Shown in pieces: positions 1 through 64,000 of a DNA stretch of 64,000 bases (the first letter of the stretch is position 1; each line of letters opens with the position of its first letter). The position numbers and the translations under genes were made by a program. Source of the DNA: Cliona cf. orientalis (lineage: Eukaryota; Porifera; Demospongiae; Clionaida; Clionaidae); NCBI GenBank assembly GCA_963930775.1, contig OZ005692.1:6372135-6436134 (forward strand). The letters are read 5' to 3'. The notes beneath the pieces were generated by a model that was given only the letters and a program-made list of their open reading frames with translations, was not told the origin of the DNA and searched no databases.

Positions 1-844
1 TTTTTGGCTCCAATCCTGTTGATTTGGCTGGAGGATCAACTTCTTTTAGGTAAGTTTAGAATGTTACTGCCACTTCCCTGTAATCTGATTGGTCTATAGG
101 AGATAACTAAGTAGCTTAGTTACTTGTAAATTTTACTTAGTTACTTGTAAAATTAATATTGACCAATAGGATCCATGGTATTATGAAAGCTCCAAGGCAA
201 ATAGCTGTACTACTATAGCAGCAGTTGTAAAACTCTAAATAACTTAGCTCACCTCGGCACACCCTTGCTATGCTCGGGTGTCACAGCTCGGGGCCATCAG
301 GATGCTGAATACTGTAGATCCCTTGGCCTGGTTATCTAACTATTATTTAGCTATTTTTATTCTGGGTGTTTAGATCATAATTTTATTATTGAAATGTAGG
401 CATTCAGTTGCCTCTGATCGCTGGAGAACTCTCCATCTTGCTTCAAATGAATCAAAGAACCCAATCACAATTCTTGATGCCCTTACCTCCTGGGTAGTCA
501 TGAATGGATCTGGACAAGCTAAGTACACTGACACATGCCATGGTATGAGATGAGTGCTGTAACTAATTGATGTTCCAATGAGCTCATGGACTTTTATCAC
601 ACCTGCAGGTGTACTCTGCAACCCTCAGTGCCCTGATCAGGTTCTTTTTGGAGAGCTTACCTCCAACAACTGGCACTTAGGTGTTAAAATTTTCATCATC
701 GCTCTAGTCGTAGGCATTGCAGTCATCTGTGTGATTGTGAAGCTTCAATTTGATACCTGGCTATATGTGCTGGAGACGAAGTTGAACAGGTATCTAGACT
801 CACTCGACAATAAGCAAGAGAACCCAGCCCATGCAAGGCCACAG
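1..844 (+). CDS. ABCG transporter, N-terminal ectodomain and first membrane helix (exons 1-3)
   Basis: Three exons join with phases 2, 1 and 0. Exon 1 ends at 49 before GTAAGT. Exon 2 (400-542) lies between a TAG acceptor and a GTATGA donor. Exon 3 (609-844) ends before GTAAGG. The product carries NxS-type glycosylation sites and three cysteines ([10 protein letters not shown]), followed by a 20-residue hydrophobic stretch rich in I, V and A (from [10 protein letters not shown]). This suggests an extracellular cysteine-rich domain anchored ahead of the cytosolic ATPase. For exon 2 an alternative acceptor at 407 is also in phase with exon 3, but it requires a different frame for exon 1 that reads less like protein, so I prefer 400. 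Confidence 0.75.
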
Positions 845-3800
845 GTAAGGTATTAATAAATTATTATTTATAAAAAACAATTGAATAAAATTGAAGGTGA
901 AGTAGGGATGGCAGTGCCAAAAAATACACAAACAAGGTTTGTAGGGATAACGTATCACATCCACTATACATCCCTACACTTGCTTTTCTCGATAATTTGG
1001 GATGCTAAATACGTCTAATAGACTGAATGACTGTTTATTTCTACACTAATGTGTTTGTAATGCATCTATAATGTGTCTATAACCATAGTGTCCCGGGCAA
1101 GCTCCCACTCCCAGGTAAGCGCCCACGTGTGTACCGCATTTTAAGGGGCCAATGTAGCAGCTTCTATAGGAATTTTGATCCCGGGTAAGCATCCATGCGG
1201 CCCAAAATGGCAAGTTATGTTTTAGTAGCCATGGGTGCTTACCCGGGACACTACAATAATGTCCATGTTCTCTGTATAGGTTACATCACGAGGTGGAGGT
1301 CTCTACAGGATTTACACACTGAGGGCTGGAGGTCCGAGGCTGTGTAAATCGTGTAGAGACTGAACCGAGTGATGTAACCGACTTGTACCATAGGCTACGT
1401 GGTCCTGACAACGTATCGACGGCCTAGCAACTACAGCGCCGGCCATAAAAGGCTCACCTAGCAACAGTTCAAACCATCAAGTCGACGCTGGTGACATCAA
1501 TGCATAGTGAGCCGGTGCCGTTTTCTGTCCAACTCAAGCTTCTTCCTTGACATTCAGAACCACAATACTATTGTCGCTGCGTACAAAAGGCTGGCCATGT
1601 CGTCGCTGTCTTGATTTCAACTCGAGGTAGTAATTAAGAGTGCAGCTCAGTTTTTACTACCGCTGACTTGGCAATCATTCGCTCCACCCATTCAATTAAT
1701 GCAGCAAGATCTGCCCACTAATCATCTGCATACAGTACTCTGCATAGCACTAGAGCTCTGTACTTGATCTCTTTCACTAACAAAAGATGTTGTAACTACC
1801 CTAGCAGGCATGATCATATAAAATTTCATAGCCTCAGAGGTAGGTGTCTATCTAGATAGACACCTCCTAGGAGGTGTCTATTTTATTTAGACACCTCCTA
1901 TAAATCAATCTGATTGGTCAGAATGTTACAACCATGGTACAAATTGTAGCTAATTTACATGTATGTCTCACCATCTCTATGCCCCTTACATACTATAAGG
2001 CTATTGATAGCTGCCATTACATCCCCAGTAGCAATTTATTTCTCTGCAATTATAAGGTAATTGCAGTGTGGATTATAACAGTCGGCCATCGGCTAAAATC
2101 TGACCAACATGGCTCCATGGCTGCCCAAACTGCTCCTTATAGCCGCTTACCATTGCTTGCCAGTATAGTTTGCAATGCTATGCATCCTAATAGTACTGGC
2201 AGACAGTGGTCAGTAGCTAGGGGAGGGGAAGTTAGTAGAGTAGTAGTTAACCCCTGGTGTATGCTCAAGGGTTATTGTAGTCATTGTGTACGTGTGTGTG
2301 TGTGTGTGTGTGTCTATTACTACGCTAGCATTGTGTGGATTTTGTTGACAACTAAATTTCTGGCGATATTTACTGCATGACCACCGCTGCTTTCTTCGCT
2401 TATTGAGCTCTCGATCAATGAAAGTGACAGCAATGGCTTCATTTCAAGATTAGTGTGTAGGTCTAGTGATAGTTGGACTGATTCATCACTAGTCATTTAC
2501 TTTCAAGTGTGCTGATCAGTGGCATGCACGTGGTAGTACTATTACGTAATACCGTGCAATCAGTATTAGTGCATTCTTTGGTTACTCTCTACAACACTGT
2601 GCTAATAGCATAATATTATTACTCTGTTACTACTACTATTTCTTAGTGCTCACAGCGCTGAAGGTTTTGCACCAATGGTGTTTATTTATTTAGCACCCAC
2701 TTAGCTTACAACTTTCACTGCTCCATGTAATGGTTTATGGTAACTGCACCTCTTAAAGGTGCTCTGAAACGGAAGTCGAACCGCCCGCCTACATTTTTGA
2801 ATTCCTGACCCGGTTTTCAAAGCTCAAACCTGATTGGTCAATCCAACGTCATTGCGAAGGCATAACCAAGCAATATTTTCGCGCTGTGGTCGCGCTGATT
2901 GAGAAGTAAGACGGGCGACATGAGCAATCGATCGATTTATGGAGTGAAACGTAGAAAACATGGCTCACAATCCTGTTGTTGTCAACATCAAGAGGGGTGG
3001 TAGGTATAGGAGCTGGCCTCGTGCTCGCGAACTTTTTACACTACGATAATATACAACGCGCCATGCATGTGCTTGCACTTTCCGATTACGTAATGACTTC
3101 CATTTCAGAGCACCTTTAATAAATGTAACAAGTATGTGCATGTAAGCTATTCTTGCTGCCTTCACACTTTTATCTGGCAAGGATACTGCTGTACTACGCA
3201 TATAATAGTTATCTGACTGTAATTGGGGTGCATGAGATGCATGGTCGAATGCACCCCAATTACTGTCAGATAAATATTTTGTTGGTAGTTGACCTCTGTT
3301 CATCATTGGCCTACTTTATGATGACCCAATCCCTTCCCATAGCCAGCAAATTGCCTATAAAAACTTTGATTGCTAGGCAACTACCAATAAAATATGTATA
3401 ATACTGTACTTAATCTAATATTATGCATGGAAAAAAACTAATTTCAATTTTGAAAAACGCGTGCTTTTCTGGTAAAGGTCGTCAATCGCTCCATCACGTA
3501 TAAACATTATGAAAATTCATAAAATGCTAATTTATTACGTTAAATTGGATCATGCGTTGTATTCGATTAACTACAGTAATGTTCAACCAACAGTTATTGA
3601 TATCCGATCAACCCAGGATATGGTCTGACATATATCAGATCATCAATGAAAAGTTGTAATCCACACTGTAATTATGGTGTAATCTGTGAGGTGATTACCA
3701 AAAAATTCAGGGCCTCCATGGGATCTTTTTGAGACTTGAAAATGTGTCAAGTACACGTATCTGATGCATGTATCCAGCAAATATAAAACCGGAAAATCAT

Positions 3801-6800
3801 GTGAAAGGTAAAATTGTAATTACTTGCGTATAATCACGGTACCTCGTAACAGATTATATCATCATAACCTCATAACCACAGAAAACTAAATTGCTACTGG
3901 GGATATACATGTACCGTAGGTCGGGTTTTGAATGCGTAGTTTAATGATTGAGAATGGTACTATACAAGCCAGATTGCGATTCTAATGATTACAAGCCACA
4001 CAATGAATCGTACATGTAGCTACATACTTGTGCGGCTTGCATGTAGAATATACCACACTACTCAAGCGACAGTTACATGTAAGTTGCACTTGGCTGGGTG
4101 TTGGCAAATCGATAGTTGGCTTGAAGAATCGATGAAGACTCATATTCTCGACAATCAACTGCTGTACGTACATGTATGTGTGCAAGTAGATTGAACACGT
4201 ACGAGATAGAGAACACGTGCAGGTTTGTGATCGATAGCACGTGTAAGCATGCGCGCTTAAGCAATAGGGATGTGATTACGTGTAATATTTAATATTGTGT
4301 ATTCTTTTTCATTCGTTTGATTGTGTCTTTTATATAATTTTTATATAAACTTGCAATTTGCAATCAAAAGAATCTTGCATTCAAAACCTGACCTATGGTG
4401 ACTTCCTTGTCTGTAATGCTTTTGTGTGCACTGGCCTATGTACAGCTATAGTTAACTGCCGTAATTAGCATTACACGATGGCTTCTAACTACTCTAAATT
4501 GGCACTTACATGTAGAATACTCCCTGTGATCTATACTATATATAAATACATGGCGATGGTAGCTGAACGGTACAGACAAAAGGTGACCAGGATTCTTTTG
4601 GTAGGTGACATCTTAGTGAGCACAATGCATACTACTACTGTTATGGTCATGCCTATTGTGTTCGCACAAACATAAAAACGATGGATGTGTGCACGTGCAT
4701 ACTCTTGCATATCGCAGAACGGTGTGAAATGGAAACTTTCTCACCTCAAAATGATCATACAACGGAACTGAACGTTAATTTTTTAATTGACTGTTACTGT
4801 ATGTCCTACATGTAGCTGAACCGCCTATACTGTAAAGAACTTATTTTCTATCTAATTTCCTATGGTCAACCGATAAAGCGTGTGCGAAATTTTTGAAGCC
4901 ACGCCCACTTTGACGTAAAACCACTCCCATTTTGATCGTTTTGAGAGAAACTATCAGTCCTACCAGTCCAATCGATCTGTTTTTGAACGAATTTTCTGCT
5001 AAAGCATGCTAAGGTGAGCCATAGCTGTAGTTTTCTTAGTTCTGTAGACAGAGAGGGGGACTCCATTTAGCCTATCAATCAGTACTTCTTAGTGCTGGTG
5101 TGTTCCATGGAACCCTAGGAACCACCCTAAATCTGCCACTGCTTAGGGTGGTGCCCAGGCACCCTAGGCACCACCCCTGGATCCGCCACTGCGACCGTAG
5201 CCATTGTAATTTTGACTGACTCGAAAAGGTTGCTAGCAAGGAAGCACGCAAGGTAAAGGGTCATAGGCGCTTATAAGCAAAATGCACCTAATAATGAGAA
5301 AATATGGTACCGTACTTAATCTAATACTACGTATGGAAAAAAAAATAATAATAATATCAATTTTGAAAAACGCACGTTTTTCTGGTAAAGGTCGTCAATC
5401 GCTCCATATATAAATGTTATGAGAATTCATAAAATGCTAATTTCTTACGTTAAATTGGATCATGCATCGTATTTGATTAACTACGGTATATAGTGCGCTC
5501 AATAATCTCTTCACCTCCTTGTTTTGTACTCTTGTTATTAGTCATGCCCGGCCCAGGCCACCCTAAGTATTGAAAGTGTAGATCGAAAACTCGTACACAA
5601 ATCAGTTAGTGACAGCATGCAGGAACGAAATTTTCTAGAATAATATAGAAAAATGGAGGGGAAGCGTCAGAGTCACTGATGGTGGATTATGTATCAGGTC
5701 CCCCTCCCATGTAAGAGCCCTTTAAAGAGCCTGGGCACAAGGACAAAGAGTTGATGACCATCACAGTCTGTATGATTGTGCAGAGGCAGATGCAGGATTT
5801 CAAGAAATGGGGGGTCGAGGAAGAAGAAGAGTTGTGCGCACAAAATTTTATAGCCAGTCCCCCTAATTAGCGGACCAAGCCCAATTAATGCTTGGACTGT
5901 CACTGCTACACTTGTACATCCATATATCATAGGCTAGTAAAGGTCATTACTACAATTGATCATTGGAGTGAGCTTATGCACCTCTTGCTATGTAGCTGGA
6001 CTCAAGGAGTGTCCGGCAAGTCAGAAAGTTTTAATATTACTAATAATAATGAATATCAGGAGGAGATCCACCTCTGCTATCTGACTTTCTTCAGCTTTGA
6101 CAAACAATTCATTACCACACTATTATCCTATTCTCGATCTCTGTGCTCTATGCTGCATGTCTGCCCTGAGACGGGTTGAGGAACGTGCCTGCTATACGTA
6201 GCTGGAAAAGTTGGCGAGGTGTTTAATTACTCCGCGTGCGCGCATGCGCAGCAAGGGGTAAAGCGATCTGTTTGTCCATCGTCTGTCGTCTGTCATCTGT
6301 CGTCTGTTGTCTGTTAGCATAAAAATTGGCAAATCTCAACATTTAAGCGAAAGTAGGGTCAACAAATTAATGGTATAAAATGGTGTAAGACAGTGAAAAA
6401 ACCCCTTCTGTCTCGTTCTTAACCCTAGGCAGTACCCAGGGAAGCTACAAATCGTGCAAATATGTCGATCACGCCTGAATCGGAAACGCCCACCAGGTAC
6501 CTTATGAAATCTATTGTGCATGCTCGAGCTTCTCTACAGCATGCTTTTAGCACAAAATTTGTGATCATGGATCTCAGAAGGGAACGAAAACGTTCGTGAG
6601 TAGCAAGAGATTAAACTTCAAAGAATAGAGGCCTCTAAGAAGAGGCATGGCCATGGATGATATTGTCATGGCACGCGGGGTATGTGCTCTATGAGCTCTA
6701 GTTTGGTGATTTGGCGAATCCATTATAGATTGCTAAATTAAAAACTTGCCAATTTAACTTAATGCACACCCATGGTAGTTTAAGCATTCAGATCGCCACC

Positions 6801-9800
6801 TTTAAACTTCCCCAATACCAATGGAGAGCCATCTCACCAAATTTAATGCTCACCAAAATTGCCCGGGCCGGCCGCTATACAGTAATTCTCCTGTGAATTA
6901 TAAGTGCCCAACACATGTACATGTACTAGGCCTTGCTTGATTCTAGGGTAAGAATTTTGCATTCACAGTAATATTCATCATGCAGTGCCCTGCCTGTGAT
7001 AATGACAATGCAATATCATTGTCCTGTCTTGATCTCAGCTACTATGTGACTCTTTATGAAGATTTAAAGGACGAGAAGAGCGACAGAACAGCTCCATTTC
7101 TTCTGCATAACTTAGAAGATAACAACACCAATACAGATGGTTAATCTCTATCTCTATCTATCTTTCTCTCCCTCTTTTCTCTCTTCATATCATTATCCTA
7201 TCAGGGATACAACTTTTTAACTAGTTACTAGCATAGATCTATACATGTACATGTTATGAAGGTGTATAAATCATACAGCTCCTAGCGACAAAGAGAAAGG
7301 AAAGAATATTGGAGAAAAGTCTATTCTTACACTAAAGAAGACTATTAAACCAGTGGATGTATGTGACTCATGCAGTGTAGCCCACACATTATCTTTAAAG
7401 GGGATGCCTCAATGTATACTCACATCAAATATATCTACACATACTGTACATACAGGACCTGTCTAGCACTACTTCCACAGAAGTTTCAAAGGAAACACTT
7501 AGTGGACGCTTCACTAAAGAAATTCTTAAAGGTATTTCCGTATACTTCAACCCTGGGAATATGGTTGGTATTATGGGACCATCTGGAAGTGGAAAGACGA
7601 CACTACTGGATGTCTTAACTGGCAGGAGAACAACAGGAACTATTGAGGTATGTTTGCAAGTACTGTATAATAGCTAGACACAGTTTAGCAGGGCTCAGTA
7701 TAACCCTCGCTTCACTCGGGATTCTACACAGAGCCCTTCAGTCTTCTAAATCACGTACAAACCAATTAATTAATGTCTAACAAGTTTAGATCCTAGCAAC
7801 AATGCCCAAAAGCTAGACACAAACTGCTGCCTAGTAACAACCCTAACCATAGGCAAGAAATTTTATACATGATTTTCTACAGAGCTTTACATGATTTTTT
7901 TTACAGAGCTTACATGATTTTCTATGAAGGGTAGATACTGTGGTTTAACCAATCAGATCACAGTTATATGTTTGTTACAAGTAGGATCTAATAAATTCAC
8001 TCAGGATTCTACACAGAGCCCTTTAGTCTTCTAAATCACGTAGAAACTGACTAAACAGTGTCTAACATGTTTAGATCCTAGCAATATAATGCCCAAAACC
8101 TAGACACATAAACCGCTGCCTAGCAATAACCCTGCAAGAAATAATTTTCTATGAAGGATAGGTACATGTACTTCAATTTAACCAATCAAATCACAGTATT
8201 TGTTACAAGTAGGATCTACATGTACGTACATGTATGTAAATGAAAATGTTCAGTGGACAAAAATTTCACCATGCCCAGCTACATGTACCTTCGTATTACA
8301 TAAACATTTGGTTCTCACCATTAGTAATTATGCTCTATGCGATCAATAACAGAGAAAAAAAAATTAAATTTTTGCCAATGGGAGCAGGTGGCAAAATAGG
8401 TGATAATTTTCTCCTGGTGAAAACTTCTACATGTGTAATAATACCGTAGCATTCTGGGCAAGTGCTCACTCCTGGGACAACGCCCAGGTGCTAGTTGAAT
8501 GGAGAGAACTCATTCCTGGGTAGGCCTTGCCCAATTATGCTCCAAAATTTACCTATTAGTCAAGTCTACAAGTCTCATGTTTTTCACCTATTAGTCTCAA
8601 GACTCACACCCATAAGTCTCAATGAAAAATGTATACATGTACATCCGAAAAATGACTAAAATAGATTATGACCTGTTATTGTACTGTAACATAATGGATG
8701 CCTTGATATACGTAGCTATACTTGGGCCATGTGCTCAGGTGCAAAGGTCATATCTGTTCTAAATAATATTATTCGAATTTTAAGTCACTAAGCAAACTTT
8801 TTTGCCATGTGCTCAGGTGCAAAGGTCATATATAGCTATTGGAATTTTGAATTTTGAGCTAATTTTTTCCGGTGCAAAGGTCATAGCTGTTCTAATTATT
8901 CGAATTTTTGGGGAAATAGTGCCTATTAGTCTTGGCATTATTCTCAATGCTTGTGTTAAAATTAATTACCTATTAGTCTCAAAATTATGCTAGCATAATA
9001 TTGGGCAAGGCCTATTCCTGGGTAAGAGCCTGGGTACTTGTTTAGGCTAGAGTATCTACTCCCGAGTAAAGGCTCAGACTAGATCCTTAATAGTTATTGT
9101 CATGTACATGTATGGCAAGCACCCAGGCAATCTGCATGACAAAAAGCACTTGCATCGATGGACACATTCTTACCAAACGTAGCTACACATGTAGTAGAGT
9201 TCTTGTCTGCCATCAGCAGCCAACTCATAGCAGTAGAGTCACAAATTTAGTGCAAGTACATATAGCTTGAAAACCTAATGAAAGCCTTGTGTATGAAACA
9301 CACTAGCTAGTGGCGATTGAGATTTGAGTTGCTATCAAAATTGCATTGTGTATTTACTCCACCCACTAAATTTATGGCACACGGTAAGCAGGTAGTAAAA
9401 CTTCGGGAGTTATGGTTGAGCGCCCATTAGGGCACTTACCCAAGTCACTATGGTAGTTGCAAGGCCTTAATTGGGGTGGACCCAGTTGCAATATTTTGTT
9501 GTCCCATGACCCTTCTTGTCGTTGGCGTATCCTATGATCACCTTAACTCTTCGGTAGTTGCCTACAATAACGAGACAATTGCCAAGAAATACGTTTATAT
9601 ATCATTTACAATCTTATACTTGGGTATAGGGCTCCATCTATGTTAATGGCACTCCAGTTGACGAAATTCGTGAATGGTACATTGCCAACACTGGCTATGT
9701 GCTCCAGTTAGCATTACCTTACTATGAGGAGCTGACAGTGAGAGAGAACCTCACTCTTGCTGCTCAATTGAAACTTCCCAAGAATTACACACTGAGGGAA

Positions 9801-12800
9801 AAGTTTGAACGAGTAGAGCAAATCATGGAAGTGGTAAGTTCATGTATAATTCTATCAAGTTAATGCTATTTCTGTCTCTCTGCATACACAGACTGGGCTG
9901 CTAGAGCTCTCTGAAACAGTGGTAGGTGGAACTGTTGGAGCAGGCTTAAGTGGTGGCCAGAAAAAACGTTTAGTAATTGCTCTTCAACTTCTAACATTAC
10001 CAAGCATCATATTTCTTGATGAACCTACATCTGGTAAATATGTGTACGATAATTATTGCTTTGTGTGTATCTGTCTGTTATGACGCTATCTGCTAAGTCC
10101 TTGCAGAAATCAAGGTAATAATAGATTGCTTTTGTGGTGATATCAACTCCATTTCACCAAAAAGGCTTTGTTCAGGAGATGCTGCTCTTTTTGATGATTA
10201 TGGCTGCAAGCAAAATATGCCAGTAGTTCTTGAAATAGCTACACATAGTTCGTACATGAAGCACTACCCATAGGTACACATATATTTCTAACATAGAGCG
10301 ACTCTTGACTTTTCGTGGCTCCTCTATGCTTGTCAGTGATCATCAGATGGCGTTTTGACATCAGCATGTGATTGTTAGCTTCCTAATTAGCATACAACAA
10401 TGCTATGACGTCACCAGAAACAGAAAGTCCAGTGATTGATATGAATACAACCATGAATTTCAGGCTTAAAGCTGACAAATTGATACAATGATGACTAATA
10501 ATGCTTTTATTCATACCCACAGGAAATAACCCTTAAATACACACACATGTACATATAAAGTATTGAGTGAGGGGAAAAAAACGTAGAGAATTTTGTACAG
10601 TTATTCTAACTTGTACAATCCTAAGCATCAGATCTGCAGCATGCCTGCCGCGAAGCTCACTGTGGCATCGGAGATATGCTTGCTAACTGCGGGTACAGCT
10701 CATGGAGAGAGAGGAATATATAATATTGCACTTTAATGCTCAACAACAGGTAGAAGTTTACCAGGGCTAGTTCTCTTAGCAGCAGAATTGCCGAGACTGA
10801 ACAAGGATAGCCCTCCAACCACTTAAATACCCGGCCAACCAGATTGCATGTACATGCTTACCATGCATGCATGCATGCACCAGTAATCTGTCACTGACAG
10901 CGCATGTGCGTCAGATGCAACCCATGAAAGCTAATTTCTCTACTCAAAACTTAATACATATCCATTGGTGCTACCGAGAAAGAAAGACACTGCAAGTGCA
11001 GACACAAAATAAGACATTAATTTTTTATGACGTCATGCGACGTTTCCTCTTCTCGACTAAACATCTAGGTACCCGCAGACTGATTACCTTTTATGAACGT
11101 AACAAAACCACCCATATTAATGCCACTCTAATTTATCAGTCATGATCTGCATAATTATATGCAAATTTTATGCACCAATCGTTTCTTTTTTGATGCCTTG
11201 ATTGTATTAAGTACTGTATAAGTAATTTGGTGTATAAGTACTGTATACATGTAAGTAATTTGGTGTGATTTGGTAGTGTGCATCTTTGCCAAATAACGTA
11301 ATATTGAGTGTGAGGATACAATGCACAGAATTTGCACTAAACCATTTCATGTCTACAATATGCATGTATGCTATTAATAAGACTGCGGATATAAGGAGTG
11401 ATTGAGAGTGGGATAGGGAGGGAGAGGGAGAGGGAGGGGAAGAGATAGAGAAAGGGAGAGAGATAGAGGGTGGGGGAGCTCAGAGAAGAGAAGAAAAGAG
11501 AGATGAGAGAACTTGTGTCCACCTACAGGTCTTGATGCTACTGGTTCTTTGGAATTACTAAGTCATTTGAATAAGATAGCTGAATCCAACCACACAGTGA
11601 TACTTACGATCCACCAACCTCGACTGGAGATATTTCATATGTTCCATCAACTGGTTTTGCTCTCAGATGGAAAGGTATGTGCTTATCAACAGTGATTAAG
11701 TACAGTGAATGTACATATTGCCGTATTGATACATTGTTGCAGGTATCTTACCATGATGTTCCTGATAGGGCTTATGAGACATTTGTCAGTGCTCTCACAT
11801 CAAAGTATCTGGAGCGAGGCCTTGTCATTCCTTCACTAGTTGATGTTCACAATCCAGCAGGTACGTAAATGTGCATTTTCGCTTATCTTTTACTCGAGCT
11901 GAAAATGAGTCAACGGAAAAATTGTTTGCCAAGTACCATAATATTATTATACATGTACGTAGAAATTTTCACCAGGAGAAAACACAAGTTTGCCACCTGC
12001 TATCAATGATTGGTGAAAATTTTATCATGCTAGATTTTTTCTGGGCCTGTGTAAAGGGAATATAATCTTGTAACCTTTAGGCTGTACCACATTGGCAAAA
12101 AAATATGAACTTTTTCTGCAATACAACAGTAGCTAGGCTTGATGCAATTTTTTTATTCAGTGAAATTTTTCACGTACATGTACATGATGTCACAATCATG
12201 TGGCTAATATACATGATCATCTATTAACAGTACATGCTCAGAGAAGATCTAAACAGTATCCTACCTTAGTATAGTGGGCATGCACAGTTGGAAGCGGAAC
12301 GAACTTTGATCCTACCATTGTGTAGGCCACACCCCTCACTGTATGTCAACTGCAACTGCTCGAATTCACCACTAATAAGTGTGCAATGGCGACATTCTCG
12401 CTTTGCTTGAATGTCAAATCTACTGGACTATAACATTGACAGGCATGATAAAGAACATACATGTACTTCACCTCTCACTTCACTCAAGGCTCAGTGGTAT
12501 GGCCAGCTTAGCACGCGTTTCAAACTTGGGTGGCACTTTGCACCGTTGGTAGCCCCCTAACACCATCCTTTAAATTTGTGCACATGACCCTACAGCTCTG
12601 ACCAACACTGAGCCTTGTATATATGGACTTACATTTACTTTCCGCTCACTATCTCTCCATTGAACTACATGTAGAGGGCATAAAATACCAAAACGCACAA
12701 TGTACCACCCAGATAGCCTCTCAAATATTGGCATAAAACATTTTTATCACGCGACTCGCTGCCGTATAGCCAGAAATTTTGGTGGGATATTAAATTTGGT

Positions 12801-15576
12801 AGTTTAGCGGATTAGCCAGCCAACCACCAAATTAAAATCTTCCAATGTTAAGTAACCACAAGAATATATGCTGCACGAGATTACATTATTGTTAGTAGTG
12901 TGCAGCAGTATTATTATATCACATGTGCCATACCGGTGCATGCATGCTGTGTCAGCAGTTTTGCATACATGAAGCTAATCTGCTAGTGTTAATGAGTTAA
13001 TCGTCTTGTTGGATCTATTGCTAACTAACTATACTCACTTTTCCAGTTGAAAAGAAGCCATCGCTGTCTCTGCCCATTGAAAGCTCACCAGGGAGCAATG
13101 AAGGCAGCAGTGACCAGCAAATAACACCAGAACTCACAAACAAAACGTTTTCAGTGAAAGCCACATGACAAGAACCTACATGTACAAAACACCACAAAGA
13201 ACTCCATAATAGTTAGACACCAAGGCCAAGGGATCTACAGTATTTACATGTAGCATCCTGATGGCCCCGAGCTATGACACTTGAGCATAACTAAGTAAAC
13301 CTACAAGTAACTAAGCTACTTAGTTACCTCCTATTGACCAATCAGATTACAGGGAAGTGGCAGTAAAAGTCTAAATAATATTAATTTTTGTTTTCGAGGT
13401 ACAAACGATGTAAGTGGCAGATTTTGTGGCAACAGATAGACAGAAGGATGGACAGACACACAAACTGAATGACTACAGTAACCCTTCCAACGCATGTGTA
13501 CCCGGGGTTAACTTAGCAACCTGCACCTAGCAACTCAGGAGTACACACATGCAATTATGAATGTACATGTCATTAGCAACTCTACTCCCTAACCTGCATG
13601 CAAACCCCCAGAGCTTACTTACAGTATTCACTGATAGAAAATACACTTCTTTGACGAGTGCTTAAACAAATGCTGATTGATTAAATGCAGATGTGATTAT
13701 GGATATGCTTGGTAGTCCTAAAATGCGTCAGATAATCACTGAAGACTATCAGAATTCAGAGGAGCCTAAACTTATCAAGCAAGCTATCATGAGAGCAAGG
13801 TAATTCACTTGATGTAGATAATTATTTTGGAGACGAGTACAAATCATTGTCACACTCATTTCCAGGCGTAATCTATTCCTACAAGATTCATATTGATGAT
13901 TCAGTGTTCTCCCCAGCATACATAAGGCATATCGGCCCAACGAGCCTTGATCAGTACAGAATTTCCTTTGATGTAGGGAATAGGGAGATTTGGCCACAGC
14001 CTCCACCCAAAGTATGCCCTAATGGTCGTGCCTTGACATGCCTTGAATTTTGCTTGGTGAGAACACTGTGATTGGTAGTGATTTTAAGTCCAGCCGATTG
14101 TTTGGATGGTAACCATGTACCGTAGATCCCGCAACTACGCCCCCCTTGCACTTCTATTACTGCATAGGTAGTTTTATCTCGCATATAAGCCCCTCCTTCC
14201 TGACTATAAATTGTAGATATTAGTGTCTATAAGCCAATAAGCTACGGCTAGCAAACTAGCTATTTGTGTCATATTTTGTTTTCTGAGTTTTGCCCATCAA
14301 CAGCCAATATTCAATAGTTAGTAATGTTTGTCACACGGAAATGTAACAATCCCACGTATAAGCCCTCTCCACTTTTGCCCAATACTAGCTAGTATACACA
14401 AAGGGGGGGGGGGCATAACCGAAGGATTCTATGGCATATTTTGAGTTAAATATCACCATTTCAATTAAAAAATCTGTGGCTTAGTAAAGCTTATCTTCTG
14501 CTATAATATTCTTTAGATGGAAGAGTAAGAGCACTGAGACTGTGGAGTCTCTTGGTGATGTCATCAAATATGTTGTTTATGGGACTAAAACGATCACCAA
14601 CCAAAATTTTGCCTTTACACGGATGGCTGTGCTGGAAGCTAGGGCTGCCAAGCGAATGACAAAAGTTACTCGAGCATTTTTGCCATTCATGATTATTGGA
14701 TTTGCTTTTGTTCTTGGTAAGTACATATAATTGTAAACTGTGTGCATTAAAATAAATACAATTTCATGGGCATACATGTACATACAGTGGAACCTCCATA
14801 TATTATAGTCACCATTGGGGGACCCTACCAAACTATCCTTGTTTATCCCTTGGCGCATGTACAAGGGATACGGTAGTCATTCTGCATGTACATGTGTTTG
14901 TGTGTGTGAGTGTGTGTGTCTGTTAAGTACCATGCTATCTGTTAGATGCCTGGTTTTTACACTGAAAACAAGGTATGGTTAGGCTTTTCTATGGCATTTT
15001 CAAAATTAATGTGCGTTACGTGCCTTCTTTGCTTGATGAGTTCTCAATGGATAGAAAGACAGCGATCACTTTATTTCTAGACTAGTACATGTCATTCTAG
15101 CAATACTGTAGGTCGGGTTTTGAATGTGTTAGACGATTGCGAATGGTGCTATATAAGCCAGATTGTAACCATCAGGTCCATCAGTGACTGTACGTGTCCT
15201 GGACTCCATATAACCAAGGTCCTTAATTTAGACAGCTGTAATAGACCGTATCTACGATGTACATGTTGTATATATCTTTCTTTTCCTTAACCTTTTTAGG
15301 CACATCCTATTTTCAAGTAGATGAAGGCCTTTTGATCATCTCTGGGATGTGTGTCTTCTCTACCACTAGTGCTTTGTTCATGTTTCCAGCAATGTATCCT
15401 TACTACACGAGAGCACTGGAAGTGTACAAGTTTGAAAAAGCTGATGGTGTTGGAAAAGCATATGATCTTGTGATTCAGGGATTTGTTCATTTTTCCTTCC
15501 TCGCCCTCTTTCCAATGATATTTGCAGTGACTGCAATATACCTATTAGTGAGTTTTGAGCCTCTTTTTTACTCGTG

Positions 15577-15611
<35 letters not shown>

Positions 15612-18165
15612 TTATCTTGTCACTCTCGCCGTCTCTCCATTTCCTTCTCTATCTCTTTTTCGATCTCCTCCTGGTTCTTTCTCTCTGTCGTGCATACATA
15701 GCATGTTTATTGTGCAAAATACTTCTTAATTTTACAGCTAATCAATCATAAAGCCTACAACTTTCTGGTATATTTGCAAGTCCTTGTCGTGAACATTTGT
15801 CTGAACCAGACATGGATAGCTCTGCTGATTGCTCTCATCTGTGCCTTTCCAATCAGTGCACTCCGTCTCTCTCCTGTCATTGCAGCTGTGGCTGGATTCT
15901 CTAGTGGTTTCTTCATACCTGTTGGTGCACTTCACTGGGGGTAGGTGGTAAAGAGCAATCATTGATTCTGTATGTGTGATATCCCGGGTGAAAACTTTAA
16001 AGGACCGTGCAAATTCGTGGTTAGCAAGAACATTGGTGGGTACCAACGCACATATCCACGGTTATACGTGAAATAGTATTGGTCGTTCAACACCCAGACA
16101 CGTGAGACAAGCGGTTCAAAAATTAATAACGATGGCGTTTTAATGAAGCAAGCTTGTAATGGGCGATATTCAGGGACGTTGAAGCTCGAATGCGCACAGA
16201 ATCAAAGTACTCCTGATTGCACCGGAAATGAACAGTTTGGGACGGTACCATGCTGAATTACGTGCGAACTTTGGTGTGAAAACCATGTACATTATATTTT
16301 TGACAATATACATTGTACTGTGTATGTATGCATTCCTTTTCACCCAGGATGACCTATTCTTTGTGCAGGTATCGCTGGCTGGTATACATCAATCCCAACT
16401 ACTATGGTCTCTCATCTGTTGCATTTCTCGTCCTTTCTGACCTGCAAACTGACTGCACTGGTAGCCAGATAGAGTGCTACATTTCTTCTGGACCCTACAC
16501 TCTCAATCAGTTCTTTTTTGATGCAGTCAATCCGTACCTCCACCTCGCTGTGAGTGACCTATAATATTACTATTAAGGTTACAGGATACTATTTTGTGAA
16601 TAATTAATACCATAGTTAATCGAATAATACAACGCATGATCCAATTTAACACAAGAAATCAGCATTTTACGAATTCTCGTAACGTTTGTATGTGAGCAGT
16701 TGACCACCTTTACCAGAAAAACGTGCATTTTTCAAAAATTGAAATGCGTTGTATTAGATTAAGTACGGTAAGCATGAAATGAAACATTCTGTATCTCATG
16801 AACAGAGGTACATGTAGTTATACTGTATTCAATTACTACAGTTACTAGTTCTTAACTTGTTTACTTTTAGATATTGTTGTCTTTCTCTATCTTCTTCCTT
16901 GTTTTGGCAATCTTTGCAAACCGATTGAGGAATACCACCATAACTTTCATATTGAAAAGAATTCGTCGCATCTTTAAAAAGTGAGTTTTGAACACTTGAT
17001 ATCATCAGATATTAATTGAATTCTTTAACATTAAAAGGTTAAGGAGAAGCACAACACTCACTCAGATTAACTTCGACGATGACAAGCAAACCAGTTACCT
17101 CACCTGTATCCAAGAGGAAGGTGTGTGTAGATTAGATACATGTAGTCTTCACTGCAAAGTGTAGGTTGAGGGTTATTGCAATACGACTAATACATGTACA
17201 TGTGCTGGTACATCTACAATGTCCTGTTGCAAGGGTCCAGTTCCTTATGCATGGTTTGAATATGGCCATGTAGGTAATAACAAGGGCTTATTGAGCTGCC
17301 CTCGCCGCCTACGGTGGCTTGATAAGCCCTTGGTAATAACTGTAAACAGCAAGGATTTAGCATGCAATGCTGTCATTTTATTTGGTTGAATATTGCAGAT
17401 GAGGATTCAATACCTGAAGACGACACAGAAGATTCCGTCAAAGAGAAAAAAATTGGTGTGGGGATAAAGGAGCTAAAAATAGGAAGACAAAGGGTGAAGA
17501 GTGAGGGGGACATTTCAGAAGAAGCCCAACCTTCTAGGGCTCGGGATACTACACCTACAGCCGATGATACTATGTTGCATGACATAAATGAACAAGAGGA
17601 AATAACAGAGACCACACCATTGATAATGTGTCAAGAACGTAAGGTGTGGAGACCAAAAAGGAAGCCACACTTGCCTGATCTTGTAAAAAATTCCAAGGAA
17701 TCACACCAAAGGAAGCCAGTGCCTGCAGTGCCACCGCTGGATCGTTCTACATCATCTATAGCTCTGTTAGTACGACAGCAGCAGCTTCTAGATCGTGTTC
17801 AGGCAACTCAAGCCGTGTTAAAAGAGTCTGACGAAATACTAAGTCCAAGCCCATCCCGTAAGAAGCCTCACATGTCATTTAAAGAAGCGTCCCAGCGTAT
17901 CATATCTGTTCAAAAGAGGCAATCTGGAGGTCACCCTAGCCTATCAGATATTGTCACCCAATATCAAGAAAAAATGAAGAAAGAAAGGGAATCATCCCAA
18001 GCCCCTCGGATACCTAAGTCACCTATGTTTTCCCCCTTTCGTTTCAAACCAGGGCTCACCAAACAGTCCAGCATTCTGGGGGCCATTCCGATAGACAAGT
18101 GGCATGAAATGATGGAAGAAAGTCAAGAATCCTTGGGCAGTGATAGTGATGGAAATGAGAACTAA
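1..18165 (+). CDS. ABCG-type half transporter with N-terminal ectodomain (5' partial, 18 exons)
   Basis: ATP-driven membrane exporter; substrate (lipid, sterol or xenobiotic) cannot be told. Exons that join in phase: <1-49, 400-542, 609-844, 6986-7139, 7279-7358, 7456-7647, 9630-9833, 9892-10033, 11529-11674, 11743-11860, 13691-13799, 14517-14716, 15300-15547, 15738-15940, 16369-16549, 16871-16980, 17038-17120, 17399-18165. That gives 1120 visible residues with no frameshift. Order: ectodomain, membrane helix (~91-111), ATPase with Walker [10 protein letters not shown] (~261), Q-loop GYVLQ, signature LSGGQKKR (~371), Walker [10 protein letters not shown] (~392) and H-loop TIHQP (~428), then an ABCG-like six-helix region with NPNYYG, then a long cytosolic tail. 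NBD-before-TMD order is diagnostic of ABCG. A helix before the NBD is known in yeast Adp1 and plant ABCG24/28, as I recall. Half transporters must dimerise. The first exons are in earlier sequence. Confidence 0.93.
57..330. repeat. Dispersed repeat, inverted copy at ~13205-13375
   Basis: Sequence from about 57 (GTTACTGCCACTTCCC, then AGTAGCTTAGTTACTTG) through GGGGCCATCAGGATGCT and GTAGATCCCTTGG reappears in reverse orientation at about 13205-13375. Both copies sit in introns of the same transporter gene. Ends are diffuse and no target duplication was identified. Confidence 0.6.
1086..1253. mobile_element. Small inverted-repeat element (TAGTGTCCCGGG ends)
   Basis: Ends TAGTGTCCCGGG and CCCGGGACACTA are perfect inverted repeats 168 bp apart. 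The inside repeats the theme GGTAAGC / GCTTACC. Related degenerate sequence occurs near 8453-8540, 9000-9070 and 28812-28952, so this is a dispersed MITE-like family. No coding capacity. Confidence 0.65.
2757..3115. mobile_element. TTAA-flanked MITE (AGGTGCTCTGAAA ends)
   Basis: Terminal inverted repeats AGGTGCTCTGAAACGGAAGTC and its near-complement at the right end (one mismatch) are flanked on both sides by TTAA (2753-2756, 3116-3119). TTAA duplication is typical of piggyBac and Kolobok-like transposons. The element is 359 bp and non-coding, so it must have been mobilised in trans. Confidence 0.8.
3402..3578 (+). mobile_element. MITE family 'TAC[T/C]GTACTTAATC', copy 1
   Basis: Starts TACTGTACTTAATCTAATA and ends GTATTCGATTAACTACAGTA, an imperfect inverted repeat. 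The interior (AAAACGCGTGCTTTTCTGG, TCGTCAATCGCTCC) is shared with copies at 5308-5488 (same strand) and 16608-16770 (opposite strand). About 160-180 bp, non-coding. Confidence 0.75.
5308..5488 (+). mobile_element. MITE family 'TAC[T/C]GTACTTAATC', copy 2
   Basis: Ends TACCGTACTTAATC and GATTAACTACGGTA; the interior matches the copy at 3402-3578 almost base for base, apart from an AAAAATAATAATAATA expansion. In the same intron and orientation as that copy. Confidence 0.75.
7709..8219 (+). repeat. Tandem duplication inside an ABCG intron
   Basis: Two units of about 285 and 226 bp begin TTCACTC[G/A]GGATTCTACAC and end TTGTTACAAGTAGGATCTA. They differ by substitutions and by an internal expansion of TTACATGATTTT in the first unit. 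Non-coding. The rest of this intron (8220-9629) shows only degenerate repeats and no gene. Confidence 0.75.
10034..11528 (+). other. ABCG intron, with purine-rich tract
   Basis: Splits the exon ending in Walker B from the exon starting at the D-loop; phase 1, GTAAAT donor and CTACAG acceptor. A GA-rich tract (about 11398-11505, GGGAGAGGGAGAG-type) lies just before the acceptor. I see no gene in it. Confidence 0.65.
13046..13520 (+). repeat. Dispersed repeat resembling an exon; related copy at 28430-28690
   Basis: The stretch around CCAGAACTCACAAACAAAACG, followed by GACAGA-type simple repeat and a GTAACCCTTC...GGGGTTAAC end, matches the order and much of the sequence at 28430-28690. Read after a TTTTCCAG acceptor it would give a short open frame, but the transporter frame is complete without it, so I treat it as repeat. 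Confidence 0.5.
13866..14009 (+). other. Possible cryptic exon in the ABCG gene, out of phase
   Basis: A block with an acceptor (TTTCCAG) and a donor (GTATGC) is open for 48 codons, but in a frame that fits neither neighbouring exon. Read in the transporter frame it meets TGA after nine codons. The exons on either side (13691-13799 and 14517-14716) join perfectly without it. It could be an alternative or poison exon, or simply chance. Confidence 0.25.
15583..15608 (+). repeat. (TC)n microsatellite
   Basis: About 13 TC units followed by a pyrimidine-rich stretch, immediately downstream of the GTGAGT donor at 15548 in an ABCG intron. Other simple repeats in the window are GT at about 2288-2313, TG at 14894-14920, AC at 27962-27984 and CA at about 60626-60720. 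Confidence 0.85.
16608..16770 (-). mobile_element. MITE family 'TAC[T/C]GTACTTAATC', copy 3 (inverted)
   Basis: Ends TACCATAGTTAATCG and GATTAAGTACGGTA. The interior is the reverse complement of the copies at 3402 and 5308 (ATGATCCAATTTAAC, CCAGAAAAACGTGC). Sits in the intron before the exon at 16871. Confidence 0.75.
17399..18165 (+). CDS. ABCG transporter, terminal exon coding a long charged cytosolic tail
   Basis: Last exon; its acceptor (ATTGCAG) continues phase 1 from exon 17 and the stop is TAA at 18163-18165. It codes about 255 residues rich in K, E, S and P, with DEDSIPEDD, paired RKP motifs (WRPKRKPH and SRKKPH), SP/TP sites and an acidic end (SDSDGNEN). Typical ABCG proteins end within a few residues of the last membrane helix, so this is an addition. 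It has no recognisable domain. Many serine-proline and basic motifs suggest a phosphorylated regulatory or scaffold-binding tail; this is inference. Confidence 0.8.
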
Positions 18166-18416
18166 TATTTAATATACAAACACAAGTAACGTTGTTATGG
18201 ATCTTTCCAGTAATTAGTACTATCTAGTTTAGTTATGTGTAGTAACTCATTCAACAATAATTATTCTTGTCATGATCACTGAATATGATCAGTGAATAAT
18301 TGCCACTGATTGATAGATTGTTATAAAATATTATTTATGATAAAAAATTACTGGTTGGAAGTCCCTCTTCAAATACTGGTACATCCGCTGAGCCCTTTCT
18401 TTGAATCATTGATTGT
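18166..18416. other. Shared 3' region between two convergent genes
   Basis: Only 251-360 bases separate the stop of the ABCG gene from that of the START gene. The stretch is AT-rich, with several TATTTAA/TTATAAAAT-like sequences; I cannot assign polyadenylation sites. The two 3' UTRs probably overlap. Confidence 0.5.
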
Positions 18417-21400
18417 TCACTGTTCTCCTCTCCACTGGAGTCCTGACTCGAAGCTAGCTGTGTGGGTACCAACTGCATTTTGATGTAGTGTAATGCCCAA
18501 GGACTGACGCTTCAGAACTTGATTTAATGCAATGGTTGGTATACACCTTTGGCATCAGACTGAAATTGAAATGGCACTGATTCAATAGCTACACACAGAA
18601 CTCTGGAATCAACTCACATTCACAACATATGTGACCAATGTTCTTGATGAATCTCCAATGTATGGCTCAAGAACCCAACCTGATCCAAGCTGAAGCTAAA
18701 AATGTAATTATAAGGAATCTAAACATTGTTAATTATGTATATGTACCTTACCTCGACACGCTTTATACCTTGGGAACAGGGGAAGTTAGGATCATCTATT
18801 GATAATCCCACCTTGATAAAATTGCCTCCCTGTGACATAATATTATTATCACACATGGGAATAGTTAAACATAGTATGCCATTGACATTGTATCACAACT
18901 ACCTTAAACTGGCTCCGAGCAAAAAACAGCACCTCTCGATTGAATGATACAATACACGATGTATGTGCTAATCTCATATAGGCTGCATTAAAATTTTACC
19001 ATTCATGTTAGTAGTGCATAATATTATAGTTGTCCATCATGGAGGGTTAGTGGAAGTGATTTGACCTCGTTACACTAGAGGCTACATCTCTGGTCCTCGA
19101 GCATTATTAGAAGCTAGAACCTGGTGATCTCTGTGAGCGCCAGCCTTGGCACTAGCTACAGGCATGAATACAAGCTAAAGATTGTTTGGATAGTTGATTG
19201 ATTTAGCCATGTGCTCAAACAGTAAATGGCATGCTCAATAGAATGTTCCAGAACATAGATAAAGGGCAGTTTCAGCCACTTTGCTGATTTGCAGTTTAGC
19301 ACTCTGGCCTGTGGCCATGCATCCTTAGAAAGAGTAGTCAAGTGGCACAGTAAGTGTGCAATGTAACGACGCAAATGCGATCCCGACCCGTTCGCGATAC
19401 GCCGGTACGTACGCCGCCACGATCGCTGGATATGGATGGGAGGGGCTGGGAGGTCAGGGGATGGGTTGCGAATGGTTAGCAGGGTTAGTGTGGGAGGGGC
19501 TGGGAGGTCTGGGGATGGGTTGCGAATGGTTAGCAGGGTTGCAGGGTTAGTGTGGGAGGGGCTGGGTTGTGTAGGGTTTGTCTATAAAATAGTTGAAATA
19601 ATGGCTGCCAGCAGCAACAACGGTGGTGGCCGAGTGGTTGGGCTCTTATGTATGGGACGGAATAGAGCAGGTTCAAATCTTGCCGTACACTTTGATTTTT
19701 TTTCCCTGTCAAATTTTTCTAAGTGTTGATAGATCGCATTTGCGTCGTAACATGCAACTGTGGGCCTCATTATAGGCAAGTCCATGCACTCTACATGCAC
19801 ATGCAGTTGTACTTGCTATTCCCTACTTTTGTGTGTCCTAAATGCCAAAATACAACAATCACGTGCAGCAGGGGGCGAGCAAGCAAACCCCCTGCTTGTA
19901 GTAAATTTTGTTAAGTAAGTGCATGCTTTCATCCTAATAAGCACGACTCAACTTCACAGGAATGAGCTAAATCCATTTTAACTTGCCCATATATTTCAGC
20001 TCATTTTGGTGAAGAAATTACCAATCAATCTGTCACATTTCAGCTAAAGTGTGCTAATTATTTGCTGGACTTGAGTCTACTTCAATTTACTGTGTATACT
20101 TGAACTGTATCATGCTAATAGGTATTACAGTACTGTAGTCGATCTTGCCCCAGCCCTCTGAGAAGTTCGACTGTATAATGGATAGTTAGCCACACCGCCC
20201 CATACCAGTGTAACTGGCCACAATAGTGAAATATTATGGTCAACTGTATTAACCCCCCAAGCTAAGATCACCTTGCTACAAGGACAAACTCTTGGTCCCA
20301 ATGGTGTCCATTTTAGAGGGGCTCCACCATTTTACCTATAGTGTCTTGAGGATTTCTGGATTTAGGAGATAGCATCTTCACAGTACTGGCCTCCTAGCAA
20401 ATAGAATTGACACCATACAAGGATAAACAGTATAATAATCAACTGCATGCACTTACAACAAGATACTTGTCCCAGGTTATGGTATTTTCAACTGGTTTCA
20501 GAAACTCAGCCACCTCTTGCGGGGGAACATCAATGACTCCTCGAGCTGCCCAACTGTGTACAGGTTACTATACTTAGTAACACTTCATTTATACAAGAGT
20601 ACATGTCATTGTAATAATTGCATGATAAATATATTATGTAATGGGATCAAACTTACATGTGTGCATATTATAACAATCGTACATTATGCACAGATGTAGA
20701 TACAGCAGGCACAGGAGTGCAGAACCCTCACCGTTGCATAACTGACTTGTATAGCATTGATCATGATCGATGGCTGTGACTATAATACTAGGAAGATGAT
20801 ATCATCAGGCGGGGCGAGCCTTCGCTCGTGGTCCACCGGCCCCCTGTACTCCAGGGTTTTTATTTATAATCAGTGTTCCAATATTATTATTACCTTGTTA
20901 TTCACTAAGTCTATTACCACAGCATGGCAGGTATGTAGGCAGTTATAGCGTGTGCAGTACCTAGCACACAAGTAATCCAAACTGAAGCAGCCAGGCTAGG
21001 CTCAGGCTTAGTTTGGCCATGGCATGATTCTTGACATCCTTGAGTACAGTAAGCTTTAAATCGTAGCCACACTGAGCTGGAGATACAGTCACTGTTTACT
21101 TTGATGGCATAGCTACCGTGCCACTAAATATCATGTGCAGATCAGTGATCTAGGAACAGGCAAAAGGCACCTGGCTATGTCACTATAAGCTATAATTATA
21201 AACTGAAAGCCTCTGTGGACAACTGACCAGAAACAGCTGCACACTACTACACCACTGGGAGAACTTAAAATGACCACTATTCCTTTGTGCTGGTGTTCAG
21301 ATGATCCCTCAATTGCCCTACCAAATGACCCTTACTAGTTAGCACAGGAAGGTTCAGACGGATGGACTGACAAAAATAGCCAGTAACTCCTCCGCCTATG

Positions 21401-23695
21401 GTTTACGGCGAGGATTAAATCTACTGCCTGATCTCACATCACATCTTTCAGAGGTCATAATTTTAATACAATCTGAACCTCACATTGTGAATACGTCATT
21501 GTTATAATATTAAGGTTAATTGTAATATTCTTATGTACTCTACAATGCTATATATGTATCAAGGACAAGCGTATAGTCCTGAAACCCAGGCACACTCGTT
21601 GGCATCAGAGCAGGAGATAAGGCAGCGCAATAGCCTTGCAATGTGGCCCTTGGTGCAAGCTTAGAAATAATTACTACTGTTTGTATATATTAGGTCTATG
21701 TTCTTTCACCAGCTAGTACATGAAATCTACATGTATGTGTGAAATTAGACGTAATCAAGAGTACACACATTGAGTTTCAAGGTGTGGAGGAGAGTACAGT
21801 GCAAGGCTACTGACATTATTCTGAGGGATAATAAATAATTATTCTAAGGCACATCAATCTTGAAATTCTATGTGTTGAATATCAATCCTCGATCCTTATC
21901 CAACAAGACAGATAAGAATCAGGTTAGCCACCCCACCAATGGACCAATCCAATGGGCCCTCTAGCTCCTTTTACTACTCTTATTGTACATACTTCACAAT
22001 AGGGTGAAGGCGAAGTTCAGGATCACCATAATAATTGTGTGCACAGACCAATTCAGAGCGAGTACTACATTACTAGAAAGGAAAACTATAAACGTACAAT
22101 GTGCAAACCACAGCCAGTGTACATATTTCCCATAATACATGTACATTGTATAATGACATTGTACTTTTAAGGTGACAGGTACTTCTTATGTAATTTATTG
22201 ACACTGTATCATTAATTTTCTGTGTGATGTAGTACTCACAAAACATACAATCATATTATTAGCGGGTACAAAATATTGCCTTCAGATTTAAGACCTTAAG
22301 TAGGAAGCCGGGTGCTGAAGTGAATAATTACAGGTGGAACATTTTGGCCATGCCTACTTTGATGAAATCACGTCCACATAACTGCCGGCAAGCAGCAATA
22401 GAACAGTGACATGCACTTTCACTCTACAAATAGGTTTTAGCTAGATGGCTGGATTCATGGTCAAATATTATGCTTCAAATCAATATTTCTCTGGGGGAGA
22501 TGGCTGTTTAGCTAAATATCCATTGAAACTTATCTTGGCTAGGGGTGGGGTGGGGCCTGTCAGCTCATATGCTATACTCTTGATCAGATTCCAAAGTTGT
22601 ACAATGTCATGTAGATATACATGAACTTACATTATATATTAAGTTAGTTTACCAACTTACTCCCACTGAAGCTCTCGTTTCGACTGGCTGTTCTTTTTAT
22701 CCCGATTTGCCTCAGTACCATACTTAGAATCCACCTGGGCAACTCGAGTAGCCTAAAGCATGGTAAATATTGTGAACAATAACTCTGTTGATGTATGCAT
22801 ATGGCGGGAAAATTTGTGGGTGCTAGTTTTCATGGAAAGCAAAGAGTCTTCAGAACTATATTAATGGCAACCCAGTCCAAGGATGCAGTGCCAACTAGTA
22901 CACTCATATATTTTGTGAGTTGTGCACGATATGCCTGTGCATGCATACAGTGATGCAGCATGGTGCACCTATAGTACTTCATCAAATCACACTGCAGCTA
23001 CGATTACTGGGCATTGTAACAACACAACTGCAATCCTGACCTGATTGCGATATGCCGGTATGTACTCCATTGTGATCGCTGGACGGTATATATAGATGAG
23101 AGGGGCTGGGAGGTCAGGGGATGGATTGCAAATGGTTGGCAGGGTTAGCTATAGTTTCAAGGTGTGGACTGTACGGATGGGAGAGGCTGGGTTACAAAGG
23201 GTTAGTGTGGGAGGGGCTGGGAGGTCAGGGGATGGGTTGCAAATGGTTAGCAGGGTTATAGCTATAGTTTCAAGGTGTGGACTGTATGGATGGGAGAGGC
23301 TGGGTTGCAAAGGGTTAGTGTGGGAGGGGCTGGGAGGTCAGGGACTGGGTTGCGAATGATTAGTGTCTAGGGTTTGTCTAGTGACTGCCAGCAGCGACAA
23401 CAGTGGTGGCCGAGTGCTTGGGCTTTTGTGTGTGCAACGGAATGGAGCGGGTTCAAATCTCACTGTACACTGAATTTTTTCTCCCGTCAAAATTTTTCTA
23501 AGTTTTGGCAATTTTCATTTGCATGCATAACAAACCTCATCCTCTAAGTACTTGGTGATGATATTCCCCACTGTGTTCCAGTCCAGATCTTTACCAACAT
23601 CCTTTTCCGGCAACACTGCAGCATACATAATCTTCTTACCAGTATTCCAATCAAATTTTGCATGTTCCCAATAATGAGGAAGAACTACTAGGTAC
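18417..23695 (-). CDS. START-domain lipid-transfer-like protein (5' end not found; 3' frameshift)
   Basis: START domains bind a single lipid or sterol in a closed cavity. Minus-strand exons that join in phase: 23695-23536, 22752-22661, 20553-20457, 20393-20336, 18982-18903, 18829-18752, 18695-18618, then the last exon from about 18560. Landmarks in order: GVIDVPPQEVAEFLK and WDKYL (start of the fold), NREVLFFAR, VGLSIDDPNFPC, GSGWVLEPY and TLVTYVVN (late strands). The exon at 23695-23536 codes a segment ahead of the fold that I do not recognise. In the last exon the frame continues SDAKG and then hits TAA at 18524-18526. The following residues of the usual C-terminal helix (IPTIALNQVLKR-like) are present in another frame ending at TGA 18417-18419, so one base seems lost near 18545. 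Tail-to-tail with the transporter gene. Confidence 0.82.
19363..19751 (+). mobile_element. TIR element carrying a GC-rich minisatellite and a tRNA-like Pol III module
   Basis: The ends GTAACGACGCAAATGCGATC and GATCGCATTTGCGTCGTAAC are 20-base near-perfect inverted repeats. Inside are three GTGGGAGGGGCTGGGAGGTC-type units (19430-19565), then a tRNA-like segment with A and B boxes, then a T-run. A related, older copy lies at 23016-23531. Both sit in introns of the START gene. Confidence 0.75.
19625..19702 (+). ncRNA. tRNA-derived (Leu/Ser-like) Pol III promoter segment inside the TIR element
   Basis: GGTGGCCGAGTGGTTGGGCT contains a good A box (TGGCCGAGTGG). AGGTTCAAATCTTGCC, about 40 bases later, contains a B box. 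A run of eight T follows about 20 bases further on. The A box and its surroundings look like tRNA-Leu or tRNA-Ser. I see no proper acceptor stem or CCA-ready end, so this is a SINE-like or pseudo-tRNA module, not a working tRNA gene. Confidence 0.6.
20554..22660 (-). other. START-gene intron
   Basis: 2.1-kb intron, phase 2. It contains a hairpin-ended repeat near 21340-21420 (GGATGGACTGACA then CTCCGCCTATGG...CGGCGAGGATTAA), similar to repeats at 13505 and 28660. I see no other gene. Confidence 0.55.
23016..23531 (+). mobile_element. Older copy of the TIR / minisatellite / tRNA-like element
   Basis: Same layout as 19363-19751: a GTAACAACACAACTGC-like left end, GCGATATGCCGGTATG, several GAGGGGCTGGGAGGTCAGGG units, a tRNA-like box pair (GTGGCCGAGTGCTTGG near 23404 and GGTTCAAATC near 23450), a T-run and an ATTTGCATGCATAAC right end. 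More diverged ends suggest an older insertion. It lies just downstream of the donor of the exon at 23695-23536. Confidence 0.65.
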
Positions 23696-24002
23696 CTATA
23701 AATAGTGCTGGTATATTCTCAATAATGAGGAAAAACTAGAGATCTGTTTAATGTTTGTATTCAATTTTAATTATGTGCACAAGCGAACTGATTGTAACTG
23801 GTCACATATTAAGCATAATGCTCATTCACTGATATCACCAGTAGCATTCTTGTTTTAACCACACTCGATCTATATTAATTATACTAGGTAGTACATCCAT
23901 AATCGGAAAAGGGGAGTAGAAACAGCTAGAGATTATTTGCCGTACTATGCTTTGAATTTCTCCCTCTGGCACACATGTACCTTGTATAATATTTTATCTT
24001 AA

Positions 24003-24172
24003 TTAATTTTTGCTCCATAGCTCCTCCCACTGGATATGAGCATAATAGTGCTCACGAACTTCCCTGCATAATTTTGTGTTATTATTGTGTTTGCACAAGT
24101 ATGATTCAGTGATTCTCTGCTTGACTCCTCGAGCTTTGTGTACCTCTATTGCAAAGCTGGTAAAATTTTTTT
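24003..24172 (-). pseudogene. Open fragment of unknown origin
   Basis: Read on the minus strand from about 24172 the frame is open for about 55 codons, with the look of a protein end (AIEVHKARGVKQRI, HYYAHIQWEELWSKN, then TAA). I do not recognise the family. It has an acceptor-like TTACCAG just upstream. It could be the last exon of a gene, an exon remnant in a repeat, or chance. Confidence 0.25.
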
Positions 24173-24334
24173 GGCCTCACCAGTAGCTCAACACGATGGT
24201 ATAGGGCTCTACTATGAACTGATGTATTATAGCACACGCATATTAATATTATTCAGTGTGTGAACACATTCAGTGTGTGAACACTGAATAATTCCCTTGC
24301 AGTCCCGGTAGAAGTTTGAAGCCAGAAAGATAAA

Positions 24335-24699
24335 GTGGCGGATCCAGGGGGGGGTGCATGGGGTGCTATTGCACCCCCCTTGGGCTAGACACTGAGTCAG
24401 CAATTAGCCTATTGCACTGGCATGATGCTGCTGCCTAGTGAATCTCACTCACTATCAATTATACAAACCATTTTCTGTTGATATCATATCATAAATAGAC
24501 GAACACAAACGATGATCGACAGTCTTCTCTACAAGTATCCATGAACTGTGGCTAAAATTTCTATTTAAAGAGCACCGCCACGCCCAATTGTGGGCGTGGC
24601 TCATTAAAAGGGGGCGTGGTCCAAATATTTTCGCGCACTTCGCGCGCATTCTTTTATCTGAGCACCCCCATTCCAGGGATCCTGGATCCGCCCCTGCCA
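24335..24699. mobile_element. Inverted-repeat element (GGCGGATCCAGG ends)
   Basis: AGTGGCGGATCCAGGG at the left and CCTGGATCCGCCCCTGCC at the right are inverted repeats. Just inside the left end lies a GGGGTGC...GCACCCC hairpin. A short relative (CACCCCTGGATCCGCCACTG) occurs at about 5172-5192. Non-coding. Confidence 0.6.
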
Positions 24700-24705
24700 G
24701 TGATA

Positions 24706-25406
24706 TAGTCTCGTCCCCAGACCCCACCCCCAAAAGGAGGAAAGGGTCTGGTACACATCGAGCGCTTTTTGGGGCGCACAGGATGCAGCAGGTCATGTGA
24801 TCGTCATGACAACGCATCGTATAGGCATGGCAACGCATCAGCGGCTCTCACGTGCAGCAATAGGCGGCTAGCGCGCGGGGTCACACGATAATCACATGCA
24901 AGCCACATGGCGTGAATCTGATTGGTGCGACAGAATTCAGACATGCCAAGTCAGCAAGACCCAAAAAGCGCTCGATGTGTACCAGACCCTTTCTAGTCTC
25001 GTCCCCAGACCCCACCCCCAAAAAGGAGGAAGAGGGTCTGGTGACATTTGAGCGCTTTCTTGGTTCTTGCAAGCTCAGCATTCTTACTTTTGCGAAAGCC
25101 AATCAGATTGCAGCTCCACGGTTTTCATGTGACCTTGCATCTGGTCGCGCAGCAACGATCGTGCAATATCAGCTGGCGGTTTAGCGCTAGCCAATGAGAA
25201 CGCAGTTCTTTGATTGTGCATTGCATTGCGTAGCAACGTGGGACTGGCACGTGATTGATTGCATAATATTGGCACGAAATCACGCGCCTGTACAACCAAG
25301 AAATCGTTCCAATGTCACCAGACCCTTCCCCGCGCGGGGATTTGGGGGCTGGGTACGAGACTAGACCCTTTCCTCCTTTTGGGGGTGGGGTCTGGGGACG
25401 AGACTA
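24706..25406. mobile_element. MITE with TAGTCTCGTCCCCAGACCC ends and 9-bp target duplication
   Basis: Left end TAGTCTCGTCCCCAGACCC and right end GGGTCTGGGGACGAGACTA are perfect inverted repeats. They are bounded by CCAGTGATA on both sides (24697-24705, 25407-25415). A second, internal copy of the left end starts near 24994. A 9-bp duplication with long inverted repeats suggests a Mutator-like parent. Same family as 34257-34454. Confidence 0.82.
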
Positions 25407-25633
25407 CCAGTGATATAGATGTACGTACCGCAGCTGTTATCAAAAAGTCCACGCCATTGGTCGGCGTAATCACATGACTTAGCTTGCGCGCGCCTCTTAG
25501 CTATATGGCCTATGGGCTGGCCGGCCTACCGCCTATATGCAGTACACTAGTACAAAGAGGAGCAAGGCCAAACGTAAAAAGCAGCTTGAACATGGCGGCT
25601 GTTTGGACATTTGGGCTACAATGTACTAGCCTA

Positions 25634-26730
25634 GTGCGGGAGGCTCACCAGGTTTAATAAGGAAGAGCGGCAGCGGAAAAAGAAGACTCGAGGAGGACAA
25701 GAAAGACAAAAAAATGAAAAAGAAAAATCGAGGGATGTGTGAAGGTACAGGGTGGGCTACTAGGTTAAGGAAGAGAGGCGAAAAGAGAAAAGATTTGAGG
25801 GGGACATGTGAGGGTACTGGGCAGGCTACTAGATTAAGGAAGAGTGGCAAAAGAAGGTTGAAGAGGGGACTGTGTGAGTGTACTGGGACCGTGGGCTACT
25901 GGTTAAAGAAGAGAGGCAAAAAATGAAAAAAAAAATCGACAGTACTGGGTGGGGTACTAGGTTAAGGAAGAAAAATGAAGAATTGAGGGGCTACTAGATT
26001 AAGGAAGAGAGGCAAAAAGAGAGAAGATTCGAGGGGGATGTGCGAGGGTACTGGGCAGGCTACTAGGTTAAGGAAGAGAGGCAAAAAAAAGAGAGAAGAT
26101 TCGAGGGGGACGTGTGAGGGTACTGGGCAGGCTACTAGGTTAAGAAAGAGAGCCAAAAAAAAAAGAGAGAAGATTCGAGGGGGACGTGTGAGGGTACTGG
26201 GCAGGCTACTAGGTTATGGAAGAGTGGCAAAAAGAAGATTCACGGGGAATGCGTGAGTGTACTGGGACCGTGGGCTACTAAATTAAGGAAGAGAGGCAAA
26301 CAACGAAAAAAAAAAGAGTCTAGGGACGTGTGAGGGTACTGGGTGGGCCACTAGGTTAAGGAAGAGAGGCAAAAAGAGAGAACATTCGAGGGGGATGTGT
26401 GAGGGTACTGGGTGGGCTACTAGATTATGGAAGAGAAGCAAAAAAATAAAAAAAGAAGAATCGAGGGATGTGCGAGAGTACTGGGTGGGCTACTAGGTTA
26501 AGGAAGAGAGGCAAAACAGAGAGAAGATTTGAGGGGGACGTGTGAGGGTACTGGACAGGCTACTAGGTTAGGAAGAGTGGCAAAGAAGATTTGAGAGGGG
26601 ACGTGTGAGGGCTGGGACCATGGGCTACTAGGTTATGGAAGAAAGGCAAAAAAGGGGAAAAGGAGAAGAATCGAGGAATGTGTGAGGGTACTGGGTGGGC
26701 TACGTAAACTAGGAAAAGTGGCAGAAAAAG
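25634..26730 (+). repeat. Purine-rich minisatellite, ~70-90 bp units
   Basis: About 14 degenerate units of GAGGGTACTGGGCAGGCTAC, TAGGTTAAGGAAGAGAGGCA and AAAAGAGAGAAGATTCGAGG type. The plus strand is strongly purine-biased throughout. Units vary by loss of sub-blocks. Apparent open frames on both strands come from the repeat and are not genes. Confidence 0.9.
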
Positions 26731-26851
26731 AATGGATGTGTGAGTGTAAATAAAACAAACAGACGAAGCAAAGTTGAATGTGGGAGTATTTTAGTATGCT
26801 ACAGCAAGAGAGATCAGGTGTAGGCAAAGGTAAATGGGATAGATAGATTAA

Positions 26852-27269
26852 AGGCACTGTGTCACGATATAAGGGCCGCGCATTACTATTTTTAAAAACA
26901 TTTGAAATCAACCGCAAAACGTGACGTGAATCAACGTCACTCGCGTGACCGCATGCCATGTACCACGCCCATAGCTATCGATCGAGCGAGCCCGGTGCAC
27001 CTTATGATGGCAGCTAATCCAAAAAAGAAGGCTAAACATCGAAAAGATAGGTAAACTAACCTTCTTGCTTCGTTTAGTATCATCGCGAAGTCGATTTCGC
27101 CGAAAGACGCGGCCGATCGCTTAGACCAGCCGGCCAGGCACGGGCGCCCCGGGCAAGTGGCGTGATCGTAACGTCACAAAACCGCATCGCCCACGTTCTT
27201 GATTAAATATTGGGGATCCTCATCCGGCTTCCGTTACTAAAAATACGCTTATACCGTGACACAGTTCCT
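26852..27269. mobile_element. TTAA-flanked MITE (AGGCACTGTGTCA ends)
   Basis: Left AGGCACTGTGTCACGATATA and right TATACCGTGACACAGTTCCT form inverted repeats of about 22 bp with two to three mismatches, flanked by TTAA (26848-26851, 27270-27273). 418 bp. Same family as 43559-43970, which interrupts an exon. It contains ATGATGGCAGCTAATCC followed by a GTAAAC donor-like site, but I do not call a gene. Confidence 0.82.
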
Positions 27270-27273
27270 TTAA

Positions 27274-29560
27274 CTGACATACAATGGTCATACTGGAATA
27301 ATGAACACCATTGGTGCCAAACCCTCGGCGCTGTGAGATTCATAGTATAGTGACGTACAATTATACTGGGCAGGGAAACTCTCAGTCTTCGACTGCACTC
27401 ACTGCAGATCTATGCAGTCATATAACACCCAACACTCTTGTCATTAAATTTTATTGAACTTCGAGCCAAACATGGCAAAGATACTGGCACCAAGTGGCAG
27501 ACCTGGACATGAGCGATTCTTCTCAACATTGTTCACCATGCCATCTTAAGAATGGATGGAAATAAACTCTACTGAAGGGATCAGGGGCTGTCAGAAGTTC
27601 AGTGGTGTTAAAACTAGAGCTCTCTAGAGCCCAAAACCCTCAAGTGGCGCGTTGCATGGCATTTGTTGCACGTACAAGCTGGCACATGAATGATAACTAC
27701 ATTGATCTGAGTGCCCACATGCATGCTTCTCAAGCTCAAGTTGAGGGACGGTGTCGTACCAGTTTGGAGGTGGAGTATAAAGGCCTTACCTCATCTCTGG
27801 TCTAGTGACTAGACTAGGCTGTATTCTGTGTAGGCTCACTTTTGTGCTTTTCTGGTGCTATCCGTGACTAGCCTCAATGCAATCTCATCTGCTGATTCTC
27901 AGTGATGCTATTGCTCATTCTCTTGCTTTCCTTAGGCGGCCAGTGGAATAAACTGGAAGTCACACATACACACACACACACACAGATTTCTGCCATGGAA
28001 CAATATTTAGGACACTGCTTGCAGACTGGAGGCATAATCAAATCACAAAATACAATTAGCTACTCTGCCCAGAAAGTGTTGCATGTGAACTGGGTGGTAG
28101 AGAACCAAAGGTACCCTCCAAGGGCCTGGGTACAAGGCTACAAGCACACAGAAGTTCATATTAGTACTATTAAACGTCCTTACCAGCTGCTGGGCAGCCG
28201 AAGTTTTCAAGTGAAAAACAGCTGGCTAGAGAGTGCAGTACAATGTATACGGTAGCATAACTTGCGTGTAAATAGAGACAAGTGCATTGGGTGTGGCTTA
28301 AAGTCAAGAAGCTAAGCAGTCAAGTTATACTTCGCTGACTATTGGCAGGCAGGCAGTAGCTTTACAGGAGTTGTAGCTGGAACTACTTAGTTTGTACCTT
28401 GAAAGAAGTCTACTATTGTTCATTCTGTCCATCGAAAAGCTGCCAAGGTGCGTGGAAGGATGGTCCTATGGTGGAAGGTAGCGGTCCTGAGCAAATGTCG
28501 CCAGAACTGGAGAACAAAGCGTTTTCAGCGAAATCCACACAATACATGGCTTTGAAACGCCATAAGGAATCATATAACACGAGCTTGAGACTCACAAACG
28601 AAGTATGTAGCAGTTACAGAGTTAACAGACAGACAGACAGACACACAGAACGACTACCGTAACCCTACGGCGCATGCGCCGAGGGTTAATGATACTGCAT
28701 ACTTGTCAAACCTTACTTGTATGCACAAATCAATGAAGATACATGTAGTCTCTCTGGGGCTCCTGATACGTTACTTGATACTTCTTTTGTACTATAGCCT
28801 TGTGATAATCCGTAGTGTCCCGGATGGCGCTTAATCAGCCTGTATAGGCGCTTAGCTGGGATATAACTGCCATCTTTGTACAGAAGCTGCAATATTGACC
28901 CCATGGGAACTTACCTGGCCATGGAGTGGGCGCTTGCCTGGGACTGGAAATGAGTCGACAGTTGCCCCAAATACTCAAAGCACACCTGACTCTCAAATCA
29001 GCAGGAATAGCCAATCAGCTAAAGGATCGCTCTGTGACATGCACTTACGTGGAGTATAAAACTATCAGTTATAGCTACTAAAGGACAGAACATAAATAGT
29101 AATATTTTATTTATACCTAGCTGCTACATACATGTGTATAATAATATAGTATTATTCCTCTTCATGATTTTATGTACGACGTCATGCATCTCTTGCAGTG
29201 GTGTATCTAAGGCAGAAAGAAGCACTTAGACTGAAAGTGGATTTAGAGCACTTTTCTGATGTGTTGAAGTAATAATAATTCCACCATGATTCCACTGAAG
29301 GATCACAGTCTTTTGTTTGCAGATATTAAAATTAATGTACACTAGAATGTACTGCCCAGAATACACTACTCAGCTTAGTCTCGTGCTCAGCCTCTTTATT
29401 GCACGCGGAAAAAGAGGCTAAGCACGAGATTATACTCAGCTGGCCCCACTAACAAATTCTCTAGATATGCAAATACTAGTGTTAATTGTGCATGTTTTCT
29501 AATAGGTGGGTGGTGGGTGGGGGAAGTATTTTTATGTAGGTATAGGGGCTGGTGTGTAGC
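27274..29560. other. Repeat-rich intergenic region without a supported gene
   Basis: Open stretches here (for example 27602-27805 and 27902-28255) have no domain, no convincing splice signals and include an AC microsatellite. The region holds the repeat at 28430-28690 and a degenerate TAGTGTCCCGG element at 28812-28952. Nothing else is recognisable. Confidence 0.5.
28430..28690 (+). repeat. Hairpin-ended dispersed repeat
   Basis: Contains CGCCAGAACTGGAGAACAAA, a (GACA)n run at about 28628-28646 and a near-perfect palindrome centred on CGGCGCATGCGCCG and bounded by TAACCCT / AGGGTTA. The layout matches 13046-13520. The open frame across it is not supported as a gene. Confidence 0.6.
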
Positions 29561-29565
29561 ATTAC

Positions 29566-30098
29566 TAGAGATGTACATTGTGTATTGTGTAGCACTGTGT
29601 AGTAATAGAGATGTATTGTGTAGCACTGTGTAGTAATAGAGATGTATGGTGTAGCACCTGTGTAGCAATAGAGATGTGTGGTGTAGCACCTGTGTAGCAA
29701 TAGAGATGTATTGTGTAGCACTGTGTAGCAATAGAGATGTATGGTGTAGCACCCGCGTAGCAATAGAGATGTATTGTGTAGCACCGTGTAGCAATAGAGA
29801 TGTATGGTTTAGCACCCGTGTAGTAATAGAGATGTATGGTGTAGCACCCGCGTAGCAATAGAGATGTATGGTGTAGCACCGTGTAGTAATAGAGATGTAT
29901 GGTGTAGCACCCGCGTAGCAATAGAGATGTATGGTGTAGCACCGTGTAGTAATAGAGATGTATGGTGTAGCACCCGCGTAGCAATAGAGATGTATGGTGT
30001 AGCACCGTGTAGTAATAGAGATGTATGGTGTAGCACCCGCGTAGCGATAGAGATGTATGGTGTAGCACCGTGTAGTAATAGAGATGTATGGTGTAGCA
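29566..30098 (+). repeat. Minisatellite with 31/32-bp units forming a 63-bp higher-order repeat
   Basis: Units of GTAGCAATAGAGATGTATGG plus TGTAGCACCCGC (32 bp) alternate with a 31-bp version ending CACCGT. The alternation is regular from about 29820. The pair is 63 bp, a multiple of three, so long open frames appear in several frames and on both strands. A second array lies at 30278-30626. Confidence 0.93.
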
Positions 30099-30277
30099 AA
30101 TATTGCAGGGCTCATATTGCTCACTCACTGACAGATAACTATTTTGTTGGAAGTTAGTATGCCTACACTCCTAACTGGATAGTGGGTAGACTGCATGACA
30201 TGTGCTCTCAACAACCAGTTTTACAAAGCTCTTGAACACTACTCTAATGTACTTGGTTGCTTAGTAACTTCCAACAA

Positions 30278-30626
30278 TAGAGATGTATGGTGTAGCAATA
30301 GAGATGTATTGTGTAGCACTGTGTAGCAATAGAGATGTATACATGGTGTAGCACCCGCGTAGCAATAGAGATGTATGGTGTAGCACTGTGTAGCAATAGA
30401 GATGTATGGTGTAGCACCCGCATAGCAATAGAGATGTATGGTGTAGCACCTTGTAGTAATAGAGATGTATGGTGTAGCACCGTGTAGCAATAGAGATGTA
30501 TGGTGTAGCACCGTGTAGTAATAGAGATGTATGGTGTAGCACCGTGTAGTAATAGAGATGTATGGTGTAGCACCCGCGTAGCAATAGAGATGTATTGTGT
30601 AGCTGGTGTAGCACTCTATCTTTTGT
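30278..30626 (+). repeat. Second array of the 31/32-bp minisatellite
   Basis: Same units as 29566-30098, about eleven copies with more irregular spacing, including an ATACATGG insertion near 30333. The spacer between arrays (30099-30277) contains GGGCTCATATTGCTCACTCA, which also occurs around 31110-31240. Confidence 0.92.
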
Positions 30627-30760
30627 AGGGGTATAGATGTATCACGTGACCCAACCAATCAGATCCTTACTTTGATAGGTAGTCATATGACCCTATTTGG
30701 TGGCTGTTGACCAATAGCGTTGACTCTTTGATAGGAGCTGCGGGATACCTCCGAGCGCGA

Positions 30761-30856
30761 TTAATTTGGGGTCGGCCGGTCAAAGGTACAAGCCACACCC
30801 ACCAGGACACAGATCGCGGTGAACATAGCCGTTCCCATAGCGATAACCGGCTTGGA
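30761..30856 (-). CDS. Candidate terminal exon of a small membrane or secreted protein (weak)
   Basis: On the minus strand an acceptor-like ACATAG is followed by 31 open codons containing a hydrophobic run (AMFTAICVLVGVACTF) and ending NPT-like then TAA at 30761-30763. Read alone from the internal ATG it would be a short hydrophobic peptide. No upstream exon was found. CCAAT-like motifs nearby (30654, 30709) could equally mean a promoter. Confidence 0.2.
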   Translation of the reverse strand, partial: SKPVIAMGTAMFTAICVLVGVACTFDRPTPN

Positions 30857-31150
30857 CTATGTATGTTATAGTTATATGGCAGGCATCTGGGCCAATACAA
30901 GACAGTGGCCATATAACTGACTTGTTAGATGTTGACATAGGAATTTAATTAGTACCTACTCTTTTACATTGAGCATGTTGCCCACAGTGTCACTGTGAAC
31001 ACTAACATGAACCTGTTTGTGACTGTAATCAAGGGCTTGCTGTAATATTGATGTTGCTCTGTATTGGAGAATATTCTGTCACTAGTTACCTAGGTAACAT
31101 CTAACAAATAATAGTTATCTGTCAGTGAGTGAGCAAATAATAGTTATCTA

Positions 31151-31239
31151 ACAAATAATAGTTATCTGTCAGTGAGTGAGCAATATGAGCCCTGCAAGGG
31201 CTCATATTGCTCACTCACTGACAGATAACTATTTTGTTG
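31151..31239. repeat. Near-perfect palindrome (~42-bp arms)
   Basis: ACAAATAATAGTTATCTGTC...CAATATGAGCCCTGC is followed directly by its reverse complement. One arm also occurs alone at about 30108-30150 between the two minisatellite arrays, and part of the other arm is repeated at about 31103-31135. Confidence 0.85.
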
Positions 31240-31388
31240 TATCTAGCACTGTTGGTAATGTAGGATCATGTAATCCTGCACACCTAATTGGATTGTGGCT
31301 ATAGTGTATGGCATGTACTCTGGGTGACTGCTCAACAACTAGTTTTATAAAACTCTTGAACACTACTCTACTGTACTTGGTTGCTTAA

Positions 31389-32375
31389 GGTACCATTAAA
31401 TTGCGTGGGCGTGAGGTGGGGATATGACACCTAAACCACATCAAAGTCATTAGTGAGGTGCATGTTGTGTAACCACGCCCTTTTAATTGCACAGGTCTCA
31501 GGGGTGTGGCTGCTAGAGCCGGAAGTGTTCATTTAATATCCTCCATGGACCGGAAGCCGAGCCGGAAGGGAGGGGCCAGGCCACGCCCAAAACAGCACCA
31601 TCCTGTGCCTCAAGGACCACCATTCTCAATCAAGTGCCGACTTGCCACCGGATGTCCACCGGAAGCCCACAATCAATCCCAATTAAAACACACAGCTTCC
31701 TCAAGGCCAAAACACACACAAACTCTTGGAGGCCGTTCTGCCACACCGCCCACACAAGAGCTCACCTCATTTCCTGTGTGGGCGGAGTAACAACACGTCA
31801 TCGCAACCACATCCGCTTCAAACCATCGTCAGCTTCCGTCCAGCCGTACGGTCCCCTCCATCGCACCGGCGTACAGTGCCTCATTAACAGACATGGCCTC
31901 ACCTTTGACCTCCTGCCACGCCCCCAAAGCCTCCTCGCGGGGTTCAAAGGTCACCACCGCTTCCGGGACACGCCCACCTATCGCCGAGGCCAAGTCCCAG
32001 GCGCCGATATCCAAGCACTGGCCCGTGAAGCCACGCCCAATCGGAAGCAATAAAACCTGCATTAACGCACACGCACACACTCCACACAGTGCCAGGAACA
32101 CGCCCACATGCTTAATTAAGCCTAATTAGCTTTTTTTTTTTTGTCGTTGCGGTTAATAGTTAAGCAAGAATGCTTTGATGTGGGCAATTACCGGCCTTTT
32201 CTTCAGGGGCCACTTCCGGTCGCTAATTACACGCGCATAATCATCCCTGGCCGATTCTGGACACGCCCACCTTCGACCAAAAGCACTCGTATGGCCTCTT
32301 CGGCCACGCCCCTTCACGATTCGCTAATTGAATTAGCCATTCCTGACGCTCACGCCCACGCAATTAAATGCTACC
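31389..32375. mobile_element. TTAA-flanked element rich in CCGGAAG and CACGCCC motifs
   Basis: Ends GGTACCATTAAATTGCGTGG and its counterpart (CCACGCAATTAAATGCTACC) are inverted repeats with two mismatches, flanked by TTAA (31385-31388, 32376-32379). The 987-bp inside is GC-rich, with at least six CCGGAAG/CTTCCGG (ETS-type) and many CACGCCC (KLF/SP-type) sites. Open frames of 90-140 codons exist in several frames but resemble no transposase, so I read it as non-autonomous. Confidence 0.75.
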
Positions 32376-32455
32376 TTAATAGTACTTACAACAGATAATA
32401 TTATATGGCCAGGGAGGCGCGCGGCGTGTGGTCTGCATGCTCGGTTACCGTGTGC

Positions 32456-32869
32456 CAGAGGAGGTAGGACGGATGATCACGTGCCACCTGAATTACCGCG
32501 CACTAATGAACATTCCACAGTCAATTAGCACAAAAATCTATATAAAACTGCGCTATTAGGACGGGATTATGGTGGGATCGCGAGGGTTTTGGGCATGCTG
32601 GAACTGTGTGACAGATGAAGGCCTTGATTAAACAGCTCCCAACCCTATCAAGGGCAGTTTTTGGGCTTTTGGAGGTATACTGCTCAGGCATACTTAAAAC
32701 TGACCTTCTAGTTAGCTTCTGCGGGGCTAGAAACCCCGCGATCCCACCATGACCCATCCTAACCGCGCTGTTTTATCTCGATTTTCGCGCTAATTGACTA
32801 CGGAATGTTCATTAGTGCGCGGTAATTGAGGTGACACGTGATCATCCGTCCCACCTCCTAGATCCTCTG
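32456..32869. mobile_element. Foldback element with ~75-bp arms and 9-bp target duplication
   Basis: The arms begin CAGAGGAGGTAGGACGGATG and its mirrored copy and run inward about 75 bp with a few mismatches. A second inner pair (GGTGGGATCGCGAGGG / CCCGCGATCCCACC) continues the fold. The flanks ACCGTGTGC at 32447-32455 and 32870-32878 are identical. Long arms with a 9-bp duplication fit a Mutator-like MITE. Confidence 0.85.
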
Positions 32870-33074
32870 ACCGTGTGCAGTGTGCATGTACATGTGAGCG
32901 TGGTTTTGAGGGTAGTTGCTTAGTAACCGTGCTGCATTGAAAAGTGACCAATCAGATTCATGTTGCAGAGCAGGAAGTATGCAGCAATGATGTCACACTT
33001 CCTTCACGTATATACGTACGTATACGTATATAACAAGCCAGCCACACTTTCTAGCCCGTCGTCTTTCTCTCTCC

Positions 33075-35287
33075 TACACACCCAGAAATTTACGATCCTG
33101 TTCCGATAGTGTAGACGACTCGGTCCTGTTCCAGTACTGTATTCGGTATTGATTCGATCACGTTCACGTTCCAATACTGCAGATATCGGATTGATTCGAG
33201 CCTGTCCATGAACACTATTGAATCGGGATGGTACTCTACAGCGTTGTATCGATACGAAACTGACCCATACTGAAATGGTACTGTAAACCGATATCTATTC
33301 AATAGTGTGGTTGTGCAGTAAGCTATCGAGATCTGCAATCGCCAACGAATCGATCTCGAACTTTAACATGGATCACGTGAGATCTTGGAAACCGCTTAGA
33401 AACAAGAACATGAAGAAAGAAGTCGGTGTGCGCTGGCTAAGGGGAGAGCCAGCTACTGTCCTGAGCTTAGTGTCGGATCCGATAGACCTCCAAATAATTT
33501 ATTGAACCTCTGGCAGTGCATCTGAAGTACGTAAGCTTACTTATAAAAATAATAATGGTGTGTGCATGTGTAATAGACCACTCATATCCATGACAGCGAC
33601 GGTGCTGAGGAAGAGTGGAGAACCAACTAGAATGCAAGGTGCAGTTTTGTGGACACATCATCAGTATCCAGCTGGAAAGCTGCCAAGAAAGTGGTTAACA
33701 AACTATATCAAGCGCTAAACTGAGAGAGACATTGCCCACCATAGTTGCTCTCGTGGCTCATGCACTGCTATGGTATGCATATTGACGCTAATTTCAAGAT
33801 CAATATTATAGTGGTAGTTATGTATGTTAAATTTTTCCTACCACTTCAGGAACTTGGAAGATGCTTTGGGAAAATATGGAGATACTGACGTCGAGTGACT
33901 GACATATTAACCTTGACACTCCAAAAACGGTGATCAAATTCTGGTCCAAAGTGGAAAATTCAAACAACAGGCAAGTGGATGATGTGAGTTGAACAGTTTA
34001 TGTGCATACAACACACAAACATGTACCAGCCACAACATCAGTTTCTTACCTAGTTTAATACCTGGCTCCTCCCGACATTCGCAACTGGTCTGGTTAACTA
34101 CACAAGGGTTTGGCAGGAGGCAGCTGGTCGGGGTGTGCCCATATTGCACCCAGGGGTGTAACATGCATTCCTCAGGCTTGGGGGTAATGCCGGATACTCA
34201 TTGAGTTTCTTCTCTTTCCCTCCCTCCTCCCCTACACACACAGGAAGGGTTGGTTATAGCCTCGTACCCAAGGAGGAGAAAAGAGGGCCTGGTACCTATT
34301 GCACGTGCATGTGCCAACTACCCCAAGAAAACCTGGGGTGCCGTAAACGACTGTATATGACATCACTTCGTACCCTAAGTGCGAGAGGAGAGCGAAAAAG
34401 TGTACAGTCGTTCATGGCACCCCAGGTTAGTCTAAGGGTCTGGGTACGAGGCTAGGTTGGTTAGTGTTCTCTTTTCAGGTTCGTGTTCTCCATTAGGGTA
34501 TCCCAATGTGACTGGTGGCTGCGAGGGGGGTAGCTTTGGCGGATTGTGGGGAGCCAGGAACAGGGCCAGATATAATATTTATAAAGCGCTCAAAAGTCAC
34601 GAGGTAGACTGACAAGCTACTACAGTGCACATGCACTAAGCCCAAGAATGCCCCTTCTCTCGAACCCCTTTTCAATCCCACACTTAACTGCATTATAATA
34701 TCTAATAAAAACAAAAACATTTTAATTATCCTTTGGTTTTTAACATCCAACAGAGCTGTACTGCCAGAATGCATCTCTCTACCACTACACTGTATCAAGC
34801 TACGTTTCATTCACTGTCCAGTACACACACACTCTCTCTGTTGAAAATCTGGCCAGTTGTCCCCAGCAGCTGTCTCCCTGGCTTCATGGACAAATAAGTT
34901 GGAACATGACTATAAAATAATATAGCAATTCTATTGTTTGAATAATATTTTACTGTGTGTTGTGTACATGCAATAGTTCATTTTTTCATCCTTCTTTTGT
35001 GTATGTTTTATCACTCAATTCAGCTGTCAGTAATGTGAGTATTACATATTAATTATTATACAGAGTAGTATATTATAGAACCAGTTCAGGATCGTTTCAG
35101 CATTGGCTTCCACAGTATCGAATCGATATCGTACTCGTTTCGAGCCCGTCAATCGTTACTGAATCGGGAACGGTGTTTCAATATCGATACAGGCTCGCGC
35201 CGCAGAATCCTGTACCGATACATATGGTACAGGGTCGATTCAATACCGTTTTCGATCCCGATTCGAGAATCGATTTCTGGGTGTGTA
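33075..35287. mobile_element. Large element with mirrored arms made of CGATTC/ATCGATA motifs
   Basis: TACACACCCAGAAAT at the left and ATTTCTGGGTGTGTA at the right are inverted. Each continues inward for about 200 bp of short near-palindromic motifs (GATTCGA, GTTCCGATA, GAATCGGGA, TATCGATACG). Between the arms lie about 1.8 kb with no convincing gene and a nested MITE (34257-34454). Whether the arms belong to a single element is inferred from symmetry. Confidence 0.55.
34257..34454. mobile_element. Nested MITE, TAGCCTCGTACCC ends, 9-bp target duplication
   Basis: TAGCCTCGTACCC and GGGTACGAGGCTA are perfect inverted ends, flanked by GGTTGGTTA on both sides (34248-34256, 34455-34463). A second inverted pair lies inside (ACCTGGGGTGCC...). 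Same family as 24706-25406. Confidence 0.82.
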
Positions 35288-36034
35288 ATACATCATCACC
35301 GCCGGCTCTCCTCGTCGTCCGCTCCCTCGTCAGCGTTCTATCATCGTTCTATCATCGTTCTAGTAAGTGACAACCTAACTATCGTTTACCACTATTACAA
35401 GCTTTGTGGCCATTTTTAAGAGAGATCCCAGTGCGCCCCCCCTCCCCCCCCCCTCTTTCAACCCTGGTCACGTACAAATCAGATGACCAATTTCTATTTC
35501 AAATCGTCTATGTGTGTGGCCAGGGGCTTGTATATGTGGTTCTCAATCGTCACTGGCTCGCCTTGCATGCAGTTGTAAAACTGCTTCCTGTACCTAGTAC
35601 TGTGTATGTACATGTGCAGAGCTAACCCTAACCCTAACCCTTCATTGTGCGAAAGGAGGGATTTGGGGATAACTAGGTCTAACCCTTGACTAGGCTTATC
35701 ATTGGGGGCGAGTCAAAGTAAGAAACTAATATGGGCGTACGATCACTGGCAGATATATATAGCATGCTTGAATTTGGAATCAATCCATCATTCTAATCCT
35801 TGTAGCAAGCAGCCCAGAAGAGGTATTGGCAGTGGCGTAGCTAGAGCTTGGGACTTACCTGGGCCCAAAGAGCTTCAGTGCTTGTGAACTTTAGTTTCAA
35901 CTTTGACCCTGGTTTCATGCATAGCCATGTTTTGCCACCAGAGCTTTACCAGGAGGCCCTTATGGGCCCTGGTGTAGTTAAGGGCTAGGGTTAATCATAG
36001 CATTCTCTTTTTTTTATTCAGGTATTTGTTGACA
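35288..36034 (+). other. Region upstream of the coiled-coil gene, with telomere-like repeat
   Basis: Contains CTAACCCTAACCCTAACCC at 35622-35640, a GTTCTATCATC triplication near 35334-35360, a C-rich run at 35435-35455 and a GGCAGTGGCGTAGCTAGAGC-type dispersed repeat at 35827. The ATG at 36035 follows a TTTTTTATTCAG pyrimidine tract that could be an acceptor for a 5' UTR exon. Confidence 0.5.
35622..35642 (+). repeat. Interstitial telomere-like repeat (CCCTAA)3
   Basis: Three tandem units of the animal telomere hexamer on the plus strand. Similar short tracts occur at 36596-36614 inside the following gene's intron and at 37636-37654 at its stop codon. Confidence 0.85.
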
Positions 36035-37644
36035 ATGGCCTACCTGACGAAAACAGACATGCAACATTATACAGATTTGACCAACGACAACTTTTCCTTT
36101 CTTAAGTTCGATCAGATGGAATTTTTCCAACCAGTGGACGTCTGGCACTTGAAGAAGAAAGATGGTGTAGAGAAGAAGTTAAATGCACGAGATTTGAAAC
36201 TGGGTGAACATTTTAAAAAGCAGAACTTACATGAAGTGCAAGGAGGTACAGGGGCAATTCAGGATTTCATTGATTCTTTAAAGGACTACACGTTGTCCGA
36301 TGTTAACAACCCACAGAGGAGGAAAATCTCAACTCAAATACTGCAAATCAGTGCTGATATTTCTGAGTGTTTAAACATGCTTTACGCAACTTGCACAGGT
36401 GAGATATATATTATATAAAATGAAGTGTTGAGAGCATCACTGTTGCACTCGAGATAATACCGTAGGCATTCTAATTTAGGCACCTCTAAAATTAGTTCTA
36501 GTATACTGATTTGAAACGAGGGAGTCTAGACAGTGGCCCACGATAGACAGTGGTGGCTGAAAGGGCGTCTAGATTAGGATATTTCTGTCCATTGTCTAAC
36601 CCTAACCTAACCCTGTATAAAAGCACAGGAACAAGCCACCATAATGCGTAAATTCTTCTTGTATGGGGCTTCCATGTTTAACCCGTGCCATTCCTATATG
36701 CCCTCATTAGTATTTATACTATACAATGTACAGATCAACATCTACGGGAATCTGAAGTGAGATTTAGCATAACTGATCCCATAGTCAAAGGAATCTGCAG
36801 ATGTACGGATGTAGTAATAGCAGCTGAAGAATCCGTCTCAGTAAGTGATTCGGGAACTAAAGCAGGACCCAGCACTAGCAGTATGCTAACACCCTCACAT
36901 CAGAAAACATTTTCCAAGGATGTCATTCCTGACTATAGGTTGTATACACTAAAACACCAATCTAAAAGTCGACGTCGACAGTTTCCTGTGATTGGAATTG
37001 CAGAAGTAAAGCGAATGGAAGACTTCAATGACAGAGCTGTTTGTCAAACGATTGGCTACCATATTGCATCTCTGTATGATAACACTGATGATGGAAACCC
37101 AACCCATCCACCACTATTCATTTTGATATGTCAAAATAAACTTCGGTTTATCTTCTTCCCTTTCGTAACAGATTCTCGTGTCGCTGATGTCAAGCCTTGC
37201 ATTGACGCTGTGGTGACTACTGGCATTTCAGTCTTTATTGAGGGGGGTGTTGTAGACAAATCATGGTTCTCTTTCATTTGTTTCTACATCGAGAGACTAT
37301 ATGTTATTGGTTCCCTGAAGTTCTCTTCACTAAATACCATTACCCTCCATCCAAAGAAAACCTACAAACAAAAGATGGAACCACATAAAACTGTAGAGGA
37401 ACTTGAAGAACAGGTGGATAAAGTTGAACAACAGCGAGATGCAGCTGAACAACAGCGAGATGCAGCTGAACAACAGCGAGATGCAGCTGAACAACTGCGA
37501 GATGCAGCTGAACAACAGCGAGATGCAGCTGAACAACAGCGAGATGCAGCTGAACAACAGCGAGATGCAGCTGTACAAGAGCGAGATGAACTTGCACAAA
37601 CAGTAGAAGATTTAAAGCGGCGTCTTCAGGGACACCAACCCTAA
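36035..37644 (+). CDS. Two-exon protein with PD-(D/E)XK-like motif and heptad coiled coil
   Basis: Exons 36035-36398 and 36734-37644, phase 1, give 424 residues. The start ATG has a good context (GACAATGGCC). N-terminal region: lysine-rich alpha/beta segment (LKKKDGVEKK, HFKKQNLHEV). Middle: IPDYRLYTL, a spacer, then VIGIAEVKRMEDF and VCQTIGYHIA, the spacing and order of a PD...ExK...Q nuclease-fold core. Then a hydrophobic alpha/beta region. C-terminus: seven EQQRDAA heptads and a charged end. I do not recognise the family by name; the nuclease reading is inference from motif order, and activity is unproven. The stop codon TAA lies within a telomere-like CCCTAA tract. Confidence 0.75.
36596..36614 (+). 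repeat. Telomere-like repeat in the intron of the coiled-coil gene
   Basis: CTAACCCTAACCTAACCCT, one unit short by one base. Lies in the 335-bp intron between the two exons. Confidence 0.75.
37425..37571 (+). repeat. Coding 21-bp tandem repeat (EQQRDAA heptad)
   Basis: Seven copies of GAACAACAGCGAGATGCAGC+T, nearly identical at DNA level (one CAA-CTG change), each coding one heptad. The eighth unit is diverged (VQERDEL). Unit length equals seven codons, so copy-number change keeps frame. The antisense is also open, but this is a by-product. Confidence 0.95.
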
Positions 37645-37654
37645 CCCTAACCCT
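37636..37654 (+). repeat. Telomere-like repeat that supplies the stop codon
   Basis: AACCCTAACCCTAACCCTT. The reading frame of the coiled-coil protein enters it as CAA CCC TAA. Confidence 0.85.
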
Positions 37655-38269
37655 TGTAGTGTAAAAGACCAAGTACTTGACTCAGATAATTATTATGATC
37701 ACTGAGCTGCTCAATTGCATTGTGTTTGGTGTTATAATGCATACAAGCTGTAGCTACCTTGCTTCCTATACCTGGACATTTCAGTCGTTACGCGTACGCC
37801 AACAACTGATGACGTCATCAATATTGCATATGTTACCGTATAGCGCTATTGCGCGCTTGCGCACGCATTTATACTTACAACACGTGGGTGCTGAAAATAT
37901 TCGCCGATTTTGTTGCTGGGTTCATCAGTCCCAACCTTGCTAGGCGCCTATCCTGAGAGGAAATGTAGGTCTTACAAAGAAAATACAAGGCTTTCTGGTG
38001 TCAGTTATGAAAAAGAACTGGTGCACAGCGAATTTTACGTACTTTATACGGTGGAGTATCTATGGGTGTTTGGCGGTACTTCCTAAGAATTGGTGTTCGG
38101 CAAAGCTGCTAACTTTGTTCCGCCAACCTCCAGTAACTCAGCGAATGGATGCAGGTATAGATGAAGGTTAGTTTCAAAGTATGTGTAATCGTTGACTCTG
38201 CCCTATATGTATTATGTGATATATGCATCCGTCAAAATGGGCATTATTTAGAAACCATATGCATTGTAT
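37655..38269. other. Intergenic, convergent 3' ends
   Basis: Between the stop of the coiled-coil gene (+) and the stop of the PIN/CXC gene (-). Contains TGCGCGCTTGCGCACGCA near 37850. I see no gene. Confidence 0.5.
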
Positions 38270-38418
38270 CTATGTGAACAGGTTGTTCACTAGTTTGAGT
38301 AGATCACTGTCAAAGGTGATTACTTCAGTCTCTATTTTTTCTTCATCCATTTCTCCAGTTGACTGTTCGTCAGAGTTGTCGCCATCTATAGTCTCAGCAC
38401 CATTTGAGATGGATTGAT
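38270..38418 (-). CDS. PIN/CXC gene, last exon
   Basis: The acceptor GATAGCAG continues phase 1 from 38577. Codes an acidic 49-residue end (ETIDGDNSDEQSTGEMDEEK, then VITFDSDLLKLVNNLFT) and stops at TAG 38270-38272. Confidence 0.75.
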
Positions 38419-38576
38419 CTGCTATCAAGATAAGTATCCGATAATAAAATTAAGTGTGATAAGCAAATATATCTTGTGTGTGTGGACCAATGCATGTTGA
38501 TGTATGTGAGGACGCCTGTGTCTGTACATTTCGTGAGTGGTTTGTGAGCATGCGAATAGTATTAATTATATAGTAC

Positions 38577-40226
38577 CTTGACTTGGTTTGTTGGTGCAGC
38601 CAGTACAGCTACAGCCTGGACCGCATGGCCTTCCAGCTTTTCCGCAGGAGCATACTCGAGTGGAGCACTTTGATTTGGTGCATTTACAGCCCCTCAGTAA
38701 AAATATGACACACTCATTAATAATCTGGATGTTTTCATCCGAATCCCATTCGATTTGAAGTGCTTCGTCTCTATCCAGCTTCCACCCAAAGCTAGTGACA
38801 GGTAATAATTGCATGTTGTTGTCGGAGGCTTTGCGCCAATAATCGATGACCCAACTTGACCTACGATAGTGCCTGTAGAGTGCTTCATTAGAGGGAATCA
38901 GTTGATCTTCAAATGTTACTTGATCCCACATGCCTTGTCTTAAAGAGTCTATCCAGTTAAGATGTTGTTGTTTGATGGAGGTTTTGTCAGACTTGTGGGA
39001 GTGAAAATGAGCCATGGGGGAATGGTAGCTTGAAAACGTAGATCTGTGCCTTTGGAAATACATGACTCCAATCATGCGCAAAAATGCCAAATAGCTTTCC
39101 TCATTAAGTAAGTGGGAAAGAGCACCAGATTCACCACTTACAAAATTTGAATAAGCATAAAAAGCTTTGAAGAATGCTACCTTACCAAAACCAACGAAGG
39201 ATGATGTGAAATCACATCCACTAAGGACAAATAGGGTTTGTAAAACTTTAGGCCTATCTCTGTTGGTATTGGATTGAGATCCACGTCGTTGCTGAGAGCT
39301 TGCACTACAGCGTTCAGGTGAACAAACTTTTTATCAGATGCTCCCTTGTTCACCTGAATGACTACATCCATTGTTATTACATTTACCATCCCTAAGCCAA
39401 TGAATAGTGTGTCTGTGTCTGGTGAGAACACTAGCTTTTTGTGTCCCTCAGATTTGATGGCATGTAGCCAAACACGAGTATCTGCCTCTTCAGCGTTACA
39501 TTGAAGGTTGGGGTCACACATCTTTACTTTGGTGCAGGTTGAATAGAAGGCCTTATCTGCGTCCTCTCCCTCAGTAAACCCAGATACAACAACTTTCTGA
39601 GTTTCTGAAAGTAGGCTAGGTGCTAGTCGTAAAAGGCAATCACCAACATAGTTAACTATTCTTCTTTTGCATACTGAACAATCAAGATGATCTCTCCATT
39701 TGGATGGGGCTTTAAATTCATCTTGAAATAGGGTGTGATTGTGAATACACGCTGCATTTCTGCGTGCTCTTTCTATCTGTTTAGGGTGATGCTGATGTCT
39801 GTTAGCATGATCAAACACGATGTGTATCTCTGCAATGTTCTTGTGTATATAGTACTGTACATACTGATCCAACAGAAATGCAGAGTATTGCTTCATGGTG
39901 CACCCCGGGAAGGGTATGCTTTGAATCATGAACATTCCCTCTAGAATCACAGCTTCAGGAAACCAGTGGGTAGGGAAATGAGGTGATAATATTTCATATC
40001 TTTCATGAAGAAATTCTCGAGCATTTCTTTTTTCTGATTTGTGGGGCATTCCATTTGCATCAGCTATTGCTCGGGGTAGCTCTATATACTGGTCCTGGAT
40101 TGGAAGCTGGTTTAATCCATGCTGTGCTAATAATCGCTTTCGTAGACAGAGAGAGACAATTTTCTTTTGTCTCTCTATGTTTGTTAGCTGTTGTTTTGTC
40201 ACCTTTTGTTTGGCAAATGTATGTAG
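38577..40226 (-). CDS. PIN/CXC gene, FEN1/XPG-like nuclease domain and CXC cysteine tail
   Basis: After a frame change near 40225 the protein reads KRKLHTFAKQKVTKQQL, then a PIN-like core: HIVFDHANRHQHHP, NAEEADTRVWLHA (compare EAEA of FEN1), KLVFSPDTDTLFIGL (compare TEDMD) and, after another frame change near 39270, VLSGCDFTSSFVGFGKVAFF (compare GCDY of the helix-turn-helix). The C-terminal part has GCKCTKSKCSTRVCSCGK and GRPCGPGCSCTGC, the spacing of tesmin/TSO1-type CXC zinc domains that bind DNA. The exon ends at 38577 (CAAG before GTACTA), phase 1. Key acidic residues are kept, so the parent protein was probably an active nuclease. Confidence 0.75.
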
Positions 40227-41820
40227 CTTGCGTTTCTTTTTGTGTTCTTAGCACTTGATAGATGCAATATGCAAGTCATGACAAACTTTAAGAACTCGTG
40301 TTGACCTATGTTGCGGAAATCTAGAAGATCCTCCCTTTGCTCTGGGGTAGCAGTTTCTCCCGTAAAGCTATTCCGTAATATTTTGTTGTCTGGAGTGTCT
40401 TTTTGCAATAGGAGTGATGATTTGATTACCCCTCTCATTTTGTTTACATTTTCATTTCGTTTTTTAGCAGTAGTGCTATTATCAACAAGAGATTTAGACT
40501 TCCTTTCTTCCTCTGTATTCGTGTGTTCATGTGACTTTTGATCGTCTACTATCTGGCGTAAATTTTTCAGTGCCTTCGTTCTGTGTGTAAAGTACAGCGA
40601 TAAGCGAGACATGTATTCAGCATTTGGACGAACAATTGCAGTTTTTAGGTCCTTATTAATTAGCATTTCATGTCCCTCATCAAATGATACACTGTGCCAG
40701 TTTCGTCCAGTAATGCTAACAGTAAACCCTCCCTTTGAAAAATTTCTAATAATGGTATCTGGCATTTTTGCACAGTCAGCCAGGTGTTGTGGGATCAATT
40801 TGGAATAGTGCTGTCGGTCGCATGCTGTAAATACAGCTGCCATTTGTTTGAGACTAGCAATGCGTAGATCCCACTCCTCACCACGTACTGCTAAATAGAG
40901 ATTTATGAAAGCTAGGCAATCTTCCATTACAAAGCTTGTCCAAAACTTCCAGTTGTCATCCTCTGTCTTCTTTATTTCTAGGTAAGCTAAGAATGCTTCC
41001 TCTGATGTTGGACAATCTCCTCTGTTGGCCTCAGTGAAGGTAATGTACATGTGCGAGTAGAGAGATTCCCACACTTGAAAGAAAAAACTGGTGGTGATAC
41101 TAAAATTAGAGCATTTTCCCAGATGAGTGAGAGTTTCTCCTCGATATCCACACTTGCTTGCTATGTCTTTTAGACCAGTATCCCAATAAATTTTCATTAA
41201 TGCCTCTTGGTAGTTGTGTAGTGTATGAAAGTCGCCTGGAAAAGGTATTACCCATTGGAGTTGTTCTGGGTATGTTCGTTTGACTTCTTGAATGTGGTTG
41301 TATGTTTTGTAGTCTCCTGCCACTACCAAGTACTGCATTGTATTGGAGACGTCCAGCTCCTTGTGTAGTGTACATAGTGCTTCCAATAGAGTTTCTTTGC
41401 AGTCTGCATTCTTATTAATGACTGAGAGACAAGTGTAAGCTGACTTCTCTCTCTACCTTCTCCTCCTTTGATTGGCGTTGAAGGTATGTTTGTAAGTCAC
41501 ACATGTGTAAGGATGAGGATGCTGATGCTGCTTTTAATGCAATGTATTCAAAATACTTGCTCTTTGCTATGGATACAGCATGGTAGTCCTGTTCATTTGA
41601 TTCAAAATTTGATAGAGTCAGGTTTGAAGGAGTGACAGTTGTAGGGGATGCGATTGGAGAATGCTCTATTTCCTTTAGTAAAGGTAGATCATTTATGGGT
41701 GGGGGAGTTCCCTTCTCCTTTGCTGTCCTTGCCCGATGTTTGAGTTTTCTTGGAACTGTGTCGGTAGTATCTGTATTGAGGCGTTTGAGTCCTAATTGTG
41801 AAGGAATACCAGCAGGTCGA
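40226..41820 (-). CDS. PIN/CXC gene, conserved block 2
   Basis: Includes an upstream segment (KRLNTDTTDTVPRKL, CDLQTYLQRQSKEEK) and, after a one-base frame change near 41425, the run KNADCKETLLEALCTLHKEL through VVAGDYKTYNH, WVIPFPGDFHTLHNYQEALM, a helical region with CLAFINLYLAVRGEEWDLR, FTACDRQHYSKLIPQHL, then FTVSITGRNWHSVSFDEGHE and MLINKDLK. The ordered acidic residues (GDYKT, PGDFH, DEGHE) are compatible with a metal-dependent nuclease or transposase core. I do not recognise the fold with certainty. Confidence 0.7.
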
Positions 41821-41944
41821 CCTATTGTCTCCTGGGGTTAAAAATAATGACGAAGAAGTGCCTGCAGGTGGACCAATGTCTCCTGGAGTTTGAAAGTGAG
41901 ATGAATTATAGCCTGTTTGTCCTTGTTTAAGTGGAAGGCAAGTA

Positions 41945-42527
41945 CCGTATAGCTCCAAATTTTCGTGGCACAATATTTTCGTGAATTTCGTGATTTGACT
42001 TCTGATCACGAAAATTTTCCTCACGAAAATTTAGTACTATTGTGGGCGTGGCTACCCAAGCGATCGTGCGTACGCCCGAGTGCTAGTGAACGTGTGGAAC
42101 CTAAGTATGTTAAAGCTGTCTTAGACTCTGTACGCTTACTTTCAAAAAACGTGCAAAAGTTGCCTGCCAAATCCGCAAGGAGCGACGTCCAAACAACTTC
42201 TTTCTTCTTGTATCGAATCCGCTAACAATCACTTTGAAGAGGTAGCCAAAGAGACGACAGCGGAAGGCGCTAAAGGCAGAAAAAGAGGCCCGTGACTGGG
42301 ACTTGAATCGTATCATCTTTCTCTAGATCTTCACACTATAGCAAAATGCGAGCCAGGTGCAGTTGTGGGCGGAGCGACAACGTGAATTGTCCGCACGGGC
42401 GTCGCCGCGCGGCGGTAATCACGAAAAAATGTAGCGATCACGAAATTTTTATCACGAAAATTTTCTTTCATGGGATTTTCAGCAGTTTCACGAAATTTTT
42501 GGACCACGAAAATTTGGAGCTATACGG
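41945..42527. mobile_element. TA-flanked MITE inside a coding exon (CCGTATAGCTCCAAATTTTCG ends)
   Basis: Ends CCGTATAGCTCCAAATTTTC and GAAAATTTGGAGCTATACGG are perfect inverted repeats. TA duplicated at 41943-41944 and 42528-42529 indicates a Tc1/mariner-type insertion. Inside are many CACGAAAATTT motifs and a GC-rich centre (42340-42420). With one TA retained, the host frames on the two sides are the same. Confidence 0.88.
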
Positions 42528-42529
42528 TA

Positions 42530-43424
42530 TTCCTAGATTCAATGCCTGGCAAAGACAAGTCTGTAGTTAACACTCGATTGGTATAGCTACTTGTCTCCAT
42601 AGGTGAGGTCAGTGAGAGTGAGAACTGGCTGACAGAAAAGTGAGATTGTGAGAGATTGAGTGAGCTGTCAGGAGGCTTGGGTTCTGAGAGTGAAAGCTGA
42701 TGATGTCCTTCCTTGTGCGTGGTGGTTGAGGAATGTGAGAGTATAGGCTGATTGGATGGCCGTGTTTCGAGTAGCTGAGTGGACGAGAGCAAGAGTTGGT
42801 GCTTAGATGGTTGTATTTCCATTGGCTGAGTGTCATGATCAGAAGGGGAGCTCTGTGGTACACTAGGTTGTGAGGATGGGAGTTGATGGTCATAGGGGGG
42901 TGTATCATTTCGGCTAGATGAAAGGTCACTTGGTGATTGCATGTCCATTGATTTACGTGAAACCAGCAGCTGATGATCAGATGATTGAATTTGTGAGAGT
43001 GAGAGTTGTTGGGCTGATTGATATGCTTGACTTGAGTGATTGGAGGTGAGTGAGAGGTTGTGGTTGGATTGTTGTTCTTCCATTGTCTGAGACTGGGTTT
43101 GTGACAATGGTGACTTATGGTCTATAGCTGATAGTGCTGATGGTTTTGGTTGCACCACTTGGATAGTTGTTACGTGTGTACTACGGTGCTGGTCTCCACA
43201 ATACACAGCAGCGCGACTCTGAATGAAATTGAGATTGTCTAGTGAAGCTACTGTGAATCTCCCTTTTGTCAGATCTTTTAGGTGATTCCCCTCCTCATAC
43301 TGAGTTACTACGTGTTCCACATACCTTGCATGTGTGTCCTTAGATGAAACTACACCTAAGTGATTAAGTATTCGGATCAATTTCGTAGATCCTCCAAAGC
43401 ATTCAGCCAGTAGAATGTGCAGGG
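42530..43424 (-). CDS. PIN/CXC gene, conserved block 1 and Ser/Gln linker
   Basis: Begins PLHILLAECFGGSTKLIRIL (a preceding CCCC run seems one base short). Then LGVVSSKDTHARYV, GRFTVASLDNLNFIQSRAAV and YCGDQHRSTHVTTIQVVQP. The aspartate in SLDNLNF could be a catalytic residue of an RNase H-like fold; this is inference. After it come about 190 residues dominated by S, Q, H, P and T, low in complexity. The frame then runs into the TIR of the MITE 41945-42527, which provides the stop at 42520. The same frame continues beyond the MITE. Confidence 0.65.
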
Positions 43425-43558
43425 GAAAGTACACTCACTATTAGCACAGAACATTATGATGCAAGCAAGATTGAAGCATCTCAGCTTTTTTGTGTGTGAT
43501 TTGAGCATGTCTTCATAGACATTGTCTCAGTGGATTCTTTTTTCTCTTTTTGGCTTAA

Positions 43559-43970
43559 AGGCATTGTGTCCATACATAAGGCCTAATTGCTTCTTAATGA
43601 GCTCATTAGTTCAAAAATTCAATTAAAGTGGGCACAGGAAGTACGGGTGCGCCCAATATTACGGTATAGTCCACGGAAGTACGCGGAGATCGAACACGTG
43701 CAGCGCAGAAGACATTCGCGACGGTCGAGTTGAGAAGCCCGCAATCTTCGGTTATGGACGGCTAAAGAGTAAGAAAACTGATAAGTATAGGATCGAGAGC
43801 CTACACGATGCCTAGAAAGTCGAACGCCCAGCAGAGCGAGCCTCAGCGGGCAGATTTGAATGGACACGCAAACTTATCAGCCATCCGCCACGCCCAGTGT
43901 TCATTTACCGCGTGGGCACGTGCGGCTTCAATTAGCAGGCAATCAGCGCTTATAGCATGACACAATGCCT
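43559..43970. mobile_element. TTAA-flanked MITE inside a coding exon (AGGCATTGTGTC ends)
   Basis: Ends AGGCATTGTGTCCATACATAAG and the mirrored AGGCATTGTGTCATGCTATAAG; TTAA at 43555-43558 and 43971-43974. 412 bp. Same family as 26852-27269. Confidence 0.85.
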
Positions 43971-43974
43971 TTAA

Positions 43975-44310
43975 TACAGCTAGCATCTTCATAATATCCT
44001 TGTCCATTAGCTCCACCCACTTGTCAATGTCAAATTCACTTATATCAAAAGGCACACCTTGTTGATTATTTAAATTTTTGGCTATCTGATCATGAATTTT
44101 TGTGTTGATTTCCTCCCAAATCTTGCTATTCTTGTCATTGGCAGTAGTGCATGTGGTTGTGGCTTGATTCGTCTCTGTTTCATCCTTTGGGACCTGGTGG
44201 TGGTGGTAAAACCCTGAGTGCACTCTATGGAGAACTTTTGTCAGCATCAATAGTGGGTCACTACCTCTCCTGTATAAGAGTGTGCCTGCTGACCTCTGCT
44301 TCACTGTGTA
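43975..44310 (-). CDS. PIN/CXC gene, second exon part
   Basis: Acceptor CCTACAG before 44310 continues phase 0 from the exon end at 44456. Reads TVKQRSAGTLLYRR, LLMLTKVLHRVH, KIWEEINTKIHDQIAKN and IDKWVELMDKDIMKML, a mostly helical region, then reaches the TTAA at the edge of the MITE 43559-43970. Coding sequence resumes on the other side with frame changes near 43530 and 43424. Confidence 0.65.
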
Positions 44311-44540
44311 CTGTAGGTGTTTGCCTACTCGTGTGACCAAGGTAACTTAGTAGGTACCTTGTGCTCACCACACTCTCTGGTGCTACTACCAAACTTTATG
44401 ACATTGTACGACTACTAGCAGTATTATGAAAGGTTGTACAGTAGTTTTTGTATACCTGTGGTAACAGCATTGGCTGTTGCTTCAGCAGATTTTGAGCTAC
44501 GCTGTTTATGGATGATAAAAGTGAATACTCGACAATACTA

Positions 44541-44981
44541 CCGTATAGCGGGAAATTTTCGTTGGTGCTAATTTTCGTATGATCGGCCAAAATACCCTTA
44601 AAATAAATTTTCGTCTTTTTTAATTTCGTATGCTCGCTGCGGGAGATTGCGCGCATGCGCAGCTGGTAGCGCTCTCACTTACGTGCGGCATACGATAACG
44701 CTAGCATCACTGATCGTAATCGATGCCGATAGCGGTCCACTGGAATCAGAAAGGTCACTTTATTCAACGCCTTGGCAAAGAATCGATAAAGAGCCATCGT
44801 TTAGTGAGCTAGCCTTGCATTTAGCACCTCCTGCTAGCGACAGCGTGTGGCGCGTATAGGTCAAAGTTCACGCGCGAAAGTTTCGTATGTTCAAATTTTC
44901 GCAGTTTTTATTTTCGTATATGGGATGGAGCATACGAAATATACGAAAATTAGCACCATACGAAAATTTCCCGCTATACGG
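44541..44981. mobile_element. TA-flanked MITE inside the first coding exon (CCGTATAGCGGGAAATTTTCG ends)
   Basis: CCGTATAGCGGGAAATTTTC and GAAAATTTCCCGCTATACGG, then shared inner CTAATTTTCGTATG. TA at 44539-44540 and 44982-44983. 441 bp. The ends resemble 41945-42527 (CCGTATAGC) but the interior differs, so this is a related subfamily. The host reading frame is continuous across the site if one TA is kept. Confidence 0.88.
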
Positions 44982-44983
44982 TA

Positions 44984-45690
44984 TCTAATCCTGTAATAGT
45001 CAATGTGTCCATCTCATTCGTAATTTCCTCAAGTAAATGAACTAGCTCAGCATTGGTGCTTTCTTCTTCCATGCCCTTTAGAATCATATGATGACAGTTG
45101 TAGCACATACGACATATTATACTTTTATCATCTAAGTGTCCTTCAAAATCTGTGTGCTTTTTAAGGTGATTATTAATAATATCAGGATTTGGGCAGTGAC
45201 GGAATTCGTGTATGCTCTTTCTGCATGCAGTACACCTATGCTTAGAATGATCGTATTGTTCTTTGTTTTCTGGTAATGACCTATGTATTACTTTATAGTG
45301 TTCAATACACAAATGGATTTGTTCTGATTCATTAGATGAGGGTGGTAATTTAAGTGTTTTGATGATTGTTTCTTTTGTGGTTAACAAACACTGCACAATC
45401 CTACTTTTATTCTGGCATGCTGGTACTGCACATTTTGGCGTATTCGTGGAAGTGACCTTTACCCATCTTGGAACGTAATTGCACTTGCCCAAGTTTCTCT
45501 TAATGTCGTCCACGCAGGGTTTGCATATATACTCTACATCAGATTCTGTACAAAATTGTAATAAACTGTCTTTTTGCTCTCTCCGTAGGTCCCTGGTGTG
45601 AGTGTACGAGAATTTTTCCTGTTTACATAAAGAACATGGATCATGTTCCTGTCCTTGGTGAAGCTGGTCTTTTCTGGAAATTTTGGGCAT
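44984..45690 (-). CDS. PIN/CXC gene, first exon: zinc-binding N-terminus
   Basis: Starts ATG CCC AAA at 45690 in TTTAGAATGCC context. About 236 codons with paired cysteines: CSLCKQEK, YICKPCVDD, KCAVPACQNK, LCIEHYK, RCTACRK, RHCP, ICRMCYNCHH. These would bind several zinc ions. The frame runs without a break into the end of the MITE at 44541-44981, whose TIR supplies the apparent stop (GTA TAG at 44974). The exon resumes on the other side of the MITE at 44538 and ends at 44456 before GTATAC. Confidence 0.8.
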
Positions 45691-45885
45691 TCTAAAGTTT
45701 AAGTATAAGTCATGTGCCTTATGCAGTAGCTTACTTGTTTACGATGTATGATGATCATTAATTTTGACAGAAACACTCCAAACTGTTGATATTCTATTAT
45801 TATTGTGTTGTGAAAGAGACACATTTGAATATTGCTAACTTTGTTCCGCATTTGCGGATGGTATTATCATGGTGCTGTATAATCC

Positions 45886-48800
45886 ATGGTATTATCTACC
45901 TGCTGGGTACGTAGTGGTATGGTGTGGGTGTGTGTACTGCGGTTTCCAGGTCTGCCCAAGCAGGGAGGTCCTATTCAGATGGGGATAAGTAGAGTAGGCG
46001 GGGCTCGAGGGTGTTTTTATGGTACTTATTCAATCACAGAAGGAATGATTATTTCAAGGAGTGACGTCAAGTTTTTCCGAAAAACATACTTTTAATAGTA
46101 ACAATTCCGGAACAATGTACATCTATAACAGCAATGTAACCTTTTCTGGGGAAACAACCATCACTAACTGTACGCAGCTCTCAGGACCTGAATTTGGTGG
46201 AGGTATAAGCACTGATCAAAGTGTTGTTAAGTTGTATGGAAGAGCTTCTTTAACTGGAAATCATGCTATCAATGGTGGTGCAATAAACGCAAGAGAGAGT
46301 CAGCTATATCTCTTTGGTGAAGTATTTCTTTCAGATAACTCTGCAGAACAAGCTGGAGGTGCCATCTTTTTACTTCAAAGTGAATTGACATGTCAAAATA
46401 ATTGTACAATGGTGAACAATTCAGCCAATGAAACCAGAGGAGGATTACATGCTGTTCGATCATTTTTAAGGGCTACTGTAAAGCTGTCTAGCTTTTACTT
46501 TTTCAATCCACATCTAGTCCCAGAGATTTCACTGACCTTTGCTGAAAATGTTGCAAAAAGGGGAGGACTCAGTCTACAGTCAAATTCGAAGCTCTACGTG
46601 ACACTGATCGATATCTCTCGAAATTCCAGCCTAATAAGGTTCACTAAAAACTACGCTGCTTATGAAGGAAGAGCAATTTACATAGCAGATGATACATATT
46701 CTGATACCTGTTCAACCACCTTTGATCACCAATGCTTTTTCCAACCTGTTCCATTAAGAGTAGGCATGCAATCCAACGACTTCACACTTTCAGGTTTCAT
46801 TACAGCAGAAAAGGTGTTTCAATTTCATGGCAATTCAGCTATGAGGGGGCCACTGCTTTGTGCATGCTAAATCGCACTTTGCAAACCTTTGCTGGCAATC
46901 CTGTCAATGATGCTTTTAAATATTTCTCAGATATCAGCAGCACTTCTTCCGCACCATTACAAGATATGATTTCATCAAAGGCGTAAGAGTTTGCTTCTGT
47001 AGAAAAAGGAAGTCAAACTGTACATATCATCACCCTCCAATTAAAGTAATAAAGGGAGCAGCATTTAATATCGCTATTGCAGCAGTGGATCATGTCAACA
47101 ATATAGTAAGTGCAGACATCATCAGCTCAATTTCTTCCCAGGGCGATCTCCTTCAAGGACAGCAGCATCATGTTGAAGTCAATTGTACCAACATCACATT
47201 CACTGCACAGTCCCCTAATAGTATAGAAACCTTAGTGATGTATGCTAGCGGTCCGTGCAAAGATTCAAAAATCTCACGCACTCAAGTTCAGATTGAGTTT
47301 TCCCCTTGCACTTGCCCAGTAGGCTTTCAACCCATACAGAGTAGTAATAAGACTTGTGAATGTGATTGTGACCCAGAAATTCGTGAGTACACAAGTACTT
47401 GTGACTGGCATAGTGATTCAATCATAAGACAGAATACTAATTCTTGGATAGCTTATGATTCTAAGCATGGTTATGTATATTGCAGATATTGTCCTTTTGA
47501 TCATTGTCTTCCATCAACAATAACAGTCAGTATCAATCTTACCGCTCTGAATGGATCCAACTCCCAGTGTAACCATAACCGTGAAGGGATTCTGTGTGGG
47601 GCTTGTAAGCCAGGTTATAGCTTGTCTCTAGGAAGTTCAAAGTGTATAGAGTGCAAGAATAGCAAGCTTTATGGAGGGATCATTGGATTCATCATACTAG
47701 AGGCTATTGGTGGAATATTACTAGTTAGTGTGCTGCTCTTTCTCAATATTACAGTTGCAATCGATACCATCAATGGAATAATACTTTATGCCAACATCAT
47801 TGGTGCAAACAGTAATATTTTTCTACCATATCTAGGACAGTCATTCCCAATCATCTTTGTCGCTTGGCTCAATCTTGATACTGGATTCGATGTCTGTATT
47901 GCTGAACACAATGATGCATATACGAAAGCATGGCTGGAATTGCTGTTTCCAATTTACTTATTTATGATCATCACTATTATCATAACTACCAGCAAGTATT
48001 CCAAACGCTTCTCATATCTTATTGGTAAATATGATCCAGTGGCAACCCTGGCAACAATGATACTCTTGTCCTATACGAAATTTTTACGTTCAACCATTAC
48101 AATGCTGTCTATAGCCAGATTGGAGTACACAAATAGCTCAGGTATGATATATAGGGTATGGCGCCTTGATGGAAACATCCCTTATCTTCGTGACAACCAC
48201 ATTGCTTTGTTCGTGATGGCATTAATCATTCTTCTAGTGGGCATTCCTTTCACTATCATCCTGTTTTGCTGGCAGTGGTTAGTTCGATATTCTAATAGAA
48301 AGTATGTGAGCCTTATGTTTCATTCAAGGCTTGAGCAACTTATTTTAACATACTTTCATCCATTTCACACTAACTCGAGATATTGGACTGGACTGCTACT
48401 ATTTGTTAGAGTGATTCTATATCTAATTGCAGGAGTGGATCAGTCTGGAGAACCACAAATCCAACTGATAGCAACAGCAATTCTCATAGGGATAATCATC
48501 ATGATAAAGTCCATCCATTTGACACATGTATACAACAAATATTTCATTGACGTCTTGGAAAGCTTGCTCCTATTCAATATTCTCTTTCTTTCCACGTTTA
48601 TGCTTTATGCCATCGATACGCCAACAGCAGCACAAGCTGCAGCTTATTTTTCAACCTCTGTCGTGTTTGTGCTACTTATTTTCATATTTGGATACCACAT
48701 CATCAAATACACACCCTTAAAAGATAAACAATGTTTTCACTGCTTCACCAACAAGAGGAGTAGTTCTTTTCAAGAGACTTCATTTCAAACTAGTGTTTCA

Positions 48801-48953
48801 TTAACTAGGGATAGTGGTACTTTTGAGCTGATTGATACTGATCCTGATTATCAAATTGAAACAAAATCTCAGACACTTGGTAAGTATCAACCTCCAGAGA
48901 CTGCTCAAACTGTAACGGCTTCTGAAGTGGACATGTCTGAAATAGTTGATTGA
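45886..48953 (+). pseudogene. Beta-helix ectodomain plus multi-pass membrane protein, 5'-truncated and frameshifted
   Basis: A divergent neighbour of the PIN/CXC gene. 46080-46870: repeated N-S-x-x-x-GGAI/GGGIS turns typical of right-handed beta-helix (pectate-lyase-like) repeats, with many N-glycosylation sites. A frame change in AGGGGGCC near 46845 leads to NRTLQTFAGN..., and another near 46982 to VRVCFCRKRKSNCTYHH. From 47085 a 622-codon frame follows: FSPCTCPVGFQ, CECDCDPE, ILCGACKPGYSLSLGSSKC (cysteine-rich stalk), then about eight membrane helices (first IIGFIILEAIGGILLVSVLL, last FVLLIFIFGYHIIKY) and a cytosolic tail ending EMSEIVD-like before TGA 48951-48953. The family is, as I recall, numerous in sponges; role unknown (adhesion or sensing is a guess). 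Missing N-terminus and three frame changes suggest a pseudogene or assembly indels. Confidence 0.72.
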
Positions 48954-49321
48954 TTAATATAATATGCTTATTAAAATGACACGATAATGAAAACATGGTG
49001 AAAGAAATCATAACAGATATTTAGCTAATAATATTATACAAAATTAATGTAACAGTAACTATGTTATAATCATACACTATTGCTGATACCTTAAGTACTT
49101 TCAACGTATACTTAGTCTATCATCATATCATTGATATTGCATAAATCTTTTGTATAATTTTCAGTCTCAGACCAGTGCTCTTCCTCTAGTTGATCATGAA
49201 GGGGACCAGGTTACATTCCCCATTCTCTATACCGAGTTGTTGCTGTCACCAATGTCAATAACATTATTATATTATATTATATCATATCAATTGGAATAGT
49301 CCAAGATTTTGCAAATACTCT
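48954..49321 (+). other. Short AT-rich spacer
   Basis: Follows the membrane-protein stop. AT-rich with a (TATTA)n-like stretch at 49263-49285 just before the LINE fragment, a likely insertion target. No gene seen. Confidence 0.5.
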
Positions 49322-50265
49322 GACGCAATGGATCCATGTCCTGCACAGCTCCTGTACTCTCGGGTGTTCCGCAGGGCTCTGTACTGGGTCCTTTACTCTT
49401 TCTGATTTACATTGATGATATTTCCAGCATTATTGAAGCACTCTCTTCCAAAGTCAATCTATTTGCAGATGATATCCTATTGTATCATTTCATCACAAAT
49501 ACTCATGACTACATTGTACTTCAGGAGGCAATTACGCTACTTGGTCAGTGGTCTACTACAAATCATTTGACATTCAGTCAACCGAAATGCAAGTATATGG
49601 TTGTCTCACGCAAGCATACTCCAACCCTTCCGCCAATTCCACTTTACTTATACAATGGCCCTTTGGAGAAAGTAGCAAGTTACAAGTACCTTGGCCTCCT
49701 CCTTACTGATAATCTCTGCTGGTCGTCACATATTGCCAATGTCTACTCTAAAGCAATGAAAGTGCTTGGCCTGTTGTATAGAAGATTCTATGGGTATACA
49801 GACAGTGAATCGCTGAAGCAGCTCTACCTCACATTGGTCAGACCTCATCTTGACTATGCTTGTCAGGTCTGGGACCCCCACCTAGCCAAGGATAAGGCCA
49901 AGTTGGAGAAAGTACAAAAGCTTGCCTGCAGGATGGCAGCTCGTAGATGGAATGCAGGGTACCAGGAATTGCTTGAGATCTTTGAGCTTTCCTCTCTAGA
50001 GGAACGCAGGCTGAACCTCAAGCTTGGACTTTTGTTCAAAATCCTCCACAAACTTTGCTATTTCCCCGAAATGGAGTCTTTCACGACTCTCAGGAACTAT
50101 TGCTCCAGCAGAAATACTCACTGCCTACAGCTCACTGTGCCATTTGCTCACACTAACTCCTACAAATATTCTTTTTTTCCTCGTACATTACAATAGTGGA
50201 ACTCCCTGGACATAAGTTGTGTATTTGCTAGTTCCTACACGTCTTTCATGCATAGTTTATCTTAA
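49322..50265 (+). mobile_element. 5'-truncated non-LTR retrotransposon (LINE) reverse transcriptase
   Basis: Open frame 49336-50196 codes the second half of a reverse transcriptase: GVPQGSVLGPLLFLIYIDDI, then FADDILLYHF (catalytic DD pair), KCKYMVVSR, YKYLGLLLTDNLCWSSHI and RPHLDYACQVW. This order fits Jockey/CR1/L2-type LINEs. The frame stops at TAG 50194-50196, but the usual continuation (WNSL) follows directly and runs to TAA at 50263-50265. No endonuclease domain is present, so this is a dead 5'-truncated copy. An AT-rich tail follows to about 50410. Confidence 0.9.
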
Positions 50266-51480
50266 TCACTGTTATTATTTGTGTATATTGGTTAATTACC
50301 GTCATACATCTATGTATTTTTTAGTAGTATATATATATAGGGCATGCACTTGATTAGCTGTGTGCTATTGTATGTCCATTGCATTATGCATAAAGTATTA
50401 TAGAGAAAAAAAAATTGTTGAAAATCTATGCATCATAATATTATAGACGAAAAAAGTAGTATTGTTAAAGTACAGAGCTGTGAAAAGGCAGATCTTACGT
50501 TGAGCTGGAAGATGTCAATTGGTAATGGAAAAAGGATCAAGGCAATAGATTATGTAGCACCAAGATGCTGCAGTACATTTAGGACTGTGATGCATGCGCA
50601 TACACATTAGTGCATCCAGTTTGAACATGAGATCAAAAGGCAAAGAAACCCATTGGTTTACTGACCGTCTCTCTCACTTCAGAGGAGACTAGTCATTTCC
50701 AACTGTGCTACAATCCATTGTTTATGTTTTAGGGCATGCCTTATGAAATCTAGATCTTTTCTCATACAGTGACATAAAATCTTATACCATAGATCAGGAT
50801 ATTTTCATCAGTAAAACATTTCGCTTGTAAATTTTTTGCGTAGTCTAATTTTTGTTGCCAGAGCCTAGCGATGAAAATTGGTATAGGTCGAAAAATATCA
50901 TACTGTACACGCGCACGCAATCGCCTCTCTAGACATGGTCATTGAAAGCGATCCTCTTGGGTCTGGAAGACCATCAACAAGCTTCAAGTAGTGGAATAGA
51001 GACATCTCTTTTATACCACGACTTGACTGCGCGCAACTTGAGGTGCCAACATTAAAATATTCGACGTACTAAATATTTTGTGTGCTTAATTTTCGTCGGT
51101 AAGGAAAATTTTTTAACGATGAAAATTCCCCGTTCTACAGTAGTTACCATAATGCACCATAATTATGTAGCTACTGGGGATACCGTACAATGTAGTATTT
51201 CATTAATATCATCATTAAAATTAATTTTAATTATTGCAAAACTTGATATCACTATAATATTATAATACTAGCTACTACTGCAGAGAGTGGAACTGAATAT
51301 AGTTTTATAGTAGTCTCAATTTCATGATGCAGAAAAAAGTTCCAGATTCAAAGGAAGTTAAGCAATTTTAATACCTATAAATTATTATACTGCACTTGTT
51401 CACAACTAGTACTATAGAATGTGGACTTTGAAAATTTATTGTGATATCTTACATGTACACCTTGGACAATTAGAAAGATT
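50266..51480. other. Intergenic, with decayed inverted-repeat element
   Basis: About 50785-51140 shows ATATTTTCATCAGTAAAACA and, inverted, ACGATGAAAATTCCCCGTTC near its ends. This looks like a degraded member of the CCGTATAG/AAATTTTCG MITE group. No gene is supported. Confidence 0.4.
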
Positions 51481-51497
51481 CTTGCAATTATTAAAAA

Positions 51498-51584
51498 CTG
51501 TCCTATATGGTACGCAGTATAGCTATACAAAAATTTAATAATCAATATTAAATTCCTATTGCACACTATATAAGGGGAAGCGGC
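51498..51584 (+). promoter_or_regulatory. Shared upstream block of the four-helix membrane gene, copy 1
   Basis: CTGTCCTATATGGTACGCAG, then TTGCACACTATATAAGGGGA and AGCGGCAAG. The TATATAAG (51566-51573) looks like a TATA box about 115 bases before the ATG. The same three blocks in the same order occur before the other two copies. A more distal CTGCACTTGTT is also shared (51391, about 54480, 55698). Confidence 0.6.
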
Positions 51585-51689
51585 AAGGCAGCTTGCTAAG
51601 GTACATGAAGACTACAGCTGCACACCAAGTTACACTAATTTGAAAGGGTGACTGACCACAGTTTTGAAGTGTAGCTATAACTTGAAAAG

Positions 51690-52456
51690 ATGTTCAATGG
51701 ATGCCTAAGAAAGGTAAAAGCATTTTAGCTAGCTAGCTAGCAGCTGGTTCTTCCAAACCTAAATTTGCATTTCTAATAGCTACCTTCCAATAAATTTAAT
51801 ATGGAAAATAGCATTTCTAATACTGATAGTAAAAGTATTGCACACAGGCTGTTTTCCCCCTCGTTGGAATGGTGGCTCTTGGCTGGGTGCTCATCATAAT
51901 AGGATTTAGCATGGAAGTGATAAACGAGGAACTACCAGCATACGGATCATCCCGCTACCCATGGTGGATGGTAATAGTAGTCACACCCATCATGCTGATC
52001 ATGGCAGTGGTCCAGGCTGCCATTGACAAGAATAAGCCTATTGTGGTGAAGATTGTTGGAGCTACTGTATCCTATAATAATATTAATTTTTAGTGACCAC
52101 TTCAAAAACATAGTACACAGAATATTATGTTAATTGATCCTTAATCAGGCTTGCAATCACAGACAACTTTTCTAAGTGCTCTATTTCTGACAGCTGTAGG
52201 CTATCTTATGACCCAATATGGAATAATTTTACATCATTCTGTAGAGACAGATGGAGCTGACGGCTTAGCTGTTGACTCTTTCTCACTGCAGTTCTGTGGA
52301 GCTGCACTATCAGCAATCTTTTGGGTATAAGCACAATTAATCATATAGTGTGCATAGTAAAATTAATGATCCAATTGTTACACATACACACACTGGTCCC
52401 TATAGGTTGCACTGACATGCATTTCACATTTCTACAAGCGTGAAGTGACTGTATGA
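51690..52456 (+). CDS. Small four-helix membrane protein, tandem copy 1
   Basis: Exons 51690-51713, 51848-52066, 52163-52324 and 52406-52456, all phase 0, give 151 residues. The first exon codes only MFNGCLRK. Helices: about 10-30 (VGMVALGWVLIIIGFSM), 45-65 (WWMVIVVTPIMLIMAVVQAA), 83-105 (FLSALFLTAVGYLMTQYG) and 122-144 (FCGAALSAIFWVALTCISHF). Short basic end YKREVTV. I do not recognise the family; four closely spaced helices with short loops recall MARVEL-type or similar small membrane proteins, but no signature is seen. Copies at 54988 and 56127. Confidence 0.82.
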
Positions 52457-52578
52457 AATGCTTGAAGACTCCAAAAATTATATATCGATCATACTAAAAA
52501 ATTTTAAAGGCCTCGAGCTCCAAAACTCATTTTAGTAACTGATAGTGATAGCTAAGTGTTTTTTTATTGTGTATAATA

Positions 52579-53062
52579 CAGTGGTCCCTCTTTTGAGAGA
52601 CCGCACTTGAATCCAAATAAAAATGGTCTCCCAAACGAGGTGGTCTTCCACCAGAGGAGGGTGGAGCTTTGCAAGAGTGGGTTGTATTATGCCGTACATA
52701 AAATTAGTTGCTTGGTACCCGTATTCACAAGAAAGAAATGTGTGTTTACTACTTTTCAACCTCCAGTCACAGGGACATTTTTAGCCCAATGAATCACTCC
52801 CCTTCCAGGGGCGCATTACTGTGGCAAAATTCCATTCCAAAGTAGATCTACAGATTGTGCAATGTGCATGTGGGGTATTTGATCTACAGAGCTCTAGTTG
52901 ATGGTCTTTAATTTCCACATTATTGGTGGTCTTTGGTTGGGTTCTAGAGGTGGTCTTTGACCAGAGGGCTGTTTGTATGTAGAGTGGTTTTGTGCATGCA
53001 ATTTTGGTTCTTAATAAGAGGTGGTCTCTCACTAGAGGGGTCTCTCAAAGGAGGGACCACTG
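52579..53062. mobile_element. TA-flanked MITE (CAGTGGTCCCTC ends)
   Basis: CAGTGGTCCCTCTTTTGAGA and its mirrored right end (TCTCAAAGGAGGGACCACTG) with TA at 52577-52578 and 53063-53064. Multiple internal GAGGTGGTCTT repeats. 484 bp, non-coding. The CAGTGGTCCC ends are typical of Tc1/mariner-type MITEs. Confidence 0.85.
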
Positions 53063-53555
53063 TATAGATATACATGCAAATGCTTCTCATTACAATGTAG
53101 AAAAAAAAATTTCCATTATCGGGGTTTAGGGAGGTAGTTACGTAGGACCGTAATTTTTATATGGGCATGCAAAATGGATCACACCTACATGTAGGAAACA
53201 GAATTTTGAAGTTATCCCATAATATGTTTGTTTAGGGAAGCCATGCATTGGCAATATTTCCCACCCACACGCACATAAACGTTACGAACTTTACCAACTT
53301 TGCTCAAAGACGCGTATAGGGAGCCTGCTTGCATTGTATATATAGCTCTACAATGCTGTGTAGCAGTACTATGTGGGTTTTCTGGACACTTTTTTCTGCT
53401 TAGTATGTCGGTTTGCTTGAAAAAAAACATTGTATATATATGTGAGTGATAAGGTAATTGAAAACTGAACTGTACGTAGCTACTCACTTTCTGTACTTGT
53501 GTGTATGGTTAGATGTCAAAATTCAAGTTTTTAGCCCTCTTTCTCAAGGTCATTC

Positions 53556-54122
53556 AATTAGCCGGAAATTTTCGCCTGGAGAAAATTTTCGCCTTTTTCG
53601 CCCAGGCGCGTCGTGGGCGAAAATTTTTTCGGCGAATTATTTTACCCAGTGAAAATTTTGTCACACTGAAATTTTTTACACGCAGTACTAGCAGTGCCTC
53701 ATGATCATCAATCAGCTGTTTTACCTGGTATTCAAAACCTCTTGAGACTTCTTTCTCGATCTGCAGCCTAGCTTGATGTCGCTACTGTCATACTTCCACA
53801 GTACACCTCGGGTTTGTCCGATCCTGCGGGACCCCTATCGTCGAAGCTATAGCCTTCCGCCATTGCAGAGGCCAACACTGCTATGAACGGTGTGTAGCAA
53901 GCTAAGACCAAGGAAACAAAGAAGCGAGAGATCGATCGTGCCGAGGATCGTACGCGATATTCGGGCCCGTGCGTGGTGTGTTTATTCGAGAGCTCCACCC
54001 ACTACTTCCTGGTGAGCAACCCGCGCTGTGGGCGAAATTAAATTCGGCGAAATTTTTGTGCCAATACAAAGTATGAGCATTGAGCGAAATTTTTATCCAG
54101 CGAAAATTTTGTGCTATACGGT
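53556..54122. mobile_element. Degenerate MITE of the AAATTTTCG group
   Basis: The right end CCAGCGAAAATTTTGTGCTA then TACGGTA resembles the CCGTATAG ends elsewhere. The left part (GCCGGAAATTTTCGCCTGG) is its imperfect mirror. Interior holds several GAAAATTTT[T/C]GCC motifs. Ends are uncertain. Confidence 0.5.
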
Positions 54123-54810
54123 ACCTCACATGATGCAAGCCATATACCTTAAATTAATCCTAGGTGAATGCATGCTCTTGAAGCTATCATACTGACAGTA
54201 ACTTTTAGCTGCTTTCAATACTACATTGACAAGATAGTATATACTTATATCAGTGTATAGAAAAACCATGATACACACATTGTCAAGTATAATGGACATC
54301 ACATGCTATATCATAGCATCACAGTACAGCTACTAATTAATTTTGCCGTGCACTGCAAGTATTAGGTACGGGATTCAGGACTACACAAAATTTCCTCATG
54401 ATATATAAAACCAAACTTGATTTCTACCACCTTAATTTATGACCCCAAATAGTCTCTTTTCTTATAAAAAGTTCACAACTGCACTTGTTGACAATACAAG
54501 GTCATTGTATTCTACCTAGAATATAGATTGGTTCATCAAATTGTACTCACTATGGCTCGTACAATTTTTGAACCAAATACCTATCTCAGAGTGCTATTTT
54601 ACCCAAATTCAACATGTAACCTCACTATTACCTACACAAATTTCATAATTTGTAATTGCAACAATTTGCTTTCCATAAATTTTAATGTACATGTAGTAGT
54701 GAATATACATTGTACTAGCTGTACAGACACAAAATTTATACATGTAGAGCTATACATTACTCCATGCACAACAAGCAATAAACAAAAAAATTTGTTGAAA
54801 GTCCCAAAAC
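54123..54810. other. Spacer before the second membrane-gene copy
   Basis: AT-rich, no gene. From about 54470 it shows sequence shared with the upstream regions of copies 1 and 3 (CTGCACTTGTTGACA). Confidence 0.45.
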
Positions 54811-54896
54811 CTGTCCTATGGTACACAGTATAATAACCTGTTGCACACTAAAGCTACATGTGTAGTAGTATTATACATGTATGAGGGGGAAGCGGC
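54811..54896 (+). promoter_or_regulatory. Shared upstream block, copy 2
   Basis: CTGTCCTATGGTACACAGTA, then TTGCACACTA and GGGGGAAGCGGCAA in the same order as before copies 1 and 3, about 95-175 bases before the ATG-like start at 54988. Confidence 0.55.
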
Positions 54897-54987
54897 AATT
54901 GCAAAGAATGCACACAGACTGCAGCTACATACACATGCTGATTTGCAATCCAGATTATTGATTCAAGTGTATTACTGTCTTAAATAG

Positions 54988-55101
54988 ATGTTCAATGGAT
55001 GTCCGAGAAAGCTAAACACACTGGTCTCCTACATGTAGGTTGCAGTGATATATGCATGTGTTTCACATTTCTACAAACGTGAAGTGACTGTCACTGCATG
55101 A
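54988..55101 (+). pseudogene. Four-helix membrane gene, copy 2 with inner exons deleted
   Basis: The first exon is preserved (54988-55011, MFNGCPRK) but its donor GT is now CT. The next recognisable sequence is the last exon (TAG acceptor, then 55039-55101, coding a VSHFYKREVTV-like end then TGA). Exons 2 and 3, which carry most helices, are missing. Copy 1 and copy 3 keep both. Confidence 0.8.
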
Positions 55102-55976
55102 AATGCTTATAGGCTCCAAAAGCTATACGTTAAAAAGGCCTCAAATTCCGAAACTAGAATGTTCAAAGTAACTGATATAGTGATGTACAGAAGCTAACAA
55201 AGTATTAGTGTAGGGCACTAACTATCAGCTGTTTCGCTAACTGGCATATACCATAACAATATACCCCTGCAATTAGAATAATAGCTGTACTGTAGTCCAT
55301 TACACTATCATACTACGTAATCATGTCTATCCATTGATACAATTAAATACACTTCTCTAACAACTATAGCACTGCATGCATTAGGCCATACCAACTTAAT
55401 GTTTTGTTTCTCAGATTCAGCAGGCCTCTTTTTAGCTGATTTCAAAAATTAAGATGATCAGCACTATACCCAATATAGCCCGTATGCACACAGAAAAAAA
55501 TTACCATAATAAAAATAAGCTTCATAGTTACTCTCGGCCAGTCACTGATAATTTTAATTAGTTTATTTTCATGTCAACCACCCGGGTTTGTTTCTAGCTG
55601 TCATTAATTTTGTCCGAGAAACAAAAATCAAGTTGGTATGGCCTTATAATAATTTGATTATACTACCCAAATGGTCCTGTTTCTCTTAGCAGTTCACACC
55701 TGCACTTGTTGACATCACATGGTATTCTAAAATACTGGTACATACATGTAAAATTTATGCTTGTGATCCGGTGAACTTGTGAAATCTCACACTTTGTATT
55801 AAATAATATTATTGTGACCTGTTGTGTGAAAATGGACCATCTGGGAAATTGAGATTGTAATATGAATTTCTGTCATGAGCCTCAGTCTATATACATTGTA
55901 TAGGCATAAATAGTATGCAAAGCTACATGTATGTTATCCCATCGTATTTACAGAGTCCCAAATTTTTGCAATTAAA
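55102..55976. other. Spacer between copies 2 and 3
   Basis: No gene seen. ATTAGGCCATACCAACTTAA at 55381 and AAGTTGGTATGGCCTTATAA at 55631 form an inverted pair about 270 bp apart that may bound a small element with inner GTTTCTCA/GAGAAAC. Confidence 0.45.
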
Positions 55977-56064
55977 ACTTGTCCTATGGTACACAGTATA
56001 CATAGACACCGATACTAAATTTAACAATATAATCCCTGCTGCAAACTGTAATAAGGAGAAGCGG
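55977..56064 (+). promoter_or_regulatory. Shared upstream block, copy 3
   Basis: TTGTCCTATGGTACACAGTA, then CTGCAAACTGTAATAAGGAG and AAGCGG. The order matches copies 1 and 2; the last block lies about 65-75 bases before the ATG at 56127. Confidence 0.55.
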
Positions 56065-56126
56065 TATATAGACACTCACACAGACTGCACAGTTGTATTA
56101 CATCGATCACAGTGTTAAGTGTAAAG

Positions 56127-57585
56127 ATGTTCAATGGATGTCTGAGAAAGGTAAGTAGATTGTTCTTCATGTAGCCTTTGCCAGCCATTTCTATAAGTTC
56201 TTGCATGCAGGTTATTTTTGCCCTTGTCGGAATGGTGGCTCTTGGCTGGGTGCTAATCATAATCGGATTTAGCATGGAAGTGATAAACAAGGAACTACCA
56301 GTAGATGGATCAATCCGCTACCCATGGTGGATGGTGATAGTAGTTACACCCATCATGCTGATCATGGCAGTGGTTCAGGCTGCCGTTGACAATAATAGGG
56401 CTGTCATAAATATCATTGGAGCTATTGTATCCTATTTGACAACATAATGAAACACCAAACCATATCCCCATGCATGCAGTAGCTGCATAGCATAGCAATA
56501 CATGTGGTAAAAGCATGTCAATGTAGTGTATACAAAATCTATGTTCGAGAGATGGAGTCTGAGATCAACTTTCGACCTTGATAGTGATAGATCTCAATGC
56601 TTCAATCACTGAGATGCATGCATGAACTTGACAGCACAGTATATATGTACATGTACAGCTTCCAAACTTCCAATCGCTGCATGCTGCATACACATGAATG
56701 TGTGCTTTACATAGCACAGGCCAGGCTATAGCTTTATTTATACACGGGATCACGTAAGTCAAGGGAATGTGTGAAGTTCGACCAGCCATATTTCAGAGAA
56801 AGTAACATGCAGCTTGTAAGGTGTATACACGTATCAGATACTCAACAGTGTAATTTTACTGATTTTCAAGCCCCAGAAAGGCTCCATTGTGATCTTGAGG
56901 CCCTAAATTTTCTGATACTTACATCACAATTTCGTCTTAATTAACCCTCCACTGCCTTCTTCACTTCTTGTCAAGCTCTTAATGGATAAAAGCTACGGTA
57001 GGCCGGCTATCAACCACGCTTCTTGCCTTTGGATCTGCTGATCTGGTATACACGTGCGTATTAATGCATTGTTGTGGTTACTCTAGCTAGACATCCAGTA
57101 ACAGTATTACTGGCTTGGCTTGCAAATTTGCAACATGTGGGCTACAGCATTGCAATCCACCAAGGGATATATAATGCTTCATTTCATCATAGATAGTTAC
57201 CTCATAATCTCAGAAAAGTACATTGCTACTGGTGATATTATAATAACTATGTTCTATCAATTCTTAACTTGTTTATAATCATAGACAACTTTTCTGAGTG
57301 CTCTATTTCTGACAGCTGTGGGCATTCTTTTGGCTCTATACGGAATATTTTTACATGCTTCTATCGAGATACAGGGAGCTGATGGCTTGACTGTTGACTC
57401 TTCATCACTGCAATTTTGTGGAGCTGCACTATCTGCACTCTTCTGGGTACGTTAACGCTAACAGCGAATGGTGTGGACAGTAAAATTTCTTTTACATGAC
57501 ATTGCTCACATATCATGGTTCATTGATCCCCTAGGTTGCACTGACATGTGTTTCACACTTTTACAAGCAAGAAGAGACTTTGTAA
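56127..57585 (+). CDS. Small four-helix membrane protein, tandem copy 3
   Basis: Exons 56127-56150, 56211-56426, 57285-57446 and 57535-57585, all phase 0, give 150 residues. Very similar to copy 1: MFNGCLRK; VGMVALGWVLIIIGFSMEVI; PWWMVIVVTPIMLIMAVVQA; a third helix with LLALYGIFLH in place of LMTQYGIILH; FCGAALSALFWVALTCVSHF; end YKQEETL. The second intron has expanded to 858 bp. Differences cluster in the loops (PVDGSIRY against PAYGSSRY) and the tail, consistent with conserved helices. Intact and probably expressed. Confidence 0.82.
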
Positions 57586-57898
57586 TGCTCAAAGAACACC
57601 CCCAACCAAAAAAATGCCTTAACTTTTGAGACTATTAAGTAACTGATATATTATTGTTAAGTGTAGATACATGTAGGACAGTTTTTCGCTACCTGACATG
57701 ATATAATAATGACTGTATTTCCTAGATTGTGTGTAATTAATTTTGTTTCCCTCTTTGCATTACATCTGGATAGCAGCACAGTAGCTACTAGTAATGATGA
57801 TTGCTATTCTGTTGAATGATCTACATAACACTGGGACCTTCTACCACCTGAATGCACAGATATGCTGGTAATGGTTATCACTATATCCACCCCCCATA

Positions 57899-58180
57899 TC
57901 CGCATGGCAAGATAATTTGTCTCGCAGTACAAATCTGCGCCTCACACTCAAGCCATAGTAGAGCGACTGCAATGACATCATTCACTTCCAAACAATAAAT
58001 TCAAACTTGATCGCTCACTATGTAGGACCACCATCACATTTCTTCATAAACTAGCAGCAATAGTATAAGCCAAGTGGGGAGGTATCCATTCAGTGTGCAG
58101 AAATTCTAGAAGAGTTGTGACTATGGCTTGAGTGTGAGGCGCAGATTTGTACTGCGAGACAAATTATCTTGCCATGCGGA
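57899..58180. mobile_element. Hairpin element with 61-bp matching arms
   Basis: 57899-57959 (TCCGCATGGCAAGATAATTT ... AAGCCATAGT) and 58120-58180 are reverse complements over 61 bases with no mismatch that I can see, separated by 160 bases. No flanking duplication was identified. The transcript would fold into a long stem. Confidence 0.85.
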
Positions 58181-58927
58181 AGTCAATTTTGTATTGGTGA
58201 CTATAAGCACATCATTGCAGCTATAGGTGATGACGTCACATACAGTCGCTCGTACTCATACGGCCGGATCTAGGGACCGACTAGTTTGAAACAGTTTAAT
58301 ACGTCATTGGGTCCCACCCCCTTCATGTGGTGTTTGATCATAGTGGTTTGATTCACTAGCTGCAGGCTACATGTACTAGGTACTAGCAATGTCTATAAAC
58401 CTTTAACTTTCCCAGGAGGTAGTCTCGCGGCTCAACCCCTTCACAGCGCACTAGCCATTTGCAGGAGTACATTCATATTGAAATACAACTTTCACGTATA
58501 GAACTGGGCGTGGCTACATCCGCAATAGACGCACACTTTCCATTTTTCGATGGTACCCGTACCTATTATCTTTGGTTGCATGCTCCTTCGGCGGCTCATA
58601 TGCTCCTGCCATTTGTCATATTTAATAATAATTATGCTTAATTGACCCCCCCCCCCCCCCCCACCACACAAACGTTTGAGGATATTATTTCCATCCACCA
58701 GTGTTAGTGAGGAATGAGTTCCTTCCCACCGTACACCTGTCGTCTGTAAGTATAATTTCTACACTTTAATTTGGCTACGAATCTGTGTATAATATTGCAG
58801 GCAGCTCCCAGCATCTCAAAGCACGTAGACACTTGATATCATAATACACATTATTATGCATTGCAGTTTCAACCATAACTCTATGTCCTACAGTCAAAGC
58901 TACAAAGTATTTTAATACGAGTATGCT

Positions 58928-58965
58928 GGGGGGGGGGGGGGGGGGGGGGGGATATCCCATACACC

Positions 58966-58998
<33 letters not shown>
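58928..58998 (+). repeat. G24 run facing C31 run
   Basis: 24 G, then 16 bases (GATATCCCATACACCA-like), then a 31-C run. The two can pair as a hairpin or form G-quadruplex and i-motif. Run lengths are likely unreliable in assembly. Confidence 0.85.
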
Positions 58999-58999
<1 letters not shown>

Positions 59000-59363
59000 T
59001 ATGAAACCCTGTATTGTATCTCACTAGAATACTTTCACACAGCAAACCATAATAATTATTATAATGGATGCATACATAAATTGAAGGGCTCAGAACCATA
59101 GTGGGCTAACCCACAATTTTTGCGAATACGATTTTTTGCGATTATTCAGTAGCCTGTGTGAAGTACTAGTAGTCTGCAAAGTATAACGCGGAAATATTAA
59201 AAACTTGTGCTGTTATGCACTGTTTTACATATGCCGTAAGTTTGCGAGGTCATTCTTGTCAGTGCCATAGTGGGCTAACCCCGTTTTGACCAATCAGCAC
59301 GCGCCATTTTATGACGTCATCAATAGTCCATGCTCGGTGCTAAAACTGTCTTCTTTTCTTACC

Positions 59364-61856
59364 ATGGCGGCGTTTCGACGAATCCAGGCTGCGAGAATTA
59401 ACACAGAGACAGCATTGGCAATGCTAGACTCCAGTTTTGACGGCAGCGAATCTGAGGACGCCCCGGATGGAGATGCCTTCACGAGCCCAGAGGCCACCAC
59501 CGATCAGGGCGATAAAGAATCGGAGATCGAAGAGCAGCAGAGGACTGGTAGTAGCAGCGATGGGTACACGGCTGGTGCGGAAGTCAGCGATGGTAGCTTT
59601 GGGCCTGTTGGAGTTGGATCTCCCAGTAGGAGCGCCGAATCTTCGGCAAGTGGGAGTGTGCCGAGTGAGACTCCCAGTAGAGAAGAACAAGGCCACGATA
59701 TGGTAGGAGGTCAGGCTATAGACCATGGAGACGAGGGAGATAGTGAAGACGACGAGGAACCCAGTGATGAAACTGAGACAGAAGATGGGGAAACTCCTAA
59801 AAGCCGTAAGAGAGTTAGACGGGCTCATCGATGGAAGAAGAGTAAGCGAATCAAGCGGAGAAACAGCGGTAAGAGCTACACATCAGCTCCAGGCAAGCCG
59901 GTGAGTGCTCTTAAACGTTTTCTGTTCTATACTTTTACTGGTTTGTTGGTGTGTAGGTCTCTGCCCGACACTTTAATGATACACCCTGTGGCTGTAGTTT
60001 ACGATGTTACGAGAAGTTGTCCTTGACTGATCGGAAGAAAATCTACGATGGGTTTTGGTCAACAGCCAATTTCGATGTGCAGAATGCGTACCTATGTGGT
60101 TGCGTGAAAGTACAACCAGTTGCCAGGCGTTATTCTCCTAATGGCAATTCATCACGAAGACGCAACAGTCGTTTTTTTTACGTCAAAAAAGGAGGAGTAT
60201 CGGTGAGGGTCTGCAAGAAAGCATTCTTGAACATGCATTCAGTGGCTAATGGACGGCTGGATCGTGCTCTGAAGGCCCAGGTAGACGCCGGAGGTACGCT
60301 ACATTGTGATCAAAGGGGCAGGCATGAACCAGGCAACAAAACAAGGCCGGAGGTGATCGACGACATAAAGGCACACATCAACAGTTTTCCTAAATACAAA
60401 TCCCATTATTCACGTGAAGATAATCCTCACCGGGAGTTTCTGAGTCCAAGTCTCACGCTTCAGAAGATGTATGTGCTCTACAAAGAGAAATGTGAAGGAG
60501 AAGGAAACGTCCACGTAACTTCCGATTGGATCTACAGAAAGGTTTTCAACGAGCACTTCAATCTGTCGTTTGGAAGGTATGTTGCCATACACGTGCAATC
60601 TCTCTCCCCTCTCCTACTTCCCCTCACACACGCACACACATGCGCGCACACACACACTCATACGTACACACTCGCACGCACGCACACACACACACACTCA
60701 CACACACACGCACACACATGCATGCACATGCTCATTGACTTTGTAGTGTTATACTGTCACTAACGTGCACACACACAGCCCTAAATCTGACACCTGCAAA
60801 GTGTGCGACTCGATGAAAGTTCAGATCGATGCAGAGAGCGACGAATCTCAAAAGAGACAGCTGACTCTGGAGTTGGAGCTTCACAAAGTGCAGGCAGAAG
60901 CCTCATACCAGAAGCTTAAAGAAGATGCAGCATACTCAAAGAGTCATCCAGAGGTGGAGATGCTTACGTTTGATCTCGAAAAGTCCCTCCCTACCCCTGT
61001 ACTTACCACGGGAGTCGTGTATTATAAGAGGCAACTGTGGACATACAACCAAGGTGTTCATGACTGTCGAAGGGATAGAGGGTGTATGCACATGTGGAAT
61101 GAGAGCGTAGCATCAAGAGGGTCACACGAGGTTGGATCGTGCATCATCTCACACATCAAGGAGATGGAAACTGATGCAACACATCTCATTCTATACTCTG
61201 ATGCTTGTGGGGGCCAAAACCGGAATATTTACCTCATCTGTCTATGGCTACATATTGTTGCGAGTGACGAGTATTCGTTTACCGAAATAGATCACAAGTT
61301 CATGATCTCCGGTCACTCTTATCTCCCCAATGACAGAGATTTTGGCCACATCGAGCAAGCACGAAAGAAGACCATGCAGATCTATGTCCCTGAAGATTGG
61401 GAGAATGTGGTGAGACAGGCACGCCGTAAGAATCCGTTCGTTGTTTCAAAAATGACGAGGGAAGATTTCGTTTCGTTGAAAACCCTGAAAGGTGCTATAG
61501 TCAACCGTAAAGTGAACACCCACGGTGCTAAAGTAGAGTGGTTGAAGATTCATTGGATTGCTGTGAGCAAAGACCAGCCACTGCAATTTCGTTACCGGTA
61601 CTCGAACAACACACTCGAGTGTTGGAAGACAGTTGACCTCAAAAGAAGATCCAAAGGTCGTCCTCCAGATCTTGGAAAGATGGTGCTGCCACCTCTTTAC
61701 ACTAGGCCAAGAGTGGTAAACGAAAAGAAGGTGTCCGACTTGTTGGAACTTCTTAACTATGTCCCTCCTATTTACCATGGATTCTATCAAAACCTACAAG
61801 GAGGAAACTCTGATGATAGTGAGGAGGAACAGACACATGATTCTGAAGAAGATTGA
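59364..61856 (+). CDS. DDE-type transposase of the intact element
   Basis: Exons 59364-59900, 59957-60576 and 60779-61856 (phases 0 and 2) give 744 residues. The start is in an ideal context (ACCATGG). Residues 1-180: acidic and Ser-rich, ending in a basic stretch (SRKRVRRAHRWKKSKRIKRR) that may be a nuclear signal. Next comes a zinc-like TPCGCSLRCYEKL...CGC region, DQRGRHEPGNKT and SDWIYRKVFNEHFNL. Third exon: DTCKVCDSMK, LTFDLEKSLPTP (first D), VVYYKRQLWTYN, LILYSDACGGQNRN (second D), FMISGHSYLPNDRDFGHIEQ (probable E), and a tail with SDDSEEEQ. Proteins with the SD-x-CGGQN signature are widespread in insects and cnidarians. I assign the DDE class by motif order; the superfamily is uncertain. 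Confidence 0.88.
60626..60724 (+). repeat. (CA)n-type microsatellite in the transposase intron
   Basis: ACACACACGCACACACATGC-type repeat filling most of the second intron (60577-60778). Confidence 0.85.
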
Positions 61857-62162
61857 CTGGAAACTAGGGTTTTTGTGTACTTCCTTGGCACAGTATCCTC
61901 ATGTTCACCTTATCATTCATTGTACATCACCCTTATCAAGCTGTCAAATCTCATTATCTAATTAATTAACATTCCAGAAATTACTTAAATAGTTAAAAAA
62001 AACCAGTGACAACTTTCTGGGGGGTTAATTGAACATAAGATTAAGTTGCATGCATTTAACTTTAAACCGTTATATCTCAGTTTGTTGCTGGTGTGGGTTA
62101 GCCCACTATGGTTCCGAGCCCTTCAATTAATAAAACTATACAGTACTGAATTGTTTCCCCAG

Positions 62163-63280
62163 CTATAAGTCTGCATAGAGAGCACAGCCATGTCCGTCGC
62201 CTCGTCCCCCAATGATGAAGACCACCAAGTCAGTCATCCACCAGCCAGCAGCAACAGTGGTTAACATCAGTATCACAAGCAACGTGGGGACAATGAAGAT
62301 CATAAAGCAAGTATTATCTGCAGCACATAAAGGGCAAAAAATTAATTAGCAACTCCCTTTGAGAAATAGCACACAGTATGTAGTTGCATTATTTTCCAAC
62401 CCCCATAACCCAGTACTTAAAATGACAATTACTATTACGCATAACCTAATGCTGATAAAAATACGTGCAGTTGGAAATCAAGAGGGGGAGGTATGCTCCA
62501 AATTAATTAAACTTTGTTGTTCTTGATCTTGTAATAAAGCACTAGTTTATTGGAAGTACATTACGCAATAATTATTACTAGTTTACCTAGCATAATGTCC
62601 AAATCATCATCTTCATCATAGCAACAAACACACAGGCAACATGGTACACACACAACAGCACACATTAAGAAGATCACAAGTAGCAGTAAACCCAACTGTA
62701 TTCCACCTGCATTCCAATAATATTATTGTACAATGTTACATGTACTGACTACCAAAATATAGAAAACACAGTTTCTAATTTCAGTAAAAAGTCATCCACA
62801 CAGGTACTATAAATAGGAGTATGCATGTTCAGCTGGAATTCTGATGCATACCTCTCATATTGTGCATAGAAGATATTATGATATTGTACAAGCTAGCAGC
62901 AAGTAAATTTTAAGTTGAACATGCAGCAGAATAACAAACCTAGTAAGTTTTGCCCAATGTAAAAGTTAGCAGCTCCAGCAGCAGAAAGAAAGAATGAGAG
63001 CAGTAATGCTGTCCTTTGTGACTTTCTATTATCACTGCATTCTTGAGTTTCTGTCATATAGCTGTTGCAGGCATTGGTGTTTACTGCACATATATCGTTT
63101 CTCCGTACAAAACACTGTTGGCATTCACAGAGTCCAGTAGAAATATCACAAGAGATGAGTGAGGGTGGAATGGTGATATTGTGGTATTCTATTGGAAAAC
63201 ACTCTTCATCAGTTGAACATGGAGACAACACGTAACTATGTGTCCATTTCTCTCCATTAAATTTTGATGATGATACAAAT
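62163..63280 (-). CDS. TM2-domain protein with cysteine-rich ectodomain (5' partial)
   Basis: Minus-strand exons 63280-62940, 62706-62587 and 62317-62163 join in phase (2, 1, 1). The first codes a cysteine-rich extracellular region (SPCSTDEECFP, CDISTGLCECQQC, RNDICAVNTNAC) with glycosylation sites, then KSQRTALLLSFFLSAAGAAN and FYIGQNLLG, the start of a TM2 domain (helix, short turn with FYxG, helix). The second exon completes the second helix (LGLLLLVIFLMCAVVCVPCC) and an acidic turn (YDEDDDLD). The third adds hydrophobic sequence (MIFIVPTLLVILMLTTVAAG, MTDLVVFIIGGRGDGHGC) and stops at 62163. The phase-2 start shows that upstream exons exist, probably outside the window. TM2 proteins are small membrane proteins linked in flies to Notch signalling; specific role unknown here. 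Confidence 0.82.
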
Positions 63281-63429
63281 CTGAAAATAATGCATATTAT
63301 GTTATAGTCAAGTCTTGGTCCACACTCCAAATTGCCCCATATGCATAAGTAAATCAGTTCTGTCATTTGTCATCTTCTTTAAAAATCGCCAGATCAATTT
63401 ATTGCCAATGGGTCCAATACTCCTCAAAA

Positions 63430-63575
63430 TAGCATACAAGATTTCAAAATCCACAAAGGATTTCAGAATTTCTTTGAAGATTTCAATATTTCATCAAAAA
63501 TTTCTGGATTTCTCCAGATATTTCAAGATTTCATGTGAGATTTCGAGATTTCACTTGATATTTCAGACAAAATTT
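63430..63575 (+). repeat. Degenerate GATTTCA tandem repeat
   Basis: About fifteen copies of a 9-12 base motif around GATTTCA / ATATTTCA. Lies in the presumed upstream intron of the TM2 gene. Confidence 0.75.
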
Positions 63576-63580
63576 CAACA

Positions 63581-63911
63581 AAGATGAAGCACAAAACTAG
63601 ATTTCACTGCACATTAGGCTGAGGTAGCTTCAGCATACATGTAGCTTCGGTTCAAGAAGACGCTACCTCAGGATTACAAAATATTAAAGGTTAGCCTATT
63701 CTGTAGCCCCACTGCATGCAGTCAACTTCAACAGTGCAATTTTTATAAGATGAAGCACAAAACTAGATTTCACTGCACATTAGGCTGAGGTAGCTTCAGC
63801 ATACATGTAGCTTCGGTTCAAGAAGACGCTACCTCAGGATTACAAAATATTAAAGGTTAGCCTATTCTGTAGCCCCACTGCATGCAGTCAACTTCAATAG
63901 TGCAATTTTTC
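63581..63911 (+). repeat. Recent 166-bp tandem duplication
   Basis: AAGATGAAGCACAAAACTAG through CAACAGTGCAATTTTT is repeated starting at 63747 with only one or two differences (CAACAG against CAATAG). Each unit contains an inner inverted pair GAGGTAGC[T/G]TC / GACGCTACCTC. Confidence 0.92.
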
Positions 63912-64000
63912 ATGAATCATTGATGGCACAAGCTAGCTAGCTACTAGTATGAAAAACTTGATCATATCCCAAGTAGCTGCATATGGTAAAGGTTGTCAAT
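63912..64000. other. End of window
   Basis: No feature recognised in the last 89 bases. Confidence 0.5.

Follow-up and report, generated by a model that had tools for sequence, protein, structure and literature searches.

The DNA analysed here, a window of 64,000 nucleotides from Cliona cf. orientalis, contains a DNA transposon of 3044 bp at positions 59082-62125, which is very probably an autonomous cut-and-paste element whose DUF7869 transposase belongs to a superfamily-level group of DDD enzymes, distantly related to ISAzo13 and Zator and with insertion-sequence-like relatives in bacteria. Insertion with a 2-bp target duplication, multiplication in the host genome, two intact reading frames, a conserved acidic triad and short elements sharing the same ends are observed directly. 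A wider interpretation, toward which we lean only slightly, is that DUF7869 represents an undescribed transposase superfamily across bacteria and eukaryotes, characterized by a D-D-(43)-D core, an N-terminal cysteine and helix-turn-helix (HTH)-like region, in eukaryotes a relaxed 2-bp duplication and in bacteria insertion sequences bounded by inverted repeats, the window element being an intact, very recently moved member with a paired site at its 5' end. The arrangement of the element is given in Table 1.

Table 1. Features of the transposon in window coordinates, with the basis of each assignment
Feature	Position	Strand	Basis
Left target-duplication copy, AT, 2 bp	59080..59081	.	length from empty sites of a MITE and of the C6 copy
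Left terminal inverted repeat (TIR), TGAAGGGCTCAGAACCATAGTGGGCTAACCCACA	59082..59115	+	sequence, copies, shuffle test
Repeat of the TIR core (CCATAGTGGGCTAACCC) in direct orientation, 169 bp inward of the outer copy; probably a second site for the transposase (putative)	59264..59281	+	
ACCAAT, conserved across three families; candidate promoter element	59289..59294	+	
TGACGTCA, conserved in part across three families; candidate promoter element	59312..59319	+	
Exon 1, acidic then basic N terminus, no Pfam match	59364..59900	+	sequence, Pfam search
Intron 1, GT-AG	59901..59956	+	sequence
Exon 2: cysteine region 59987-60103; putative HTH-like segment 60209-60274	59957..60576	+	model, alignment
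Intron 2, GT-AG, contains CA/GT simple repeat	60577..60778	+	sequence
Exon 3: CxxC 60795-60806, RNase H-like catalytic core (predicted), C-terminal domain, stop	60779..61856	+	AlphaFold2 model
Catalytic D65 codon (exon 3 numbering), end of β1	60972..60974	+	model, 31-row alignment
Catalytic D141 codon (SDACGGQN), after β4	61200..61202	+	model, 31-row alignment
D185 codon (GHSYLPNDRDF), likely third catalytic residue	61332..61334	+	model, alignments
Right TIR	62092..62125	-	sequence, copies, shuffle test
Right target-duplication copy, AT, 2 bp	62126..62127	.	window flank

The transposase gene is composed of three exons joined by GT-AG introns, and its 745 codons including the stop run without a break, as the initial annotation had proposed, to encode a protein of 744 amino acids. 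The exon 2/3 junction is spanned by the alignment with L063, an intronless host relative 39% identical to the window protein. Pfam has no family matching exons 1 and 2 and the AlphaFold2 model of the whole L063 protein is weak (pLDDT 72.5, pTM 0.54), and for these reasons DNA binding by the N-terminal cysteine and HTH-like region is treated here as a putative role. The AlphaFold2 model of exon 3 is of higher confidence (pLDDT 88.7, pTM 0.86) and shows the order of strands and helices of an RNase H-like fold, which is the predicted fold of the core. In this model D65 ends the first core strand, D141 is placed just after the fourth and D185 starts the helix following the fifth. The conservation of these residues was assessed in an alignment of the window core with 30 sequences from the same genome, which share 15-70% identity with it, the 31 rows including the near-copies L059/L071, L069/L070 and L081/L082. 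D65 is an aspartate in all 27 rows with a letter at this position, D141 in 30 of 31 and D185 in every row, compared with a glutamate in 13 of 31 rows at E192, the candidate for a DDE arrangement located seven residues after D185. The best Foldseek match of the core in the PDB is IstA, the DDE transposase of IS21 (probability 0.99, E 7e-3), with nothing reaching E 0.001 in either the PDB or a viral structure library. Taken together, the conservation of the acids, the exon 3 model and the IstA match indicate that the triad is most likely D-D-(43)-D with D185 as the third residue, replacing the DDE core read from the sequence at the outset.

In Pfam the window frames match one family only, DUF7869 (PF25273), with an E value of 1.7e-5 and a score of 24.9-25 bits, ~1 bit under the cut-off of 26. 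L063 passes the same cut-off with 44 bits, and DUF7869 matches 29 of the 31 aligned core sequences at E 0.1 and gives 165 matches in the host genome. NCBIfam likewise gave nothing, and within the databases searched here the initial judgment that the protein could be placed in no named superfamily is supported. A sequence search of the PDB returned just five immunoglobulin J chains (E 0.59-0.74), and PHROGs returned one match to an HNH family at E 0.028, taken as chance. Three pattern scans of viral contigs matched 1, 16 and 30 stretches, none of which was confirmed, while phages searched with the relative L092 and plasmids searched with the window core gave no match. Ninety of 149 DUF7869 places, taken from the 165 matches, are located on host contig C1 between 17.5 and 37.5 Mb, ~9% of the genome, which may be a transposon-rich chromosome half. 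A distant DUF7869 family on contigs C10, C12 and C14 (L061, L062 and L074-L079) has an intronless frame of ~650-700 codons, ends TGAAGGCATAGAG and near-identical copies, two of them 99.9% identical over 2204 bp; the length of the L061 duplication is not fixed from four copies.

A search of a collection of papers for DUF7869, PF25273 or IPR057191 found none in it with these labels, and a search for strings of the SDACGGQN type found only papers unrelated by title. The lack of a labeled paper counts against the possibility that the superfamily already has a named entry in Repbase or Dfam, as does the lack of any Pfam transposase match among the 31 members beyond DUF7869 and, weakly, ISAzo13. The list of 20 DDD/E superfamilies in PMC9587614 likewise has none fitting on the features tested (the same source describes, for hAT, P, MuDR, Kolobok and Dada, a C/DxxH motif lying between the second and third acids; further literature consulted is PMC7386202, PMC8533490 and PMC10294476). 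However, given how numerous DUF7869 genes are, they may have been encountered during the curation of other genomes, and an existing entry is regarded as unlikely but deserving of serious consideration.

A relationship with the ISAzo13 family is apparent at the level of the core. The ISAzo13 model PF07592 matches three of the 31 members at E 0.1, the window protein not being among them, with a best value of 1.3e-4 given by hmmscan for L090, though L090 does not appear in the genome-wide listing for this model. That listing holds one match over the cut-off, the DUF7869 gene at C1:21248860 (two candidates scored). When the core was aligned by hhalign to eight ISAzo13-type transposases, the probabilities were 87 and 92% and the scores 41.8 and 45.7; 200 column shuffles reached no higher than 20.5, and the reversed alignment scored 14.1. 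The eight sequences derive from nine loci in plasmid records, L105 being left out with a frame short of the core, and three of the eight are annotated as ISAzo13. In the hhalign alignment the ISAzo13 glutamate falls within a two-residue gap of D185. An ISAzo13 motif pattern run against viral contigs gave only chance matches. These sequence comparisons suggest that the catalytic core is distantly related to ISAzo13; Zator, which is paired with ISAzo13 in PMC10045372 and PMC5718144, was judged by its description. The window element could, by this pairing, be a divergent Zator element of the same catalytic ancestry, masked by the DUF7869 label, and both the alignment of the core with ISAzo13 transposases and the one host DUF7869 gene over the ISAzo13 cut-off are in keeping with such an origin. 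Against it, PMC10045372 gives 3-bp duplications for both Zator and ISAzo13 compared with the 2 bp observed here, which speaks against membership in Zator as described, and the likely third acid is an aspartate and not a glutamate in a protein with no PF07592 match at E 0.1. A masked Zator element is consequently considered improbable, and the preferred assignment is to a DDD superfamily shared by bacteria and eukaryotes, apparently unnamed and set apart from Zator by description.

The bacterial relatives were located by scanning genome contigs with one peptide pattern, which gave 48 matches, 11 of them loci (L128-L138) related to the host sequence L092 with 34-49% identity; the pattern ends in NKN and would miss bacterial kin with NRN, the form found in the window protein. 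The hosts include Desulfocicer vacuolatum DSM 3385 (L128), Thiomargarita (L131; two records) and a member of the Desulfobacterales (L132), several other loci are MAG contigs of 3-8 kb, and L138, from a sponge-symbiont record, may be host contamination. Seven of the 11 loci have frames of 635-668 codons with no introns. An hhalign comparison between a profile built from the window protein plus two host relatives and one built from seven bacterial proteins extends over 472 columns (probability 99.7, E 3.1e-26), running from the cysteine region through the HTH-like segment and the CxxC into the core. Two bacterial proteins searched against NCBIfam gave no match. Six of the 11 loci lie between inverted repeats whose arms match exactly over 21-43 bp, with spans of 2.06-2.70 kb; with the ends set at GGGG, AT fits both sides in four of these six, and this AT may be the repeat's own. 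At the Desulfocicer locus a frame for an rve integrase enters the left repeat and ends there, as expected of an insertion into an integrase gene. A search for a second copy of the Desulfocicer left flank, which would represent an empty site, found only itself, and the four bacterial genomes searched have one copy each. A long branch of the tree sets off the window clade (13 host rows, 100/100), and the 11 bacterial rows are placed within another host clade, needing four label changes of which at least two are forced by starred branches. This placement hints at transfer between domains, or at contamination in some of the records.

The ends of the element are clearly defined. The TIRs are 34 bp in length with one mismatch, TGAAGGGCTC(A/G)GAACCATAGTGGGCTAACCCACA, confirming the near-perfect repeats noted initially, and a 24-base end pattern searched with up to three mismatches has two matches in the window, both exact and both the element's own, compared with none in 100 shuffles. 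No further termini of the family are present in the window at that threshold. Just to the left of the element, at 58930-58998, a G run is followed ~20 bases on by a C run, possibly a hairpin or an assembly artefact.

The host genome (216.8 Mb, 149 contigs) contains four full-length copies on four contigs, in the window and on C6, C12 and C1, with 99.2-100% identity. Between the window and C6 copies there is a single 9-bp indel and no substitution over 3044 bp, and the remaining pairs are 99.2-99.4% identical. The open 744-amino acid frame is present in the window and C6 copies and broken in those of C12 and C1. Most further DNA matches of the element in the genome search arise from the CA/GT simple repeat of intron 2. 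Termini found genome-wide at up to two mismatches number 383 (176 + 207), compared with zero for a reversed-pattern control. The sequence evidence thus supports an intact transposon that has moved recently, in agreement with the first reading of it, to which the C6 copy without a substitution, the excess of termini and the empty sites of the C6 copy and a miniature element all contribute. The ~226-bp MITEs with the same ends may have been moved by the window enzyme or a close relative.

The length of the target duplication was established from the flanks of the copies and from empty sites. When the four full-length copies are cut at TGAAGGG...CCCTTCA, the flanking dinucleotides are AT (window), CA (C6), AT (C12) and AG (C1), and no matching trinucleotides are found on inspection of the flanks. 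Among 12 short elements with paired ends (loci L016-L038, with L035/L036 counted once, loci without a pair excluded, and a 1227-bp pair in L017 excluded as the ends of two elements), 2-bp flanks match in nine and fail to match in three, and 3-bp flanks match in none. The empty site of the 226-bp MITE L037 (C1:6511281) has a single AC at the joint in three aligned places, the filled site carrying two, and its joined flanks cover the joint at 96-98% identity in all 40 listed host-repeat places (40 scored of 517 candidates). The empty site of the C6 copy similarly has a single CA in two aligned places, with two in the filled site, and its joined flanks align with paralogous sites on C6, in eight cases across the whole 400-base query at 72-86% identity. 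The C6 copy has inserted into a group of paralogous units that all face the same way (C6:6.55-6.98 Mb). The empty-site check suggested at the outset therefore gave a result for the MITE and the C6 copy, but none was found in the host genome for the window copy itself. The related families L059, L060 and L063 have TGAAGGG ends with AT, TA and TT duplications, and L066 has no matching 2-bp flanks. From the four copies and the two empty sites the target duplication is 2 bp in length without fixed sequence.

The initial annotation had taken TAA as the duplication, had placed the boundaries at 59080 and 62127 and had mentioned PIF/Harbinger. TAA does flank this copy on both sides, yet the copies and empty sites give 2 bp and this TAA is a coincidence; the element is located where it was proposed, but those coordinates take in one duplicated AT at each end. 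A PIF/Harbinger element, for which a 3-bp TWA duplication is described (PMC4482050), is accordingly implausible in the extreme, with TAA beside the window copy in its favor and the 2-bp duplications and lack of a PIF-type Pfam match against it. Hardly more credible is a domesticated host gene lying between unrelated inverted repeats, which the open frame and introns would allow but which is contradicted by four near-identical copies on four contigs with their own 2-bp duplications and by the empty site of the C6 copy. ISL2EU, described in PMC4482050 with an AT duplication, a THAP transposase and a YqaJ protein, was also rejected, the duplications here being AT, CA, AG, AC and others with no THAP or YqaJ match in the frames of the element. 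Tc1/mariner was rejected on a duplication that is not fixed to TA (AT, CA, AG, AC, TT and TA being seen), and CMC (CACTA/EnSpm), for which PMC1636069 gives a Transposase_21 domain and CACTA- or CCC-type ends, on the TGAAGGG ends and the lack of Transposase_21 among the matches of the 31 members. PIF/Harbinger, ISL2EU, Tc1/mariner, CMC and Zator, the last judged by description, thus each fail a defining feature.

An additional feature of the 5' end is an inner copy of the TIR core in the same orientation as the outer one. It is present 167-174 bp from the outer copy in six of the seven families with a readable 5' end (the window element, L059, L060, L065, L066 and L067); in L063 the inner copy lies instead at the other end of the element, 204 bp in from the 3' terminus, and no 5' end was located for L068. 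Among 2000 mononucleotide shuffles of the 5' 300 bases of the window element, 0.1% yield an inner match at about the 5' spacing. Alignment of three families shows that the DNA between the outer and inner copies is poorly conserved, with the inner copy, ACCAAT and a TGACGTCA-like site being kept, suggesting that the inner copy may be a second binding site and that ACCAAT and TGACGTCA may be promoter elements.

These features are compatible with a mechanism in which the three-exon gene would produce the 744-amino acid transposase, whose N-terminal cysteine and helix-turn-helix-like region may read the TIR core and its repeat 169 bp inward at the 5' end. The RNase H-like D-D-(43)-D core would then excise the element at its ends and, by strand transfer into a target with a 2-bp stagger, would generate the 2-bp duplication at a loose, AT-leaning sequence. 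The same or a closely related enzyme could mobilize the ~226-bp MITEs through their shared ends.

The analysis suggests a transposase function for a "domain of unknown function" and adds a link between bacterial and eukaryotic transposons like that of ISL2EU/IS481EU. With its ends mapped, the window element offers an intact copy that has moved recently and is open to direct testing; the length of the duplication and the probable identity of the third catalytic residue, both of which underlie classification, are also revised.

Compared with known systems, the element resembles Tc1/mariner (the ITm group) in its 2-bp duplication, TIRs and RNase H-type transposase and differs in that no mariner-type Pfam model is among the matches of the 31 members at E 0.1. 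With the ISAzo13 family and Zator it shares, on the basis of the ISAzo13 sequences only, an alignable core in which DAGGSN corresponds to DACGGQN and GTSKWNxIEHRLF to GHSYLPNDRDF, and a spacing of 42-43 residues from D2 to the third acid compared with 43 in the window protein, the differences being the glutamate in place of the aspartate and the duplication of 3 bp (PMC10045372). The bacterial DUF7869 relatives have the same order of cysteine region, HTH-like segment, CxxC and putative RNase H-like core but belong to another clade across a long branch, with TGGGG/GGGG in place of TGAAGGG ends and with frames that lack introns. Transposon ends of the Sleeping Beauty IR/DR type carry outer and inner copies of the end motif, and the window element is similar in having two such copies approximately one nucleosome length apart, differing in that the inner copy is present at the 5' end and absent at the 3' end.
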